Assembly: GCF_001026905.1 (NCBI RefSeq)
Contig: NZ_LAQL01000006.1
Span: 62,001-126,000 of the forward strand
Direction of reading: 5' to 3'
Length of the DNA stretch: 64,000 nt
Source: Kiloniella spongiae
GTDB taxonomy: Bacteria; Pseudomonadota; Alphaproteobacteria; Kiloniellales; Kiloniellaceae
The position numbers and the translations under genes were made by a program. The notes beneath the pieces are model-generated. The model was not told the origin of the DNA, made no database searches, and worked only from the letters and a program-made list of their open reading frames with translations. The stretch's first letter is position 1. Every line of letters begins with the position of its first letter. Shown here in pieces: positions 1-64,000 of this stretch.

Positions 1-1218
1 CTCACGCGCTTTACGCGCTGCTTCACGTGCAGCGGCAGCTTCGACAACCTTCCCGACAATCCGCTTTGCTTCATTTGGATGTTCTTCAAAGAACTGACCA
101 AGGCGATCATTAACAATGTTCTCAACAACAGGTCGAACTTCAGATGAAACCAGTTTGTCTTTTGTCTGACTGGAGAACTTGGGATCCGGCACTTTAACTG
201 AAAGAACGCAGGTCAAACCTTCACGCGAATCATCCCCTGTCAGACTGACCTTTTCTTTCTTCATCAAACCTGAAGATGTTGCGTAGGAATTGATCTGACG
301 CGTTAAGGCTGCTCTGAAACCTGCCATATGGGTTCCGCCATCGCGCTGCGGAATGTTATTGGTAAAACACAGAGTGTTTTCGTGATAGCTGTCTGTCCAC
401 TGCATCGCTACTTCGACAGTAATTCCATCCTTTTCAGATTCCATATGAACAACGTCTTCGAAAAGTGATGTCTTGGTCCGGTCAAGGTATTGTACATAGG
501 CTTTTAACCCGCCTTCGTACATGAACACTGTTTCTTTTGGTTCAGCATGACGATCATCGCGAAGTGTAATACGAACACCTGAATTCAGGAATGCCAGCTC
601 GCGCAGACGATGTTCCAGGGTGTTAAAATCAAATTCGACCATCGTAAAGGTTTCTTGCGACGGCAAGAATGTCACATGAGATCCTTTTTTACCATTCGCT
701 GGCCCCTTTTCGATCAGACGGCCATCAGCTTCCCCATGGGTAAAAGAAATGTAGTGTTCGATATCATTACGATAGATATGAAGTTCCAGCTTCACCGACA
801 AAGCATTCACAACGGAAACACCAACCCCGTGGAGACCACCGGATACTTTGTAAGAGTTTTGGTCAAACTTACCGCCAGCATGAAGCTGTGTCATAATAAC
901 TTCGGCAGCAGAAATACCCTCTTCCGTATGAATATCAACCGGAATGCCACGTCCATTATCGTGAACCGTCACGGATCCGTCGCCGTTTAGGATAACACCA
1001 ACCGTATCACAATGCCCGGCAAGTGCTTCATCGATCGCATTATCAACGACCTCATAAACCATATGGTGAAGACCGGAACCATCATCGGTATCCCCGATAT
1101 ACATACCGGGACGCTTCCGAACAGCTTCAAGGCCACGCAGCACCTTAATAGAGTCAGCGCCGTATTCGTTGTTCTGGCCGCCGTTTTCTTGGTCTAGCAT
1201 ATCGCCGTTTTCGGTCAT
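1..1218 (-). CDS. gyrB: DNA gyrase subunit B, C-terminal part outside window
   Basis: ATP-hydrolysing subunit of DNA gyrase, which introduces negative supercoils in the cytoplasm. The first 406 codons are present. The start ATG lies at 1216-1218, and the reading frame runs open to base 1. The GHKL ATPase fold is visible: [13 protein letters not shown] (Mg/ATP-binding Asn), [22 protein letters not shown], then the transducer domain with QTKDKL. The TOPRIM and tail domains of the usual ~800-residue protein lie beyond the window. It is the last gene of the dnaA-dnaN-recF-gyrB block, 36 bp after recF, so cotranscription with recF is likely. Family assignment is certain. Confidence 0.98.
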
Positions 1219-1254
1219 TTTTACCACTTTCTTCCAAGTTTGACGTTCACGAAG

Positions 1255-2460
1255 TTATTCCCCCGTGTGGGCCAATAATACGGCCCCGTCTTTAATCGTT
1301 AAATATTGCGCTTTTTCGCCCATGTCCGTGAAGACATTCGCATCAGTTCCTGTCATCCAGGCCTGACAACGCAAGTGTAGTATTTCATCAAAGAGGCTCT
1401 TGCGCCGTTTTTCATCAAGATGCGCAACAACTTCATCCAAGAGCATCAAGGGTGCTGCCCCGCGTTCCAACATCACCAATCGAGCATGGGCCAAAACAAT
1501 AGACAACAGAAGTGCTTTTTGCTCGCCAGTCGAACACAGAGCAGTCGGCATATCTTTTTCCTGATGATGGACCATCAAATCGCTTCGATGTGGTCCCCAC
1601 GATGCTCCGCCAGTAATCGCGTCTTTAGATCGACTATCGGCCAAACAGGATCTCAAATCTTCTTCGACCAGTAAGGCAGGTTTTTCGTCCAACCAACCCT
1701 CGACTGTTCCTTCCAAAGCCAAACCCGCGATGGGAAAATCGCCAACAGTTTGGGCGCAGGCGTCTATCAGCTTTTCAGTCATTTCACGCCGCGCTACGGC
1801 AATGGCAACACCATGCCTTGCCATTCGATCTTCTAACGTGGACAACCAAGCTGCATCGGAATTACCGGCTTTGAGTAAACGGGATCGCTCTCTCAAAGCA
1901 TGGTCATAGGCACTTGTATTACCTGCGTGAGCAGGATCAAAACCAAGGACCAAGCGATCCAGAAACTTTCGACGCCCTGCGGCACCATCCCTGAGTAACC
2001 CATCCATTTGCGGGGTTAGCCAAATTGTCGAGAAAACCTCAGCCAAAGCTTGCTGGCTTTTGCAATTCTCTCCGTCCACCCGAACGATCCGACGCTCACG
2101 AGAAGTTCCGTTCATGTTCAAGGGATCACGCCCTGTCCCAATATCTCTCGGTCCATCCTCGGTCATCACCTCTGCTGCGACAGCCCAAGCCTCTGGTGTT
2201 TCAGGTGCTGACCGACGCGCAATTTCCGGCAAGGATGCGCTCCGCAATCCCCGCCCCGGCGTCATGAGTGATATCGCTTCAAGCAAGTTGGTTTTACCAA
2301 CCCCGTTTGCCCCGGTTAAAATAACAGGTCGCGCATCAACCGTAATTTCCGCACGCTCATAACTACGAAACTGGGTCAGAACGACCCGACGCAACCAAAG
2401 GGTCTCTGACAAAATTTCGTCAGTCACAAATGATGATCCATTCTGGGCAGCAGCCTGCAT
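1255..2460 (-). CDS. recF: DNA replication/repair ATPase RecF
   Basis: SMC-like ATPase that loads RecA at single-strand gaps with RecO and RecR. The 401-residue product has a Walker A motif GANGVGKT at about residues 50-57, an ABC-type signature STGEQKALLL and a Walker B segment LMLLDEVVAHLD near the C-terminus. It is slightly longer than typical RecF (360-380) because of an N-terminal extension of about 20 residues before the usual LRRVVLTQFRSY start region, so a downstream start cannot be excluded. It begins 23 bp after dnaN and precedes gyrB, the classic order. Confidence 0.96.
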   Translation of the reverse strand: MQAAAQNGSSFVTDEILSETLWLRRVVLTQFRSYERAEITVDARPVILTGANGVGKTNLLEAISLMTPGRGLRSASLPEIARRSAPETPEAWAVAAEVMTEDGPRDIGTGRDPLNMNGTSRERRIVRVDGENCKSQQALAEVFSTIWLTPQMDGLLRDGAAGRRKFLDRLVLGFDPAHAGNTSAYDHALRERSRLLKAGNSDAAWLSTLEDRMARHGVAIAVARREMTEKLIDACAQTVGDFPIAGLALEGTVEGWLDEKPALLVEEDLRSCLADSRSKDAITGGASWGPHRSDLMVHHQEKDMPTALCSTGEQKALLLSIVLAHARLVMLERGAAPLMLLDEVVAHLDEKRRKSLFDEILHLRCQAWMTGTDANVFTDMGEKAQYLTIKDGAVLLAHTGE

Positions 2461-2483
2461 ACGACTGTTATATCCAGATTCGA

Positions 2484-3602
2484 CTAAACACGCATCGGCA
2501 TCAGCACATAAAGCGCAGATGTATCAGCAGAATCTCTGACAATCGTCGGGGAAGCAGCATCAGCCATCAAAAACTCAGCAGAATCACCTTCAATTTGTTG
2601 GGCAATATCCAGAAGGTATCTGGAATTAAAGCCAATATCGAGGGACGTTCCTTCGTAATTCACTTCCAAAACTTCAACCGCGCTACCATTTTCAGCAGAT
2701 GTGGCAGACAGCGTCAGAGACGATCCGTCCAACGTAATTTTGACCGCACGGCTCTTTTCAGTGGAGATCGTGGAAACACGATCAACAGCGGCAGAGAAGG
2801 TCTTACAGTCAAGAACCAAACTCTTGTCATTACCACTTGGGATAACACGCTGGTAATCAGGGAATGTACCGTCGATCAACTTGGAACTTAGAACCGTTGA
2901 ATCAAAACGGAACATAATTTTTGTTTCAGAAAGAGAAACTTCGATCGGATCATTGGTTTCATCAATCAGCTTACGAAGCTCATTGACCGTTTTACGCGGC
3001 ACAATCACGCCCGGGAGATTTTCAGCACCCTGCGGCAATGGCATTTCAAACCGCGCAAGACGATGGCCATCTGTAGCAACCGCGCGCAAGACGGGGATAC
3101 CTTCGGCTTCCGTCGCATGAACATAAATGCCGTTCAAGTAATACCTGGTTTCTTCAGTTGAAATTGCAAAACGGGTTCTATCAATCAAGTTTTTGAGCTC
3201 ACCCGCCTGAATACCAAAAACCTGCGGCAGATCAGCAACGCCAGCAGCGGGAAAATCTTCGCGCGGCAATGTCTGAAGTGTAAAGGTAGAACGCCCAGCT
3301 TTAAGGGTCATTTGGGCCGTTTCGGCATTGGCAGTCAGTTCGACTTCGGAACCGTCAGGAAGTTTTCTGACGATATCATAAAATGTATGTGCAGGGGCTG
3401 TCGTCACACCCGCATCAACAATTGTAGCTTCAACCTGATCAACAATAGTCAGATCCATGTCAGTTGCTGTCAGGGATAACTTTCCGTCTTTGGCTTCCAT
3501 CAAAACATTGGAAAGAATTGGAATAGTATTCCTGCGTTCGACGACACTTTGAACATGTGCCAGGGATTTCAACAATGCAGAGCGTTCGATTGTCAACTTC
3601 AT
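2484..3602 (-). CDS. dnaN: DNA polymerase III sliding clamp (beta subunit)
   Basis: Ring-shaped processivity clamp of the replicative polymerase. I chose the ATG at 3600-3602 (MKLTIERSALL), giving 372 residues, the normal family length. The frame is open for 26 more codons upstream, but that part does not resemble the family N-terminus. Three clamp domains are expected; the end LMPMRV is the characteristic beta-clamp C-terminus. It lies between dnaA and recF in the same orientation, with 330 bp separating it from dnaA. Confidence 0.97.
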   Translation of the reverse strand: MKLTIERSALLKSLAHVQSVVERRNTIPILSNVLMEAKDGKLSLTATDMDLTIVDQVEATIVDAGVTTAPAHTFYDIVRKLPDGSEVELTANAETAQMTLKAGRSTFTLQTLPREDFPAAGVADLPQVFGIQAGELKNLIDRTRFAISTEETRYYLNGIYVHATEAEGIPVLRAVATDGHRLARFEMPLPQGAENLPGVIVPRKTVNELRKLIDETNDPIEVSLSETKIMFRFDSTVLSSKLIDGTFPDYQRVIPSGNDKSLVLDCKTFSAAVDRVSTISTEKSRAVKITLDGSSLTLSATSAENGSAVEVLEVNYEGTSLDIGFNSRYLLDIAQQIEGDSAEFLMADAASPTIVRDSADTSALYVLMPMRV

Positions 3603-3933
3603 GATGCTATGACTCAGTCCGTATCTTTCATCAGTACCATTAAAAACCCCCTCCTGTGCAACACCACAGAACAAGGTCACGATTACCCCCGTGCCTCACA
3701 ATTGAGAGTACTAGGACTTTCTAGGTGGGACTCGGGCGGAAAGTATAGCGGGTTAGTTCACAGAAGGAAAACAATTATAACATCTTATCTGCTTATGACG
3801 TGAATTTCCAAAATCTTGGAATCACATCAAAGAGATATCAGGAAAGAGGGACGAAAAATTCCTCATTCAACAGCACAACTCGACATATAAATGAGTCAGA
3901 AAAATGAGCCGGGCAAACTAGCCTAAGATCAAC
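3603..3933. other. dnaA-dnaN intergenic region
   Basis: 331 bp without a gene between the dnaA stop and the dnaN start. It presumably carries a dnaN promoter. By eye I found no 9-mer close to the DnaA box TTATNCACA, no clear hairpin terminator behind dnaA and no RNA gene. A reading frame on the plus strand (3549-3803) is an unsupported shadow. Confidence 0.5.
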
Positions 3934-5367
3934 CTAGTTTTCCAACATCCGGCTAAGAAGTTCTATATCCTCTGCAAACTCAAGGTCAGAGGACTTCAAT
4001 TCGTCGACTTTTTTCACGGCATGCATAACTGTCGTATGATCACGTCCACCAAACTTGCGGCCAATTTCGGGCAACGAGCGCGATGTTAGCTGTTTTGAAA
4101 GGTACATTGCAATTTGTCGCGGTCGAGCAACGGCTCTGGCACGACGGGCAGAGTGCATATCTGACACGCGAACGTTAAAATGCTCTGCAACTTTCTTTTG
4201 GATTTCTTCAATCGTCACTCGGCGATCATTCGCCCTTAGAAGGTCGTGCAACACTTCCTGCGTGGTTTCCAGAGTAACCGAGCGGCCAACAAGGGTCGCG
4301 TGAGCAACAATACGATTAAGCGCGCCTTCCAGCTCACGGATATTAGATGTTATTTTATGGGCAAGGAACTCGACAACCTTCTGCGGAATTTCAACATCTA
4401 GCTGTTCAGCTTTTGATTCGAGAATACCCAATCTAAGTTCGTACGTTGTTGGATGGATATCCGCAACCAAGCCCCAGCCAAGGCGAGACTTCATGCGCTC
4501 TTCAACGCCCTCCAAATCAGAAGGGCTTTTGTCTGCTGAAATGATAACCTGGCGATTTTGGTCAACCAGCGCATTAAAGGTATGGAAAAACTCTTCCTGT
4601 GTTGCCTCCCGTCCACCGATGAACTGAACGTCATCAATCATCAACACATCAACGGAACGAAACTGCTCCTTAAATGACATGGTATCTTTTGTTCGCAAAG
4701 CACGCACGAACTGATACATAAACTTTTCAGCTGAAAGGTAGATAACTTTCTTTTCGGGATGGGCTTTACGGATCTGATGTGCAATCGCGTGCATCAGATG
4801 TGTTTTACCAAGCCCAACACCTCCATATAGGAAAAGAGGATTAAAAGGCACCGCTTCTGCATCAGCTACGCGCTGAGCAGCCGCATAAGCAAGCTCGTTT
4901 GGCTTTCCAACCACAAAATTTTCAAAGGTAAATCGCGGATCCAAAGATCCTGTTATCTGTTGAACGTCCTGTTCTTGCGCTACGGTCTCTACTGGTAAGG
5001 GAGAAGCTCTTTTCACAACAGGCGCTTCTTTTTCCTGAGTGCGCACAACCTCAGGCTCATCTTTCACATCGACCAAAGCAGGTTTTGGTACCGGACGAGA
5101 CGGAGACAGAACAACAATCTCAACATCAGTAGGGGTACCGATCTCTTCAAGCCACAGAGCCTGAATCCGATCTTGGTAGTTACTGGCAACCCAATCACGC
5201 ATAAAACGTGTCGGCACAGCCATACGAATAAAGGATTCATCGCCAGACAACAATGACAACGGCTTCAGCCAGCTACGATAAGCAGCTTCGCCAACTTCGG
5301 TGCGCAGTCTTCCGAGCACACGGTCCCATTGTTGCTGAAAAGATAAAATCACCTCACTCTGAGCCAT
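3934..5367 (-). CDS. dnaA: Chromosomal replication initiator DnaA
   Basis: AAA+ initiator that binds DnaA boxes and opens the replication origin. 477 residues. Domain I (helicase/regulator contact) spans about 1-85 and a variable linker rich in Pro/Glu about 90-145. The AAA+ domain has Walker A GGVGLGKT at 182-189 and Walker B VLMIDDVQFI near 240. The C-terminal helix-turn-helix has the DnaA signature GGRDHTTVMHAVKK near 440. It heads the dnaA-dnaN-recF-gyrB block. The ATG at 5365-5367 fits the family start. Confidence 0.98.
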   Translation of the reverse strand: MAQSEVILSFQQQWDRVLGRLRTEVGEAAYRSWLKPLSLLSGDESFIRMAVPTRFMRDWVASNYQDRIQALWLEEIGTPTDVEIVVLSPSRPVPKPALVDVKDEPEVVRTQEKEAPVVKRASPLPVETVAQEQDVQQITGSLDPRFTFENFVVGKPNELAYAAAQRVADAEAVPFNPLFLYGGVGLGKTHLMHAIAHQIRKAHPEKKVIYLSAEKFMYQFVRALRTKDTMSFKEQFRSVDVLMIDDVQFIGGREATQEEFFHTFNALVDQNRQVIISADKSPSDLEGVEERMKSRLGWGLVADIHPTTYELRLGILESKAEQLDVEIPQKVVEFLAHKITSNIRELEGALNRIVAHATLVGRSVTLETTQEVLHDLLRANDRRVTIEEIQKKVAEHFNVRVSDMHSARRARAVARPRQIAMYLSKQLTSRSLPEIGRKFGGRDHTTVMHAVKKVDELKSSDLEFAEDIELLSRMLEN

Positions 5368-5873
5368 ATGCCTCCCCGCCTATACTTACAAACAAATAAA
5401 AATTATGCATTAACCGTCACGATCAAGTTCAAAAACATGTCTATTAAAATAAATCCAATAAACCTCGCGCAAGCACAAATAAAACCAATCCCAAAATCAG
5501 TAAAATTTTAGGTTTCACTTACACTCTTCAATATCAAGGACGGAATAACTTTAACTCGCAGAAATATTATGCAGAGCAAATCATACTATAATTATGAATT
5601 TCCCTTCCCGAGAGGATGTAATGTACTCGGCAATGGCATTTCATGCAACACGATCAGATCAAGAACATGATATTTTTCCGACAAAAATTCAGTCCTTGGG
5701 TATTGCCAAAAAGGTGACCCACTAAATCTAGTAGCCCCACCGATTCACCCAATAACGTTACAACTCGAATTTCCATGAATTTCAGAGAATCCAAGCGACT
5801 CCACATAAAAAAAAGTCGCACTCAAAAGAGCACGACTTTTTACCGACCCATCCTATGAAATGGGAAGGATAAC
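5368..5873. other. rpsT-dnaA intergenic region
   Basis: 506 bp, AT-rich, holding the dnaA promoter region and, at its high end, the rpsT terminator. No DnaA box (TTATNCACA or reverse) is visible, so this does not look like oriC. A possible 34-codon plus-strand reading frame (5621-5725, ATG start, AGAGG five bases upstream, TATAAT at 5587-5592) can be read. It has no recognisable product and no good -35, so I do not call it a gene. Confidence 0.5.
5806..5842 (-). terminator. Rho-independent terminator of rpsT
   Basis: Read on the minus strand, GTCGTGCTC, loop TTTT, GAGTGCGAC form a 9-bp stem (two positions are G-U wobbles), preceded by A's and followed by an unbroken run of eight T's. The wobbles pair only in the minus-strand RNA, which fixes the direction. 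It lies about 30 bp behind the rpsT stop. Confidence 0.85.
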
Positions 5874-6137
5874 TTAACCCAGAGCTTTAATGCGTCCGTT
5901 TAAACGGGACAGCTTACGAGCAACTGTGTTTTTGCGTAGAATACCGGCACGAACGCCACGGTGCATTTCAGGTTGAGCAGCTTTGAAAGCTTCCTGAGCA
6001 GCAGTTTTGTCGCCCTCGCCAATCGCAGCTTCAACACTCTTAACAAAAGTGCGAATGCGGCCGAGACGTGATGAGTTCAGTTCGTAACGGCGTTCGTTAC
6101 GACGGATCCGGGTTTTCGCAGAAAGATGATTAGCCAT
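5874..6137 (-). CDS. rpsT: 30S ribosomal protein S20
   Basis: Small primary 16S rRNA-binding protein of the 30S subunit. The 87-residue basic protein starts [17 protein letters not shown] and has the typical helical hairpin sequence with [14 protein letters not shown] and [14 protein letters not shown]. Monocistronic by layout: its own upstream gap of about 190 bp and its own terminator. The position between an enoyl-CoA hydratase gene and dnaA is a recurrent alphaproteobacterial arrangement. Confidence 0.98.
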
Positions 6138-6326
6138 CGATAGGCGCCTATTCTTCAGTAATAATGAATCTCGAAAGTTGCGGCGTTATAACGGTGCCTT
6201 GTGTGTTCGTCAAGCATGATGAGTCAGTTTTATGACCACACAACAAACGAATGCATCATTTAAACACCTTCATTCACCTATTGCCGACACCGCTCTCAAC
6301 AGCATAACCAATAGGAGAATAGCGCT

Positions 6327-6350
6327 AAACCAGTCTTATTTCTGGTTTTA
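6327..6350 (-). terminator. Weak hairpin behind the enoyl-CoA hydratase gene
   Basis: AAACCAG (6327-6333) and CTGGTTT (6342-6348) form a 7-bp stem immediately after the stop codon of the hydratase gene on the minus strand. Only three T's follow, so termination would be weak. Confidence 0.35.
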
Positions 6351-7127
6351 TCACCGATGCTTCCAGTCAGGCTTACGTTTTTCAACAAAAGCTGTCATTC
6401 CTTCCCGCCTGTCTTCCAAAGCAAAGGTTGAGTGGAAAACACGTCTTTCAAAACGGAGTCCCTCGGAAAGAGTGGTTTCATAAGCTCTATCAACGGATTC
6501 TTTAGCGATCATCGTTACAGGAAGAGAGAATCCCGCAATCTTCTTCGCTGCGGCCAACACCTCATCCATCAACTCAGCTGCGGGAACAACCCGGCTCACT
6601 AGGCCGCTTCGCTCTGCTTCTTCCGCATCCATCATCCGCCCGGTTAAACACATGTCCATTGCCTTTGCCTTGCCAATCAAATGGGTAAGGCGTTGCGTAC
6701 CACCCGCACCGGGAATCGTCCCAATGGTTATTTCTGGTTGCCCGAATTTTGCCGTATCTGCAGCGATGATAAAGTCACACATCATGGCAACTTCACAGCC
6801 ACCACCCAATGCATAACCTGCTACAGCCGCGATCACAGGCTTTCTTGTTTTGGCAAGAACCTCCCAATCATCGGTAATGAAATCTTCCCGATAAGCTGCT
6901 TGAAAGTCTTTCCCCACCATTTCCTTAATATCGGCACCGGCAGCAAAGGCCTTTTCAGATCCAGTCACAACCATACACCCGATTGTGTCATCAGCTTCAA
7001 ACTCTGAAACAGCCCGGCCAAGCTCATCGATTAGGCCGACGCAAAGCGCATTCAGAGCTTCAGGACGATCAAGCTTGATAAGACCAACACGGTCATGTCT
7101 TTCCACGGCGATATATTCATATGTCAT
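6351..7127 (-). CDS. Enoyl-CoA hydratase (crotonase family)
   Basis: Adds water to trans-2-enoyl-CoA in fatty-acid beta-oxidation. The 258-residue length and sequence are close to mitochondrial short-chain hydratases. The two catalytic glutamates are present as E112 in GGGCE and E132 in FGQPE, 20 residues apart as in the rat enzyme. The oxyanion-hole segment [11 protein letters not shown] (about 60-70) and [12 protein letters not shown] are also seen. An AGGAG sits about 11 bases before the ATG. It follows the small secreted-protein gene and mutM on the same strand and may be part of that transcript. fadB-type context is absent, so the exact substrate is unknown. Confidence 0.9.
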
Positions 7128-7224
7128 TTTAGGTCGGCTCCTGATTCAATCTTTGCTCTGAGTAATATCGTATACTCTTTATAATTTTTTTCTTCACAAA
7201 TTTCGGGGGAAGAGTGCCGTATGT

Positions 7225-7626
7225 TTATTGCGAGGGCGCGAGAATAATTCGCAGAATCGATCTGCTGTTTTCCACACCTTCCAGGATCTCTATCTTTAGA
7301 ACCTCGCCTTCGCGGATAAACAATCCTTCGCCAACGACGTCCCACCCCAATTGCGGTAATGTCCGCCCATAGAACTCTCTCACATCAACTTGTGACAGAT
7401 GGCCCGAGGCAAAGGCTTCGACAATGCGTCCTTCTGGCTTATCAAAAACAACCCCGAGCTCTTTCATTTCTTCCATACCGGGAACAATAGGCACACCACC
7501 GCTGCCCGTAAAAAAGCCCCCTTCGGATGCGAAAACGGAACTTGCTGCCATTAACGCACCACAAAAGAACAACAACCTTAAAGCTTTAGAAAAAATCAAA
7601 AATATTCGTACCATTAAATCAACCAT
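7225..7626 (-). CDS. Small exported protein of unknown function
   Basis: 133 residues with a signal peptide: a hydrophobic stretch over about residues 6-30 ending SVFA, then a mature domain of about 100 residues. The mature part (PGMEEMKELGVVFDKPEGRIVEA and FYGRTLPQLGWDVV) looks like a compact alpha/beta periplasmic domain; I cannot assign a family with certainty. It sits 13 bp behind mutM and before the hydratase, so it is probably cotranscribed with mutM. A second in-frame ATG at 7614 is an alternative start. Confidence 0.8.
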   Translation of the reverse strand: MVDLMVRIFLIFSKALRLLFFCGALMAASSVFASEGGFFTGSGGVPIVPGMEEMKELGVVFDKPEGRIVEAFASGHLSQVDVREFYGRTLPQLGWDVVGEGLFIREGEVLKIEILEGVENSRSILRIILAPSQ

Positions 7627-7639
7627 CTTTATTGCGATC

Positions 7640-8497
7640 TTAGCGCTGACAGGTCGGACAGTAGAAAGTCGAGCGCCCGTTCTGCTGAATACGTTCTATA
7701 AGGAATTGAGTGTCGTCTTTACCATCAAATTCACGAGCGCACCTTCGACAGGCCTCACCTTCACGTCCATAAACGGACCAAGAGTGTTGAAAATAACCCA
7801 ACTCTCCCGAAGCCTGCACATAGTCGCGCAAGCTGGACCCCCCGGCTTCAATCGCTTTGTTTAAAACATCACGAATGGTCACCACCAAAAAATCTGCCTC
7901 AGCCATTGTCAGGCTTTGCGCCTGTCTTTCCGGCGAAATTCCCGAGAGATGTAATGCTTCACAGGCATAGATATTCCCGATCCCCGCAACAACACGCTGA
8001 TCAAGTATCGTTGCTTTAATATTGGTTTTCTTGCTCTTGATCCTCGCAAAAAAATCCGGCCCGTTAAAAGTATTCCCCAAAGGCTCCGGCCCTAGATCCT
8101 TAAAAGCTTTGTGACTTTCCAGATCATTGACGTGAACAAGATCCATCATACCAAAACGACGGGGATCGCAATATCTGATCTCATCACCACTGTCTGTCTC
8201 AAAGATAATATGATCGTGCGTTCCCAACGGCGGCCGCTTATCGCCTTGCAGAATTGTTACGCGCCCAGACATACCCAAGTGGAAAAACAACACCATCTCA
8301 TCATCAAGATGCGCAAGAACGTATTTTGCCCGACGCTTTAACTGCTCGACTTTACGACCCGTTAACCTCGCCGCCATATTTTCTGGCAGAGGAAAGCGTA
8401 AATTATCTCTCCTTTGCGTGACTTTTTTGAGAATACTCCCTTCAAGACTAGGGCGTAAGCCGCGCATAACAGTCTCGACTTCGGGTAGTTCTGGCAT
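7640..8497 (-). CDS. mutM: Formamidopyrimidine-DNA glycosylase
   Basis: Bifunctional glycosylase/AP lyase that removes 8-oxoguanine and FapyG from DNA. The start is set at 8497 because the enzyme needs Pro as residue 1 after Met removal, and the sequence there reads MPELPEVETV; the frame is open for nine further codons. 285 residues. The C-terminal zinc finger is complete (CRRC ... CPTC), and the catalytic N-terminal Pro-Glu is present. Divergent from ubiE, with a 123-bp shared promoter gap. Confidence 0.96.
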   Translation of the reverse strand: MPELPEVETVMRGLRPSLEGSILKKVTQRRDNLRFPLPENMAARLTGRKVEQLKRRAKYVLAHLDDEMVLFFHLGMSGRVTILQGDKRPPLGTHDHIIFETDSGDEIRYCDPRRFGMMDLVHVNDLESHKAFKDLGPEPLGNTFNGPDFFARIKSKKTNIKATILDQRVVAGIGNIYACEALHLSGISPERQAQSLTMAEADFLVVTIRDVLNKAIEAGGSSLRDYVQASGELGYFQHSWSVYGREGEACRRCAREFDGKDDTQFLIERIQQNGRSTFYCPTCQR

Positions 8498-8620
8498 AAC
8501 CTTGTTTTCCTTTGCGTTCGACAAGCAGCAGTACTATATCATTCAAGCAGAAACACTAAAGTGCTTTACACAAGCCACAGCAATATAACTGCTCCAGAGC
8601 TTCGCAGTTGGAACTTTCTA

Positions 8621-9397
8621 ATGGCAAATAGAACAGACAAACAGTCTTCAACAAATACAACCCACTTCGGGTTCGAAGAAGTATCCGTAAATGACAAGAA
8701 ACACCTTGTACGTGGTGTTTTTGAGAGCGTCGCAAATAAGTACGATATCATGAATGACCTCATGAGCGGTGGTGTTCACCGTTTATGGAAAGCATCCCTG
8801 ATCGATTGGGTTAATCCACAACCGGGCGAAGCTCATCTGGATGTTGCGGGTGGAACCGGTGACATTGCGATGCGGATTATTGACCGTGTTGGGCGTGACA
8901 AGGTCGGTCCCGTTACCGTTTGCGACCTGACACCCGACATGATGCTTGTCGGTAGAGACCGTGCCATTGACCACGGCATCCTAAAGGGATTGAGCTGGAC
9001 CTGTGGCAACGCAGAGAGTCTTCCTTTTCCAAGCCGGAGTATGGATTCTTACACCATAGCTTTTGGCCTTAGAAACGTTACCCATATTGATCGCGCATTG
9101 GCCGAAGCCAAACGCGTCCTGAAGCCCGGCGGGCGGTTCTTCTGCCTTGAATTTAGTCAGGTTGTTCTGCCAATTCTCGATCAGATTTACGACCAATACT
9201 CCTTTAAAATTCTACCCAACATGGGCCAGTTGGTCGCGAACGACCGCGAATCATATCAATATCTGGCTGAATCAATTCGCCGCTTCCCACCGCAGGACGA
9301 TTTGATTTCCATGATGCGATCCGCAGGTTTAGAGCAATGCAGCTATAGAAATCACACAGGTGGGGTCGCCGCTATACATTGCGGATGGCGTATCTAA
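8621..9397 (+). CDS. ubiE: Ubiquinone/menaquinone biosynthesis C-methyltransferase UbiE
   Basis: SAM-dependent C-methyltransferase of ubiquinone synthesis. I chose the ATG at 8621 (MANRTDKQ), which has GGAA seven bases upstream and gives 258 residues, typical for the family; the frame is open 20 codons further. Motifs: FESVANKYDIMNDLMSGG, the SAM-binding LDVAGGTGDI, and AFGLRNVTH. It is followed after 21 bp by ubiB, the usual partner in alphaproteobacteria. Confidence 0.96.
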   Translation: MANRTDKQSSTNTTHFGFEEVSVNDKKHLVRGVFESVANKYDIMNDLMSGGVHRLWKASLIDWVNPQPGEAHLDVAGGTGDIAMRIIDRVGRDKVGPVTVCDLTPDMMLVGRDRAIDHGILKGLSWTCGNAESLPFPSRSMDSYTIAFGLRNVTHIDRALAEAKRVLKPGGRFFCLEFSQVVLPILDQIYDQYSFKILPNMGQLVANDRESYQYLAESIRRFPPQDDLISMMRSAGLEQCSYRNHTGGVAAIHCGWRI

Positions 9398-9418
9398 TAT
9401 TTAAATGAAGCACATTTG

Positions 9419-10987
9419 ATGTTCAAAAACATAGCGACCCTTCTACGTCTGTTACAAATTGCCCGTGTCTTTGCACGCCATGATGCCTTGGCCGTTCTTG
9501 AAGAAAGACGACTTGTACCAGGAAAGCTTGCTGCTGTTGCTGTCTGGCTTGCCCGTAAAGCGTCCAGAAAAAATACAGATCTTCGTCCTGGGCAAAAGCT
9601 AGCCGCTGCGTTAACTGAGCTTGGCCCTAGCCACATCAAACTTGGTCAATTTCTATCCACTCGCGCAGATATTCTTGGCGACCAATTTACCGAAGATCTT
9701 GCCCATCTACAGGATCAACTGCCCGCTTTTGATGGCAAGAGAGCAATTGCAATCATCGAAAAAGAGCTTCAAGGCAAGATCGATGACTTTTTTATCTCAT
9801 TCGATGAAACACCGGTTTCTGCCGCATCAATTGCTCAGGTACACTTTGCAGAAACTCTGGATGGAGATCCTGTCGCCGTTAAAGTTTTAAGGCCCGGCGT
9901 CGAAGAAGATTTCAAAAAAGATTTAACGCTTTTCTATAACCTCGCCGGATTACTGGAAAAAGCACGCCCGAGTCTAAAGCGTTTCAAAATCACAGAAGTC
10001 GTTGAAACATTCCACGACACTGTGCGCCTTGAAATGGATCTACGAATGGAAGCTGCTGCAGCTTGTGAGCTCAGCGATAACTTTACCAACGACTATACCT
10101 ATGACACACCAGAAATAGATTGGGATAGAACAGCCCGTCGCGTCCTGACAATGAGCCGAATAGAAGGGATTCCTCTCGATGATCGTCAGGCTCTTCTTGA
10201 TGCCGGACACGATCTGGAAGAAGTTCTGACTACAGCAGCCGCAATATTCTTTAATCAGGTATTCCGTGATGGTTTTTTCCATGGTGATCAGCATCCTGGG
10301 AATATGTTTGTCGGTGATGATGGCAGAATCGTTGCTGTCGACTTCGGGATCATGGGCAGAATAGATGAATCGACGCGGCACTTTCTTGCTGACATGCTTA
10401 TTGCCCTCTTGAAACAGGACTATCTACAGCTGGCAAAAGCACATGTCGCCGCTGGTATGATCCCTCCGAATCAGAAGATAGAAACCTTTGCTCAGGCTCT
10501 ACGATCAGTTTGCCAACCAATTATGGGGAAAGATCTAAGCGATTTTTCTTTCGCCAGGCTACTCGGTCAAATGCTTCATCTTGCCGAATCCTTTGATATA
10601 ACAATCCAACCGCACCTGCTGCTGTTACAAAAAAACATGGTCATGGCTGAGGGGGTCAGTAGAGGACTCGAAGAGAACCTTAATCTTTGGGCAATTTCTC
10701 AACCACTCGTCGAAGAATGGATTATTGAAAACAGAGGTCCGGAAGCAATTGTAAAAGAGAGTGTTACAACGCTATCCGATAGCATTAAAACTCTACCAAA
10801 ATTGATCCATAACCTAGAGGCTGCATCGGGTATTTTCTCTCAACAAGGGTTACGATTACACAACAAAACCATTCAGGATTTTCACAATGAAAGCAGTGGA
10901 ACTGCAAAGTGGGCTTTCATCATTGCGATAGCCAGTTTTGCATTCTCCGTTGGATTTGTTGTAAATTTTATATTTTTTAATAGTTAA
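9419..10987 (+). CDS. ubiB: UbiB/ADCK-family atypical kinase of ubiquinone synthesis
   Basis: Membrane-anchored atypical kinase/ATPase (UbiB, COQ8 family) needed for ubiquinone assembly. About 522 residues from the ATG at 9419; a TTG one codon upstream is also possible. Visible are the family-specific KLGQFLSTR (KxGQ motif), the Ala-rich loop AASIAQVHFA, catalytic HGDQHPGN and the metal-binding DFG in AVDFGIMGR. A C-terminal hydrophobic segment of about 22 residues (FIIAIASFAFSVGF) anchors it in the inner membrane. Confidence 0.94.
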   Translation: MFKNIATLLRLLQIARVFARHDALAVLEERRLVPGKLAAVAVWLARKASRKNTDLRPGQKLAAALTELGPSHIKLGQFLSTRADILGDQFTEDLAHLQDQLPAFDGKRAIAIIEKELQGKIDDFFISFDETPVSAASIAQVHFAETLDGDPVAVKVLRPGVEEDFKKDLTLFYNLAGLLEKARPSLKRFKITEVVETFHDTVRLEMDLRMEAAAACELSDNFTNDYTYDTPEIDWDRTARRVLTMSRIEGIPLDDRQALLDAGHDLEEVLTTAAAIFFNQVFRDGFFHGDQHPGNMFVGDDGRIVAVDFGIMGRIDESTRHFLADMLIALLKQDYLQLAKAHVAAGMIPPNQKIETFAQALRSVCQPIMGKDLSDFSFARLLGQMLHLAESFDITIQPHLLLLQKNMVMAEGVSRGLEENLNLWAISQPLVEEWIIENRGPEAIVKESVTTLSDSIKTLPKLIHNLEAASGIFSQQGLRLHNKTIQDFHNESSGTAKWAFIIAIASFAFSVGFVVNFIFFNS

Positions 10988-11082
10988 CATTTATTAACAT
11001 CTACTGTTGACAACTGAGTGATTTATCCAAAAAATTAATATGTTAATTTACGCAATTTTACAGTGAAATAGTACGTTTAATA

Positions 11083-12297
11083 ATGATATCTGGCAAAAGC
11101 ATTCTACTGGTGATTACTGGTGGCATTGCAGCATACAAGTCTCTGGAGTTAATTCGCCGCCTTAAAGAGCGCGATGTATCTGTGCGTGCAATCCTGACCA
11201 AATCCGGATCAGAGTTTGTAACGCCACTCTCCGTTTCGGCACTAACGGGTGAAAAGACGTTTGTTGATCTCTTTTCCCTCACAGATGAAACCGAAATCGG
11301 ACATATCCAACTGTCGCGTCAATCCGATCTTATTGTCGTTGTCCCCGCAAGTGCTGATTTTATGGCCAAGATGGCTCAGGGGCGCGCCGATGATTTAGCA
11401 TCCACGGTTCTACTTGCAACCGATAAAGATACTCTCGTTGCGCCGGCAATGAATATCCGCATGTGGGAACACCCTGCGACACAGGAAAATCTAAAAACAC
11501 TTGTCAGTCGCGGAGTAAAGGTAATTGGCCCCAACGAAGGTTCCATGGCCTGCGGAGAATTTGGCCCCGGACGAATGGCGGAACCAGCAGAGATTCTTGG
11601 TGCAATCGAAGATTATTTTTCTACCTCTTCTGAAAAACCACTCGCCGGAATCAAAACCCTTGTTACCGCAGGGCCAACACATGAAGCACTGGATCCTGTC
11701 AGATACATTGCCAATCACTCATCCGGGAAACAGGGTTATGCCATTGCGCAAACCATGCAGCAACTTGGTGCTGACGTCACGCTGGTATCGGGACCAACGC
11801 AACTGTCCCCTCCTCAAGGCGTAAATGTCATAAAAATCACAAGTGCCGAAGAAATGCTCGCAGCCTGTCAGAATGCCTTACCGGCAGATATCGCCATATG
11901 TGCCGCTGCTGTGGCTGATTGGCGTATCGCAGAACAAAGCGAACAAAAAATAAAAAAGAAAAACAACGAAGAAGCTCCGACGCTTAACTTTGTTCAAAAT
12001 CCCGATATTCTGGCAATACTTTCAAAACCAGGACCCAAGCGCCCGGGCCTTGTGATCGGCTTTGCCGCCGAGACAGAACAAGTCACAGAAAATGCAATAT
12101 CAAAACGGGAAAGAAAAGGCTGTGACTGGATTCTGGCAAATGACGTATCACCCGAAACAGGAACTTTTGGTGGAGATGAAAATACACTGTTTTTAATTGA
12201 TAAAAGCGGCGTGGACCAATGGCACAAAATGACAAAAGACGCGGCAGCAAAAAAACTGTCTAAGCGGATCGCAGATCACTTAACTCTCAACGTTTAA
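11083..12297 (+). CDS. coaBC: Bifunctional phosphopantothenoylcysteine decarboxylase/synthetase
   Basis: Catalyses two steps of coenzyme A synthesis: ligation of cysteine to 4-phosphopantothenate (CoaB) and decarboxylation to 4-phosphopantetheine (CoaC). 404 residues. The N-terminal flavodoxin-like CoaC part has [17 protein letters not shown] with the catalytic His, and [12 protein letters not shown]. The C-terminal CoaB part starts near 190 with [15 protein letters not shown], then [12 protein letters not shown] and AAVADWR. A 95-bp gap with a TTGACA element at about 11007 separates it from ubiB, so it probably has its own promoter. dut follows after 29 bp. Confidence 0.96.
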
Positions 12298-12326
12298 CAA
12301 TTAACAAGTATGTCAGGAAGAACTGT

Positions 12327-12785
12327 ATGAACGTAGAAATATCGATCGTTCAACTCTCTCACGGAGAAGGCTTACCTCTTCCCACCTATGCCACGCCACA
12401 ATCAGCAGGCATGGATCTTCTTGCTGCCATCGAAAACCCTATTGAATTGGTACCCGGTGATCGCCTGTTGGTTCCCACCGGACTTAAGATTGCTCTGCCC
12501 AGCGGGTACGAAGCTCAAATCAGACCAAAATCAGGTCTTGCACTAAAACACGGGATAACCCTGGTAAACACGCCGGGGACAATCGATGCCGACTATCGCG
12601 GAGAAATCGGTGTTATAATGATTAACCTTGGCAAGGAAACCTTCATCATCGAAAGAGGCGCAAAAATAGCCCAGATGGTGATAGCCCCTTGTATTCAGGC
12701 TAGCTGGTCCACAACCACATCACTTGATAGCACATCACGTGGCGAAGGTGGTTTTGGATCAACAGGCGTCTTTGCTCAGGAATAA
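12327..12785 (+). CDS. dut: Deoxyuridine 5'-triphosphate nucleotidohydrolase
   Basis: Trimeric dUTPase; hydrolyses dUTP to dUMP and keeps uracil out of DNA. 152 residues with all five family motifs: [26 protein letters not shown] (catalytic Asp and Tyr), [12 protein letters not shown] and the C-terminal [10 protein letters not shown] that closes over the active site. Coupled to coaBC, a very common pairing. Confidence 0.97.
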
Positions 12786-12805
12786 AAGGGACTGGGAAAC
12801 AAAAA

Positions 12806-13264
12806 ATGCTTCGGCTATCAAAAAAGCTACTCTTTGCAATAGAGGCGGTTGTAGATATCGCTTATCACGCAGGCTCGGCGCCTGTAAGATCAACTGAAAT
12901 ATCCCGGCGGGAAGGCATTCCCAGACGCTACCTTGAACAGGTCCTTCAGCAGCTGGTTCACAATGGCGTTCTTGCCGGACAACGTGGACCACGGGGCGGA
13001 TACCGTTTGGCAAAAGAAAGACGACGTATAACTGTTGGCGAAATTATTCGTGTTGTCAGAGACCTGGAAGGCGCGTCAGATCCGGCAAAAGATAACGAGG
13101 GATCTGACATCGGTATCAATGTCGTTCGACCTATCTGGGTTGACATGCAAAGGGAAATAATGGAGCGTTTCGACAAAATAACCATTGAACAACTTTGCGA
13201 CGAAGCAAGAAAACAAAACATTCCCAGCGAGGCCACAGCCGCAATGCCTGATTTCAGTATCTAA
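12806..13264 (+). CDS. Rrf2-family transcriptional regulator, likely of cysteine synthesis
   Basis: 152-residue winged-helix Rrf2 protein: LRLSKKLLFAIEAVVDIAYHA, then the recognition region ISRREGIPRRYLEQVLQQL and GGYRLAKERRRITVGEI. The only cysteine is near residue 133 (QLCDEA), so the three-Cys Fe-S ligand set of IscR/NsrR/RirA is absent. It therefore resembles the CymR branch, which senses cysteine status through CysK. cysK begins 36 bp downstream, which supports that role (inference). A GGGA-rich ribosome site lies about ten bases before the ATG. Confidence 0.88.
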   Translation: MLRLSKKLLFAIEAVVDIAYHAGSAPVRSTEISRREGIPRRYLEQVLQQLVHNGVLAGQRGPRGGYRLAKERRRITVGEIIRVVRDLEGASDPAKDNEGSDIGINVVRPIWVDMQREIMERFDKITIEQLCDEARKQNIPSEATAAMPDFSI

Positions 13265-13300
13265 TCAGGCGGTCTCGTGGGGGTCGTATAGCGAGAAACC

Positions 13301-14272
13301 ATGAAGACCAAAAACAACACCTTATCTTCCTCTTTCCGAGGCAAAGTGTACGATTCTATCCTTGATACAATCGGTGCGACACCTCTTGTGCGCTTGCAAA
13401 AGCTTGCCGACGCCCATGGTTCAGGGGCCGAAATACTCGGAAAGTGTGAATTCTTTAATCCACTGGCATCCATCAAAGATCGTATTGGTTTTGCCATGAT
13501 TGAAGCATTGGAAGAATCCGGTGAGCTGGACAAAGATACCGTTATCATCGAGCCAACCAGCGGCAACACAGGTATCGCCCTTGCCTTTGTGTGTGCGGCA
13601 AAAGGTTACAGGCTGATCCTGACAATGCCCAAAACCATGTCTGCCGAACGTCGCAAAATGCTGCGCTATCTCGGCGCGGAACTGGTTCTCACGGACGGCG
13701 CATTGGGGATTAGCGGCGCGGTTTCTCGTGCCGAAGCATTGGTCAAAGAATTGCCCAAAGCGGTAATGCCTCAACAATTTATGAACAAAGCCAATCCGGC
13801 AATCCACAGAATCACAACAGCCGAAGAGATATGGCATGATACTGCGGGTCAGGTTGATATGGTTGTTTGTGGTGTTGGTACTGGGGGTACCTTGACGGGT
13901 GTTGGCGCTATTCTCAAAGAACTAAATCCGGAAGTCAAAATGGTCGCAGTCGAGCCGGAAGACAGTCCGGTTCTTTCCGGTGGGCAACCCGGACCTCATA
14001 AAATTCAGGGTATCGGCGCAGGTTTCATTCCAAGTATTCTCGACACCGGGCTGATAGATGAAATCATTCGGATCGGAAATGATACGGCCTTCAGAACAGC
14101 CCGGGAGGCGGCGGCCCTCGAAGGCTTACCCATTGGAATCTCTTCCGGTGCTGCACTGGCCGCAACGCTTGAAATTGGCGGCAGACCGGAAATGATGGGC
14201 AAAAAAATTGTCACCATTCTGCCTTCCTTTGCTGAAAGATATCTCAGCACAGATCTTTTCGAAAACAACTAA
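13301..14272 (+). CDS. cysK: Cysteine synthase A
   Basis: O-acetylserine sulfhydrylase, PLP-dependent, makes cysteine from O-acetylserine and sulfide. 323 residues. PLP lysine K59 in ASIKDR, the substrate loop TSGNTG at 86-91 and the phosphate-binding [12 protein letters not shown] are present. An N-terminal extension of about 15 residues precedes the usual start region. It lies directly behind an Rrf2 regulator gene and before a MoeB/ThiF gene, suggesting a sulfur-metabolism transcription unit. Confidence 0.94.
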
Positions 14273-14348
14273 CGACCTGAAGGCTTAGGCCAGAGGAACA
14301 AGACGCACCTTGACAATAGTGCGTAAAAAGCGAACGGAAACCTGAAAC

Positions 14349-15125
14349 GTGAGTGAACAGTTGGAAGACGAGCTAACCGATGATCAGATTAATCGTTATG
14401 CCCGACATCTTGTGCTTCCGGAAGTGGGCGAAGAAGGGCAGCTGAAACTTCTTCGCTCCAAAATTCTCGTGATCGGTGCCGGAGGGCTCGGCTCTCCTCT
14501 TTTGCTCTATCTTGCGGCTGCAGGCATCGGTACAATCGGAGTTGTCGACGATGACGTTGTTGATCTGTCAAACCTGCAACGCCAGATCCTGCACGATACA
14601 AATCAAATCGATCGCCCTAAAGTACAATCTGCAAAGATCCGTCTAACCGCCATCAATCCGGATATAGATATTCAACCTCACCACTTCCGTCTTAATTCAG
14701 ACAACATTGATGATCTGGTGGGCCAGTATGATTTGGTGGCCGATGGCTGTGATAACTTCAACACCCGCTATCTCGTCAATGATGCCTGCTATCGGCAAAA
14801 GGTCCCTCTGGTCTCTGCCGCAATCATGCGCTTTGACGGACAGTTGACAACTTTCAGAGCTTTTGAAGACGGCGACAAGCCTTGTTATCGTTGCCTTTTT
14901 GGAGACGAACAGATCGCAGAAAAAGGCAGTTGTGCAGATGTCGGTGTCCTCGGTGCACTCGCCGGTACGATGGGTAGCCTGCAATCCGTCGAAGTCATCA
15001 AAGAATTACTGGGAATAGGTGAGAGCATGAGTAATAGTCTGTTACTCTATGATTCTCTGGGGACATCATTCCATAAAATGAAAACCAAACGCGACCCCGC
15101 CTGTAGCCTATGCGGATCACCATAA
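14349..15125 (+). CDS. moeB: HesA/MoeB/ThiF family sulfur-carrier adenylyltransferase
   Basis: E1-like enzyme that adenylates the C-terminal glycine of a ubiquitin-like sulfur carrier (MoaD or ThiS). 258 residues from a GTG start. Nucleotide-binding GAGGLG at 43-48, DLSNLQRQILH, and two zinc CxxC pairs (C179/C182 and C252/C255) are present, with C195 at the position of the MoeB mobile-loop cysteine. There is no rhodanese domain. Whether it serves molybdopterin, thiamine or another carrier cannot be decided here; the cysK neighbour fits a sulfur role. It ends 6 bp before the convergent lrp stop. Confidence 0.9.
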   Translation: MSEQLEDELTDDQINRYARHLVLPEVGEEGQLKLLRSKILVIGAGGLGSPLLLYLAAAGIGTIGVVDDDVVDLSNLQRQILHDTNQIDRPKVQSAKIRLTAINPDIDIQPHHFRLNSDNIDDLVGQYDLVADGCDNFNTRYLVNDACYRQKVPLVSAAIMRFDGQLTTFRAFEDGDKPCYRCLFGDEQIAEKGSCADVGVLGALAGTMGSLQSVEVIKELLGIGESMSNSLLLYDSLGTSFHKMKTKRDPACSLCGSP

Positions 15126-15131
15126 GAACAT

Positions 15132-15620
15132 CTAGAGAAGCTTTTCAATCGGATAGCCGGAAAAATGCTTGGATGTGTTCAAAACGACGTGGCTACTAAT
15201 ATTCATCACCCCCGGCGTGTCAGTGGCGTCCAATAGATAATCGTTAATTTCATTGTATCGCCCCATATCGGGGGCTACGATCCGTAGGCAAAAGTCAAAA
15301 GATCCACTGACCATATAGCACTCGACCACTTCCGGGATTTTTTGCACATAGTCCTGAAACGCTTTGAATTGATCCCGGCTATGGTCCTTGAGGGTGACAG
15401 TCGCAATCACCATGACAGATCGGCAAACTCGTTCCAGATCAATCATCCCGAAATAGGGACCGATAAAGCCGCGCTCTTCCAATTTACGTACTCTGTTCAA
15501 GCAAGAACTTGGGGACAAGTTCACTCTATCCGACAAATCCTGATTGGTTATACGAGCTTCTTGCTGAAGAATCGAAAGAATCTTTTGATCTATTCGATCC
15601 AATTGCTGACTAAACGACAT
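15132..15620 (-). CDS. Lrp/AsnC family transcriptional regulator
   Basis: 162-residue feast/famine regulator. The N-terminal AsnC helix-turn-helix (QLDRIDQKILSILQQEARIT, then LSDRVNLSPSSCLNRVRKLE) is followed by a RAM ligand-binding domain from about residue 70. It is transcribed away from the arginine succinyltransferase operon across a 388-bp regulatory gap, so it is a natural candidate to control that operon in response to arginine or another amino acid (inference). Confidence 0.92.
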   Translation of the reverse strand: MSFSQQLDRIDQKILSILQQEARITNQDLSDRVNLSPSSCLNRVRKLEERGFIGPYFGMIDLERVCRSVMVIATVTLKDHSRDQFKAFQDYVQKIPEVVECYMVSGSFDFCLRIVAPDMGRYNEINDYLLDATDTPGVMNISSHVVLNTSKHFSGYPIEKLL

Positions 15621-16008
15621 ATACAGGCCTTATCTTTACCAATTCATACCTTATAAAATACAGTTTCATTTTAATTACACAGAAAACAATACTCTATAAA
15701 TCCTTATTTTCTCTATATATCAGATATGAAGGCTAATCAAAATTCTAGAAAAACCTATAAATATTCATTGCGAATAACAAAACAAAATATAATTCGGTAT
15801 AACTCATTTAAACCGCAGTATCTGCAGTTAAATAGATCGACTTCGATAAGACCTTCGGCAGATTCTGCGATAAGCTTATTTAACTGAGAGAAACAAAGGC
15901 GACAGAAAATCCATCACCAATAAAGTCGCCAAACAATGCGTAATACACAGGTAATACACTGGGACGCCTGATTAAATATCAGGCTAAGATCCACCAAAGG
16001 AGTACACA
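15621..16008. promoter_or_regulatory. Divergent control region between lrp-type gene and AST operon
   Basis: 388 bp, AT-rich, no gene. It contains a long-range inverted repeat, CAGTTAAATA at 15825-15834 and TATTTAACTG at 15877-15886 (42-base spacer), with the direct repeat CGATAAG at 15844-15850 and 15868-15874 inside the spacer, and a CTGCAG palindrome overlapping the left arm. Such phased half-sites fit binding by a multimeric Lrp-type protein. A strong ribosome site AAAGGAG precedes the astC ATG. Confidence 0.55.
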
Positions 16009-17199
16009 ATGTCTAACGTTCTTCCTGGCCGCGAAGCCATGATGACCACCTATAACCCGCCAAACATCGCCTTTGAAAAAGGTGAAGGAACCTGGCTTTA
16101 CGCAGAAGATGGTACAAAATATCTCGACTTTTACAGTGGGATTGCAGTTTGCGCCTTTGGCCACGCGCACCCTCACCTGGTTGCTGCGCTAAAAGATCAG
16201 GCTGATAAGTTCTGGCACTGCTCAAACATGTTCCGAGTTACACAATCCGAAACCTTGGCAAAACGCCTGACAGATAACTCTTTTGCATCAAAGGTTTTCT
16301 TTAGCAACTCAGGCGCGGAAGCCAATGAGTGTGGCCTGAAAATCCTACGAAAATATCAAGAGGCCAAAGGTCATCCGGAACGTAAGCGTATTATTGGTAT
16401 GTCCAGCGCCTTCCACGGTCGTACACTCGGCACGATTGCTGCGGCAGGAAACCCTGCGCATACAGCTGGCTTCCTGATGGAAGATGAAGGTTACGATCAG
16501 GTTCCTTTTGGTGATCTGCAAGCGCTGGAAGCCGCAATCACTGACAAAACAGCTGGCGTCATCTTTGAACCTGTTCAGGGCGAAGGCGGTATTCGCCCGG
16601 GTACAGCCGAATACCTTCAAGGCATTCGCGCGCTTTGTGACAAGCACGACATTCTGATGATGGTTGACGAAGTTCAGTGTGGCATGGGCCGTACAGGCAA
16701 ACTTTTTGCCTATGAATGGTCAGGAATTGAACCTGATGTTATGTCCCTTGCCAAAGGTATTGGCGGTGGCTTCCCGCTTGGCGCCTGTCTCGCAAATGAC
16801 AAAGCGGCAGAAGCAATGATCTTCGGCACACACGGCAGCACCTATGGTGGCAACCCTCTTGCTGGTGCAGTCGGGAATGCTGTTATGGACCTATTGATGG
16901 AAGATGGCTTCCTCGCATCCGTTACAGAGAAGTCAAACAAAGTGCGCGCCCAGCTTGAAGAACTCATCGCAAAACATCCGAAAGCTCTGGTTTCCGTTCA
17001 CGGTCTTGGCCTGATGATCGGTCTCAAATGTGCAATTCCAAATGGCGATGTACTGCTTGAGCTTAGAAACGAAGGTATGCTCTGCGCAAAATCTGGCGAC
17101 AATCAGATCCGCTTCCTCCCTCCGCTCAACGTAACGAATGACGAGTTGGATACAGCGATCGAAATTCTTGATCGTGTTTGTACAAAACTGACAGCCTAA
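16009..17199 (+). CDS. astC: Succinylornithine/acetylornithine transaminase
   Basis: Class III PLP aminotransferase, 396 residues. In the AST pathway it converts N2-succinylornithine plus 2-oxoglutarate to N-succinylglutamate semialdehyde plus glutamate; the ArgD reaction of arginine synthesis is its near twin. PLP lysine is K249 in SLAKGIGGG. Also FFSNSGAEANE, SAFHGRTLGT and MMVDEVQCGMGRTG. An AAAGGAG ribosome site precedes the ATG. First gene of a tight five-gene operon with astA, astD and astB, so I favour AstC; dual ArgD use is possible. Confidence 0.88.
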   Translation: MSNVLPGREAMMTTYNPPNIAFEKGEGTWLYAEDGTKYLDFYSGIAVCAFGHAHPHLVAALKDQADKFWHCSNMFRVTQSETLAKRLTDNSFASKVFFSNSGAEANECGLKILRKYQEAKGHPERKRIIGMSSAFHGRTLGTIAAAGNPAHTAGFLMEDEGYDQVPFGDLQALEAAITDKTAGVIFEPVQGEGGIRPGTAEYLQGIRALCDKHDILMMVDEVQCGMGRTGKLFAYEWSGIEPDVMSLAKGIGGGFPLGACLANDKAAEAMIFGTHGSTYGGNPLAGAVGNAVMDLLMEDGFLASVTEKSNKVRAQLEELIAKHPKALVSVHGLGLMIGLKCAIPNGDVLLELRNEGMLCAKSGDNQIRFLPPLNVTNDELDTAIEILDRVCTKLTA

Positions 17200-17212
17200 G
17201 GAAAACCGGTCG

Positions 17213-18442
17213 ATGACTTATGTTCCTTTGCTCGAATGGATCGATGCGCAACAGGACAATATGCTTTCTGAAGTTTTGGCGCTAAGTGAGATCAATTCTG
17301 GAAGCGCGAATATTCCGGGAATTGAAAAGGTCATCGACCGACTTTCCGATTTTGCATCCTCATTAGGTGCAGAAGAAGAACGCCTTGAGTTGCCATCACG
17401 CACAGATGTTCTCGATAATGGTGAGGTTGTCGAGAGCGAAAGCGGTCCTCTGCTTCGCCTGACAAAATGGCCAAACGCCAATCGCCGCATTCTTCTGGTT
17501 GGTCACAGTGATACAGTCTATCCCAAAGACCATAGCTTTCAGCACTGCACCAAGCTTGATGAAAACACCATCAATGGTCCCGGCGTTGCTGACATGAAGG
17601 GCGGAATTGTTGTTATGCTCACGGCCTTACAGGCTCTTGAGCGCAGCCCCTATGCAGGCAATATCGGCTGGCAGGTTATTATTAATCCTGATGAAGAGAT
17701 CGGTTCTTTTGCATCGGCAGAACATCTGGATCAAGCCGCCAGAGCCGCCGATGTCGGCATGATCTTTGAACCGGCACTGGCCGATGGCACATTGGCTGGC
17801 GCACGAAAAGGCAGCGGAAACTTTACCCTGATTGCCCGTGGTCGTGCAGCCCATGCCGGGCGAGAACATCACCTCGGCAGGAATGCGATCGCAGCCCTCG
17901 CCCGGGCAATCTCACTGCTGGATGGCCTAAACGGACAGATGGATGGTGTAACCATCAACGTTGCCAAGCTAACAGGCGGTGGCCCGAATAATGTGGTTCC
18001 CGACTTTGTGCTGTGTCGTTTTAACATTCGTGTCCCAAGCCCGGAAGGGCAAGCGTGGGCAGAAAAGCAACTACAACAAATCATAAGTGATATCAGCCAA
18101 GCCGATGGCATTTCACTTGAACTCCATGGTTCCTTTGGACGACAGCCAAAAGTCATGGACAAGGCCCACCAGCAACTCTTTTCCCTGCTAAAAAGCTGCG
18201 GAGATGATCTGGGCCTTTCAACAGAGGCAAAAGCGACAGGCGGGTGTTGCGATGGAAATAACCTCGCCGCTGCCGGTCTTGCAAATATAGATACCCTCGG
18301 TGTTCGTGGCGGCGCAATTCACAGTACAGATGAATTTCTGCTGATCGACAGCCTGAGTGAACGCGCCAAACTTTCTGCTCTCCTGCTCTTTAAACTGGCA
18401 GCGGGCGAAGCAACTTGGCCCGACCGTACAACCACAGCCTAA
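17213..18442 (+). CDS. M20-family metallohydrolase, probable succinylglutamate desuccinylase substitute
   Basis: 409 residues of the M20 (ArgE/DapE/carboxypeptidase G2) family. All expected di-zinc ligands and catalytic residues are visible: H98 in GHSDT, D127 in ADMKGG, catalytic E161 and ligand E162 in DEEIGS, E186, and H370 in GAIHST. A dimerisation lid domain occupies about 195-310. It lies 13 bp after astC and before astA, inside the AST operon, and no M14-type AstE gene is present. Carboxypeptidase G2 relatives split N-acyl-glutamates, the same bond as in N-succinylglutamate, so it probably performs the fifth AST step (inference). Confidence 0.85.
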   Translation: MTYVPLLEWIDAQQDNMLSEVLALSEINSGSANIPGIEKVIDRLSDFASSLGAEEERLELPSRTDVLDNGEVVESESGPLLRLTKWPNANRRILLVGHSDTVYPKDHSFQHCTKLDENTINGPGVADMKGGIVVMLTALQALERSPYAGNIGWQVIINPDEEIGSFASAEHLDQAARAADVGMIFEPALADGTLAGARKGSGNFTLIARGRAAHAGREHHLGRNAIAALARAISLLDGLNGQMDGVTINVAKLTGGGPNNVVPDFVLCRFNIRVPSPEGQAWAEKQLQQIISDISQADGISLELHGSFGRQPKVMDKAHQQLFSLLKSCGDDLGLSTEAKATGGCCDGNNLAAAGLANIDTLGVRGGAIHSTDEFLLIDSLSERAKLSALLLFKLAAGEATWPDRTTTA

Positions 18443-18473
18443 TTCGGCTGACAGATCCGGGGAAAACGTCCCA

Positions 18474-19517
18474 ATGTTAATTATCAGACCAGCTCGACAA
18501 AGTGATCTCGGCGATCTTATGGATTTGTCCCACGCTGTGGGAACAGGCATGACATCCATGCCAGCCAACGAAGGCGCCTGGCTTGAAAAGCTCACCCGTT
18601 CCGAGGCAAGCTTCAAGGCCCCGGCAATGGGACCTCAGGGTGAAATCTATTTTATGGTTCTTGAAGACACCAAAACTCAAAAAGCCGTTGGTACGACCGC
18701 TCTCTATGCCGGAGTCGGGTTAAAACATCCTTTTTATTCTTACAAAATATCAACGCTCGTCAACGCCTCATCCGAGTTGGAAACAACCCGCAAGATGAAG
18801 GTTATGCTATTGGTTAACGATTACACAGGCGCAACCGAAATCGGGTCGCTTTATCTTTCCAAAGAATACCGTCAGCCCGGTATCGGTCAGTTCCTTTCCA
18901 GATGTCGCTATCTCACCTTGGCAGACTTCCCCGATCGTTTTGGCGATATGGTGATGGCCGAAATGCGCGGCTGGCAGGACAAAGACGGTTCGTCCCCCTT
19001 CTGGAATCATCTCGGCGGTAAGTTCTTTGGCATAGCCTTTGAAAATGCAGACAAGATTTCTTCGGTCAAGGGAACTCAGATCATTTCAGATTTGATGCCC
19101 AAGTACCCAATCTATATCGACCTGTTACCGGACGAAGCTCAGGAAGTTATCGGCAAGCCTCATGAATCGTCCAGTCCGGCTTTGCGTTTGCTGGAAAAAG
19201 AAGGCTTTAACTTCAACGGTTATGTCGATGTTTTTGACGGCGGTCCATCTGTAGAGGTGCCAACCAGAAACATCAAAACGCTGCAATCAAGTCGAGTTGC
19301 CACCGTTAACGGTACAAAAGAACAGCCTGTAGCAGAAGATCAATCAAATCTCTTTATGATCAGTAATGCAAATATTGATGCCTATCGCATGTGTCTTCAA
19401 CCCGCAGAGTTGGACGACACGCAATCCATCAAACTTACACAAGAAACCATCGACGCGCTCCGCCTGAAAGAGGGCGACGAAGTACGTTACGTAAAATTCC
19501 GGGAGAAAAAGTCATGA
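18474..19517 (+). CDS. astA: Arginine N-succinyltransferase
   Basis: First enzyme of the AST pathway: transfers succinyl from succinyl-CoA to the alpha-amino group of arginine. I chose the ATG at 18474 ([12 protein letters not shown]), preceded by GGGGA, giving 347 residues (family about 340-345); the open frame extends 39 codons further upstream into the preceding gene. Acyltransferase fold with [37 protein letters not shown] and [12 protein letters not shown], all characteristic of AstA. It overlaps astD by the four bases ATGA. Confidence 0.95.
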
Positions 19518-21001
19518 GCCTAGCACAGAAACTTTACATCAATGGCGAGTGGCGCGATGGCAAGGGGAGTGTCCTTTCCTCTACCAACCCTGCAAACAAC
19601 GAAGTCATCTGGCAAGCGGCCTCAGCAACAGCAGAGGATGTAAACGATGCCATTATCGCGGCACATTCTGCGCTGCGTGGATGGGCGCTTGCCTCATTAG
19701 ACAGTCGCATTGAAATCATCACAAAATACCGGGATCTCCTCAAAGAGCGTCAGGAAGATATCGCTGTTGCAATCGCAATGGAAACTGGCAAACCGCTTTG
19801 GGAAACCAAAACCGAAGCCGCCGCAATGATTGGCAAAGTTGCCCTCTCTCTCGACGCCTTTGAAAAGCGTACTGGCGACCATGAGAATCAAATGGGCGAA
19901 GGTCTGAAAGCAACTCTGCGTCACAAACCTCATGGCGTTGTCGCCGTATTCGGCCCCTATAATTTTCCAGGCCACCTTCCAAACGGTCACATCGTCCCGT
20001 CTTTGATTGCCGGGAATACCATCGTCTTCAAACCCAGTGACCTGACCCCGATGGTTGCCGAGGTTATGATGCAGGCATGGCATGATGCCGGATTACCTGC
20101 TGGTGTTCTCAATCTGGTGCAAGGTGCCAAGGAAACGGGTATCGCTCTTGCCGGACACGACGGCATTGATGGCCTGTTCTTTACTGGTAGCTCTGCAACA
20201 GGTGAACTCCTACACCGCCAATATGCAGGTAAGACAGGTAAAATTCTGGCTCTGGAAATGGGCGGAAACAATCCGCTGGTTGTTCTGGAAGCAAGCGATC
20301 ACAAAGCGGCTGCGTATCACACTATACAGTCGGCCTATGTCACCTCGGGGCAACGTTGCACCTGTTCTCGCAGGTTGATCGTCCCAACGGGGACAGAAGG
20401 CGACCAGTTTATCGAAACACTGTCTTCACAAATCGATGGCATCAAAGTCGGACAGGATGATCAGGAAAATCCGCCCTTTATGGGATCTTTGATTTCCAAC
20501 GCCGCAGCAGACGGCATTCTGGCCGCACAGGAAAATCTTGAGAAATTGGGTGGTAAAGTTATCAAGCGCCTGGAACGACTTTATGACGGCAAGCCATTTT
20601 TAACGCCCGGTCTTATCGATGTAACGTCCATTAAAGATCTTCCCGACGAAGAATACTTTGGGCCCCTCCTTCAGATCATCCGCGTTGCTGATTTTGACGA
20701 AGCCATTGCTGTCGCTAACAACACCCGCTTTGGCCTTTCGGCTGGTATTTTAACCGACAACAAAGACCTTTGGGAAAAATTCTGGGTCGAAAGTCGTGCC
20801 GGTATCGTCAACTGGAACCGTCCACTGACAGGCGCTAGCGGATCAGCACCTTTTGGGGGTGTCGGCGCCAGTGGCAATCATCGCCCAAGTGCTTTCTATG
20901 CCGCAGATTATGCCGCCTATCCTGTTGCTTCTCTCGAGGCCGATACGCTTAACGTGCCTGCGCAGCTAACACCCGGCATCACCCTAAAAGATCAAGGATA
21001 A
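19514..21001 (+). CDS. astD: Succinylglutamate-semialdehyde dehydrogenase
   Basis: NAD-dependent aldehyde dehydrogenase that oxidises N-succinylglutamate semialdehyde to N-succinylglutamate (AST step 4). Start ATG at 19514, overlapping the astA stop as ATGA; 495 residues. Catalytic C282 in SGQRCTC, general base E248 in LEMGG, K173 in VFKPSD, and the AstD-typical [15 protein letters not shown]. The coupling with astA implies tight co-translation. Confidence 0.95.
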
Positions 21002-21005
21002 GCCG

Positions 21006-22355
21006 ATGACTTATTACGAGGTTAACTTTGACGGCCTTGTGGGCCCGACACATAACTTTGCGGGCCTTTCCTATGGCAACATAGCATCCGATAAGTCAGC
21101 CAAAGGAACTTCAAGTCCCAAAGGTGCTGCCTTGCAAGGGTTGGAGAAAATGAAGGCCTTGGCAGATATGGGCATGAAGCAGGGTGTTTTACCGCCGCAG
21201 GAACGCCCTCATCTGCCAACGCTTCGCGGCTTGGGTTACAGAGGCAACGAAAGCGATATCCTCACGAAAGCGGCAGAGGAAAACCCGGCTCTCTTTGCAG
21301 GCACCTGTTCTGCCTCTTCAATGTGGGTTGCAAATGCAGGTACGGTATCGCCACGCCCGGATACAAAGGACGGCAGAACACACTTCACCCCTGCAAATCT
21401 GATCTCGATGTTTCATCGTTCCATCGAGCACCCGACAACCGGGCGTACATTGCAGACCATCTTTGCCGATGAAAGCCGCTTTGCCCATCATCCTGCCCTG
21501 CACGGTAGCCATCACTTTGGGGACGAAGGCGCTGCAAACCATACTCGCTTTTGTGACAACTATGGTGATCCCGGTGTCGAGTTCTTTGTCTATGGTGTTG
21601 AAGCCCTACGTAAAGGCGCACCCGGTCCAAAAAAATTCCCGGCCCGGCAAACATTGGAAGCCTGTCAGGCTGTTGCCCGTCTCCACGGCCTATCCGAAGA
21701 CCGGGTCGTCTATGCACAGCAAAATCCCGATGTGATTGATCAAGGTGTGTTCCATAACGATGTTATTTCGGTTGGCAATGGACGTGTTCTGTTCCACCAC
21801 GAGAAAGCTTTCCTCAATACCGATACTGTGAAAGAAGAGCTCAACAGAAAACTGCCAAACGGCGATATGATTTTTGTCGAGGTACCCGATAATCAGGTCT
21901 CTGTTGAAGATGCTGTGCAAAGTTACCTCTTCAACAGCCAGCTAATTTTACCTTCAGGCAGTGGCAGTAACGCCATGACACTGATCGCGCCTATTGAGTG
22001 TCAGGAAAATCCACGGGTAAAAAAATATCTGGAGGATCTTGTTCAACAAGACGGTGCCATCAGCAATGTCGAATTCTTCAACCTTCGCCAGTCCATGAAA
22101 AATGGTGGCGGTCCTGCATGCCTTAGATTGCGTGTTGTCCTCAGTGATGATGATTTAAGCAATCTGGGCGCACGTGTCCTGCTTGATGACGCACTTTACG
22201 AAGATCTAAAGGCATGGGTTTCCAGACACTATCGAGATGAACTTTCACCCGATGATATCAAAGACCCTGCGCTTCTACATGAAGTGCGTACAGCACTTGA
22301 AGAATTGACCGACATTTTAAATCTCGGAAAACTTTACGATTTCCAGCGGGCTTAA
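21006..22355 (+). CDS. astB: N-succinylarginine dihydrolase
   Basis: AST step 2: hydrolyses N2-succinylarginine to succinylornithine, two ammonia and CO2. 449 residues of the amidinotransferase-like pentein fold, with the family-defining start [19 protein letters not shown], then [12 protein letters not shown] with active-site His, [12 protein letters not shown] and [11 protein letters not shown] carrying the nucleophilic Cys near the C-terminus. AAGGA lies just before the ATG and only four bases separate it from astD. Last gene of the operon; a strong terminator follows. Confidence 0.96.
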
Positions 22356-22387
22356 GTCGGATTCCCGTCCTGGCTTAAGCTTCTTTT

Positions 22388-22424
22388 ATCCCGAGTGATC
22401 ACCGTATCACTCGGGATCTTTTTT
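22388..22424 (+). terminator. Rho-independent terminator of the AST operon
   Basis: Perfect 12-bp stem ATCCCGAGTGAT (22388-22399) and ATCACTCGGGAT (22406-22417) with a 6-base loop, followed by CTTTTTT. It lies 33 bp behind the astB stop. On the minus strand no T-run follows, so it does not serve the convergent cfa gene. Confidence 0.93.
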
Positions 22425-22479
22425 GACGCTTCGCGCCATGTACAATTTCAAGGCTAGTCTTTTCCAAAGTAGGGTGATC

Positions 22480-23790
22480 CTAACCATGGCCTTTTTCGTA
22501 GAGATCAGATCGTGTTGGGGGCATCCCGGAAAGCCCTTTGGTTCTTTTGGTCGCAACGGTTTGGAAAATATTCAGTGTCCCCCGTGTGAAGGCTAAGGAT
22601 ACCCCGGTGAGATAAAGCACCCAGAGGCGGTAGCGTTCTTCACCAGCTTCTGCAATCGCTTCCTCTCTTCTCTCGATCAAACGACGTGCCCACAGCTCTG
22701 TTGTTCTGGCGTAATGCTCGCGCCATGCTTCGACGTCATGAACCTCGAAACCATGTGCTTCAAGATTTCTCGCGGTCATACCGATATGATCAACTTCCGC
22801 GCCCGGGAAAATGTATTTGAGCATAGAGTTATATTCAGGACGTTTTCGATTGAACTTCGCATCGCTGGTTTTTCCTCTGCGGGTAATCGCGTGATGCAAA
22901 TAAATTCCGCGCAGTTCCAAAAGGCGGTTAACCGTCAGATAATATTCCCGGTGATTCTCTATCCCGACATGTTCAAACATGCCTATGGACGAAATTTTAT
23001 CAAAGGTTCCCTCTAACAAGCGAAAATCCTTGAGCTCAACCGATACTTTGTCTTCAAGGCCCTTTTCTTTAATACGCTGTTTTGCCAGGGCCAACTGTTC
23101 TTCAGACAAAGTAACCCCGACAGCGGTAACGCCATAGTGTGTTGCCGCATGGCAGATCAATGCCCCCCACCCACAGCCAATATCCAGCAAGCGGTCCCCT
23201 GGTTTCAAACGTAACTTCCGACAGATCATATCCAGCTTGTCACGCTGTGCTTGCGCAAGATCATTGGACCAATCCGTAAAATACCCACAGGTGTAAACCA
23301 TCTCAGGATCAAGAAAGAGTTCATAAAATTTGTTCGAAACATCATAGTGATAGGCAATATCGTTTTGCTTGCTTCCTCTACCAGACGTCTCGCCCTGTCC
23401 GTCCAGTTGGATGTTTTGTTGATCCGTTCGTGTAAAGAGAAGGGGAAAGAGGTTTCGCAGTAACAGGCTCTTATTCAGGCTTTTAAGGAGGTTCTTGGTT
23501 TTGCCCTTTGGGCGACGTTCAGCAAGGTCAAAAAGCGTGCCCCCGCGAATATCCAACCCACCTGAAAGATAGAGATCAATAACCGTCTTTAGCTTTGGCC
23601 GTCTGAGTAATTTTGTTAAAACTGTCCTATCTGTCAGCGCCAGACGCAGATTATTCTTGTCATCATCAGAGGGTGGAATAAGAGAGCCATCCCAAAGCTG
23701 AAAAGAGAAATCCAACCCAAGTTTTTCATGAAGGTGAGAAAGCGCTTTCCGAACACTTTCCAACGAGCGGTCCTGCCCCATAACAGACAT
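22480..23790 (-). CDS. cfa: Cyclopropane-fatty-acyl-phospholipid synthase
   Basis: SAM-dependent methylase that converts cis-unsaturated acyl chains of membrane phospholipids to cyclopropane chains. Start ATG at 23790, six bases behind AAAGGA; a GTG one codon upstream is less likely. 436 residues: an N-terminal lipid-binding region to about 130, then AYHYDVSNKFYELFLDPEMVYTCGYF, the SAM motif LLDIGCGWGALI and the C-terminal YIFPGAE region. Convergent with astB; about 360 bp of non-coding DNA lies upstream. Confidence 0.93.
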   Translation of the reverse strand: MSVMGQDRSLESVRKALSHLHEKLGLDFSFQLWDGSLIPPSDDDKNNLRLALTDRTVLTKLLRRPKLKTVIDLYLSGGLDIRGGTLFDLAERRPKGKTKNLLKSLNKSLLLRNLFPLLFTRTDQQNIQLDGQGETSGRGSKQNDIAYHYDVSNKFYELFLDPEMVYTCGYFTDWSNDLAQAQRDKLDMICRKLRLKPGDRLLDIGCGWGALICHAATHYGVTAVGVTLSEEQLALAKQRIKEKGLEDKVSVELKDFRLLEGTFDKISSIGMFEHVGIENHREYYLTVNRLLELRGIYLHHAITRRGKTSDAKFNRKRPEYNSMLKYIFPGAEVDHIGMTARNLEAHGFEVHDVEAWREHYARTTELWARRLIERREEAIAEAGEERYRLWVLYLTGVSLAFTRGTLNIFQTVATKRTKGLSGMPPTRSDLYEKGHG

Positions 23791-24151
23791 CACTAATCCT
23801 TTGATAAATCAAACAAGATTGCACCGCACTCACCAGAAGCTTACTCAAGCCTATGACGAGACGCAAATACTCCGTCAGATATGAATCAAAATAGAACGAA
23901 CCAATAACAAAAAGGCGATATCATCAGTACATGTTTAATCTCTAAGTGCATTCAATAAGCACAGATAAAGAGATACGGGGTCGACTTGTAATTTGCTTTA
24001 CAACGTCCTATTTAGCTCCAAAGAAATGCCATTCTAAGGCAGGAAAGAACTTCGAGGTAATCGCTTGGCTTGAATCTACACAGGCAGATATGTAGTCTGT
24101 TCTTAATTCAATGTTGCTAGCAACCTCCCAACCGATTGAGATGTGTTTACG
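23791..24151. other. cfa-yggT divergent intergenic region
   Basis: 361 bp without a gene between two divergently transcribed genes. It presumably holds both promoters. I see no strong hairpin, repeat or RNA gene in it. Confidence 0.5.
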
Positions 24152-24451
24152 ATGGATATTATTCTGGGGCCTTTGATCACTGTACTTGTTATTGCACTCG
24201 ATCTCTTTAAATGGGCCGTTATTATCTCGGCTATTTTAAGCTGGCTCGTTGCTTTCAACGTGATCAATACCCAAAACCAGTTTGTCAGCATGGTCGGGGA
24301 ATTCCTGTGGCGCCTGACCGAACCGGCACTTCGCCCGATCAGAAGCATAATCCCCAGTATCGGAGGCATGGACCTATCCCCGATCGTTCTTTTACTTATC
24401 ATCATATTCCTACAGAATGTGCTGATTAACCTCCGCATCAGCTTTGCTTAG
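24152..24451 (+). CDS. YggT family membrane protein
   Basis: 99-residue inner-membrane protein of the YggT family (PF02325). Two hydrophobic stretches, one near the N-terminus (ILGPLITVLVIALDLFKWAVI) and one at the C-terminus (LSPIVLLLIIIFLQNVL), flank the family-typical WRLTEPALRPIRSIIP loop. Start taken at the ATG; a GTG three codons upstream (24143) is in frame. The molecular role is not firmly established in the family. It is followed after 42 bp by the nicotinamidase gene. Confidence 0.88.
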   Translation: MDIILGPLITVLVIALDLFKWAVIISAILSWLVAFNVINTQNQFVSMVGEFLWRLTEPALRPIRSIIPSIGGMDLSPIVLLLIIIFLQNVLINLRISFA

Positions 24452-24493
24452 AACAGCTTAAATCTGACTTTTAAACAAAGAAGGTATCGCACA

Positions 24494-25129
24494 ATGTCAC
24501 ATTCTCTCAATTTGAGTAGTCGCGATGCCCTCTTGATCATCGACCTACAAAACGATTTTTGCACTGGTGGCGCCTTGGCTGTGCCAGAAGGCGAGGCCAT
24601 CGTGCCTGTTGTGAACAAGCTGATTGACCGCTTTCCCCACGCACTTGCAACACAGGATTGGCACCCGGAAGGACACTTGTCTTTTGCCTCATCTCACGAA
24701 GGGCAAGCCCCCTACGGAACAGTTGAACTCAGTTATGGTGAACAGGTTCTCTGGCCAGATCATTGCGTTCAGGGGGAAGACGGCTCAACACTGCACAGCG
24801 ATCTGAATAAAAATACGCTGGAACTGATATTACGCAAAGGCTTTCGCAGAGAAATTGATTCCTATTCCGCCTTTTTCGAAAATGATAAAACAACCTCGAC
24901 CGGCCTCACCGGGTATTTAAAAGAACGCCAGATAGAACGAGTCTTTCTCTGCGGTCTTGCAACTGACTTTTGTGTGTACTATTCAGCAATAGATGCCATC
25001 AAGCAGGGGTTCGAAACCTTTGTAATTGCCGATGCCTGTCGAGCAATTGATTTGGACGGATCATTGGCTAAGGCCATGACTCACATGCGAGAATCAGGTG
25101 TTGAAATCCTGAGTTCAGACGAGCTTTAA
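24494..25129 (+). CDS. pncA: Nicotinamidase / isochorismatase-fold amidohydrolase
   Basis: Deamidates nicotinamide to nicotinate in NAD salvage. 211 residues. The catalytic triad is D17 (IIDLQNDF), K115 (LRKGF) and C160 (GLATDFC); metal ligands D55, H57 and H61 lie in the nicotinamidase-specific QDWHPEGHLSFAS. This metal site separates it from general isochorismatase hydrolases. AAGGTATCGC precedes the ATG. Confidence 0.94.
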   Translation: MSHSLNLSSRDALLIIDLQNDFCTGGALAVPEGEAIVPVVNKLIDRFPHALATQDWHPEGHLSFASSHEGQAPYGTVELSYGEQVLWPDHCVQGEDGSTLHSDLNKNTLELILRKGFRREIDSYSAFFENDKTTSTGLTGYLKERQIERVFLCGLATDFCVYYSAIDAIKQGFETFVIADACRAIDLDGSLAKAMTHMRESGVEILSSDEL

Positions 25130-25296
25130 CCGGATTATCCGATCAGTCAATTCGCGATTCAAAACAGAAAGCCTATCCTGCCTTGCGATAAGTCATTGCA
25201 TCGCCAGACCTAAAGCCATAAAACCACGAAAACAGAAGTCAGAATTGCCTATGCTTTATCCTAGTTCAAACAGGATTTATTTGGCTTATGACCCCA

Positions 25297-25330
25297 ATAA
25301 AATTGACATTGGGATAAAATTGACACTGGG
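25297..25330 (+). repeat. 17-bp tandem duplication upstream of folD
   Basis: ATAAAATTGACATTGGG at 25297-25313 is repeated directly as ATAAAATTGACACTGGG at 25314-25330, with one difference. Each copy carries TTGACA, a perfect -35 hexamer, so a promoter element may have been doubled. It ends 17 bp before the folD ATG. Confidence 0.9.
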
Positions 25331-25347
25331 ATCAATCAAGGAGACCT

Positions 25348-26250
25348 ATGATGTCCACTGCGACAATTATTGATGGTAGAAAATTTTCCGCTACCCTTCG
25401 TGGCCGTATTGCAGAAGAAGTAACTCGCCTGAAAAACGATCATGACCTAACACCTGGTCTTGCCGTTGTTCTGGTTGGTGAAGACCCTGCCAGTCAGGTT
25501 TATGTTCGTAGTAAAGGCAAACAGACCCTTGAAGCAGGTATGAATTCTTACGAGCACAAAATGTCCGCTGAAACAACTCAGGAAGAGCTTTTGGCGAAAG
25601 TTGAAGAGCTCAACAACGATCCTGCTGTTCATGGTATTCTTGTTCAGTTACCTGTTCCTGATCATATTGATGACCACGCAATCATTAATGCCATTGATCC
25701 AAACAAAGACGTTGATGGCTTCCACGTGATCAACTCTGGCCGTTTGGCAACTGGCGCACGTGGCGCAAGCGCCCCGATGATCCCTTGCACACCACTTGGT
25801 TCTATCATGCTGTTAAAAGACCATCTTGGTGATCTCTCTGGCAAAACAGCCGTAGTTGTTGGCCGTTCCAACATCGTTGGCAAGCCAATGGCTCAGCTTC
25901 TGCTTCAGGAAAGCTGTACTGTAACCATCGCGCACAGCCGCACCAAAGATCTTCCAGACGTTGTTCGTCAGGCTGATATTGTTGTTGCCGCTGTTGGACG
26001 TCCTGAAATGGTCAAAGGTGACTGGATCAAACCTGGCGCGACCGTTATCGACGTTGGAATTAACCGCATTGAAATTGATGGCAAAAACAAACTCGTAGGC
26101 GACGTTGCAACAGCAGAAGCAATGGAACACGCCGGTGCAATCACACCGGTTCCAGGTGGCGTTGGCCCGATGACAATTGCATGTCTGCTTGCCAACACAC
26201 TGACCGCTGCCAGTCGTCAAAACGGGCTGAAAGAGCCTAATCTTCTCTAA
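25348..26250 (+). CDS. folD: Bifunctional methylene-THF dehydrogenase/methenyl-THF cyclohydrolase
   Basis: Interconverts 5,10-methylene-, methenyl- and 10-formyl-tetrahydrofolate using NADP. 300 residues. The catalytic lysine lies in [13 protein letters not shown], with [16 protein letters not shown], the NADP loop [11 protein letters not shown] and the C-terminal [11 protein letters not shown]. Two consecutive ATG codons (25348 and 25351) follow AAGGAG; spacing slightly favours the second. Codon use is smoother than in neighbouring genes, as expected for a well-expressed gene. Confidence 0.96.
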
Positions 26251-26275
26251 GTTTCGCGCTATCAAATAGCCATTA

Positions 26276-26311
26276 AAAAGCCCGGGACTGAGTAATCAGC
26301 CCCGGGCTTTT
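26276..26311 (+). terminator. Strong terminator between folD and the convergent DUF3253 gene
   Basis: AAAAGCCCGGG pairs with CCCGGGCTTTT; the stem continues inward through CTGA/TCAG across one A-C mismatch to a GTAA loop. A's on one side and T's on the other allow action in both directions, for folD on plus and for the minus-strand gene. Confidence 0.92.
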
Positions 26312-26373
26312 AGTTTCTTATCTTCGTTGGCGCTAAAAAAGCTAAGCCAAACGCATCATTTAAATCTTTCGAC

Positions 26374-26658
26374 TTAAGCAACCACAAGCTTGAACAACCC
26401 CTTAATCGGTGCCTTCGGGTCTGCCACTTCGCCTTTGCGAATAATGTTGATCCGACCTGTACGTGCCAAATGTAAAGCCTGCTGGCGTACAGCGGGGAGA
26501 TACTTGCGCCAGGCATCCGGGCGATCTTCTTTTTTTGCACGAGGCTTGTAATAAGCGCGCGCAAGAGCATCCGGGCTAACGGCATTCTCAGCCCCGTAGA
26601 GTTCCCCAAGGATAAAAATCGCAATCGGGTCGTCAGTTTTTTTCTTCTCGTCGCTCAT
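26374..26658 (-). CDS. DUF3253 family protein
   Basis: 94-residue cytoplasmic protein. The pattern VSPDALARAY ... WRKYLPAVRQQALHLARTGRINIIRKGE ... PIKGLFKL matches the small winged-helix-like DUF3253 family. A charged N-terminus (MSDEKKKTDD) precedes it. Function unknown. A separate small gene, convergent with folD; it shares the bidirectional terminator. Confidence 0.82.
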   Translation of the reverse strand: MSDEKKKTDDPIAIFILGELYGAENAVSPDALARAYYKPRAKKEDRPDAWRKYLPAVRQQALHLARTGRINIIRKGEVADPKAPIKGLFKLVVA

Positions 26659-26767
26659 ATCAATCTCTCTTCATAAGAATGGCGCCTTCACTAACGTGAA
26701 TCTCACCCGGGGGCAATGACAATCTGCATAGCCCGCCGCCTAGCTGCTTTGCGATTAAGGCATAGTA

Positions 26768-26801
26768 TATAGAGAGTTTATCAATATAGAGAGTTTATCA
26801 A
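26768..26801 (-). repeat. 17-bp perfect tandem duplication at the end of tam
   Basis: TATAGAGAGTTTATCAA occurs twice with no gap or mismatch (26768-26784 and 26785-26801). The tam stop codon (26798-26800) falls inside the second copy, so duplication may have added a copy just behind the gene. Confidence 0.93.
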
Positions 26802-27577
26802 AGTTTCTTTTGGGCAACGATAAATAATCGTGGAAAAGTCAAAAGAACACAGCCATCGTTCAAGGGTTTATAAGCCTGTTTGATCTTGCCAAGATACTGT
26901 TCCAAATAGGCCTGTCTTTCTTCATCATTCAGTGGTGCGAGAAAAGGCCTGAGACCAGTAGATTTAACCCAATCGACAATAGCATCTGCATTCGGCAGAA
27001 CATGTTCATAACTGGTCCGCCAGATATCAACAATCTCGGATTGATCTGTGAGCCAATTATAATAGTCCGCACTACTGCCAATGGTTTCCCGCGATTTTAC
27101 TGCTTCCGACAGCTTCGCTGACCATGATCCTTCTGTTGCAGTCTCCCGCATCAGGGCATGGGTTGATTCTGATAGGTTATCGGGCATCTGCACGGCAAAA
27201 ATACCGCCATTGCTCAGGCATCTCATCAATCGTGGAAACAATTCGTGATGCCCGGTTACCCACTGAAGTGAGGCATTGGCAAAAATAACATCTACCTTTT
27301 CCAACGGATCCCAAGTCGCGATATCATCAAGAGAAAAAGCAAGATCAGGTAATCTCTTTTTCGCCTCATCCAGCATGTTTGGAGAAGAATCCACGCCAGA
27401 AATAACAGCAGACGGAAACCTTGCCTGCAAAAGCTCTGCTGAATTACCGGGACCACAGCCAAGATCAACAACCTTCTTTGGCTGATCAATGCTTACTCTG
27501 TTTAGTAACTCATAAGCTGGACGTGTCCTAAGATCTTCAAACTGAAGATACTGATCTGTGTTCCAGTCGGTTTTCAA
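26798..27577 (-). CDS. tam: Trans-aconitate 2-methyltransferase
   Basis: Class I SAM-dependent methyltransferase that esterifies trans-aconitate, a toxic by-product of the TCA cycle. 259 residues. The start WNTDQYLQFEDLRTRPAYELL and SAM motif VVDLGCGPGNSAELL match Tam, as do FANASLQWVTGH and GIFAVQMPDNL. The start codon is TTG at 27575-27577, seven bases behind GGGAG; the nearby ATG is out of frame and hits a stop after one codon. Tam identity rests on sequence pattern only. Confidence 0.88.
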   Translation of the reverse strand: MKTDWNTDQYLQFEDLRTRPAYELLNRVSIDQPKKVVDLGCGPGNSAELLQARFPSAVISGVDSSPNMLDEAKKRLPDLAFSLDDIATWDPLEKVDVIFANASLQWVTGHHELFPRLMRCLSNGGIFAVQMPDNLSESTHALMRETATEGSWSAKLSEAVKSRETIGSSADYYNWLTDQSEIVDIWRTSYEHVLPNADAIVDWVKSTGLRPFLAPLNDEERQAYLEQYLGKIKQAYKPLNDGCVLLTFPRLFIVAQKKL

Positions 27578-27595
27578 AACATTTCTCCCAAAAAC

Positions 27596-27624
27596 AAAAA
27601 GCCCCGCAATCGCAGGGCTTTTTT
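27596..27624 (-). terminator. Rho-independent terminator of argG
   Basis: In the minus-strand RNA GCCCTGC and GCGGGGC pair across a GATT loop (one U-G wobble), flanked by A's and followed by TTTTT. The wobble position would be a C-A mismatch on the plus strand, so the direction is that of argG. It lies about 20 bp behind the argG stop. Confidence 0.9.
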
Positions 27625-27645
27625 ATCTGAAAATCTATCACGAAA

Positions 27646-28848
27646 TTATCTTTGTTTATTCAACAGCTTCAACCGCAGGGCATTCAGCTTGATAAAGCCT
27701 TCTGCATCGCGCTGGTCATAAACAGTATCTTCTTCGAAGGTTACATGTTCAAGGCTATAGAGTGACTTCGCAGACTCACGTCCAGTAACAATCGCATTAC
27801 CTTTATAGAGAGACAAACGCACATTACCTTCTACATGCTCCTGTGACTTATCAATCATAGCCTGTAGCATTTCACGCTCTGGACTGAACCAGAAACCGTT
27901 ATAGATAAGCTCGGCATATTTCGGCATCAGTTCGTCTTTTAGATGCATTGCACCACGATCGAGCGTAATTGATTCGATCGCACGGTGTGCCGTCAGAAGA
28001 ATTGTGCCGCCTGGTGTTTCATAAATACCACGAGATTTCATGCCAACAAAGCGGCCTTCAACAAGGTCAAGACGTCCGATACCATTTGCACCGCCAAGTT
28101 CATTCAACTTGGTAAGAATTTCGGCAGGGGACATTTTTTGACCATTGATTCCAACGGCATCACCTTTTTTGAATTCAATGGTGATTTCAGTGGCTTCGTC
28201 CGGCGCATCCATTGGTGAAACAATGCGCTGATAAACATGTTCACCCGGCGCGACCCATGGATCTTCCATTTCCTTACCTTCTGAAGAGGTATGCAGAAGG
28301 TTGGCATCAACAGAAAACGGTGCTTCACCACGCTTGTCTTTCGCGATCGGAATTTGGTGTTTTTCGGCAAAATCGATCAACTTTGTACGAGATGTCAGAT
28401 CCCATTCGCGCCAAGGAGCGATAACCTTGATATCCGGGTTCAGCGCGTAGCAGCTTAGCTCGAAACGAACCTGGTCATTTCCTTTGCCCGTCGCACCGTG
28501 AGCAACAGCATCAGCACCTGTTTCTTCGGCAATCTCAATCAAACGCTTGGAAATCAGCGGACGAGCGATTGACGTTCCCAACAGATAAACGCCTTCGTAA
28601 ACAGCATTGGCGCGGAACATCGGGAAGACAAAATCGCTGACAAACTCTTCACGAACATCTTCGATATAAATATCTTTAACGCCACAAGCTTCTGCTTTTT
28701 TGCGTGCTGGTTCCAGCTCTTCACCCTGACCAAGATCAGCAGTGAAAGTCACAACTTCACAGTTATAGGTTTCCTGAAGCCATTTCAGGATAACTGAAGT
28801 ATCAAGTCCGCCTGAATAGGCAAGTACGACTTTTTTGATATCGCCCAT
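27646..28848 (-). CDS. argG: Argininosuccinate synthase
   Basis: Ligates citrulline and aspartate with ATP in arginine synthesis. 400 residues, the normal bacterial length. ATP-pyrophosphatase P-loop YSGGLDTS at about 11-18, then [29 protein letters not shown] and [17 protein letters not shown]. Alone in its transcription unit, with a dedicated terminator. Present in the same region as an arginine-degrading operon and an arginine exporter, but not linked to either by operon structure. Confidence 0.97.
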
Positions 28849-29016
28849 AAGAGTTCACGCCTCTGCAAATAGTGGCTATGCCGCAAGAAGGCATAAGTGC
28901 CGTTTTTCGGTAAATCTGCCGGGAGTATAGGTAAATCCTGATCCAGAGCAAGTATTGTCAGCAGGAATTACAGTGAAAACTGCAATTATTTTACCTAATC
29001 AAATTAGTCTATTTAC

Positions 29017-31200
29017 CTAGAGGTCCAATACGACTTCACTCTCATCATCAGAATAACCTGCTGGCTTTTGTGGCACGGCAGAACATAACAGAATCTCATC
29101 GTCTGTGATTCCTGCTGAGTACCCCTTCGGATAACAAATAGATCCGGCTTTCAACTTCGTTACGCAGGCACCGCAATTCCCGGATCGACAGGAAAAGTCC
29201 GGAAATATACCGTTTTCTTCAGCCAACTGTAACAAGCTCCCCTTTTCAGGACGCCATTCTACTGCTTGATCTGTCGACATGAAGCGGACCATAACAGGTT
29301 CTTGGGGAAGGTCGCCATGATCAGCCATTTCCAAGCTACCACTGTCTTCTGCAATACCCGTTTTTAACCCCTGAGAAGATTTGAGTACCATTGAAGGGCC
29401 AAAGGTTTCATAACGAATACGTTCCTCACGCACCCCTAATCCCCCCAAAGCTTTGTAGAGAGATTGCATGAATCCTTCAGGGCCACAGAGGTAAAAATCA
29501 TAATCATCAAGAGGCAGATGCTCTCTCAAAAAACTTGAACCAATGCGCCCTTTGGCTTGAAGTCCGCTACCCAAAACATCGACAGATCCCGGCTGAGAAT
29601 AAACATTGTATACTTCAAAGCAGTCAAACCATGTGGACAGAGCGTTTGTATATTTACCAAAAGCATGCCCATTCCCATTCTTCGTTCCATGAAGAAAATA
29701 GATTTTACGCCCACGAGGGAATTTTTTCTCTTGCTCCAATAAAGCTTCGGCCATGGCCATCATTGGCGTCACACCGACACCGCCAGAGAGAAAAACCACA
29801 GGACGCGTACTTTCTTTATCCAGATAAAAATCACCGCGCGGCGCTTGCGCTTCAATGATATCTCCCGGTTTTATACGATCATGGAAATGTCTCGAAACTA
29901 ATCCAGCTTCTTCGCGTTTGATTGAAAGACGATAATAACGACCGTTAAAAGCATTCGAGATTGTATAGGTTCTTCTTACTTCTTTATCTTCTTCCTTCGA
30001 TGAAGCTCTCGGCATACTAACCCGGATCGGTAAGTGTTGGCCGGGTTCATACCTCGCCAATGTCCTTTTATCTTCCGGTACAAGATAAAAGGATGAAATA
30101 CTTTCACTTTCTTGCTCTATTTTAGCGACCACATAGCGCCGCCATGCATTCCGATCCTTTGAAGTCGAGAGCGCCTCTTCTGCTTCTTCCCAAGTACCTG
30201 TTAGATCAAGAGAAGGAGAATAGCTTTCGAAGTTCCAAGACATCGGCAGACTCTGTTCAACCAGTCGAACCTCTTCCACCTTGATTTGAACTATACGTTG
30301 AGCATCAGCAAAAACCTGAACTTCCGGACCATCCCAGATAACTTCAGCTAGCCCAGTGATATAGAGAAGATCGCCTGTTTCGAAATCGGGAACCAGCAAA
30401 CCAGCCTTTGGATACAGTTCTATATTGCCAAAAGTATTAAAGTGGTTGTTCCCCGGAAAATCGGGAAACAATAACGTTTTGTCATCAACGACTTTCAAAA
30501 ATCCGGGTTTACCGCCACGATGGGACACATCCACCCCAAAGCGATGATCACTGTTATCCGGGAAATAAGCAGACGCAATAAAGAAGGTATCCGCTTTGCC
30601 AATGATCCCTTTAGCCGTCTTATCCAAGACCTCAGAACGCTTTTCCGGGCTTATTCCTAAAGTTTGAAGAATTTTCTCGCTTGTTTTTTTTTGACTTAGC
30701 TTTTTTTGATTTGGGCTTTGATCATAAACAGGGGTTCGCGCTTGAATATATTGCGGACAGTTGCCAAAGCTTTGATCTACTTTAACTGAAAACCCCTTTT
30801 GATCTGTTCGGCCCCGGACCTTGCCTGCCAAGCGGTTTCTCCGCCGCGTCTGGAACTCAATTCCCAAAAAGCCCAGCGGAGATCCAACTTCCAGATTTTC
30901 AGACAGGGGATCACCCGATAAAGGTGCATTATTAATAACCAGAGTTTCTCGGTCAGGTGAACTGATAAAGCCAGCTTGACCAATAACCATTGACGCCCAT
31001 GGACGTCCTTGCTCATCCAATGATCCCACAACAATTTGCGGCAATTGCCCATAAAATTCACGATGTTGATCCGGTAAAAAATTGCGCACAAATTTAGGGG
31101 CGTAGTGATGAACATTCTCCAAAACCCCCAGGCGTCGCTGTATCGCCAGTTCCCCTTTGTGAAAGGGCGTGGCTTTAGGATCAAAAAAGGATGTATCCAT
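29017..31200 (-). CDS. Fused PNPOx-like / ferredoxin reductase / 2Fe-2S ferredoxin oxidoreductase
   Basis: 727-residue fusion. Residues about 40-330 form a pyridoxamine-phosphate-oxidase-like FMN split barrel (FGVDVSHRGGKPGFLKV, LLFPDFPGNNHFNTFGN). About 350-600 is a flavodoxin-reductase-type FAD/NAD module with RTYTISNA and GGVGVTPMM. The C-terminus is a plant-type ferredoxin, ligands C671, C676, C679 and C706. Likely a cytoplasmic NAD(P)H-driven electron-transfer enzyme; the substrate is unknown. AGGGAG precedes the ATG. It lies behind a GST gene, both divergent from a LysR gene, suggesting a role in detoxification or stress (inference). Confidence 0.9.
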   Translation of the reverse strand: MDTSFFDPKATPFHKGELAIQRRLGVLENVHHYAPKFVRNFLPDQHREFYGQLPQIVVGSLDEQGRPWASMVIGQAGFISSPDRETLVINNAPLSGDPLSENLEVGSPLGFLGIEFQTRRRNRLAGKVRGRTDQKGFSVKVDQSFGNCPQYIQARTPVYDQSPNQKKLSQKKTSEKILQTLGISPEKRSEVLDKTAKGIIGKADTFFIASAYFPDNSDHRFGVDVSHRGGKPGFLKVVDDKTLLFPDFPGNNHFNTFGNIELYPKAGLLVPDFETGDLLYITGLAEVIWDGPEVQVFADAQRIVQIKVEEVRLVEQSLPMSWNFESYSPSLDLTGTWEEAEEALSTSKDRNAWRRYVVAKIEQESESISSFYLVPEDKRTLARYEPGQHLPIRVSMPRASSKEEDKEVRRTYTISNAFNGRYYRLSIKREEAGLVSRHFHDRIKPGDIIEAQAPRGDFYLDKESTRPVVFLSGGVGVTPMMAMAEALLEQEKKFPRGRKIYFLHGTKNGNGHAFGKYTNALSTWFDCFEVYNVYSQPGSVDVLGSGLQAKGRIGSSFLREHLPLDDYDFYLCGPEGFMQSLYKALGGLGVREERIRYETFGPSMVLKSSQGLKTGIAEDSGSLEMADHGDLPQEPVMVRFMSTDQAVEWRPEKGSLLQLAEENGIFPDFSCRSGNCGACVTKLKAGSICYPKGYSAGITDDEILLCSAVPQKPAGYSDDESEVVLDL

Positions 31201-31240
31201 AACAGAACTCCCTATTCGCGCTTATTATTTTGTGAAGAGA

Positions 31241-31274
31241 AAAAAGGCTCTGAACATCAAATTTATTCAGAGCC
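31241..31274 (-). terminator. Terminator-like hairpin between GST and fusion oxidoreductase genes
   Basis: GGCTCTGA (31246-31253) and TCAGAGCC (31267-31274) form an 8-bp stem with a 13-base loop, followed on the minus strand by a run of T's (plus-strand A's 31241-31245). It would end or attenuate transcription from the GST gene before the oxidoreductase gene. Confidence 0.8.
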
Positions 31275-31291
31275 CGCATTTAAACCTGTGA

Positions 31292-31906
31292 TCAGGCCGC
31301 ATCACTCAAAGGTGTTTTTTGCATGCCAACAAAATTTGGCAGGGCTTCAACTTTGGAAATCCAAGCCTGGATATTGGGGTAAGAATCAAGAGAAACATCG
31401 CCCTCAGGAGCGTGAGCGATATAAGTATAAGCAGCAACATCAGCGATGCTCACCTTCTCCCCAACCAAATAGCTCTGTCCATCAAGAATCTTGTTCATCG
31501 TATCAAAAAGTGCCGTTGCACGTGCTTTGGCAACATCGTGATCCAGATTTGCCCCAAACACTTTAACCAATCGCGCTGTCGCAGGACCAGATGCAATTGG
31601 CCCGGCTGCGATAGAAAGCCAGCCCTGAATTACAGCCTCTTCCTGTGCGGAACCCAAGCTCCAGGCATCACCACCGTATGTGCGGGCCAGATAGACAAGA
31701 ATGCCATTGGAATCCCACAGAACAACACCGTTATCATCAAGAACAGGGACCTGCCCAAAGGGATGCATTTTCAAAAATTCAGTATCCTTATGGGCGCCAG
31801 CCATCAGATCGACATCAACCAGTTCATACTCAAGGTCCAGCAAAGAGAGAAACAGCTCAACACGATGTGCATGACCGGAAAGTGCATGACGATATAATTT
31901 AATCAT
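31292..31906 (-). CDS. Glutathione S-transferase family protein
   Basis: 204 residues. N-terminal thioredoxin-like domain (IKLYRHALSGHAHRVELFLSLL, then GQVPVLDDNGVVLWDSNGILVYLA with the cis-Pro and glutathione-contacting Asp-Ser) and an all-helical C-terminal domain with VGEKVSIADVAAYTYI. Conjugates glutathione to electrophiles or acts as a glutathione-dependent reductase; substrate unknown. Divergent from the LysR gene at 32058, which probably regulates it. Confidence 0.9.
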   Translation of the reverse strand: MIKLYRHALSGHAHRVELFLSLLDLEYELVDVDLMAGAHKDTEFLKMHPFGQVPVLDDNGVVLWDSNGILVYLARTYGGDAWSLGSAQEEAVIQGWLSIAAGPIASGPATARLVKVFGANLDHDVAKARATALFDTMNKILDGQSYLVGEKVSIADVAAYTYIAHAPEGDVSLDSYPNIQAWISKVEALPNFVGMQKTPLSDAA

Positions 31907-32057
31907 TCTTCTAATCCTTAGAGGCTTAAATCAAAATATGAGTGAATTATTTGAAAAACGGAAAGTTACCCGTCCATCTGAAGATAAGATAATTAGCTAG
32001 ATATTTACTTACTACCCATGCATATTGGACATAATTATAAACAAAATAGATATAATA

Positions 32058-32960
32058 ATGGATACACTTAAGAGTATGCGTGTTTTCGCCGCAGTCGTAG
32101 AACATGGCAGTTTCACAGCAGCTTCAAAGAGCTTGGGCATTTCAACAATGCTCACCAGCAAGCACGTCAAAAACCTTGAAGAAAAAATTCAAGCTCGCCT
32201 ACTGAACCGCACAACACGCAAAGTAAGCGTCACAGAACTCGGACAAGCCTTTTACGATCGATCCCTGTTAATTATTGAACAAAGCGATGAATTACTCGAT
32301 CTCGTAAGCGAACAAACAGATACGATAAAAGGGCATCTTCGCGTCACAGCCCCCAGAGTTTTGGGCGAAGAAATTGTCGTCGATTGCGCCAATGACTTTA
32401 TGAAGCGTCATCCCGAAGTCACTCTGGATTTAAGGCTGGAAGAAAGAACCGTGGATATTATTCAAGAGGGGATTGATGTCGCGATAAGATTGGGAGCGCT
32501 CAACGATAGCAGTCTCATCGCGAGACACCTCGCGAAATACAAATACCTGCTTTGTGCTACCCCTGATTATCTGAAAGAACGGGGCACGCCAACACATCCG
32601 AATCAACTTATCGACCACGATTGTATTCTTGGATCAACCATCAGCCCGACCAATCAACTGGATTTTATCATCGATGGAAAAAAGACAGCACTGACCATCA
32701 AGCCCCGGGCACGTGTAAACGCCGCACAACCCATAAGAAAAATGACTTTAGAAGGCCACGGTATCGGTATGTGTCTCATTTCTACCGTCAAAGAAGATCT
32801 TGCCACAGGCCACCTTGTACGTCTCCTTGAGGGATTTGAAGCTTATGACAGAAGTGCCTATGTGATTTATCCGCATAGACGTCATTTAGCCCCCAGGGTT
32901 AAGGCCTTTGTTGACCATGTTGCTCTGTACTTCAAAAGATCAGACAAGGTAGAACATTAA
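32058..32960 (+). CDS. LysR family transcriptional regulator
   Basis: 300 residues from the ATG at 32058 (MDTLKSMRVFAAVVEHGSF); a TTG at 32025 is in frame but less likely. LysR winged helix at the N-terminus (FTAASKSLGISTMLTSKHVKNLEEKIQARLLNRTTRK) and a type-2 periplasmic-binding-fold effector domain. Closest in style to the DmlR/AaeR-like group often found beside GST and oxidoreductase genes. Divergent from the GST gene. Its stop codon overlaps the stop of the convergent DUF3179 gene. Confidence 0.92.
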   Translation: MDTLKSMRVFAAVVEHGSFTAASKSLGISTMLTSKHVKNLEEKIQARLLNRTTRKVSVTELGQAFYDRSLLIIEQSDELLDLVSEQTDTIKGHLRVTAPRVLGEEIVVDCANDFMKRHPEVTLDLRLEERTVDIIQEGIDVAIRLGALNDSSLIARHLAKYKYLLCATPDYLKERGTPTHPNQLIDHDCILGSTISPTNQLDFIIDGKKTALTIKPRARVNAAQPIRKMTLEGHGIGMCLISTVKEDLATGHLVRLLEGFEAYDRSAYVIYPHRRHLAPRVKAFVDHVALYFKRSDKVEH

Positions 32961-34324
32961 TCAGCAAAAGCCCCGGATTGACTATAGTTGTTCCAGGCAA
33001 ACCAGTAGGAAACATGTCCCGGCAAGCGTTTCAGTTTACGGCCATCTTCAGCAACTAACGCATCTTCCGTAATCCCCCAACTACCGCTATCACTCTCAAG
33101 ATAACCCGCTTTTTCAGCGAGAGAAAACACTTCATCATTACCGGTGTAGGCTCGAACCGTTCTTGTCTTCTCATTCCCAATCAAGATAACTTTTTGTTCC
33201 CCAACCTTATCCTGAATAATGTGGTCATCGCGAAATTTCGAGAGAGGCCAAGCCTGTTCTTTGCTTTGTAAACGTAAAACAAAAACATAGGATTTTGCCG
33301 CATTTTCACTTTGATCCACCAAAGCCGGAAACATGAGTTCCGATGAAGCAAAATACTCTCTGTAAGCAACACCGGATCCATAGTCTCTTCGATATCCTGT
33401 ATCTATATCCAGAACTGTTGTTTTTGGATGATGAACCTTCCACTGTTCCCAACTTGTAATAGTCACGGGTCGAGTTTTAAGTTCCAGATCTGTGCCCGTT
33501 AAAGTCCCCACGACAGGGCGTCCTGTAAACTGGTTCCACAGCGAATGTGTTCGTCTGTCAAACATAAGCTTGTTTGAGCGATAGAGAAAACCAGATGATC
33601 CGAATACCATCGGCTCTTTTCCGTCACCCAAATCAGTTTCGTACAGAATACCCGACCCGCAAAGCGTACAATAAGCCAAGGCAACCGGAACTCCCCCAAT
33701 GACATCATTGAACATTTCATGCCAGTTCATAATGCGTAACGGGTAAGCCCTGGTATCGCCATTAATGGAAATGCCAAATACCAGATCATCATCGCGCATG
33801 TAGTCAGCTTTTTTCGCGGGGATCATTTCTGGATTATCCAGTGAGGGAATACCGTCCTTATGTACGCCACCCCATGCTATTTCTTCTAAGCGGATTGAAT
33901 GACGAACGCCCGGATAAAGAAAATCAGCAAAATTTGGATCGATAAGTTGTGTTACACGCGCTTTGAATACATCAAAACCGTCAAAGGGTTTAATCTCGGG
34001 GTGGTCTTCCTGCCAAAGCATCCAATCGCCCCAATTCTGATCCGGCTGCCCCGTCAAGGAAACCAGTGTCGATCTGAGCTGGGTACTGTTAGGCTGAAAA
34101 CGAAGCACCTGTATCAAAGCCGGAACCACATCTGTCTTCCCGCGTTGTTCGAAAATCGCGAGGACTTTATTACGATCTTCACGACTGCCCACTAAAACCT
34201 GCAAGCTCTGTTCAACAAGAAGAGAGGAATGTTGAACGTCTTGAGCCTGAAGGTGCAGTGGTAACACACAGAGGAACATAGACAACAGTAGGGCAAAAGC
34301 CCTTCGTGCAGAAATAAAGACCAT
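32957..34324 (-). CDS. DUF3179 domain-containing exported protein
   Basis: 455 residues from the ATG at 34324, five bases behind GAGGA; the frame is open ten codons further. An N-terminal signal peptide (FALLLSMFLCVLPLHLQAQ) is followed by an HEAT-like segment and then the DUF3179 domain: GISINGDTRAYPLRIMNWHEMFND, AYCTLCGSGILYE with a CxxC pair, and RTHSLWNQFTGRPVVG. Function of the family is unknown; the CxxC suggests metal or redox chemistry in the periplasm (inference). Its stop codon overlaps that of the convergent LysR gene. Confidence 0.88.
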   Translation of the reverse strand: MVFISARRAFALLLSMFLCVLPLHLQAQDVQHSSLLVEQSLQVLVGSREDRNKVLAIFEQRGKTDVVPALIQVLRFQPNSTQLRSTLVSLTGQPDQNWGDWMLWQEDHPEIKPFDGFDVFKARVTQLIDPNFADFLYPGVRHSIRLEEIAWGGVHKDGIPSLDNPEMIPAKKADYMRDDDLVFGISINGDTRAYPLRIMNWHEMFNDVIGGVPVALAYCTLCGSGILYETDLGDGKEPMVFGSSGFLYRSNKLMFDRRTHSLWNQFTGRPVVGTLTGTDLELKTRPVTITSWEQWKVHHPKTTVLDIDTGYRRDYGSGVAYREYFASSELMFPALVDQSENAAKSYVFVLRLQSKEQAWPLSKFRDDHIIQDKVGEQKVILIGNEKTRTVRAYTGNDEVFSLAEKAGYLESDSGSWGITEDALVAEDGRKLKRLPGHVSYWFAWNNYSQSGAFAD

Positions 34325-34378
34325 AATATCCTCGCGACCTTCGAACACCCTCAAGGTAAGCAGAGATCATTACGGGGT

Positions 34379-34409
34379 AAAAACACAGCACGTCACAGTT
34401 CTGTGACGT
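34379..34409 (-). terminator. Palindrome behind the His-tailed MFS gene (terminator or operator)
   Basis: ACGTCACAG (34390-34398) and CTGTGACGT (34401-34409) form a perfect 9-bp dyad with two central bases. On the minus strand a TTTTT tract lies six bases beyond the stem, so it may end the MFS transcript, whose stop is 19 bp away. The same dyad lies about 66-85 bp upstream of the DUF3179 start and could instead be an operator. Confidence 0.5.
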
Positions 34410-34427
34410 CAGCTTGATCAACAAGGA

Positions 34428-35804
34428 CTAATTTCTATTCGGCCAGAGTTCATGATGGCTATCAATCACAAAGGCATGCTTGTGTACCTGTTTGGGGTGG
34501 TAATGTGGATGACGATGTGGTTCCGGCCCTTCCCAGCCTTCATGTTTGTGTTGGTGATGTTCATCATGTGTATGCAGATGTAAATGAGATACTTCGGGAT
34601 GCATATGGGTTAACACAGCACTATCATTTGCCGGCCAAAGGATCATCGCAACGACAAGCCCACCAAACACACCACCAGCACTTACAAGAAACGTTTCTGA
34701 TAAACCAAGATACAAACCCAACCAGCCAGCGACCGGATAGGCTATAAGCCAACAGGCATGAGACAAAGCAAAGTGACTAGCAAATAAGGCTGGTAGATCT
34801 TGCTTGTGCGCGGAACGCTTTAAGAGCAAACCACCCGGTGTTTGGATCAAGGAAGTCCCAACCCCAATCAGACACCAGACCACCAAAGCAAGACTATAAG
34901 TCAGTTCTAACGAGCCTGCGATAAGAGTCAGGAGTAAAATTACCGCCCCTAGAAGCATAATGGATCTGGGCTCGAACGCATCAAGTATTTTTCGTAAACT
35001 TAAAGCGACGCACATAGAGCCAAACCCCGCAGCACCCAGAAAAACGGCAACATCCCCCTCGCTCCCGCCAAGGACTTCACGCACATAAACAATGGTGTTT
35101 ACAATAACCATGACACCTGCTGCAGACACAGCAAAACTCAGCGCAAGCAAACCCCGCAATCGAGGAGTCGCAAGATAAATTCTTGTTCCCCGTGATACTT
35201 TTTTGAAGAAGTTTTGTTCTTCTTCCGTTGGTTCGATTTTTGGTAAGGTTACTGAAACGACAAATAAAGCTGAAGCCAGAAAGCCAATAATTGTACCTAA
35301 AAACAACCAGTGAAAACTCATAACAGATAGTAACAATCCAGCCAGAAGCGGGCTCAATAAAGCTTCGAAATCATAAGCCAGACGTGAAAGGGAAAGAGCC
35401 TTTGTAAAATCGCCCTCCTCCGGCAAGACATCAGGGATGGTCGCCTGAAAGGTCGGGGTAAAGGCCGCAGAAAAAGACTGGAATAAAAACACCAGTAGAT
35501 AGATTTGCCAGACCTCTGTCACAAACGGCAAAAATAAAACCATCCCTGCGCGACACAAATCCAGAGTAACTAAAAAGCTTTTGCGTGGAAATCTATCAGC
35601 AAACGCCCCCACAACAGGGGCAATCCCGACATAAGCAACCATCTTAAGTGCTAACGCAGTTCCCAAAACAGCACCCCCATTTGCCCCCGCTAAATCATAA
35701 GCAAGAAGGCCAAGTGCCACCGTCGTCAATCCACTGCCCATTAGTGACAAAACCTGAGCTGCAAACAAATTTCGATAGGTTTTGTTTTTTAGAACATTGA
35801 GCAT
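34428..35804 (-). CDS. MFS exporter with histidine-rich C-terminus, NreB/NrsD-like
   Basis: 458 residues. About 400 residues form a 10-12 helix major-facilitator core (GSGLTTVALGLLAYDLAG, GAFADRFPRKSFLVTLDLCRAGMV). The last 59 residues contain 18 histidines in HxH, HxHxH and HH clusters. NreB of Achromobacter and NrsD of Synechocystis, both nickel exporters, share this architecture, so nickel/cobalt efflux is the best guess (inference). A G-tract palindrome, of the kind bound by CsoR/RcnR metal repressors, lies 45-61 bp upstream. No regulator gene of that family is adjacent. Confidence 0.85.
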   Translation of the reverse strand: MLNVLKNKTYRNLFAAQVLSLMGSGLTTVALGLLAYDLAGANGGAVLGTALALKMVAYVGIAPVVGAFADRFPRKSFLVTLDLCRAGMVLFLPFVTEVWQIYLLVFLFQSFSAAFTPTFQATIPDVLPEEGDFTKALSLSRLAYDFEALLSPLLAGLLLSVMSFHWLFLGTIIGFLASALFVVSVTLPKIEPTEEEQNFFKKVSRGTRIYLATPRLRGLLALSFAVSAAGVMVIVNTIVYVREVLGGSEGDVAVFLGAAGFGSMCVALSLRKILDAFEPRSIMLLGAVILLLTLIAGSLELTYSLALVVWCLIGVGTSLIQTPGGLLLKRSAHKQDLPALFASHFALSHACWLIAYPVAGWLGLYLGLSETFLVSAGGVFGGLVVAMILWPANDSAVLTHMHPEVSHLHLHTHDEHHQHKHEGWEGPEPHRHPHYHPKQVHKHAFVIDSHHELWPNRN

Positions 35805-35844
35805 AACAAAAGGTCTTACAAAGAGATAAATTTGTTATCTCATA

Positions 35845-35872
35845 GATTATCCCCCTAGGGGGGATTGATCAA
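35845..35872 (-). promoter_or_regulatory. Predicted CsoR/RcnR-type operator in the MFS promoter
   Basis: ATCCCCC TA GGGGGGAT (35849-35865) is a near-perfect palindrome of C- and G-tracts flanked by AT. On the minus strand a TTGATC element (35867-35872) lies upstream and GATAAT/ATAATC (35845-35851) downstream, with 15-16 bases between, so the tract fills the promoter spacer. G/C-tract dyads are the hallmark of CsoR/RcnR/InrS operators. A second dyad, GAGATAA-ATTTG-TTATCTC (35823-35841), sits between this and the start codon. Confidence 0.65.
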
Positions 35873-36091
35873 GTGCGATATCCGAAGAAAGTCATAACCA
35901 ACAAGAGACTCTAATTACTTCACTTAACTATTTTTTTGCATTTAACGCATTGTTTTGCATTAATTTATTTCATCATTACACAAGGGGAACAAAAAATTTA
36001 ACCATCATGACAAATTATTTACCTTTTGCCCTTTAAGCTTCTGATCAAATTTTAGTAAATGTGATGATTGTGCGGTTAAGGAGTTACAGGT

Positions 36092-38356
36092 ATGGATGCC
36101 CCTAATGTTAAGAATTCCCATGAAGAGGAAACAAGGGAAAATCAAATAGATAATCTATCTGAAACAGATCCAACTTTGCCTCCCCCTAAGGATACCTCTG
36201 CAAGCATCGCACAGATAAATGATGCACTTGAGGAAAACACTCCAATACAACAAACAACAGAAGAAGCACCACAAATAAAATTTGGTATTGGTAAACGTCT
36301 TATCCTCTCCTTTGGTGTTGTCGCGGCCATGACTATACTGGTTAGCTTCATCAGTTGGTACAACCTCACCAAACTGACAGAAACACAGGAAGCCCTGACA
36401 GAAGAAACCGTTCCTGCCATTACTTCTGCGCTTAAACTGTCAGAAGAGATATCAAGGTTAGCCGCCACGGCTCCTTTACTTGAATCTGCTGCAAATACTG
36501 CTCAAAGAGATCAACGTTTTCTGGAATTACAAAGCTCTATTTTATCTGCCCAAAGCCACCTTTCCAGCTTAGGTGAGTTGAATTTCAGCCAGGAAACAGT
36601 CAATAACATCCAGAAAAGTCTGGGGGATATTGGCCCAAAGATTAACGAACTCCGCGAGCTCGGTAACGAAAAACAGACCTATGCTTTGCGAAGGGAAGAA
36701 TTAGGTAAAGAACTTTCATCTTATAGAGAACTGGTCGCCAAAGAAATATCACCTCACCTGATCAAGGTGCGGCTTGGCGTTATTGACGGCGAAGGTGAAC
36801 CTCTCCAACTTTTCCAACTTCAACAGGGCCTTCTTGATTTTAAAGGTTCAACCAACCTTCTAATTGGCCTTCTTGCCGAAGGTGGACAAACCAATACTCT
36901 GGAAGATATTGAGAAAATTGAGCAACTGTTCCTCGTATCTTTGGGGTCAATGGCAACACCGCTTTCTAAACTGGCCCAAACCCAAAAGGTAGATAAGCTT
37001 TCGGATCTCTTTCAAAATCTTTTAACTCTCGGCAGTAAAGGCGATCTCCAAGACAACATTTTCTCTCTTCGCAAAGCCGAATTGACCGCACAAAACAAAA
37101 GCAACGCGATTATGGCAGAAACCAGAACAATCGCCGAAAATCTATCCGGCCAAATCAGCGAGTTGGTTAACATCACCGAGGCAGACATTGCCTCTACAGC
37201 ACAGGACAATAAAGCATCATCCGAACAGACCGAAATCATCATGATTGTCATTGCCGCGGCCTCTTTGATTATCTCTGTTCTAATCGGGTGGCTTTACGTC
37301 GTCCGGTCTCTCCTAAGCCGATTAATGGGACTTGTTCTTTCTATGGAACAAATTGCCAATGGTGATCTCACCACCAGTATCATGCGCAATGGAAATGACG
37401 AGATCAGCAAAATGGGCTTTGCCTTGGCGCAGCTTCGGAATGTGTCCCGTGAAGCAGAAGCATTGAAAGCGGAACAAGAGCTTAGTGAAGCACGCTTGGA
37501 AGATGAAAAGCGTCTGAATGCGGAAAATATGGCCAATGATTTTGATGCTTCTGTCGGTTCATCTATCAATATCCTCTCTAGCAATGTAACTGTTATGCGG
37601 GATCAGGCCAAAGAAATGCAAAATCTTGCTGCCGGATCTCAAAAAGAAGCACAGGAAATCAGTGGTGCAAGTGAAGCCATGTCCAATGATATATCCACTG
37701 TTGCCGCAGCCACCGAAGAACTTTCAGCATCAATTTCCGAAATTTCCAATCTTGTGAATAAATCGACGGACTGTTCAAACAATGCTGTTGAACGTGCAGC
37801 GACAATGAACGGTAATATTTCCCGGCTTAATGAGGGATCACAAGAGATCGAAAATGTCATCAGCATGATCAGCGGTATAGCTGAACAAACCAATCTGCTT
37901 GCCCTGAACGCAACCATCGAAGCGGCTCGTGCTGGTGAAGCAGGTAAAGGCTTTGCCGTTGTTGCCGCCGAGGTCAAAAACCTCTCAAATCAAACGACAT
38001 CGGCAACGGAAGATATTCGCTCGCTCATCGGTAGCATTCAAAACGAAATTAGCAGCGCGGTTGATGCCGCTGAACAGATTGATAATGTCATCAAGGAAAT
38101 CAACGATATTGCAGGTGGAATATCAACAGCGGTTGAAGAACAAGGCGGCGCAACGCGAGAAATCAGCCAGACTGTTAACCAATCCGCAAATAACTGTTCC
38201 GTTATTGCTGAACGAGTGCAAGAAGTTTCAACTGCTTTGAGTCAAACAAATCAATCAATGGGACAGGTCATTGACGGTGTCCAAAAAATTGACCAAGAAA
38301 GCTCTCTACTAACTGAAAATGTGGATCAGTTCCTCAATTCTGTTCGCGGGCATTAA
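36092..38356 (+). CDS. Methyl-accepting chemotaxis protein
   Basis: 754-residue inner-membrane chemoreceptor. AAGGAG precedes the ATG. Membrane segments at about 70-89 and 380-403 enclose a periplasmic sensor of about 290 residues, predicted helical. HAMP follows (about 404-456, [20 protein letters not shown]), then the signalling domain with the conserved tip [23 protein letters not shown] split across residues about 600-625. There is no CheR-binding pentapeptide at the C-terminus. Unusual is the acidic, Pro/Gln-rich 65-residue cytoplasmic extension before the first helix. Ligand unknown; orphan from che genes. Confidence 0.94.
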
Positions 38357-38373
38357 CATAAAGATGAGACCAT

Positions 38374-38406
38374 GCCCTGAGTTATTTACAGTGCTCGGGG
38401 CTTTTT
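38374..38406 (+). terminator. Rho-independent terminator of the chemoreceptor gene
   Basis: GCCCTGAG (38374-38381) pairs with CTCGGGGC (38394-38401) with one U-G wobble across a 12-base loop, followed by TTTTT. It lies 18 bp behind the stop and just before the convergent argO stop. Confidence 0.87.
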
Positions 38407-38412
38407 CATGGC

Positions 38413-39036
38413 TTATGATAAAGCTTGCATCACCAGCGACACTGCTATTGTCCACATGACAATGCCGATAAAGCTGTCCAGAATACACCACGCAATCGGA
38501 CGCTTGAACAGAGGGGCCAACCATTGCGCCCCTAAACTGAGTGAGAAAAACCAGACAAAAGAAGAAACAACGGCACCCAGGCCGAACCATATTCTGGTTT
38601 CGGCAGGATATTGGCCACCGATAGATCCCAATAGAATCACTGTATCCAGATAGATATGCGGATTAAGCAAACTAACGGCCAAAGTCGTTAACACCGCCTT
38701 GACAAGAGTATCAGGCCCACGATCCTGTTGTGCTGTCAGAACATCAGGTGTTAAAGCAGCTTTGAATGCTTTTATTCCATATACAAAAAGAAAAAGAGCA
38801 CCACTCCAAACAGCTAAATCAAGAAGCAAGGGGTTAGATGTGATCAGCACCCCCATACCAGCAACACCAATGGTTATCAGTAACGCATCAATAAGGCTAC
38901 AAAGAGAAGCAATAAGGTACTGATTATTACGACGAAGCCCTTGAGTAAGAACAAAAGCATTCTGCGCTCCGATTGCAATAATCAACCCGGCGCCAATACC
39001 CATTCCCTTTAAAAAGGGTGCGGCAATCCCTAACAT
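38413..39036 (-). CDS. argO: LysE/ArgO family arginine exporter
   Basis: 207-residue inner-membrane exporter of basic amino acids. I chose the ATG at 39036 (MLGIAAPFLKG), about nine bases behind AGGA; the open frame extends 22 codons further through a hairpin and looks non-coding. Family motifs: GLIIAIGAQNAFVLTQGLRR near the N-terminus and LNPHIYLDTVILLGSIG, as in E. coli ArgO. Five to six hydrophobic helices. argP lies about 1 kb away, the usual regulator of argO, with one GST gene between them. Confidence 0.92.
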   Translation of the reverse strand: MLGIAAPFLKGMGIGAGLIIAIGAQNAFVLTQGLRRNNQYLIASLCSLIDALLITIGVAGMGVLITSNPLLLDLAVWSGALFLFVYGIKAFKAALTPDVLTAQQDRGPDTLVKAVLTTLAVSLLNPHIYLDTVILLGSIGGQYPAETRIWFGLGAVVSSFVWFFSLSLGAQWLAPLFKRPIAWCILDSFIGIVMWTIAVSLVMQALS

Positions 39037-39056
39037 GATTTCATTCCTATTAAACC

Positions 39057-39095
39057 AATTGAAGCCACTGAGTTCTAATCTCAGTGGCTTCAATT
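39057..39095 (-). terminator. 16-bp perfect hairpin between GST gene and argO
   Basis: AATTGAAGCCACTGAG (39057-39072) and CTCAGTGGCTTCAATT (39080-39095) are perfect complements with a 7-base loop. It lies 60 bp behind the GST stop and 20 bp before the argO start, all on the minus strand. No long T-run follows on either strand, so it is either a terminator for the GST gene or a structure in the argO leader. Confidence 0.6.
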
Positions 39096-39154
39096 TAAGC
39101 AATCATAACGAACAAGTAATGCTAATAATATTTATACTGCATAAGAATATTTAA

Positions 39155-39802
39155 TTATGCTTCGTCTTCCTGAACAATCCAGGGTTCTGCCTTTCCGGCC
39201 TCTTCCCATTCCTGCCAAGCGGGAAGCTCTGTCATTGCAGAGGAATAACGTTTAACGACGGGATCGTCACTTAACTGATACTTGGCAATGCGGTTTACGA
39301 CCGGAGCAAACATGGCATCAGCATTACAAAATTCACCAAATAAAAAAGGACCACCGGACTTTTTCAGACAATCACGCCAGATCGCGATAATTCGTCGCAC
39401 ATCTTTGTGAACGCCCTCTGAAACACGGATGGATTCTTCCTTGCGGCGCATATTCATGGGGCACTCTGCTCTCAGAGACATAAAGCCGCCATGCATCTCA
39501 TTGGAAATACATCGGGCCATAGCCCGGTCAGATTGCTCAGCAGGCCAGAACCCCGCATCAGGAAACTTTTCTGCGAGATATTCAAGTATCGCCAGCGATT
39601 CCCAAACTGTCATCTCCCCATCTTTTAAAACAGGCACTTTCTTGGTTGGAGAGAACTCAGCAAAGTGCTTGTGTCTTGTCGCTTCATCAAATTGGGAAAA
39701 AACCTCTTCAAACTCAATCCCTTTCACTTTTAGAGCAATCCAGGGACGCAAAGACCAGGATGAATAGTTTTTATTGGCAATAATCAACTTTAGATCTGGC
39801 AT
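39155..39802 (-). CDS. Glutathione S-transferase family protein
   Basis: 215 residues. N-terminal thioredoxin-like domain with NKNYSSWSLRPWIALK, carrying the Ser-rich active-site segment, then KKVPVLKDGEMTVWESLAILEYLAEKFP with cis-Pro and Glu-Ser glutathione contacts; helical C-terminal domain. A GAGG lies five bases before the ATG. Distinct in sequence from the GST at 31292. It is divergent from argP and upstream of argO on the same strand, perhaps in one transcript interrupted by a strong hairpin. Confidence 0.9.
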   Translation of the reverse strand: MPDLKLIIANKNYSSWSLRPWIALKVKGIEFEEVFSQFDEATRHKHFAEFSPTKKVPVLKDGEMTVWESLAILEYLAEKFPDAGFWPAEQSDRAMARCISNEMHGGFMSLRAECPMNMRRKEESIRVSEGVHKDVRRIIAIWRDCLKKSGGPFLFGEFCNADAMFAPVVNRIAKYQLSDDPVVKRYSSAMTELPAWQEWEEAGKAEPWIVQEDEA

Positions 39803-40009
39803 AACAACCTCTTTAGATCAGCTTTCAGAGAAATGTAATCAGGTATGCGGGACATACTATGCCCAATAAACAATTTCTCCGCCACCTGCGGTCTCCCATT
39901 TGGCAGAACTTGTCGGAACTTTGTCACTATTCGATACATCTTTTCAGTCCACAAAAAGCTCTCTACAATAAAATTTATATAACAAAATAAACATTAGCAG
40001 CATTAATCC

Positions 40010-40906
40010 ATGTATGATTACCGACAACTCGCTACGCTGAACGCCATTCTCGAAGAAGGCAGTTTTGAAAAGGCAGCCCAGAAGCTCTTTATTACCCAAT
40101 CTGCAGTCTCACAGAGATTGCGACAACTCGAAGACAGCCTTGGGCAAACACTGGTTATTCGGAGCACGCCGTTAACTGCAACGACATCCGGTCAACGTTT
40201 GCTTAAACACTATAAACAGGTAAGCCTTTTAGAAAACGAGTTGGATGAGGATCTCAAAAACCAGAATAACGAAGGCTTTACCAACCTCACCATCGGCCTG
40301 AACGCAGATTCCATTGGCACCTGGTTTTTCGGCGCGGTCAAAGAGTTCACAGAAACCAGTAAAGTATTGCTGGAACTCAAAGTTGATGATCAGGAACAAA
40401 CCCATCATCTTTTACGAACCGGTGAAGTCCTTGGCTGCATCAGTGGTAGCCCCCTCGCCGTTCAAGGATGTCGTTGCATTCCTTTGGGACAGATGATTTA
40501 TCAACCCCTGGCCTCGCCCGAGTTTGTAAAACACTATGCTCCAATAGGTCTAAACAAAGACAATGCTGCAAATATTCCCGTTGCTGTCTTTAATCGCAAA
40601 GACCCGCTCCAGCACCGCTATCTGGAACAAAAATTTGGCATCGCAGACTTTCCACACCACCTTATCCCGGCCTGTGATGGTTTTGTTGATGCCTTACTCA
40701 AAGGTTTTGCCTATGGGCTTATCCCCAATCAACAGGGCCAACCTTATATAGATAGCGGCGATTTGGTTTCGATAGATCCCGGTCATAAAATTCCGGTGCC
40801 GCTTTATTGGCATATCTGGAATTTACATACCGATACGATGAAGGGACTAACAAAAGCACTGGTGTCGGAAGCAAAACGAGTACTGACGCCACTTCCGGAT
40901 TGTTAG
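40010..40906 (+). CDS. argP: LysR regulator ArgP (IciA)
   Basis: 298-residue LysR protein matching the ArgP family along its length: DYRQLATLNAILEEGSFEKAAQKLFITQSAVSQRLRQLEDSLG in the helix-turn-helix part, GLNADSIGTWF at the start of the effector domain, and GHKIPVPLYWHIWN near the end. In E. coli ArgP senses arginine and lysine and activates argO. The argO gene is in this neighbourhood, transcribed away from argP with a GST gene between, so the pair probably forms the same circuit. Confidence 0.92.
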   Translation: MYDYRQLATLNAILEEGSFEKAAQKLFITQSAVSQRLRQLEDSLGQTLVIRSTPLTATTSGQRLLKHYKQVSLLENELDEDLKNQNNEGFTNLTIGLNADSIGTWFFGAVKEFTETSKVLLELKVDDQEQTHHLLRTGEVLGCISGSPLAVQGCRCIPLGQMIYQPLASPEFVKHYAPIGLNKDNAANIPVAVFNRKDPLQHRYLEQKFGIADFPHHLIPACDGFVDALLKGFAYGLIPNQQGQPYIDSGDLVSIDPGHKIPVPLYWHIWNLHTDTMKGLTKALVSEAKRVLTPLPDC

Positions 40907-40994
40907 GTTATTTAGTCTTGCAACCTGTCATCATGTGGCAGCATTATCACGGCAATATATTTAAATATCGCCTAAAAAATAAAGAAACAAACCA

Positions 40995-41798
40995 ATGCAA
41001 GATCGAAAATTCTATACCGAAGCCAACCGTGTTTCATGGAACGAAGCCGCACCACGGCATGAAGAGAAAAATCAACAACGATTATTACAAGACGTTACGC
41101 GAACTGATTTCAATGCTTTGGAACCTGAGCTCGCAGAAACATTGAACCGTCTGGATATTCAGGGAAAACGGGTCGCTCAAATATGCTGTAACAATGCAAA
41201 AGATCTACTGTCTGTTATAAAAATGGGCGCAGGTTCTGGATTGGGTATTGATGCCGCTTCAGCCTTTATCGATCAAGGTAACGAACTAATCAAAGCCACA
41301 GATTATCAAGACAAAATGGAATTGCTCGTTAGTGATGTCTACGACATTCCCAATGAACATTCAGAACAGTTTGATATTGTTCTGACCACCGTCGGCGTTA
41401 TGAGCTGGATGCCTGATCTCTCTGCGTTTTTCAAAGTCATTCACAACTTGATCAAACCCGGTGGGTACTACATTGCCGAAGAAATGCATCCGGTCCTCTT
41501 GATGTATGAAACTGATGACCACGGCGTTTCAAGGCCGCTTTACTCCTATTTCAAACAAGATCCTTGGAAGGATACTGTCGGTTTGGATTATTTCGGACAT
41601 GTCGAATACGAATCAAGTCCAAGCTATAGCTTTCAACACAAGATGGATGACATTCTTATGGCGGGAATCAATCTGAATATGAATTTGAAATATATTCGGG
41701 AAATTGACCGGGACATTTCAAATTTCTGCATGGATCTGGAAAATCAAGAAGCAAAACCGCCCCTTGGCTTTAATATGATCATGCAAAAACAAGGATAA
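40995..41798 (+). CDS. Class I SAM-dependent methyltransferase
   Basis: 267-residue cytoplasmic methyltransferase. Rossmann-type motifs: VAQICCNNAKDLLSVIKMGAGSGLGID (motif I is atypical, with CCNN instead of the usual Gly-rich loop), DIVLTTVGVMSWMPDLSAFF and LIKPGGYYIAEEMHP. The substrate is unknown. It follows argP after 88 bp. It ends 53 bp before the stop of the convergent LysR gene. Confidence 0.85.
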   Translation: MQDRKFYTEANRVSWNEAAPRHEEKNQQRLLQDVTRTDFNALEPELAETLNRLDIQGKRVAQICCNNAKDLLSVIKMGAGSGLGIDAASAFIDQGNELIKATDYQDKMELLVSDVYDIPNEHSEQFDIVLTTVGVMSWMPDLSAFFKVIHNLIKPGGYYIAEEMHPVLLMYETDDHGVSRPLYSYFKQDPWKDTVGLDYFGHVEYESSPSYSFQHKMDDILMAGINLNMNLKYIREIDRDISNFCMDLENQEAKPPLGFNMIMQKQG

Positions 41799-41851
41799 TT
41801 TTTGTTCTATGAGTTTTTTGATTCTGCCATAATCGAGATTAATCTTAAAAA

Positions 41852-42763
41852 TCAAGTGTGCTGCAAGGTCAAATGCGTCACCTCCATCAGCCAATCGCGA
41901 AATGTTCCTAAAATTTTACGATCTAATTTTGTCGTAGTTGATAGGAAATACCAAGAATGGCTTGAGCGCCGTGATACATCTAGAGGTCGTACCAAACGTC
42001 CTTGTTTAATTAATTCTGCCACCAAAATACTACGACCTAATGCAACGCCAACACCTTCGCAAGCAGCCTCATACATAACATTGCTATCAGAGAAACCATG
42101 ACCTTTTGGTCTGATAAGTTGTGGCATCCCAACCTCCGAAAACCAACTTGCCCAATCACATGAAACAACACCAGATTCACCCAAAACATCGTTCAGAAGT
42201 GTGTGGTGTCTCAAATCATCAAGAGAATTAAGTGGTATATTACCTTTTGCCAACGAAGGAGCACAGACAGGAAAAACGTCTTCTGTCATTAAAATATCGC
42301 CCACATGATTTTCCGGAACTGAAGCACAATAACGCAAAGAACAATCGAAATCCGCTTCATTCAGATCAACAATCTCTCGTCTGCAATGAAGTTCTACGTC
42401 GATTTCCGGATGACTTTCAACAAAATTACGAAGTCTTGGAGCGAACCAAATTGAAGCCAATGACGGACAAATGACAACTTTCAGCCGACCCGTTGGTGGT
42501 TCAGTAAGACGGCTTGCGGCAGTTCGAAGCTGTTCAAAGGCTGGTCGGACCAGATCAAAAAAAATTCTCCCAGCATCGTTAAGCAACAGGTCTCTACCTT
42601 GCCTGTCAAAAAGAGGCCTATCAAACCAAGTTTCTAGAGTTTTGATCTGATGACTGACCGCAGATGGCGATACCGACAGCTCTTCTGACGCTCGAACCAT
42701 ATTTCCAGTCCGAACAACAGATTCAAATGCTTTAATAGCATTCATAGGCGGAAATTTTACCAA
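41852..42763 (-). CDS. GcvA-like LysR family transcriptional regulator
   Basis: 303 residues. The start is taken as TTG at 42761-42763 (MVKFPPMNAIKAFESVVRTGNM), behind AAGG, because the GcvA group begins with about four residues before PPLNALRAFE; an ATG at 42745 would cut into that. LysR helix-turn-helix (RASEELSVSPSAVSHQIKTLE) and effector domain. It is divergent from the 172-residue unknown gene and its pseudogene partner, which it probably controlled. A T-N11-A dyad lies 37 bp upstream of its start. Confidence 0.92.
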   Translation of the reverse strand: MVKFPPMNAIKAFESVVRTGNMVRASEELSVSPSAVSHQIKTLETWFDRPLFDRQGRDLLLNDAGRIFFDLVRPAFEQLRTAASRLTEPPTGRLKVVICPSLASIWFAPRLRNFVESHPEIDVELHCRREIVDLNEADFDCSLRYCASVPENHVGDILMTEDVFPVCAPSLAKGNIPLNSLDDLRHHTLLNDVLGESGVVSCDWASWFSEVGMPQLIRPKGHGFSDSNVMYEAACEGVGVALGRSILVAELIKQGRLVRPLDVSRRSSHSWYFLSTTTKLDRKILGTFRDWLMEVTHLTLQHT

Positions 42764-42799
42764 TCCAACACCTTACATGAGAATATTTCATTGATTCAC

Positions 42800-42812
42800 T
42801 GAGTTTTACTCA
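42800..42812. promoter_or_regulatory. Candidate LysR-box upstream of the GcvA-like gene
   Basis: TGAGTTTTACTCA is an interrupted dyad of T-N11-A type, the consensus form of LysR-family sites, inside the 140-bp divergent gap between the regulator and the 172-residue gene. Confidence 0.5.
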
Positions 42813-42903
42813 CTTTTTTGTATCAGAATAAATGTGTTAATGAGAAATATCAAACAATACTGAGATTAAAAATCATCGTGATAATCAAAATATGAGAAAA
42901 TGA

Positions 42904-43422
42904 ATGAGAACATCAAATTTAGCCCAATGGCCCAGTGGGATCACTCAGAAGAATTTCTCGATCTATAAACCACGTAGCATGAAATCAATGGGCATCTTGG
43001 AAAAAGATGGTTGGGCTATCAAAACCTATGGCATCCAAGCTCACGAACGAGCAGAAGGCGCTGATATGTTTTCCCCTGATCTTTTACAAACTGCAAAAGA
43101 TCACATATTCAACCTTTTACCAATAACTCGTGAAGAAGGTTCTTTTTACAAAACGGGATTTACCGTTTTACACGAAGGCGTACAAGCTAACTGGCTTCTC
43201 TTCCAGTGGTGGACACACAACGATGTTTGGTGCCAGTTACTCTCATATTCCCACGCGAATGAACCGCTGCTTTTCAAGTTTTCAACACGCCCCATTGTTG
43301 CATGTGTCTATGAGACAGCAATCATTTGGCATGAACAAAAAGCATGGATTGAAAATGTTCTGAACGGCAAAGCAGACCGCCAAGCTTATCTTGACAATAT
43401 TATGACAGCAAAAACTTGCTAG
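42904..43422 (+). CDS. Hypothetical protein beside a decayed FAD-dehydrogenase gene
   Basis: 172 residues, no signal peptide or membrane segment, rich in Trp and His (NWLLFQWWTHNDVWCQLLSY). I do not recognise a family. It starts 140 bp from a divergent GcvA-like LysR gene and ends 6 bp before an FAD-dehydrogenase pseudogene, so it was probably the first gene of a two-gene operon. The ATG at 42904 has a poor ribosome site; an internal ATG at 42979 is an alternative. Confidence 0.7.
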   Translation: MRTSNLAQWPSGITQKNFSIYKPRSMKSMGILEKDGWAIKTYGIQAHERAEGADMFSPDLLQTAKDHIFNLLPITREEGSFYKTGFTVLHEGVQANWLLFQWWTHNDVWCQLLSYSHANEPLLFKFSTRPIVACVYETAIIWHEQKAWIENVLNGKADRQAYLDNIMTAKTC

Positions 43423-43428
43423 CTCATC

Positions 43429-43729
43429 ATGTCAATTACATCCCCTCATCATAACCTCAAATGCGATCTATTAATTGTTGGCAGTGGTGCAGCTAGGTTA
43501 ATTGCTACAATAACGGCAGCAGCCTCAGGCCTTGATGTCATTATCGCAGAAAAATCAGAATTGATCGACGGAGCAACTGCTTGATCAGGAGGTTGGGTTT
43601 GGTTACCAAAGTCTCAAGCACCAAATGAGACCAATAATATAACTGAAATCACCAACGATCTTTATAGAGGTGTTAAACGGTTGGAAACAAAACCACCTTT
43701 TGGGATATCAGAAAATATCTTCCTTTTAT
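43429..43729 (+). pseudogene. FAD-binding dehydrogenase remnant (3-ketosteroid dehydrogenase / fumarate reductase flavoprotein type)
   Basis: From ATG 43429 the frame reads CDLLIVGSGAARLIATITAAASGLDVIIAEKS in pieces matching the N-terminal FAD-binding dinucleotide fold (GSGAA). Codon 52 is TGA at 43582-43584, and the frame then continues with SGGWVWLPKSQ, the conserved segment of these flavoproteins. The homology stops before about 43700, close to the rlmN 3' end. A real enzyme has 450-570 residues, so about four-fifths is missing. A conserved Gly of GSGAAGL is also Arg here. Nonsense mutation plus truncation mark it as dead. Confidence 0.85.
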
Positions 43730-44965
43730 CTATTCTGCAGCACAGGGCTTCTTCGTCTTGCGCTTTCTTTCAGATTCGGACTTTAGCTGACCACAGGCGG
43801 CAAGAATATCTTCGCCTCGTGTAGTGCGAATCGGTGCTGATATGCCTTTTTCAAAAAGGTAATTCGAGAAGCGGCGGATCTGATTGTTTGAAGAACACTC
43901 AAAAAACGATCCTGGCCATGGGTTGAAAGGAATCAAATTAACTTTGGCAGGAATACCTTTTAGAATTTGAAGAAGTTTCTTCGCATCTTCCATGGAATCA
44001 TTCACATCCTTGAGCATGACATACTCAAAAGTAATGCGTCGAGAATTGCTAACCCCCGGGTATTCGCGACAGGCATCCAACAATTCTTTTAGCGGATACT
44101 TGTTGTTAATAGGCATAATTTTACCTCTTGTCTCATCATCAACAGCATGAAGAGACACAGCCAAATTCACCCCCAGATCAACACCACAGCGCCGTATTTC
44201 AGGCACAACACCAGATGTCGAAAGTGTAATACGACGTCTTGAGATGGTTAAACCTTCCCCATCCATGACGATTTTCAAAGCCGCTTTCACGTTTTCATAA
44301 TTATAAAGCGGTTCGCCCATGCCCATCATCACAATGTTTGTCACACGGCGTCCTGGTGCGGAGCTTGGCCATTCTTCCATGGCGTCTCTGGCGTGAATAA
44401 TCTGGGAAACAATTTCATTAGGGGACAGGTTACGAACGAGTGGTTGCGTACCCGTATGACAGAATTTACACGTCAGGGTACAGCCAACCTGTGATGAAAC
44501 ACAAAGCGTCCCCCGATCTTCTTCGGGAATGAAAACCGTCTCAACTTCATTTCCATCTGGAAAACGAAGGAGCCATTTACGCGTTCCATCAACCGAGATC
44601 AAATCTTCCACAATCTCCGGACGTCCGACAACATAACCGGCTTCCAGCTTTTCGCGAAATGGTTTACCCAAAGACGTCATTTCATCAAAGGATGCAGCGC
44701 CTCGATTATAAATCCACTGCCACAGCTGTTTGGCCCGAAACTTCGCTTCGCCAAGGTTGAGAACTTCGGCTTCCAACTCGTCACGAGACAGTCCGACCAA
44801 AATTTTCCGACCATCAGCCGCATGTGAAGAAGGCGGTGCAAAAGCCTTCGCATGCCCCCGAGAGCTCGCATTACTATCCTGCGCACTCTGATTTGGCGCT
44901 TGAGCAGTATTCTCGATCTCTTTGGCTTTGTCTGTTTTGTCTGTGATTTTAGGTGCCGTGGTCAT
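43730..44965 (-). CDS. rlmN: Dual-specificity 23S rRNA/tRNA adenine-C2 methyltransferase
   Basis: Radical-SAM enzyme that methylates A2503 of 23S rRNA and A37 of some tRNAs. 411 residues. Fe-S ligands C162, C166 and C169 in CTLTCKFC; C-terminal [15 protein letters not shown] carries the second catalytic Cys. Compared with the 350-380-residue norm it has a low-complexity Ser/Ala/Asn-rich extension of about 50 residues at the N-terminus before [12 protein letters not shown]. The true start may lie further in, but no better ATG is visible. Confidence 0.95.
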
Positions 44966-45146
44966 AGCTCATCAATCCTTAAGGCAGATATTTTATCTGC
45001 GATTGAGGCTTAAATAAAGCGAGTCACTGCCGGGTTCAAGCGGATTCGCCCTGCAGAGACTGCATAACAGCCGTTTGCATTGGTTTTAGAATACACCAAT
45101 GGGCTTAATAACAATGAAAGTACTTAGTAAATTTATCAGCCTATAA

Positions 45147-45177
45147 GTGACTGTTTTATCCAGATTAAAACAGTCAC
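45147..45177 (-). terminator. Hairpin behind the IalB gene
   Basis: GTGACTGTTTTA (45147-45158) and TAAAACAGTCAC (45166-45177) form a perfect 12-bp stem with a 7-base loop, 20 bp behind the IalB stop. The T-tract after the stem is poor, so termination may be partial. Confidence 0.6.
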
Positions 45178-45196
45178 ACAACATGTATCACGAGTT

Positions 45197-45733
45197 CTAT
45201 TTTTTACCACAAGCCTGATTAATAGCCCGATAAGCCGCTGAAAAACCACTTAAAGAATAGGTATCTTTAGTTTTTGTACCACGCCCGGAAACACCACGGA
45301 CAATAAGATTTGAACCCTTGATCATCGCTTTGATAACCTTCTGGTCGTCTTCTTGGGTATAGGCCCAGGCGCTGTCACCGGCGGTAAAGAATTTATAACT
45401 GCTTTTACCAACACTAAGGGTTGCTTGAGAATCCGGACGATAGCTGTAACCAGTCTGAATAGAGATCTCATCCCAGCGTTTCTCGCCAGTTCTATGGGAT
45501 ACAACCAGATAGATATCGCCGCGTTTTTTATACTTCCCTTCAGCTTTTTTAGGAACCGAATTCATAAAGCAAACCTTATGACCATTTTCGGTATAGCTGT
45601 AAGAAGTCCAATCTTTGTGCTGCCCGATAGCTTTAATTCCCTGAGCAAAACTTGTCGTCGCAGACAGACCAAAGGAAACAGATACCATAAGGGCCATAGG
45701 AATGGCGGATTTCATCGACAATAGCTTACTCAT
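45197..45733 (-). CDS. Invasion-associated locus B (IalB) family exported protein
   Basis: 178 residues from the ATG at 45733, behind GGGAAG; the open frame starts 18 codons earlier without a ribosome site. Signal peptide: SAIPMALMVSVSFGLSATTSFAQ, cleaved about residue 33. The mature domain has DWTSYSYTENGHKVCFM, then YLVVSHRT and a C-terminal Cys in INQACGKK, as in the IalB family (PF06776). Exported; family function is not settled outside Bartonella. It lies between rlmN and an RNA methyltransferase gene, all on minus. Confidence 0.88.
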   Translation of the reverse strand: MSKLLSMKSAIPMALMVSVSFGLSATTSFAQGIKAIGQHKDWTSYSYTENGHKVCFMNSVPKKAEGKYKKRGDIYLVVSHRTGEKRWDEISIQTGYSYRPDSQATLSVGKSSYKFFTAGDSAWAYTQEDDQKVIKAMIKGSNLIVRGVSGRGTKTKDTYSLSGFSAAYRAINQACGKK

Positions 45734-45840
45734 TATCTTCCCAGTTATACTAATACTCTGCGCGGTAAATTTCTTAGTTTTCACCACTAAACCATAAAGT
45801 AGGTAATTCTAAGGCAGGTCTTTTAGTTTCGTCCAGACGG

Positions 45841-46389
45841 TTAATCTTTTTTTGTTCGAATAATCTGATTACCCTGAACATGCTTGGGTAAAGGAACCGC
45901 TTCGGCCCGAGGATTAACGGGACGCCCGGGGAATCTACCCATAGAGATCAATCTGTCATAAAGCACAATTGCACCAGCAACACCAACATTCACACAGAAC
46001 TTCATCGGAATTTTCACAATAAAGTCACAGCGTTCTTGCATTTCCGGTGACAAAGATCCCTTTTCAGGCCCCAAAACATACGCCGCTTGCGTCGGATGAC
46101 GGAAGCTTGGGAGTTCGATTGACTCATCAGTAAGTTCGACCCCAACCAACTGCACACCTTTTGGCAGTACCATTTCCTCGACAGAGTCAAAATTATAGAG
46201 CGGTAAAGTCTTTGCCGCATCTGAAGTATCAGATTGTTTGACCTGTTTTGCATCATAATGGGGTGCAACGGTAAAAAAGAAACTTGCCCCAAAGCTATGT
46301 GCCGACCGAAGCAGATTCCCCAGATTCATGGGTTTACTGCCGCCCTCGACCCCCATGCCAAAAAATCCTCTCATGGTTCTCTCTGCCAT
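45841..46389 (-). CDS. SpoU/TrmH-family RNA 2'-O-methyltransferase
   Basis: 182-residue single-domain SPOUT methyltransferase. Motif 1 is NLGNLLRSAHSFGA, motif 2 YVLGPEKGSLSPE and motif 3 VNVGVAGAIVLYDR, which form the trefoil knot and SAM site. No extra RNA-binding domain. The target nucleotide (tRNA or rRNA) cannot be told from sequence alone. Confidence 0.92.
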   Translation of the reverse strand: MAERTMRGFFGMGVEGGSKPMNLGNLLRSAHSFGASFFFTVAPHYDAKQVKQSDTSDAAKTLPLYNFDSVEEMVLPKGVQLVGVELTDESIELPSFRHPTQAAYVLGPEKGSLSPEMQERCDFIVKIPMKFCVNVGVAGAIVLYDRLISMGRFPGRPVNPRAEAVPLPKHVQGNQIIRTKKD

Positions 46390-46534
46390 AGTCTTAATTC
46401 AGGTCCTTCTTAAGCCTGTTAATCTTCATTACTTTACGCCTATAATGCCAGCGCAAAAATCAGTGGGTGGTTGAGCCCCTCGGTTCAGAGTAGATCTGAA
46501 TTGAGCCTCGTGTTCTTAACATAAGAGTTTTCTA

Positions 46535-47587
46535 GTGTCGGATTTAACAAAAAACAACAACTCATCCTCAAATGAGGGTCAAAATAACCCGATTATGGTC
46601 GAAGTGACCCGGGGAAATATGGTCGAAAGCATTCATCGTGCGTCTTATGCGGTTGTCGATACAGATGGAAAGGTTGTTTTATCTGGCGGCGATTATGAAA
46701 AAGTTACCTATGGGCGTTCGGCTATAAAATGCATGCAGGCCTTACCTCTTATTGAAAGTGGGGCGGCAGATGCTTTCAATCTAACCGATGCCGAGATATC
46801 CATTGCCTGTGCCAGTCACGACGGACAACCAGAACACGTTGAGACAGTAAAAAAGTGGTTGGAGAAAATTGGCTGCACTGAAGAAGATCTCGAATGCGGA
46901 TCTCACCTTCCCTATCACATCCCTTCAATGGTTGATCTCTTGAAAAGTGGTGGTTCCGAATCAACCCTCCACAACAACTGTTCTGGCAAGCACACAGGCT
47001 TTCTGACAGTTTGTAAGCAGCTTGGATATGACCTCAAAGGGTATGTGAAATATGAACATCCGCTGCAACAAAATATCCTTGGCGCGATGGAAACCATGTG
47101 CGGCATGGATCTTGGTGATGCCCCCCGTGGTGTAGATGGTTGCGGTATACCGGTTATCGGCGTCCCCCTTGCGAACATTGCCTTGGCAATGGCCCGTTTT
47201 GCAGATCCTTCGGATCAGCCCGAAACCCGTCAGGAAGCATGCCAACGTATCAACAAAGCAATCGCAGCTGAACCTTTCATGATCGCCGGCTCAGATAGAT
47301 TTTGCACAAAGATTGTTGAAGCGACTAAGGGTCGTGCTTTGATCAAAACTGGGGCCGAAGGTGTTTACACCGGTATTATTCCGGAACTCGGCTTAGGTAT
47401 CGCCTTGAAAGCCGATGATGGTGTTACCCGCTCAGCCGAAACTGTTATCGGGATGATTTTAAAACACCTGAAGATCATCGACGACGCAACGGCGCAGGAA
47501 ATGAAAGATGTTCTGGAGCCTCCCCTGTTTAACCGTGCTGGTATACAGGTTGGACAAGTTCGCGCTGCACAAAACGTTCGCTTCTAA
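46535..47587 (+). CDS. Asparaginase (PF06089, Rhizobium etli type II-like)
   Basis: Hydrolyses asparagine to aspartate and ammonia; a fold unrelated to E. coli AnsA/AnsB. 350 residues from a GTG start. Family features: EVTRGNMVESIHRA, YGRSAIKCMQALPL, ACASHDGQPEHV, LHNNCSGKHTGFL and GVDGCGIPV. No signal peptide, so probably cytoplasmic. A weak hairpin follows. Confidence 0.92.
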   Translation: MSDLTKNNNSSSNEGQNNPIMVEVTRGNMVESIHRASYAVVDTDGKVVLSGGDYEKVTYGRSAIKCMQALPLIESGAADAFNLTDAEISIACASHDGQPEHVETVKKWLEKIGCTEEDLECGSHLPYHIPSMVDLLKSGGSESTLHNNCSGKHTGFLTVCKQLGYDLKGYVKYEHPLQQNILGAMETMCGMDLGDAPRGVDGCGIPVIGVPLANIALAMARFADPSDQPETRQEACQRINKAIAAEPFMIAGSDRFCTKIVEATKGRALIKTGAEGVYTGIIPELGLGIALKADDGVTRSAETVIGMILKHLKIIDDATAQEMKDVLEPPLFNRAGIQVGQVRAAQNVRF

Positions 47588-47597
47588 AGAAACAGGC

Positions 47598-47640
47598 TCT
47601 CCTCTTTTCAATCATATCTTTTGAGGGAGGAGAATTTTCT
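47598..47640 (+). terminator. Possible terminator of the asparaginase gene
   Basis: TCTCCTC (47598-47604) can pair with GAGGAGA (47627-47633) over a 22-base loop and is followed by ATTTTCT. The loop is long, so this is tentative. Confidence 0.4.
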
Positions 47641-47717
47641 TCCAATGAATTACATACAAACACTGCCATATAGTAATCTGCACCCGTAAACTTTTCAGAG
47701 AAATCTGCTTAACCAAG

Positions 47718-48974
47718 ATGACCGTTCAACCAGAAGTACAAGATCAATACGAAGCCTACCCTTATCCATCCAGAAACCCTGCGGATGAACATAAAAGATT
47801 GATCACAGGGTCACCGAGTAATCTCGTAGAACTCAATCACTATCTTTTTGCCGGTAAACGAGATTTCTCGCAATCTTTTCGGGCTCTGGTTGCCGGCGGC
47901 GGCACAGGTGATGCAACCATCATGCTCGCCCAACAACTTGCGGATGCATCAGGTGATGGAAAAGGCCAAGTGGGACAAGTTACCTATCTTGATCTCTCTT
48001 CAGCATCACGAGCGATTGTAGAAGCCAGAGCAAAAGCGCGCGGGCTGAATAATATAACTTTCCTGAGCGGATCACTGCTTGATTTACCAAACCTCGGCTT
48101 GGAGCCGTTTGATTACATAGATTGTTGCGGCGTTTTGCACCATCTCACCTCTCCTGAACAGGGATTAAAAGCGCTGACTTCTGTTCTCAAAGAAGATGGT
48201 GGTATGGGGATAATGGTTTACGGGGAATATGGCCGTGAAGGCGTATACCCCATGCAGGATCTTCTTCGTAGTCTGGGCAAAGATTGTTCAAATCTGGCTG
48301 AAAAGGTAAAACTGACTCGTCGCCTTTTGGAAAAACTGCCCCCAACAAACAGCTTTAACCGCAATCCTTTCGTCATTGATCATAAAGCGAGCGATGCAGA
48401 GCTTGTCGATCTTCTTTTACATAGCTGTGACAGAGCATACACCGTTCCACAGATTGCCGATCTCGTTGCTTCATCAGGGTTGGAATTCACAGCTTTTGTT
48501 GAACCAATACGCTACAAAGTCGATACCTATATAAAAGACGCAAAGCTTCTTCAACATGCCCATGCATTATGCCCGTTAGAACAGGCTGCGATAGCTGAAC
48601 AACTTGCCAGCAACATGAAACTCCACGTGTTCTATCTGTCTCGCCAAAAGGAAACCATTGCCGATCTATCTCAGGCGGACAAGGCAATCCCGATCTTCCG
48701 CGAAATGCAGCCCGACATTATTGCTGAAAGCTTGAAAAAAACATCCGCGCTTAAAAGTAACCTGGATGGTATTCCGCTCAATCTTCCTTTGCCACGACTG
48801 TCTGCAGCAATTGCAAAAAGATGCGACGGGACGAATAACCTATCCGAAATTTTTGCAGAGTTAAAAGAACTGGACACACGATTGGAATGGACTAAGTTCC
48901 TGCAACAGTTCAAAGAGTTTTATACTGTGTTCAATGATTTGAACCATCTACTTCTCAAGTACGAAGATAATTGA
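47718..48974 (+). CDS. Class I SAM-dependent methyltransferase with C-terminal extension
   Basis: 418 residues. It begins DQYEAYPYPSRNPADEH, then the SAM-binding ALVAGGGTGDATIMLAQQL, acidic TYLDLSSAS and DYIDCCGVLHHLTSPEQGL, motifs of a small-molecule or protein methyltransferase. A C-terminal region of about 150 residues, helical and poorly conserved by eye, follows. The family is widespread in alphaproteobacteria; substrate unknown. It stands alone, 130 bp behind the asparaginase gene. Confidence 0.85.
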   Translation: MTVQPEVQDQYEAYPYPSRNPADEHKRLITGSPSNLVELNHYLFAGKRDFSQSFRALVAGGGTGDATIMLAQQLADASGDGKGQVGQVTYLDLSSASRAIVEARAKARGLNNITFLSGSLLDLPNLGLEPFDYIDCCGVLHHLTSPEQGLKALTSVLKEDGGMGIMVYGEYGREGVYPMQDLLRSLGKDCSNLAEKVKLTRRLLEKLPPTNSFNRNPFVIDHKASDAELVDLLLHSCDRAYTVPQIADLVASSGLEFTAFVEPIRYKVDTYIKDAKLLQHAHALCPLEQAAIAEQLASNMKLHVFYLSRQKETIADLSQADKAIPIFREMQPDIIAESLKKTSALKSNLDGIPLNLPLPRLSAAIAKRCDGTNNLSEIFAELKELDTRLEWTKFLQQFKEFYTVFNDLNHLLLKYEDN

Positions 48975-49055
48975 GATTATTTACTTAAAACATGACAAGC
49001 TCTTTTGGGTGCAGTAGGCTTTAGTTCCTCTCCAGCCGCCAAGGCATCTGAATTC

Positions 49056-49997
49056 ATGTTCCGCTACAAAAATATACCAGCACCTTTACAAGGTGCTCTT
49101 TTAGTCGTTCTTGCGACTTTTGGCTTTTCAGTCATGAATTTGCTTGTCCGCATTGCCGCGGAAGAGTTGCCTCTGTTCGAAGTTACATTTTTCCGCAACT
49201 TCTTTGCCTTTGTTTTTATGCTTCCCTGGATGCATAAAATTGGGTTTAAAGAACTCAAAACTACGCGCCTTAAATTACATTTTTTACGTTCTGTTGTCGG
49301 TATTTCAGCGATGCTTGTCTGGTTTGCCTCTGTAAGCTGGCTTCCAATGGCTCAGGCCGTCGCTTTGAACTTTACAGTTCCCCTTTTCGCAACAATTGGT
49401 GCGGCCCTTATTCTTAAAGAAGATGTAAAACTTCGTCGTTGGGGCGCCACCATTATGGGCTTTGTTGGTGTACTTGTTATTGTACGGCCGGGGTTTGGAG
49501 ATTTTAGCCCCCTCTTATTTTTACCGGTTCTAGCCGCACTATTAATGGCGGGGTCGGTCATGCTGGTTAAAACCCTTACCAAAACAGACTCATCCAGCGT
49601 CACCGTTTTCTACACAACTATTTTTATGACTCTGCTGTCACTCCTGCCTGCTATTTTTGTCTGGGAATGGCCAAGCGCCAATATCTGGTATGCTGTTATT
49701 GGATTAGGCATTCTGGGTGCCCTTAGCAATTTATTGATCACCAAAGCACTCTCTATTGCAGATGCATCCGCTGTTATGCCATTTGATTATGCTCGTCTTC
49801 CCTTTATGGCGCTTATGGCGTTTCTGGTCTTTGGAGAAATTCCGGATATCTGGACCTGGATCGGCGGTGGTATTATCGCAACTTCAGCAATCTATATTGC
49901 ACAGCGGGAAGCAAGCATTCGCAAAAAAGCTGACGCGCAATTATCAAGCCGAAATACAGTTAAACCCGCAAGTAACGCCCCACAAGGCACGCTATAA
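49056..49997 (+). CDS. EamA-family drug/metabolite transporter
   Basis: 313-residue inner-membrane protein with about ten helices in two EamA halves: VVLATFGFSVMNLLVRIAAE at the start and the repeat half starting near PVLAALLMAGSVMLVKTL. The ATG at 49056 (MFRYKN) is preferred; the frame is open 17 codons upstream from a TTG. Substrate unknown. A paralogue lies at 61599 (shared GVLVIVRPG versus GVLVILQPG). Confidence 0.9.
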   Translation: MFRYKNIPAPLQGALLVVLATFGFSVMNLLVRIAAEELPLFEVTFFRNFFAFVFMLPWMHKIGFKELKTTRLKLHFLRSVVGISAMLVWFASVSWLPMAQAVALNFTVPLFATIGAALILKEDVKLRRWGATIMGFVGVLVIVRPGFGDFSPLLFLPVLAALLMAGSVMLVKTLTKTDSSSVTVFYTTIFMTLLSLLPAIFVWEWPSANIWYAVIGLGILGALSNLLITKALSIADASAVMPFDYARLPFMALMAFLVFGEIPDIWTWIGGGIIATSAIYIAQREASIRKKADAQLSSRNTVKPASNAPQGTL

Positions 49998-50031
49998 AGG
50001 TATATTATAAATCGATAAACACAGCCTTCTA

Positions 50032-50754
50032 TCAGCTTGGATTTTTGGCTGCCTGCCTTTTGTGTATCCGATCCAAAGCATCTTGCCATTTCTGCACAGT
50101 CGCAACGGGCGTGCTTTTAGAAAAAGCCAGATACATATCATATTGCCCAATAAAAGCTGCTTCACTCACCACCTCAACGGAAACACCTTCTTCCTTCGCC
50201 ATATAAGCCATGTAAGTATCCGATGTTTCCAACAAATCGTAACGCCCCTTTAATAACAAAAACAAAGCTTTGTTAATATTCACAATCTTGTTCAGATTCT
50301 GAAATTTTAAGGTCGTCAATAGCTCTTCACCTGCACCACCTAATTGGACAGCAATGTCACCGACCTTTCGCGCCTTTTCCAGGTTCTCATCATTTGTCCC
50401 CTGATAAAGATGCTTGTTTTCTGTAATTGTATAAAGACCAATACGAACGGTATAGATCGGACCCACCCATTGAAAAACATCTTCTCTCTTGGGCGTTTTG
50501 ACGATCGAAAAAATACCTACATCAGGCTTTTCCTGCGCATATTTATACGCTCTGGCCCAAGGAAGAACTGTTATCTTGGGGTCTTCCCCAGCCTCCTGCG
50601 CCAGTCCTTTGATAATTTTCGGCCCAATTCCCCTTAATTCATCATTTTCCAAATAATTGTATGGGGGAAAGTCTTCTGTATAGAACTCAGTCGCGGTCAC
50701 ATTCCCAATCGCAACAAAGGAAAAAAAACAACAGAGCAACAACCTTTTAATCAT
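50032..50754 (-). CDS. Orphan extracellular solute-binding protein (SBP_bac_3 type)
   Basis: 240 residues. Signal peptide LLLCCFFSFVAIGNVTA, then the amino-acid-binding-protein-like fold: YTEDFPPYNYLENDELRGIGPKII, ITVLPWARAYKYAQEKPDVGIFSI. No permease or ATPase gene is adjacent, so it may be a sensor partner or share another importer. The related small family is often annotated only as substrate-binding. Two Cys in the signal segment are not a canonical lipobox. Confidence 0.85.
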   Translation of the reverse strand: MIKRLLLCCFFSFVAIGNVTATEFYTEDFPPYNYLENDELRGIGPKIIKGLAQEAGEDPKITVLPWARAYKYAQEKPDVGIFSIVKTPKREDVFQWVGPIYTVRIGLYTITENKHLYQGTNDENLEKARKVGDIAVQLGGAGEELLTTLKFQNLNKIVNINKALFLLLKGRYDLLETSDTYMAYMAKEEGVSVEVVSEAAFIGQYDMYLAFSKSTPVATVQKWQDALDRIHKRQAAKNPS

Positions 50755-50883
50755 ACCTATTTCCCTGAGTATTCTCAGCTTGTAATACCATTGTATGCTA
50801 AAAGGTTTAGAAAATATCTAAAATTACACAAAAACAGGATAGAAATTTCAGCTAAAGGGATAAAACATCAACTAAACAAGAAG

Positions 50884-51258
50884 TTAATCATTCACATCAA
50901 GCCAAACCTGTGCTTTTCCCACATGCTCTTCGGTTATATGTTTTTTCACTGAATTTATGGCTGCGATCAGAACCGAGATATCATCTGTAAAACCGAAAGC
51001 AATAATAAAATCAGGAATTAAGTCGGCAGGCACCACAAAATAAGCCAAGGCTGCCATCAAGATCGCCTTGGCTTTCAAAGGGGTCTTCCGATCAGTTGCA
51101 CAGAAATATGCGGCCAAAAGCTTTTCTGTGAAGGTTATTTTTAAAGCGACTTTTTTTAACTTCCTCAAAAAGCCCTTTTTAACAACCTTCTCATCCGCGG
51201 CCAACAATGCTGGCTCAGCGTCTTCCGGGTCTGGTTTACGAAGTTGAATAAATCTCAT
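50884..51258 (-). CDS. YkvA/DUF1232 family membrane-associated protein
   Basis: 124 residues with one DUF1232 domain: AILMAALAYFVVPADLIPDFI followed by GFTDDISVLIAAINSVK, a hydrophobic hairpin plus helix. Charged N-terminus. Function not established. Lies 59 bp before phhB on the same strand of transcription, with phhB upstream. Confidence 0.88.
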   Translation of the reverse strand: MRFIQLRKPDPEDAEPALLAADEKVVKKGFLRKLKKVALKITFTEKLLAAYFCATDRKTPLKAKAILMAALAYFVVPADLIPDFIIAFGFTDDISVLIAAINSVKKHITEEHVGKAQVWLDVND

Positions 51259-51317
51259 TTATCAAAGATGAGAGACTAAGTCACTCATTACAAGCCCCAT
51301 AGATCTCCACCAGCCAA

Positions 51318-51629
51318 TTAAACTTTAGCGGCAAAAAGGGTCATTTTTTTGGCAAGCTCAACATCCAAAGTCGACAAACCATCACAATCATGTGTCGTCA
51401 GAACGACATCCACTTTGTTATAAACATTGAACCATTCCGGGTGATGCCCCATTTTTTCAGCAACAAGGGCAACTCTGCTCATAAAACCCCAAGCCTGATT
51501 AAAGGTTTTAAAGGTAAAAACCTTGCGAATAGCATCCCGGTCAGGTTCCAGAGTCCATCCTTCCAATTCCTGAAGAAGGTTCGCTCGCTCGCTGTCAGAT
51601 AGCTTTGTGGGAATTTTACGTTCCGGCAT
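51318..51629 (-). CDS. phhB: Pterin-4a-carbinolamine dehydratase
   Basis: Recycles the pterin cofactor of phenylalanine hydroxylase by dehydrating 4a-hydroxytetrahydrobiopterin. 103 residues. The active-site histidine pair and Asp are visible in [22 protein letters not shown]; the fold start is [15 protein letters not shown]. No phhA is seen in the window, so the physiological partner lies elsewhere. AGGA lies about eight bases before the ATG. Confidence 0.95.
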
Positions 51630-51814
51630 AATGAAAATCCTGTTTTACTGAAATTTGTTCTTTTTTTAACAATAGCATAGAATGATTTCATTGATGAGCG
51701 GTGATTATGAAAAAAGGATCTTCAATTTTCCCAAGGTCCGCTGACAGGACTTAAAGATTGACAGCGCCTTTGAATCTATGCCTATTGCCGTCCTTGGTTA
51801 ACTGGATAGAGAAA

Positions 51815-52246
51815 ATGGGCCAGCTTCATAACATAGAACGTTTTACGACTCCCCCAGAGATCAGTGATATAGAATCTCTGGCGCGTGAAGCCTATGCGCA
51901 TATGCCTGATGAGCTCAGAGATGTCGCCAGTCAACTAAGAATAGAGGTTCAGGACTTCCCATCAGAATACATGATGGAAGCAATGGATTGTGAAACACCT
52001 TTCGAAATTTTAGGCCTCTATCAAGGTGTCGATCGTCGGTCCATGACACAACAAAGTAGAGAACTGAACGAAGAAAAGGATACTGTTTTCCTTTTCCGTC
52101 GCCCTATTCTCGATTTTTGGTGTGAAAATGGCGAGGATCTCAATCAGGTTGTCCGCCATGTCCTAATCCATGAGATCGGACACTATTTTGGCATGTCTGA
52201 AGATGATATGGACAAGATGGAAAGCAGAACGGTTAGTCTTTCTTAG
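51815..52246 (+). CDS. Zincin-like metallopeptidase family protein (PF06262)
   Basis: 143 residues from the ATG at 51815, behind GGATAGAGAA; a TTG at 51758 opens the same frame but gives an atypical extension. The metal site is VVRHVLIHEIGHYFGMSEDDMD, split here as HEIGH plus downstream Glu/Asp, the HExxH form of this family. LEVQDFPSEY-like and FLFRRPILDF segments also fit. Cytoplasmic; substrate unknown. Confidence 0.88.
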   Translation: MGQLHNIERFTTPPEISDIESLAREAYAHMPDELRDVASQLRIEVQDFPSEYMMEAMDCETPFEILGLYQGVDRRSMTQQSRELNEEKDTVFLFRRPILDFWCENGEDLNQVVRHVLIHEIGHYFGMSEDDMDKMESRTVSLS

Positions 52247-52270
52247 AGAAAATTACCTTGGAAAAATCTC

Positions 52271-52852
52271 TCATAGAAGCTCTTGCACGCGATTGCGAAG
52301 TACGGGCAGCACAACATCTTCAAACCACTGATTTTTCTTGAGCCATATGGCTGAACGCCAACTCGGGTGCGGCGTAACAAAATAATCCGGTTGATATTCA
52401 TCCCATGCTTTAACCGTTTCCGTCAGCGTTTTTTTCTTTTTCTTACTCAGATAATATTTTTGCGCGTATTGACCAACGAGTAAGGTCACGGTCAAGTCAG
52501 GTAATACGCCAAGCAACTTATCATGCCACAAAGGGGCACATTCCGGGCGCGGGGGTGCGTCCCCCCCCTTATCAAGTCGTCCGGGATAACAAAAGCCCAT
52601 TGGCATAATCGCAATTTTTTCTGGATTATAGAAAACGTCCTTTTCAATCCCCATCCATTCTCGTAAACGGTCGCCAGAAGGATCATTCCAGGGGATACCT
52701 GTGTCATGCACTTTTGTTCCCGGTGCCTGTCCAACAATAAGAATTTTCGCCCTTGGTGAAACCTGAATAACCGGGCGGGGACCTAAAGGGAGGTTCTTGT
52801 CACAATGGCGGCATTCCCGCACTTCCTTTAACAGGCTTTCCAAACCATCCAT
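52271..52852 (-). CDS. Uracil-DNA glycosylase superfamily protein
   Basis: 193 residues from the ATG at 52852; a GTG four codons earlier overlaps the ribosome site AAGGGG. UDG-fold motifs: ILIVGQAPGTKVHDTG (water-activating loop region) and TPHPSWRSAIWL (the HPS loop). Cys pairs ECRHC and later FCYPG and ECAPLW could ligate a 4Fe-4S cluster as in family 4 enzymes. Substrate specificity not provable. A run of five Lys (SKKKKKT) is encoded by an A-rich tract prone to slippage. Convergent with the metallopeptidase gene, 24 bp apart. Confidence 0.85.
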   Translation of the reverse strand: MDGLESLLKEVRECRHCDKNLPLGPRPVIQVSPRAKILIVGQAPGTKVHDTGIPWNDPSGDRLREWMGIEKDVFYNPEKIAIMPMGFCYPGRLDKGGDAPPRPECAPLWHDKLLGVLPDLTVTLLVGQYAQKYYLSKKKKKTLTETVKAWDEYQPDYFVTPHPSWRSAIWLKKNQWFEDVVLPVLRNRVQELL

Positions 52853-53033
52853 AATAAAAGCCACCCCTTAATAATAGAAGAGTCTTCAGCATACGTTTTT
52901 TATGACCAAAAGGAAGACAACAGGGATCAACTTCATGTGATTTTTTTAGGAGGAGTGGTTTATTCAGGGTCCTTTATTTTTGGCGGCTTTTTCTATTTTA
53001 TTAATTTCATTTTACAGGCACGAAAAGTTGAAA

Positions 53034-53636
53034 TCAGTTTTCCCCGTACACATAAGCACCCATCAAAAAATCAACCAAATTACCATCAGTTGAAAGCGGA
53101 ACTAAGACGGACTGAAAATTGACATAGGGGCGTCCCACTGCAGCCATAGAACGATTGATTTCACACAAGGGTTCACGACTAGAAATGACGAACCGAAATG
53201 CGTCCATGTCCGCGACAACAATTCCCTGTTTTTCCAAATCGCTTAGAAGTTCTCCCTTAACAGGAAGCGATAAAATTTCTCTGACTTCCTGACCGCAAAT
53301 TCGAATTTTGAAATCTTCCCCGCCATCAAGAACTTCAAAGAGCATCACTTTATTCAGCAACCCTCTAAAATCCACGGGATCCATGTCCTCTTTACTCGGA
53401 AGTCTCTGGGGTAATTTACCTAAAACATCTCCTGCCCCCCTTTTCTCTTCCCAGTATTTCAGGAAATTCTTAAGTGGGGTTTTCAGCCTACTGATATCAA
53501 CAGGCACACGATGTAAAGGTGGAGACACCAACTCTTTCAATATCACTTTACTTATCGGGTTAAACTTTCCCCGGGTATATTCACTCGGGACAGTACAGCC
53601 TTGAGATCCAAAACTGTTAATCAGTAAATCATGCAC
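53034..53636 (-). CDS. PAS-domain (PAS_5) protein
   Basis: 200 residues. From about residue 55 the sequence LKNFLKYWEEKRGAGDVLGKLPQR, DMDPVDFRGLLNKVMLFEVL, DFKIRICGQEV and VLVPLSTDG matches the PAS_5 group of alphaproteobacterial single-domain sensors. No output domain. The GTG start at 53636 lacks a ribosome site and the first 50 residues look unlike the family, so the true start may be downstream. Ligand unknown. Confidence 0.8.
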   Translation of the reverse strand: MHDLLINSFGSQGCTVPSEYTRGKFNPISKVILKELVSPPLHRVPVDISRLKTPLKNFLKYWEEKRGAGDVLGKLPQRLPSKEDMDPVDFRGLLNKVMLFEVLDGGEDFKIRICGQEVREILSLPVKGELLSDLEKQGIVVADMDAFRFVISSREPLCEINRSMAAVGRPYVNFQSVLVPLSTDGNLVDFLMGAYVYGEN

Positions 53637-53717
53637 AAAGCAACAAAATATTCAAGGCTAATCACATGAAATATATAAGATATTTACTTTCGTTACACAT
53701 TCGAAACGAAAGTAAAT

Positions 53718-54086
53718 TCACCCGTTTTTCTTCTCCATAAACTCCAGACGATTACCTACAGCATCATCCGCATAAAACCGATTATAGCCCTCCAAGTTAT
53801 CATCCCATTCAACTGGCACATCATGGGCAGACATTTTTTCAGCCAAGGCATTCAAATCCTCGAGAAGAAAGGCCGGATGTGCCTTTTTCGCGGGGCGAAA
53901 ATCCTTTTCAACCCCAAGGTGAATGCGAAAAGAATCTGTACAAAACCATACCCCACCCCGTCCAGTCAGGCTTTCAGGCTTTGGAACCTCGTCCCATCCA
54001 AGGACTGTGCCATAGAAAGTGCGGCACAGATCCTCACTCCCGACAGGAATAGCCAACTGCACATGATCAAGACTTAACCAGTTCAA
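53718..54086 (-). CDS. VOC-superfamily (glyoxalase/bleomycin-resistance) protein
   Basis: 122 residues. DHVQLAIPVGSEDLCRTFYGTVLG, then FRIHLGVEKDFRPAKKAHPAFLLEDL and FYADDAVGNRLEFME form the paired beta-alpha-beta metal site. The start codon is TTG at 54084-54086, six bases behind GGGAGGA; the frame extends five codons further to another TTG that would overlap the ribosome site. Substrate unknown. It follows the dipeptidase gene, possibly in one transcript. Confidence 0.88.
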   Translation of the reverse strand: MNWLSLDHVQLAIPVGSEDLCRTFYGTVLGWDEVPKPESLTGRGGVWFCTDSFRIHLGVEKDFRPAKKAHPAFLLEDLNALAEKMSAHDVPVEWDDNLEGYNRFYADDAVGNRLEFMEKKNG

Positions 54087-54128
54087 AATGTGTCCTCCCA
54101 AACGATCAAAAACAATGAAACAAAATTT

Positions 54129-55184
54129 CTAAACTCCTGTTCGTTCAAGTACTGACAACCAGTTTTCATGAGCAATTTTTTTCACCAGCTTATCGCCAAA
54201 TCCCGAGCGGCGAAGGGCCTCAAGAAGCTTGGGCAATCCCGCTGCATCCTTTATGGCATCCGGCACCAGACAACCGTCAAAGTCGGACCCAAGCGCTACA
54301 CCGTCTTCACCTAATTTCTCGACAAGGTAAGCAGCATGTCGGACAAGCACATCCATTGGTGTATTCACATCATGCGCCCCGTCTTCGCGCAGAAAAGCAA
54401 CATGATAATTGATACCCACAAGCCCCTGACTTTCTCTGATCGCATCCAGTTGCTTATCTGTCAGATTTCGTGCGGAGGGGCTCAAGGCATGCACGTTGGA
54501 ATGTGAAGCGACCAACGGTTTGGACGATAGTCCCGCAACATCCCAGAACCCTTTTTCCGTTATGTGCGAAAGATCAATCATAACTCCCATACGATTACAG
54601 TTCACAATCAACTCGCGTCCCATCCCCGTCAAACCAGTCCCCGTATCAGGAGAGCTTGGAAAGGCCATAGGTACACCATCGGCAAAGATGTTTTTCCGGC
54701 TCCAGACAGGACCAATAGATCTCAGTCCTGCTGCATAAAGAACCTCCAAAGCGCAGAAGTCTTTATCAATAGCCTCTGCCCCTTCGATATGCATAATCAT
54801 CGCCAGCTTGCCTTCAGACATCGCTAATCTAGCTTCTGCAACACTTCTCGCAATAACAACCTGACCGTCGCTTTCTCTCTCCCAACGGCGGGCCATTGCA
54901 AACATACGATTGGTAAAGTTAAGTGCGCCGGGCTGATCAATAGGCGCAAAATTGGTAGGATCTTCCGGATCAAATGGAACACCGGATTTATCGTCATATT
55001 TTGAAGGCACAAACATGGCAAAAAGCCCGCCTTGTAACCCGCCTTTGCGTGCCTTTGGCAGATCAATGTGTCCTTTTTGGTTTTCCGTAAAAAAGGATAC
55101 TTCCTTTGCAGTTCCTGCGTTCATCACGTGCCGAAGCAGTGTATCATTATGACCATCAAATACCGGAATGATTGAACCTGACAT
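54129..55184 (-). CDS. Membrane dipeptidase (peptidase family M19)
   Basis: Zinc dipeptidase of the renal dipeptidase family. 351 residues. Metal ligands in FDGHNDT (H12, D14), the bridging Glu in MIMHIEGAEA, His in ASHSNVHALSPS and the GSDFDG segment. No signal peptide, so probably cytoplasmic. It lies 85 bp behind a five-gene peptide ABC importer on the same strand and probably cleaves the imported dipeptides. AGGA precedes the ATG by seven bases. Confidence 0.93.
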   Translation of the reverse strand: MSGSIIPVFDGHNDTLLRHVMNAGTAKEVSFFTENQKGHIDLPKARKGGLQGGLFAMFVPSKYDDKSGVPFDPEDPTNFAPIDQPGALNFTNRMFAMARRWERESDGQVVIARSVAEARLAMSEGKLAMIMHIEGAEAIDKDFCALEVLYAAGLRSIGPVWSRKNIFADGVPMAFPSSPDTGTGLTGMGRELIVNCNRMGVMIDLSHITEKGFWDVAGLSSKPLVASHSNVHALSPSARNLTDKQLDAIRESQGLVGINYHVAFLREDGAHDVNTPMDVLVRHAAYLVEKLGEDGVALGSDFDGCLVPDAIKDAAGLPKLLEALRRSGFGDKLVKKIAHENWLSVLERTGV

Positions 55185-55269
55185 TAAATTATCCTGTTAC
55201 ATAAAAAACATCTGCCCTTAAGGCCTTGGCATTAAAAATTTACGTCACCGAAATTTTACTCCCGGCAGA

Positions 55270-56070
55270 TTACGCTTCCGGTTGATAGCCCTCACTGGCT
55301 TCAAGAAGCTCACGGGTATATTCATGCTGAGGTTTGGAATCCCGCATTGTTTCTACATCCATAACCTCAACGATTTCGCCATGGCTCATAACCGCTATCT
55401 CGTCACACATATGGGCAACTACCGCGAGATCATGTGTCACCAGAATATAGGTTAATTGTCGCGTTTTTCGAATATCCGATAGCAGATTGAGAATTTCAGC
55501 CTGCACTGAAACATCCAGCGCAGATGTCGGCTCATCCAAAAGCAAAATATCAGGTTCTAGCATCAAGGCACGAGCAATCGCGACACGTTGACGTTGCCCA
55601 CCTGATAATTGGTGAGGATAACGAAAACGGAAAGACCTTCCCAGCCCCACATCAACCAGCGCCTGATTCACCCGATCATCAATATTATCAAACTTGTGAA
55701 GTCTTAGAGGCTCAGACAATGTTCGGTCAATACTGTGCCTGGGGTGCAAAGATGCATAGGGATCCTGAAAGACCATCTGTATCGTCCGGCAATAGGACAT
55801 TTCGCGTTTTTTGCTAATCGGTTCACCGTTAACGGCAACTGTTCCGTCCCAACTCGGCACCAAACCGCTTACCGCACGAAGGACAGTGGATTTACCGGAC
55901 CCGGATTCCCCCACAAGACCATAAGACCCACCGGCCGCGACCGAGATGGAGACATCTTTAACAGCGCGAAATTTTTCATGTCCCTCACCGAAATAAACAT
56001 TCAGGTGCTGGATATCCAGAGCAATAGGCTCTTGCTTTAACATCGTATTATTAGAGGAAGGCATCGACAC
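55270..56070 (-). CDS. Peptide ABC transporter ATP-binding protein (DppF/OppF type)
   Basis: 266 residues. Walker A GESGSGKST, Q-loop MVFQDPYASLHPRHS, signature LSGGQRQRVAIARAL and Walker B ILLLDEPTSALD. Starts GTG at 56070 (behind AGAGGA) or ATG at 56064; overlaps the upstream ATPase gene by 20 bp. Energises the DppB/DppC-type permeases. Ends EYTRELLEASEGYQPEA with the usual peptide-porter tail start. Confidence 0.93.
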   Translation of the reverse strand: MSMPSSNNTMLKQEPIALDIQHLNVYFGEGHEKFRAVKDVSISVAAGGSYGLVGESGSGKSTVLRAVSGLVPSWDGTVAVNGEPISKKREMSYCRTIQMVFQDPYASLHPRHSIDRTLSEPLRLHKFDNIDDRVNQALVDVGLGRSFRFRYPHQLSGGQRQRVAIARALMLEPDILLLDEPTSALDVSVQAEILNLLSDIRKTRQLTYILVTHDLAVVAHMCDEIAVMSHGEIVEVMDVETMRDSKPQHEYTRELLEASEGYQPEA

Positions 56071-56911
56071 TGGGGTCCTCTATCCATTTTGGGTCACGTT
56101 CAAGAACCGATAGCTGATCTTTTGGCTTATGAATATCCGGCAAGGCGTTCAACAAGCCACGTGTATAGGGATGCTTCGCATTCTGGAGCTCGTCGGCCCG
56201 ACAAGTTTCAACGATTCTACCACCATACATAATGATGACACGATCACAAAAAGATGCGACGAGGTTCAAATCATGACTGATAAAAATCAATCCCATGCCA
56301 CGCTCTTGCACCAACTTGTCCATAATCTGTAAAACGCGACGTTGAACAGTTACATCCAAAGCTGATGTTGGTTCGTCTGCAATCAACAAATCCGGCTCCG
56401 GAATCAACATCATAGCAATCATGATACGTTGCCCCATGCCGCCGGAAACCTCGTGCGGATAGCTATCATAAACCCGTTCGGGGTTACGAATCTGCACCGC
56501 GTTTAGCATCTCAATAGATCGTTCTTTGGCTTCGGTCTTTGATGCATTTGTATGAACGCGATAAGCCTCGGATATCTGATCGCCAACCTTCATCACAGGG
56601 TTCAGTGAAAACTTGGGATCCTGCATAACCAGAGAGATCTTGTGTCCTCTGACATCCCGCATTTCCTTTTCACTCAGCGCCTGTAAATCCTGTCCATCAA
56701 AGTGAATTTTCTTGGCTTCAACCTGGCCGGGATGACGGATAAGGCGCAAGATAGACCGTCCCGTCATGGATTTACCGGAACCTGATTCACCAACAATTCC
56801 AACGCGCTCACGACCAACAGAAAACGAAATCCCTCGCACAGCCTCAACAACGCGCTTTTTGGATGCAAAACGCACCCAAAGATCTTCAACTTCCAAAAGT
56901 GCTTTACTCAT
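56051..56911 (-). CDS. Peptide ABC transporter ATP-binding protein (DppD/OppD type)
   Basis: 286 residues with Walker A GESGSGKSM, signature VSGGMGQRIMIAMML, Walker B LLIADEPTSALD and FISHDLNLVASFCDRV. Somewhat shorter than typical OppD (320-330); the C-terminal oligopeptide segment is short (TRGLLNALPDIHKPKDQL). Start ATG overlaps the permease stop as ATGA. Pairs with the downstream ATPase as a heterodimer. Confidence 0.93.
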   Translation of the reverse strand: MSKALLEVEDLWVRFASKKRVVEAVRGISFSVGRERVGIVGESGSGKSMTGRSILRLIRHPGQVEAKKIHFDGQDLQALSEKEMRDVRGHKISLVMQDPKFSLNPVMKVGDQISEAYRVHTNASKTEAKERSIEMLNAVQIRNPERVYDSYPHEVSGGMGQRIMIAMMLIPEPDLLIADEPTSALDVTVQRRVLQIMDKLVQERGMGLIFISHDLNLVASFCDRVIIMYGGRIVETCRADELQNAKHPYTRGLLNALPDIHKPKDQLSVLERDPKWIEDPSVDAFL

Positions 56912-57837
56912 GACTGTGCCTTCTTTGGATCGAGAATATCGCGCAGACCATCACCAAGCAGGTTGAATCCAAGAGAAACAATAAAGATAGCCAGTCCCGG
57001 CATTGTCGCGATCCACCAGTGATCGTGAATAAACTGTCGCCCGGATGAAATCATTGCCCCCCATTCCGGACTTGGCGGCTGCGCCCCAAGGCCGAGGAAA
57101 CCAAGTCCGGCAGCTGTCAGGATAATTCCCGCCATATCCAGTGTTACTCGAACGATTAGTGAAGACATACACATGGGCCATATATGCCCCAGAATAATGC
57201 GCAATCGTCCCGCGCCCTGAAGCTGAATAGCGGCAATATAATCACTGTTACGAATTGTCAGTGTTTCTGCCCGCGCAATACGCGCATATGGTGGCCAAGC
57301 CGTTAAGGATATGGCGAGGATTGCATTCTCAATCCCTGCCCCCAATGCTGAAACAAAAGCAAGCGCAAGGACCAATCTCGGAAACGCCAGAAAAATATCC
57401 GTAATACGCATCAACACGGTATCGACCCAACCACCGAGATAACCAGAAACTGTGCCGACCAAAAGTCCGAAAACAGGGGCTGTAAAAGCAACCAGCGCAA
57501 CGATAAACAGTGTGATCCGTGATCCGTATATAATCCGGCTCCAGATATCACGCCCAGAATCATCCGTTCCAAGGATATGTCCACCTGTAAACGGTGGGAG
57601 CAGTGTTGTTTTTAAATTCTGAATGGATGGATCATGTGTTGCGAGTAAAGGAGCAAAAATAGCCACCAAAACCAACAGAACAATGATCATAAAGCCAAGA
57701 AAAGCCAGACGGTTTGCCACAAGAGACTGCCAGCCGGCGTAAAGTTGCACCATCTGGGCATGAAAACGTGATTCAGGGGACTCGCTGGTTAACCAGCCTT
57801 TGAATCCCTGATCGTGCGATGTTGTATCTATGCTCAT
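56908..57837 (-). CDS. Peptide ABC transporter permease (DppC type)
   Basis: 309 residues, about six membrane segments. N-terminal cytoplasmic region, then LAFLGFMIIVLLVLVAIFAP, the DppC lead-in HILGTDDSGRDIWSRIIYGSRI and the EAA loop around YIAAIQLQGAGRLRIILGHIWP. Overlaps the following ATPase gene by four bases and starts two bases behind the other permease. Confidence 0.94.
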   Translation of the reverse strand: MSIDTTSHDQGFKGWLTSESPESRFHAQMVQLYAGWQSLVANRLAFLGFMIIVLLVLVAIFAPLLATHDPSIQNLKTTLLPPFTGGHILGTDDSGRDIWSRIIYGSRITLFIVALVAFTAPVFGLLVGTVSGYLGGWVDTVLMRITDIFLAFPRLVLALAFVSALGAGIENAILAISLTAWPPYARIARAETLTIRNSDYIAAIQLQGAGRLRIILGHIWPMCMSSLIVRVTLDMAGIILTAAGLGFLGLGAQPPSPEWGAMISSGRQFIHDHWWIATMPGLAIFIVSLGFNLLGDGLRDILDPKKAQS

Positions 57838-57839
57838 AC

Positions 57840-58907
57840 CTAACGCGCCCTCGGATCAACAACTTTATACAAGAAATCAGACAGAAGATTGAGCCCCACG
57901 AAAATCAGGCCAACAACAACCGTCCCCCCGATAACCGCATTCATATCAGCAGAAAGTAACGCAGTCGTCAGATAGGAACCAAGTCCCGGCCAGGCAAAAA
58001 TAATCTCTGTTAGAACAGAGCCTTCCAAAAGGTTTGCATAGGAAAGCGCGATCACAGTTATCAGGGGAATCATCACATTCCCCAAAGCGTGTCGCCAGAT
58101 AACTGTTCGCTCGGAAAGGCCCTTGACCCGGGCAGTTGTAATGTATTCTTGTGAAAGTTGCTCAAGCATAAAGGATCTTGTCATCCGGCTGATATAAGCA
58201 AGCGAATAATAACCAAGAATGGAAGCAGGGAGAATAATGTGAGAGAAAGCATTCCAGAAAATATCAAGGTCACCTTCAATCAAACTATCGATCAAAATTA
58301 ACCCCGTCACAACTGGGATTACATCTTCGTAATATACATCAAGACGCCCCGGACCACCGACCCAATCCAGCAATCCATAGAAAATAATCAAGCCCACTAG
58401 ACCGATCCAGAAAATCGGCATGGAATAACCAAAAAGACCAACAAAACGTACAACCTGATCCTGCCATTTCCCTTCGTTAACAGCCGCCATAACCCCCATG
58501 GGAACCCCAAAGAGCACGCCAAAGATCGTACCAACCGTTGCTAATTCCAAAGTCGCAGGAAAGACGCGCACAATATCTTCGGACACAGGTCTTGCGGTCA
58601 GGTTGGAAATACCAAAATCCCCTTGGGCAATTTGTTTTAAGAAAATCCCAAACTGAACCAATAGTGGTTTGTCTAGACCCAAAGATATGTAAGCCGCATC
58701 ATAAATTTCTTGCGATGCACGTTCGCCGACAATCGCCAAAACAGGGTCGACTGGCATGACACGGCCAATAATAAAAGTAACAAACAAAAGGCCAACTAAG
58801 GTGAGCAGCACAGTTAAAAGCACTGTGATCAAACTCTTGAGACGCTTTAGAAGCGGCACGGAAGACCCGCGCCGCTTCGGCGTCGCTGTATCAACAGCAT
58901 CACTCAT
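57840..58907 (-). CDS. Peptide ABC transporter permease (DppB type)
   Basis: 355 residues, about six membrane segments. LITVLLTVLLTLVGLLFVTFIIG near the N-terminus, VDPVLAIVGERAS, and the EAA loop YITTARVKGLSERTVIWRHALGN with GSVLTEIIFAWPGLG. Slightly long through a charged N-terminal extension of about 25 residues. Starts 6 bp after the binding-protein gene. Confidence 0.94.
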   Translation of the reverse strand: MSDAVDTATPKRRGSSVPLLKRLKSLITVLLTVLLTLVGLLFVTFIIGRVMPVDPVLAIVGERASQEIYDAAYISLGLDKPLLVQFGIFLKQIAQGDFGISNLTARPVSEDIVRVFPATLELATVGTIFGVLFGVPMGVMAAVNEGKWQDQVVRFVGLFGYSMPIFWIGLVGLIIFYGLLDWVGGPGRLDVYYEDVIPVVTGLILIDSLIEGDLDIFWNAFSHIILPASILGYYSLAYISRMTRSFMLEQLSQEYITTARVKGLSERTVIWRHALGNVMIPLITVIALSYANLLEGSVLTEIIFAWPGLGSYLTTALLSADMNAVIGGTVVVGLIFVGLNLLSDFLYKVVDPRAR

Positions 58908-58913
58908 CAGAAA

Positions 58914-60515
58914 CTACTTTGTCACAGTCCAGTAAAAAACGCCTGTAACAGCAGATCCGGTGTAAAATCCTTTAACATTAGCACCACGACCAGTCTGTTC
59001 ATTTTTCTGGAACATTTCCACGAACGGTGAATTCATCTGATGCTCTTTTTGCATATCAACATACATTTGGGCACGTTTCACACTATCTGTTTCCTGAGAC
59101 GCAGCTTTGGTCAAAGCCGTCATTTCAGGAATATCCCATGAATTACGCCAAGCCAGTTTACCGGCGTGCGTCCCATTGTTATCAGGGTTTGACGCAAAGG
59201 TATCCGCATTCGTATGTGGATCAGGATAATCCGGGCCCCACGCACCGACATAAATCTGGAAGTCGCGTGCGCGATATTTACCGAGAATTTGCTTACCAGT
59301 CCCCTGAGTCAGGCTGACATTAATACCTGCTTGTTTGAAAGTATTTTGAATGGACTGTGCAATCTGAATACGTTCTTGCGCATTACGCACGATAATTTCC
59401 ACATCAAAACCATCGCCATGGCCAGCTTCAGCAAGAAGTTTTTTGCCTTTTTCAATGTCCAGATTGAACGGTTTGTCTTTAAGTTCACCCATATAGGTCA
59501 ACGGCAGGAATGCCTGATGAACAACATATTGACCTTTAAGGAAAGAGTTTACCATTCCTTCATAATCAATCAGATATCGCAGAGCTTGACGAACTTTAGG
59601 TTTGGAAAGAATAGGATCTTTCTGACTCATGGAGATATACATGATACGACCACGAAGATCGTTATCTACTGCCAAATCAGAATTGCCGGAAATACCGTCA
59701 ACATCAGTCGGGTTAAGATTTCGAGCTACATCAACGTCACCCTTTTCCAGAAGAAGCCGTTGTGTCGCAGATTCAGGTATATGACGTACGATAATACTTT
59801 TCATCGCAGGCTTCGTAGCCCAGTAATCAGCGTTCACTTTCAAACGGTAGGACTCGTTTGGCTTCCAGTTAACCAAAGAATAGGCACCGGAACCTGCAGA
59901 GTTTGTTTGTAGCCACTTATTGCCCCAGTCACCATCAACTTCATTGGACTGGACCAGTTTTGAATCAACGACAGAAGCAACTGCCGCTGCAAAACAGTTT
60001 AATACAAAAGATGGAGCATACTTTTCATCTGTTGTCACAACCAGAGTACGATCATCTGTTGCCTTGATTGCTGCTTCAACATTTTCTTCATTAAATCCGA
60101 ACTGAGTCAGAATAAAAGACGGTGTCTTCTTCAACATAACTACTCGGCGTAATGAATATGCTGCATCGTGTGCTGTAATATCATTACCCGAATGGAACTT
60201 TCGACCCTCGGCAATTTTAAATGTAAAGGTTTTACCATCATCACTAACCGTCCAGCTATCAGCCAACCCCGGTTGGTAACCTTTAGACAGGTTTTTAGGA
60301 TCAAAACTTACGAGTTTATCATAAACGTTATTAACATAATCCGTACCTGCAAACTCAAACAGATCATGTGGATCAAGAGATGTCATATCGTCAATACGAT
60401 TGGCAATGACGAGAACGTTATCTGGTGTTCCAGCATAAGTAGCAGTCGCCGATAATGCAGAAACAGAAACAGCCGTGGCAAAAGCCAGACCTTTCAGTAA
60501 ATTCTTTATCTTCAC
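58914..60515 (-). CDS. Peptide ABC transporter substrate-binding protein (DppA type)
   Basis: 533 residues, SBP_bac_5 family. Signal peptide GLAFATAVSVSALSATATYA without a lipobox Cys, so a soluble periplasmic protein. TSLDPHDLFEFAGTDYVNNVYDKLV and KFHSGNDITAHDAAYSLRR are typical. Start GTG at 60513-60515, six bases behind AGGGAG. First gene of the importer operon, with a 582-bp regulatory gap upstream. Dipeptide or small oligopeptide uptake is likely given the linked dipeptidase. Confidence 0.95.
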   Translation of the reverse strand: MKIKNLLKGLAFATAVSVSALSATATYAGTPDNVLVIANRIDDMTSLDPHDLFEFAGTDYVNNVYDKLVSFDPKNLSKGYQPGLADSWTVSDDGKTFTFKIAEGRKFHSGNDITAHDAAYSLRRVVMLKKTPSFILTQFGFNEENVEAAIKATDDRTLVVTTDEKYAPSFVLNCFAAAVASVVDSKLVQSNEVDGDWGNKWLQTNSAGSGAYSLVNWKPNESYRLKVNADYWATKPAMKSIIVRHIPESATQRLLLEKGDVDVARNLNPTDVDGISGNSDLAVDNDLRGRIMYISMSQKDPILSKPKVRQALRYLIDYEGMVNSFLKGQYVVHQAFLPLTYMGELKDKPFNLDIEKGKKLLAEAGHGDGFDVEIIVRNAQERIQIAQSIQNTFKQAGINVSLTQGTGKQILGKYRARDFQIYVGAWGPDYPDPHTNADTFASNPDNNGTHAGKLAWRNSWDIPEMTALTKAASQETDSVKRAQMYVDMQKEHQMNSPFVEMFQKNEQTGRGANVKGFYTGSAVTGVFYWTVTK

Positions 60516-61097
60516 TTTGGACTCCCTGTATTAGATGCGCCGCTTCTTGGAAAACCTGATTCTTGATTTCTCAGTTGTTTTTATGCGTCGCTATCAATAG
60601 CGTTGCCGTAATCGAGACTTTTGTCAACGCTGCGAAAATAAATTAACGGGATGAAAACTATAGAAAATCATTAAAAATCAATTTTCAAAGCTCAACTAAA
60701 AATTGAGAAACAAAATTGAAAATCTTCCTAAAAACGACTTATATTATCTAATACCTACCAACAAGATTTCGCTAAATATTCAATAGAATCCGAAAGTTTA
60801 GAATTTTTTTAAAATTACGCGCATGAAGTGTTTTGAAAAAATTCTTCACCACAAAACACTGATTCTCATATCTTAAAAATTAGCTGAACCAAATAATGAC
60901 CATTATTTTTTGCTTTACCCAAAAATTGTATACAATCATACCTAGACAGTTGATCAAACTTACGATCTAGTAAAGATAGCCTGATCCAGAATTAGACTGA
61001 GTTTTCATTATGAGGTCGAGGTCTCCTATCAAGAACCTCTACAAACCCTATAAGTTCAAAATGTAATCTAAAGCCCTTAAACAGGAACAGTTCAGAG
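60516..61097. other. Divergent control region between peptide importer and phosphatase genes
   Basis: 582 bp, very AT-rich, no convincing gene. A 14-bp dyad CGCTAT-CA-ATAGCG (60589-60602) lies about 75-87 bp upstream of the binding-protein start and could be an operator. No tRNA, small RNA hairpin with T-run or repeat array is seen. The length is unusual for this gene-dense window. Confidence 0.45.
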
Positions 61098-61580
61098 ATG
61101 GAAAAGTACAAAGTTCTCTTTGTCTGCACGGGCAACATTTGTCGTTCTCCAGCCGCCGATGGCATCTTGCGCCACAAACTGCAAGAAAGCGGCTTAAGTG
61201 CTTTTATTACAACAGATTCAGTTGGTACCCACAGCTATCACATCGGGGAACCACCAACTACGACAGGACTTAAGCTCGCAGCCAAGAGAGGCTATGATTA
61301 TTCTGACCTCAGAGCACGCCAGATTTCAGCAAAAGACTTTGAAACTTTTGATATGATTCTGGCAATGGATTTTGGTCATCGGGAAATTGCTTGCAGAAAA
61401 TGCCACCCTAAGCACCAAAATAAAATAAGCATGTTTTTGGATCACAGCCCTCTTGAAGATAAAGAAGTCAAAGACCCCTATTATGGTGGACCTCAGGATT
61501 ACGAAGAAATGCTTGATGTCATTGAAACGGGTGTTTCCAACCTCGTAAAGCACTTAAAAGCACAAATCAAAGATCGTTAA
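61098..61580 (+). CDS. Low-molecular-weight protein-tyrosine phosphatase
   Basis: 160 residues. P-loop VCTGNICRSP with nucleophile C10 and R16, and the general-acid segment KDPYYGG. Dephosphorylates phosphotyrosine; in bacteria often paired with a tyrosine kinase for polysaccharide export, but no such gene is in the window. Followed after 18 bp by an EamA transporter gene. Confidence 0.94.
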   Translation: MEKYKVLFVCTGNICRSPAADGILRHKLQESGLSAFITTDSVGTHSYHIGEPPTTTGLKLAAKRGYDYSDLRARQISAKDFETFDMILAMDFGHREIACRKCHPKHQNKISMFLDHSPLEDKEVKDPYYGGPQDYEEMLDVIETGVSNLVKHLKAQIKDR

Positions 61581-61598
61581 AATGGACGTATCCACAAA

Positions 61599-62558
61599 AT
61601 GAGTACATCGGCAGGAACTTCGCAACACACACACGAAGATCGAATTATCCTTGGGATCATCCTGGCAATTCTAATGGTGTTTTGCACGTCCGTTATGGAT
61701 GGTATCGCCAAATGGCTAACAGCATCCTATAGTATCATCAGCATCATACTGGTTCGAAATCTGTTCAGCTTGCCCCTCGCCATTACGCTTGTAGCAAAAA
61801 CCGGTGGCCTTGCCACCTTGAAGTCAGATCGCCCGCTTCTTTTATTGGCTCGGTCATCATTGATTATTTTTGCAGCTGGTTCATTTTATGCCGCATTACC
61901 CTTTATGCCTCTGGCAGAAGTCTTTGCTATCGCTTTTGTTGCCCCCTTGTTCACAACTGTACTTTCCGTGATTTTCCTGAAAGAGAAAGTAGGTTTTCAT
62001 CGCTGGGCCGTCGTTTTTGTCGGATTTGGCGGTGTCCTCGTCATCTTGCAACCCGGAACAGATACCTTTCAACTCGCTGCAATTCTGCCGGTTATCGCTG
62101 CGTTTTTTTATGCCCTGTTAATGATCATGACTCGACAACTTCGTCATCATTGCAGCTCATCCGGGATGACTTTCTGGGGGACTGTTACAACGGTTTTTCT
62201 GGCAGCCACATCTCTTGTTTTACCTTGGGAAGCCTTTGCCTGGACCCTGCCCAGTAATACAGATCTGCTGATGTTAATGGGCATGGCAGCTGTCGCAACT
62301 ACCGCACACTTTTTGACAGGACAAGCCTATCGCTATGCCCCCGCTGCTGTTATCGCGCCCTTTGATTACACGATGTTGATATGGGGAATTATTTTCGGCT
62401 GGGTATTTTGGGACGAAACCCCGGAATCACACGTCTTACTCGGCGCAGGTATAATAATAGCAAGCGGTCTCTACATCATATATCGAGAGTCTCGGTCCAG
62501 GAATAAAACGGTTCTGGATAGTCAGCCTCCAGAAAATAGCACGCCCCCGACGGTGTAA
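61599..62558 (+). CDS. EamA-family drug/metabolite transporter
   Basis: 319-residue inner-membrane protein with about ten helices in two EamA repeats: ILAILMVFCTSVMDGIAKWL and, in the second half, FFYALLMIMTRQL and APFDYTMLIWGIIFGWVFW. Paralogue of the gene at 49056. Its last 83 bp overlap the 3' end of the convergent thpR gene. Substrate unknown. Confidence 0.9.
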   Translation: MSTSAGTSQHTHEDRIILGIILAILMVFCTSVMDGIAKWLTASYSIISIILVRNLFSLPLAITLVAKTGGLATLKSDRPLLLLARSSLIIFAAGSFYAALPFMPLAEVFAIAFVAPLFTTVLSVIFLKEKVGFHRWAVVFVGFGGVLVILQPGTDTFQLAAILPVIAAFFYALLMIMTRQLRHHCSSSGMTFWGTVTTVFLAATSLVLPWEAFAWTLPSNTDLLMLMGMAAVATTAHFLTGQAYRYAPAAVIAPFDYTMLIWGIIFGWVFWDETPESHVLLGAGIIIASGLYIIYRESRSRNKTVLDSQPPENSTPPTV

Positions 62559-63039
62559 GCTTACTGGAATAAAGACCAAAGCTTTCGACCATAAACTCCG
62601 GGTGAGAAAAGAGATTATTTTCCCGGAGATACGCACCAAATGCTGGACCTGGGTTATTTTTAAACCGACAAAGCGTCACATGCGGTGTAAATTTTTCACG
62701 TTCAAGTTTGATCCCGGTGGATTGGGCTGCATATTCTACCTTGCGACGAAGATCCGTGATCTCAGGTGTTTTCTCTACCCCGGCCCATAACATCCTCGGG
62801 CCGCTCTCTTTCCCAAAAAAACCAATACCGCTCAAGCGGACGGGAAAGGGATTAAAATGTAATCTGCTAAAAGCATCATCCAAATCCCGAGCCTGCGCCC
62901 CATCCAAGTCACCAAAAAATCGCAACGTAATATGAAAGTTTTCAGGAGCAACCCAGCGCTGTCCTGGTAATCCATGGCAAAGCCCTAAAAGCCGCAATCT
63001 TGCTTCTTCGGGAAGAGCAATCGCGCTAAACAGCCGCAT
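62476..63039 (-). CDS. thpR: RNA 2',3'-cyclic phosphodiesterase ThpR
   Basis: 2H phosphoesterase, 187 residues. Both HxT motifs are present: H36-I-T38 in NFHITLRFFGD and H120-V-T122 in FTPHVTLCRF. Normal family length and end (GACYFLEADYPE). Opens 2',3'-cyclic phosphates in RNA; formerly called 2'-5' RNA ligase. Its 3' end overlaps that of the EamA gene by 83 bp in antisense. Confidence 0.93.
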   Translation of the reverse strand: MRLFSAIALPEEARLRLLGLCHGLPGQRWVAPENFHITLRFFGDLDGAQARDLDDAFSRLHFNPFPVRLSGIGFFGKESGPRMLWAGVEKTPEITDLRRKVEYAAQSTGIKLEREKFTPHVTLCRFKNNPGPAFGAYLRENNLFSHPEFMVESFGLYSSKLTPSGACYFLEADYPEPFYSWTETLDI

Positions 63040-63200
63040 GGGTACCTCCTGTAAACAAATGACAAAGCCAAATACTCAATCAAAATAAACTTGCTATTAG
63101 CTTCATAAGAACAAGAAACCTGAAGAGTATAATACCTTATTTTTCCAATTTATATTTCAAAATCAAAATCTTAAAATACTCCGAAAACCAAAGGCACAAG

Positions 63201-64000
63201 TTACGGACAAGGTATTGTATGTTTGCGCCCCAGTTCTTCAATTTCTTTTAAAACCTCTTCTGAAAGATCAAGTTCAGCTGATTCAATATTTACCTTCAAT
63301 TGTGCCATCTTTGTGGCTCCGATAATTGGTGCCGTTACAAAGGGGCGTGAACGTACAAAAGCCAATGCCATCTGTGCAGGATCAAGCCTGTATTTTTCAG
63401 CCAAATCGACGTAATCAGCAATCGCTGCCTGACCTCTTTCGCCCATGTAACGGGTATTATCGGGGAAAAGCGTCATTCGTGCACCTTCTGGCCGTGCCCC
63501 GCCAAGATATTTACCCGTCAAGCTACCTGCCCCCAATGGCGCATAGGGGAGCAACCCAATATCCTCACGCATGGAAATTTCGGCAAGACCAACTTCAAAG
63601 CTTCTATTCAAAAGGCTATAGGGATTTTGAATAGAAGCCATACGTGGTCCTCGCCCCTGTTCTGTAAGTTTCAGAAACTGCATCACTCCCCATGGATTTT
63701 CATTGGAAAGCCCTACATGTCGGATCTTGCCAACCTTGACCAGATCATCGAGTACACTCAATGTTTCTTCAGGTTGGGTGATTTGTTCCTGATCCTGGTA
63801 TTCAAAACCAAGCTGACCAAAGATATTCGTATTCCGATCCGGCCAATGAAGCTGATACAGGTCGATATAATCCGTCTGAAGACGTCTGAGCGAGTTATCA
63901 AGTGCCTCTACAATGTGCTTTCGGTTAAATCGTGAAATTTCACCGCGAATATAGGTTTGTGCCGCACTGGGTCCCGCCACTTTGGACGCGAGAATGACTC
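63201..64000 (-). CDS. Tas-type NADP(H)-dependent aldo-keto reductase, N-terminal part outside window
   Basis: C-terminal three-quarters of an aldo-keto reductase; the frame runs open to base 64000, reading VILASKVAGPS before a spurious GTG start at 63980. It matches E. coli Tas: DYIDLYQLHWPDRN, GKIRHVGLSNENPWGVM, IQNPYSLLNRSFEVGLAE, GSLTGKYLGGA and DPAQMALAFVRSRPF. Catalytic His (LHWPD) is present. The catalytic Tyr and Lys would lie upstream or at the edge. NADP(H) oxidoreductase of unknown physiological substrate. Confidence 0.92.
   Translation of the reverse strand, partial: VILASKVAGPSAAQTYIRGEISRFNRKHIVEALDNSLRRLQTDYIDLYQLHWPDRNTNIFGQLGFEYQDQEQITQPEETLSVLDDLVKVGKIRHVGLSNENPWGVMQFLKLTEQGRGPRMASIQNPYSLLNRSFEVGLAEISMREDIGLLPYAPLGAGSLTGKYLGGARPEGARMTLFPDNTRYMGERGQAAIADYVDLAEKYRLDPAQMALAFVRSRPFVTAPIIGATKMAQLKVNIESAELDLSEEVLKEIEELGRKHTIPCP

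Follow-up and report, generated by a model that had tools for sequence, protein, structure and literature searches.

An M20-family zinc hydrolase as the probable non-orthologous replacement of AstE in the arginine succinyltransferase operon of Kiloniella spongiae

A zinc hydrolase of the M20 family that is encoded within the arginine succinyltransferase (AST) operon of Kiloniella spongiae is very probably the N-succinylglutamate desuccinylase of this bacterium, in non-orthologous replacement of AstE, the textbook enzyme for the succinylglutamate desuccinylase step with which the AST pathway ends. The initial annotation of this DNA had already proposed such a replacement, which is now supported by genome surveys, by the linkage of the gene to the operon and by carboxypeptidase G2 (CPG2) as the nearest solved structure, all pointing to succinylglutamate as the likely substrate. 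The best explanation of the combined results is that the replacement has become fixed in most of the AST-bearing Alphaproteobacteria sampled, as well as in many Oceanospirillales.

The M20 gene is an intact open reading frame of 409 amino acids at positions 17213-18442 (+ strand) of the window, namely the whole stretch of 64,000 nucleotides that was analyzed. It lies inside the AST operon as originally claimed, 13 bp from a gene for a class III aminotransferase of the ArgD/AstC type (16009..17199, +) and 31 bp from astA, which encodes arginine N-succinyltransferase, possibly acting also on ornithine (approximately 18474..19517, +; Pfam AstA, 413 bits). Then follow astD for succinylglutamate-semialdehyde dehydrogenase (approximately 19514..21001, +; TIGR03240, 766 bits with a cut-off of 579), overlapping astA by about 4 bp, and, after a gap of 4 bp, astB for N-succinylarginine dihydrolase (21006..22355, +; TIGR03241, 685 bits with a cut-off of 538). 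AstA, AstB and AstD are thus all encoded in one operon according to Pfam and NCBIfam matches, AstA passing the subfamily model TIGR03243 (388 bits) and missing the equivalog model TIGR03244 (370 vs. 391 bits). The five genes lie on a single strand with tight spacing, and a consensus scan found no convincing terminator between them; the same scan located an intrinsic-terminator-like hairpin with a 12-bp stem and a T tract after astB (22388..22417, +), where a strong terminator had been noted before.

The gene order astC-M20-astA-astD-astB given in the initial annotation stands, with a caveat on the name astC: the aminotransferase scores 387 bits with the AstC model TIGR03246, below its cut-off of 610, and has its best score with the ArgD-type model PRK01278 (570 bits, above cut-off). 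Its product would be the N2-succinylornithine transaminase of the pathway. In view of this ArgD-type score, a single aminotransferase may serve both the synthesis and the breakdown of arginine. Divergent from the operon is the gene of a regulator of the Lrp/AsnC family (15132..15620, -), which contains the Pfam domains HTH_24 and AsnC_trans_reg and reaches 122 bits with the Lrp model PRK11169, below its cut-off of 233; judging from its position, this regulator is possibly responsive to arginine.

The M20 protein is a full member of family NF005602/PRK07338 (546.9 bits over residues 4-400, cut-off 357), which in NCBIfam (June 2026) is named only "hydrolase", without an assigned substrate. Its closest named loci belong to Kiloniella majae, K. 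litopenaei and K. laminariae, with 80-98% identity. Both PF01546 (Peptidase_M20) and PF07687 (M20_dimer) are matched above cut-off, corresponding to the catalytic and the dimerisation domain. As stated previously, the protein has its full set of zinc ligands (H98, D127, E162, E186 and H370) and, in addition, the catalytic E161; ligands and catalytic glutamate are invariant in an alignment of 101 AST-linked relatives with 14 outgroup M20 rows, and the zinc ligands likewise in a narrower alignment of 40 relatives. The AST-linked M20 proteins fall on one side of a single branch with a support of 100/100, several of the outgroup rows being long. Four residues, R217, K313, C346 and N350, never vary among the 101 AST-linked proteins and do not occur at the corresponding columns of the 14 outgroup rows, while R310, G348, N349 and I369 show little or no variation within the AST-linked set and are rare outside it. 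On the basis of the alignment, these clade-specific residues are candidates for recognizing both ends of succinylglutamate.

The AlphaFold model of the M20 protein (pLDDT 94.3) has CPG2 (1CG2) as its nearest solved structure in the fold search, with Z scores of 44.7-44.9; lower in the same search appear, among others, DapE enzymes complexed with succinate, with Z values around 36. Comparison with the models of characterized M20 enzymes indicates that the protein is related to, and not a member of, the glutamate carboxypeptidase/CPG2 family PRK06133 (192.7 bits, below the cut-off of 349), and it scores far under the cut-offs of the ArgE model TIGR01892 (57 bits vs. 297.7) and of the DapE model PRK13009 (86.7 bits vs. 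284). The ArgE score bears on the reading that the M20 enzyme is a deacetylase of N-acetylornithine or N-acetylglutamate lying beside an argD-type gene, in a cluster that would be partly biosynthetic. The first gene of the operon does score best as an acetylornithine transaminase, but the other genes of the operon are catabolic and two proteins above the ArgE cut-off are encoded elsewhere in the genome. With two separate ArgE-type deacetylases, the M20 gene is not needed as the ArgE of this organism, a role that we thus rejected, and we regard the deacetylase reading as highly implausible.

The proposed function as succinylglutamate desuccinylase presupposes that AstE is missing, and indeed no AstE gene was found in the operon, in agreement with the initial annotation. 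The wider search for astE that it called for, conducted over the entire genome (76 contigs, completeness rated 99.5%), returned no matches to TIGR03242 (E <= 0.001) and none to PF04952. A single remote protein of the AstE/AspA fold was retrieved with PF24827 (58.7 bits), namely L001 on contig C66, which has 390 amino acids and an intact gene (1024-2196, -), an apparent zinc motif and a C-terminal tail resembling biotinyl/lipoyl domains. One could therefore argue that the true desuccinylase is another gene such as this M14-like deacylase, leaving the M20 enzyme as an accessory amidohydrolase of peptides or folate that feeds in arginine or glutamate, all the more as CPG2 itself cleaves folates. 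But L001 is not recognized by the AstE model, its similarity to DoeB, an ectoine deacetylase, amounts to a trace, and it has no close named family; its gene adjoins that of a ClC-type channel (identified by eye from the sequence) rather than ast genes. Judged by its sequence, L001 is not AstE, even if it could in principle have a minor role as a deacylase, and we consider the accessory reading very unlikely.

We then considered the distribution of the M20 enzyme and AstE in three sets of genomes, comprising 387 genomes of the class Alphaproteobacteria, 397 of Pseudomonadota and 176 of one order of Gammaproteobacteria, the last being sampled to reduce the confounding of alpha- with gammaproteobacterial ancestry. 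AstA was found in 17 of the 387 genomes of the class, 14 of which have NF005602 above cut-off and none of which has AstE above cut-off. Among the 397 genomes of Pseudomonadota (NF005602 above cut-off; AstE at E <= 1e-20), AstB is present in 120, NF005602 in 42 and AstE in 89, and the AstB-positive genomes divide into 41 with the M20 enzyme only, 76 with AstE only, 3 with neither and none with both; conversely, 41 of the 42 M20-positive genomes possess AstB. The gammaproteobacterial order has M20 in 25 genomes across 11 families and AstE in 44 genomes across 9 families, the families being disjoint and none of the 69 carriers having both; since genomes are not independent and the split between M20 and AstE follows families, Fisher p-values overstate the significance of such counts. 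The mutual exclusivity of the two genes, which the initial annotation had asked to be surveyed, is therefore complete in both samples, and an accessory role of the M20 enzyme would leave it unexplained. Caulobacter, included among the control genomes, also carries AstA together with an M20 protein of the NF005602 family. The association of M20 with AST is the norm in several families of alpha- and gammaproteobacteria, and goes beyond a local replacement. AstD is retained in 12 of the 13 AstA-positive genomes tested, so that formation of succinylglutamate is to be expected in them. Four genomes positive for AstA or AstB (G094, G099, G258 and G711) have neither enzyme above cut-off, which suggests either that a third desuccinylase exists or that their pathway is partial; inspection of the neighbourhoods in the first three (L038, L039 and L040) revealed no obvious third desuccinylase.

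Gene neighbourhoods show the same association. In the 397 genomes of Pseudomonadota, 38 of 43 M20 genes lie less than 8 kb from astB; of the remaining five, those of G664, G586, G666 and G385 adjoin astA or astD and that of G300 is apart from ast genes. Of the 80 nearest relatives from named genomes (Kiloniella, Neptunomonas, Marinobacterium, Oceanospirillum, Amphritea, Endozoicomonas, Motiliproteus and others), most display the order aminotransferase-M20-astA(-astA)-astD-astB, and no AstE was found at these 80 loci, while the Escherichia coli control locus does show it. A probable parallel to the tandem astA copies seen in some relatives is the arginine/ornithine succinyltransferase of Pseudomonas, which has two subunits. 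Across 68 loci, the divergence of M20 tracks that of AstD (Mantel r 0.93) and of AstB (r 0.89), as expected for genes that are inherited together. (Of note, the ast-adjoining M20 gene of Parendozoicomonas haliclonae [L103, 8001-9203] has an in-frame stop inside the matched stretch, possibly due to decay or to a sequencing error, and genome G541 [L162, G541:C5; also G541:C1 and G541:C7] has two M20 copies near astB and matches AstB three times, one of the matches containing an internal stop, in duplicated AST clusters of differing gene order).

In some Alphaproteobacteria the cluster consists of M20, astA and astB alone, an arrangement that could suggest an earlier point of action, with the M20 enzyme removing the succinyl group from N2-succinylornithine (or succinylarginine) to yield ornithine and so short-circuiting the pathway; ArgE- and DapE-type M20 enzymes do act on N-acyl diamino acids. 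AstD is encoded elsewhere in those same genomes, however, and succinylornithine as the substrate deduced from the astD-less clusters was rejected for this reason. The opposite situation is found in G664, which lacks AstB and yet maintains an M20-astA-astD cluster (L156, G664:C10:112000-127000, 2810-8093), with a ureohydrolase of the agmatinase family and an Lrp-like regulator encoded close by. The presence of M20 beside astA and astD without AstB is what one would expect for a step downstream of AstD, and the cluster suggests a variant that begins with the cleavage of arginine to ornithine and continues with succinylation of ornithine by AstA. Early desuccinylation would moreover leave the product of AstD without an enzyme to remove it, AstE being absent, and it fits poorly with the ArgE and DapE model scores reported above; we thus deem it improbable.

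The preferred reading, by which the M20 enzyme desuccinylates succinylglutamate, would complete the pathway as follows. AstA would load succinyl-CoA onto arginine, AstB would convert the product to succinylornithine, the AstC/ArgD-type aminotransferase would form succinylglutamate semialdehyde and AstD would oxidize this to N2-succinylglutamate, which the M20 enzyme would finally hydrolyze to succinate and L-glutamate, in place of the M14-like AstE. The protein is predicted to be a cytosolic, dimeric hydrolase with two zinc ions, bound by the five ligands listed above, and E161 would act as the general base on the water bridging these metals according to the standard M20 mechanism, with H214 and dimerisation-domain residues probably completing the pocket. 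A broader proposal is that PRK07338 constitutes a second class of succinylglutamate desuccinylase, unrelated to AstE and mutually exclusive with it, and fixed in the lineages named at the outset, that also serves the AstB-free variant (ureohydrolase, AstA and AstD, with AstA working on ornithine), while a third desuccinylase may act where both enzymes are absent; to this wider scheme, taken as a whole, we give somewhat less than even credence.

We found no report in the open-access literature of an M20 or other alternative succinylglutamate desuccinylase, of PRK07338 or of AST in Alphaproteobacteria, and the AstE gap is not treated in the passages found in the GapMind carbon-source paper (PMC9007349); earlier recognition in subscription papers, supplements or web databases such as fitness browsers is possible. 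The novelty would lie in another enzyme family performing the final reaction of a known pathway. The assignment would close this reaction of arginine degradation in a large set of bacteria, including Caulobacter, whose genomes would appear in automatic annotation to lack a gene for it, and would attach a substrate to a curated family that bears no more than a generic name. It appears that many marine and freshwater bacteria carry out this reaction with a zinc enzyme of a non-textbook family, adding a clean example of an M20 zinc hydrolase in non-orthologous replacement of an M14-like one.

With AstE/AruE (TIGR03242, M14-like) the M20 enzyme would share its reaction and its position in the pathway, and it shares the operon partners AstA, AstB, AstD and the aminotransferase; the two differ in fold and belong to unrelated families, the AstE model missing the M20 gene altogether. 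CPG2 hydrolyzes N-acyl-glutamates with release of glutamate and DapE removes succinyl groups, so that the activity proposed here joins two known abilities of M20 enzymes. The protein resembles CPG2 in its fold, its two-domain layout and all its zinc ligands, with glutamate as the expected leaving amine, but the identity is about 24% and the residues R217, K313, C346 and GNN 348-350 of the AST-linked proteins are not found in CPG2; the acyl group would be succinyl rather than the pteroyl or peptide moiety handled by CPG2. DapE, in turn, has a related fold and the di-zinc desuccinylase chemistry of M20 enzymes, but acts on a substrate in which the amine is diaminopimelate; its dimerisation domain is required and may contribute to placing a histidine and arginines in the active site (PMC4012986).
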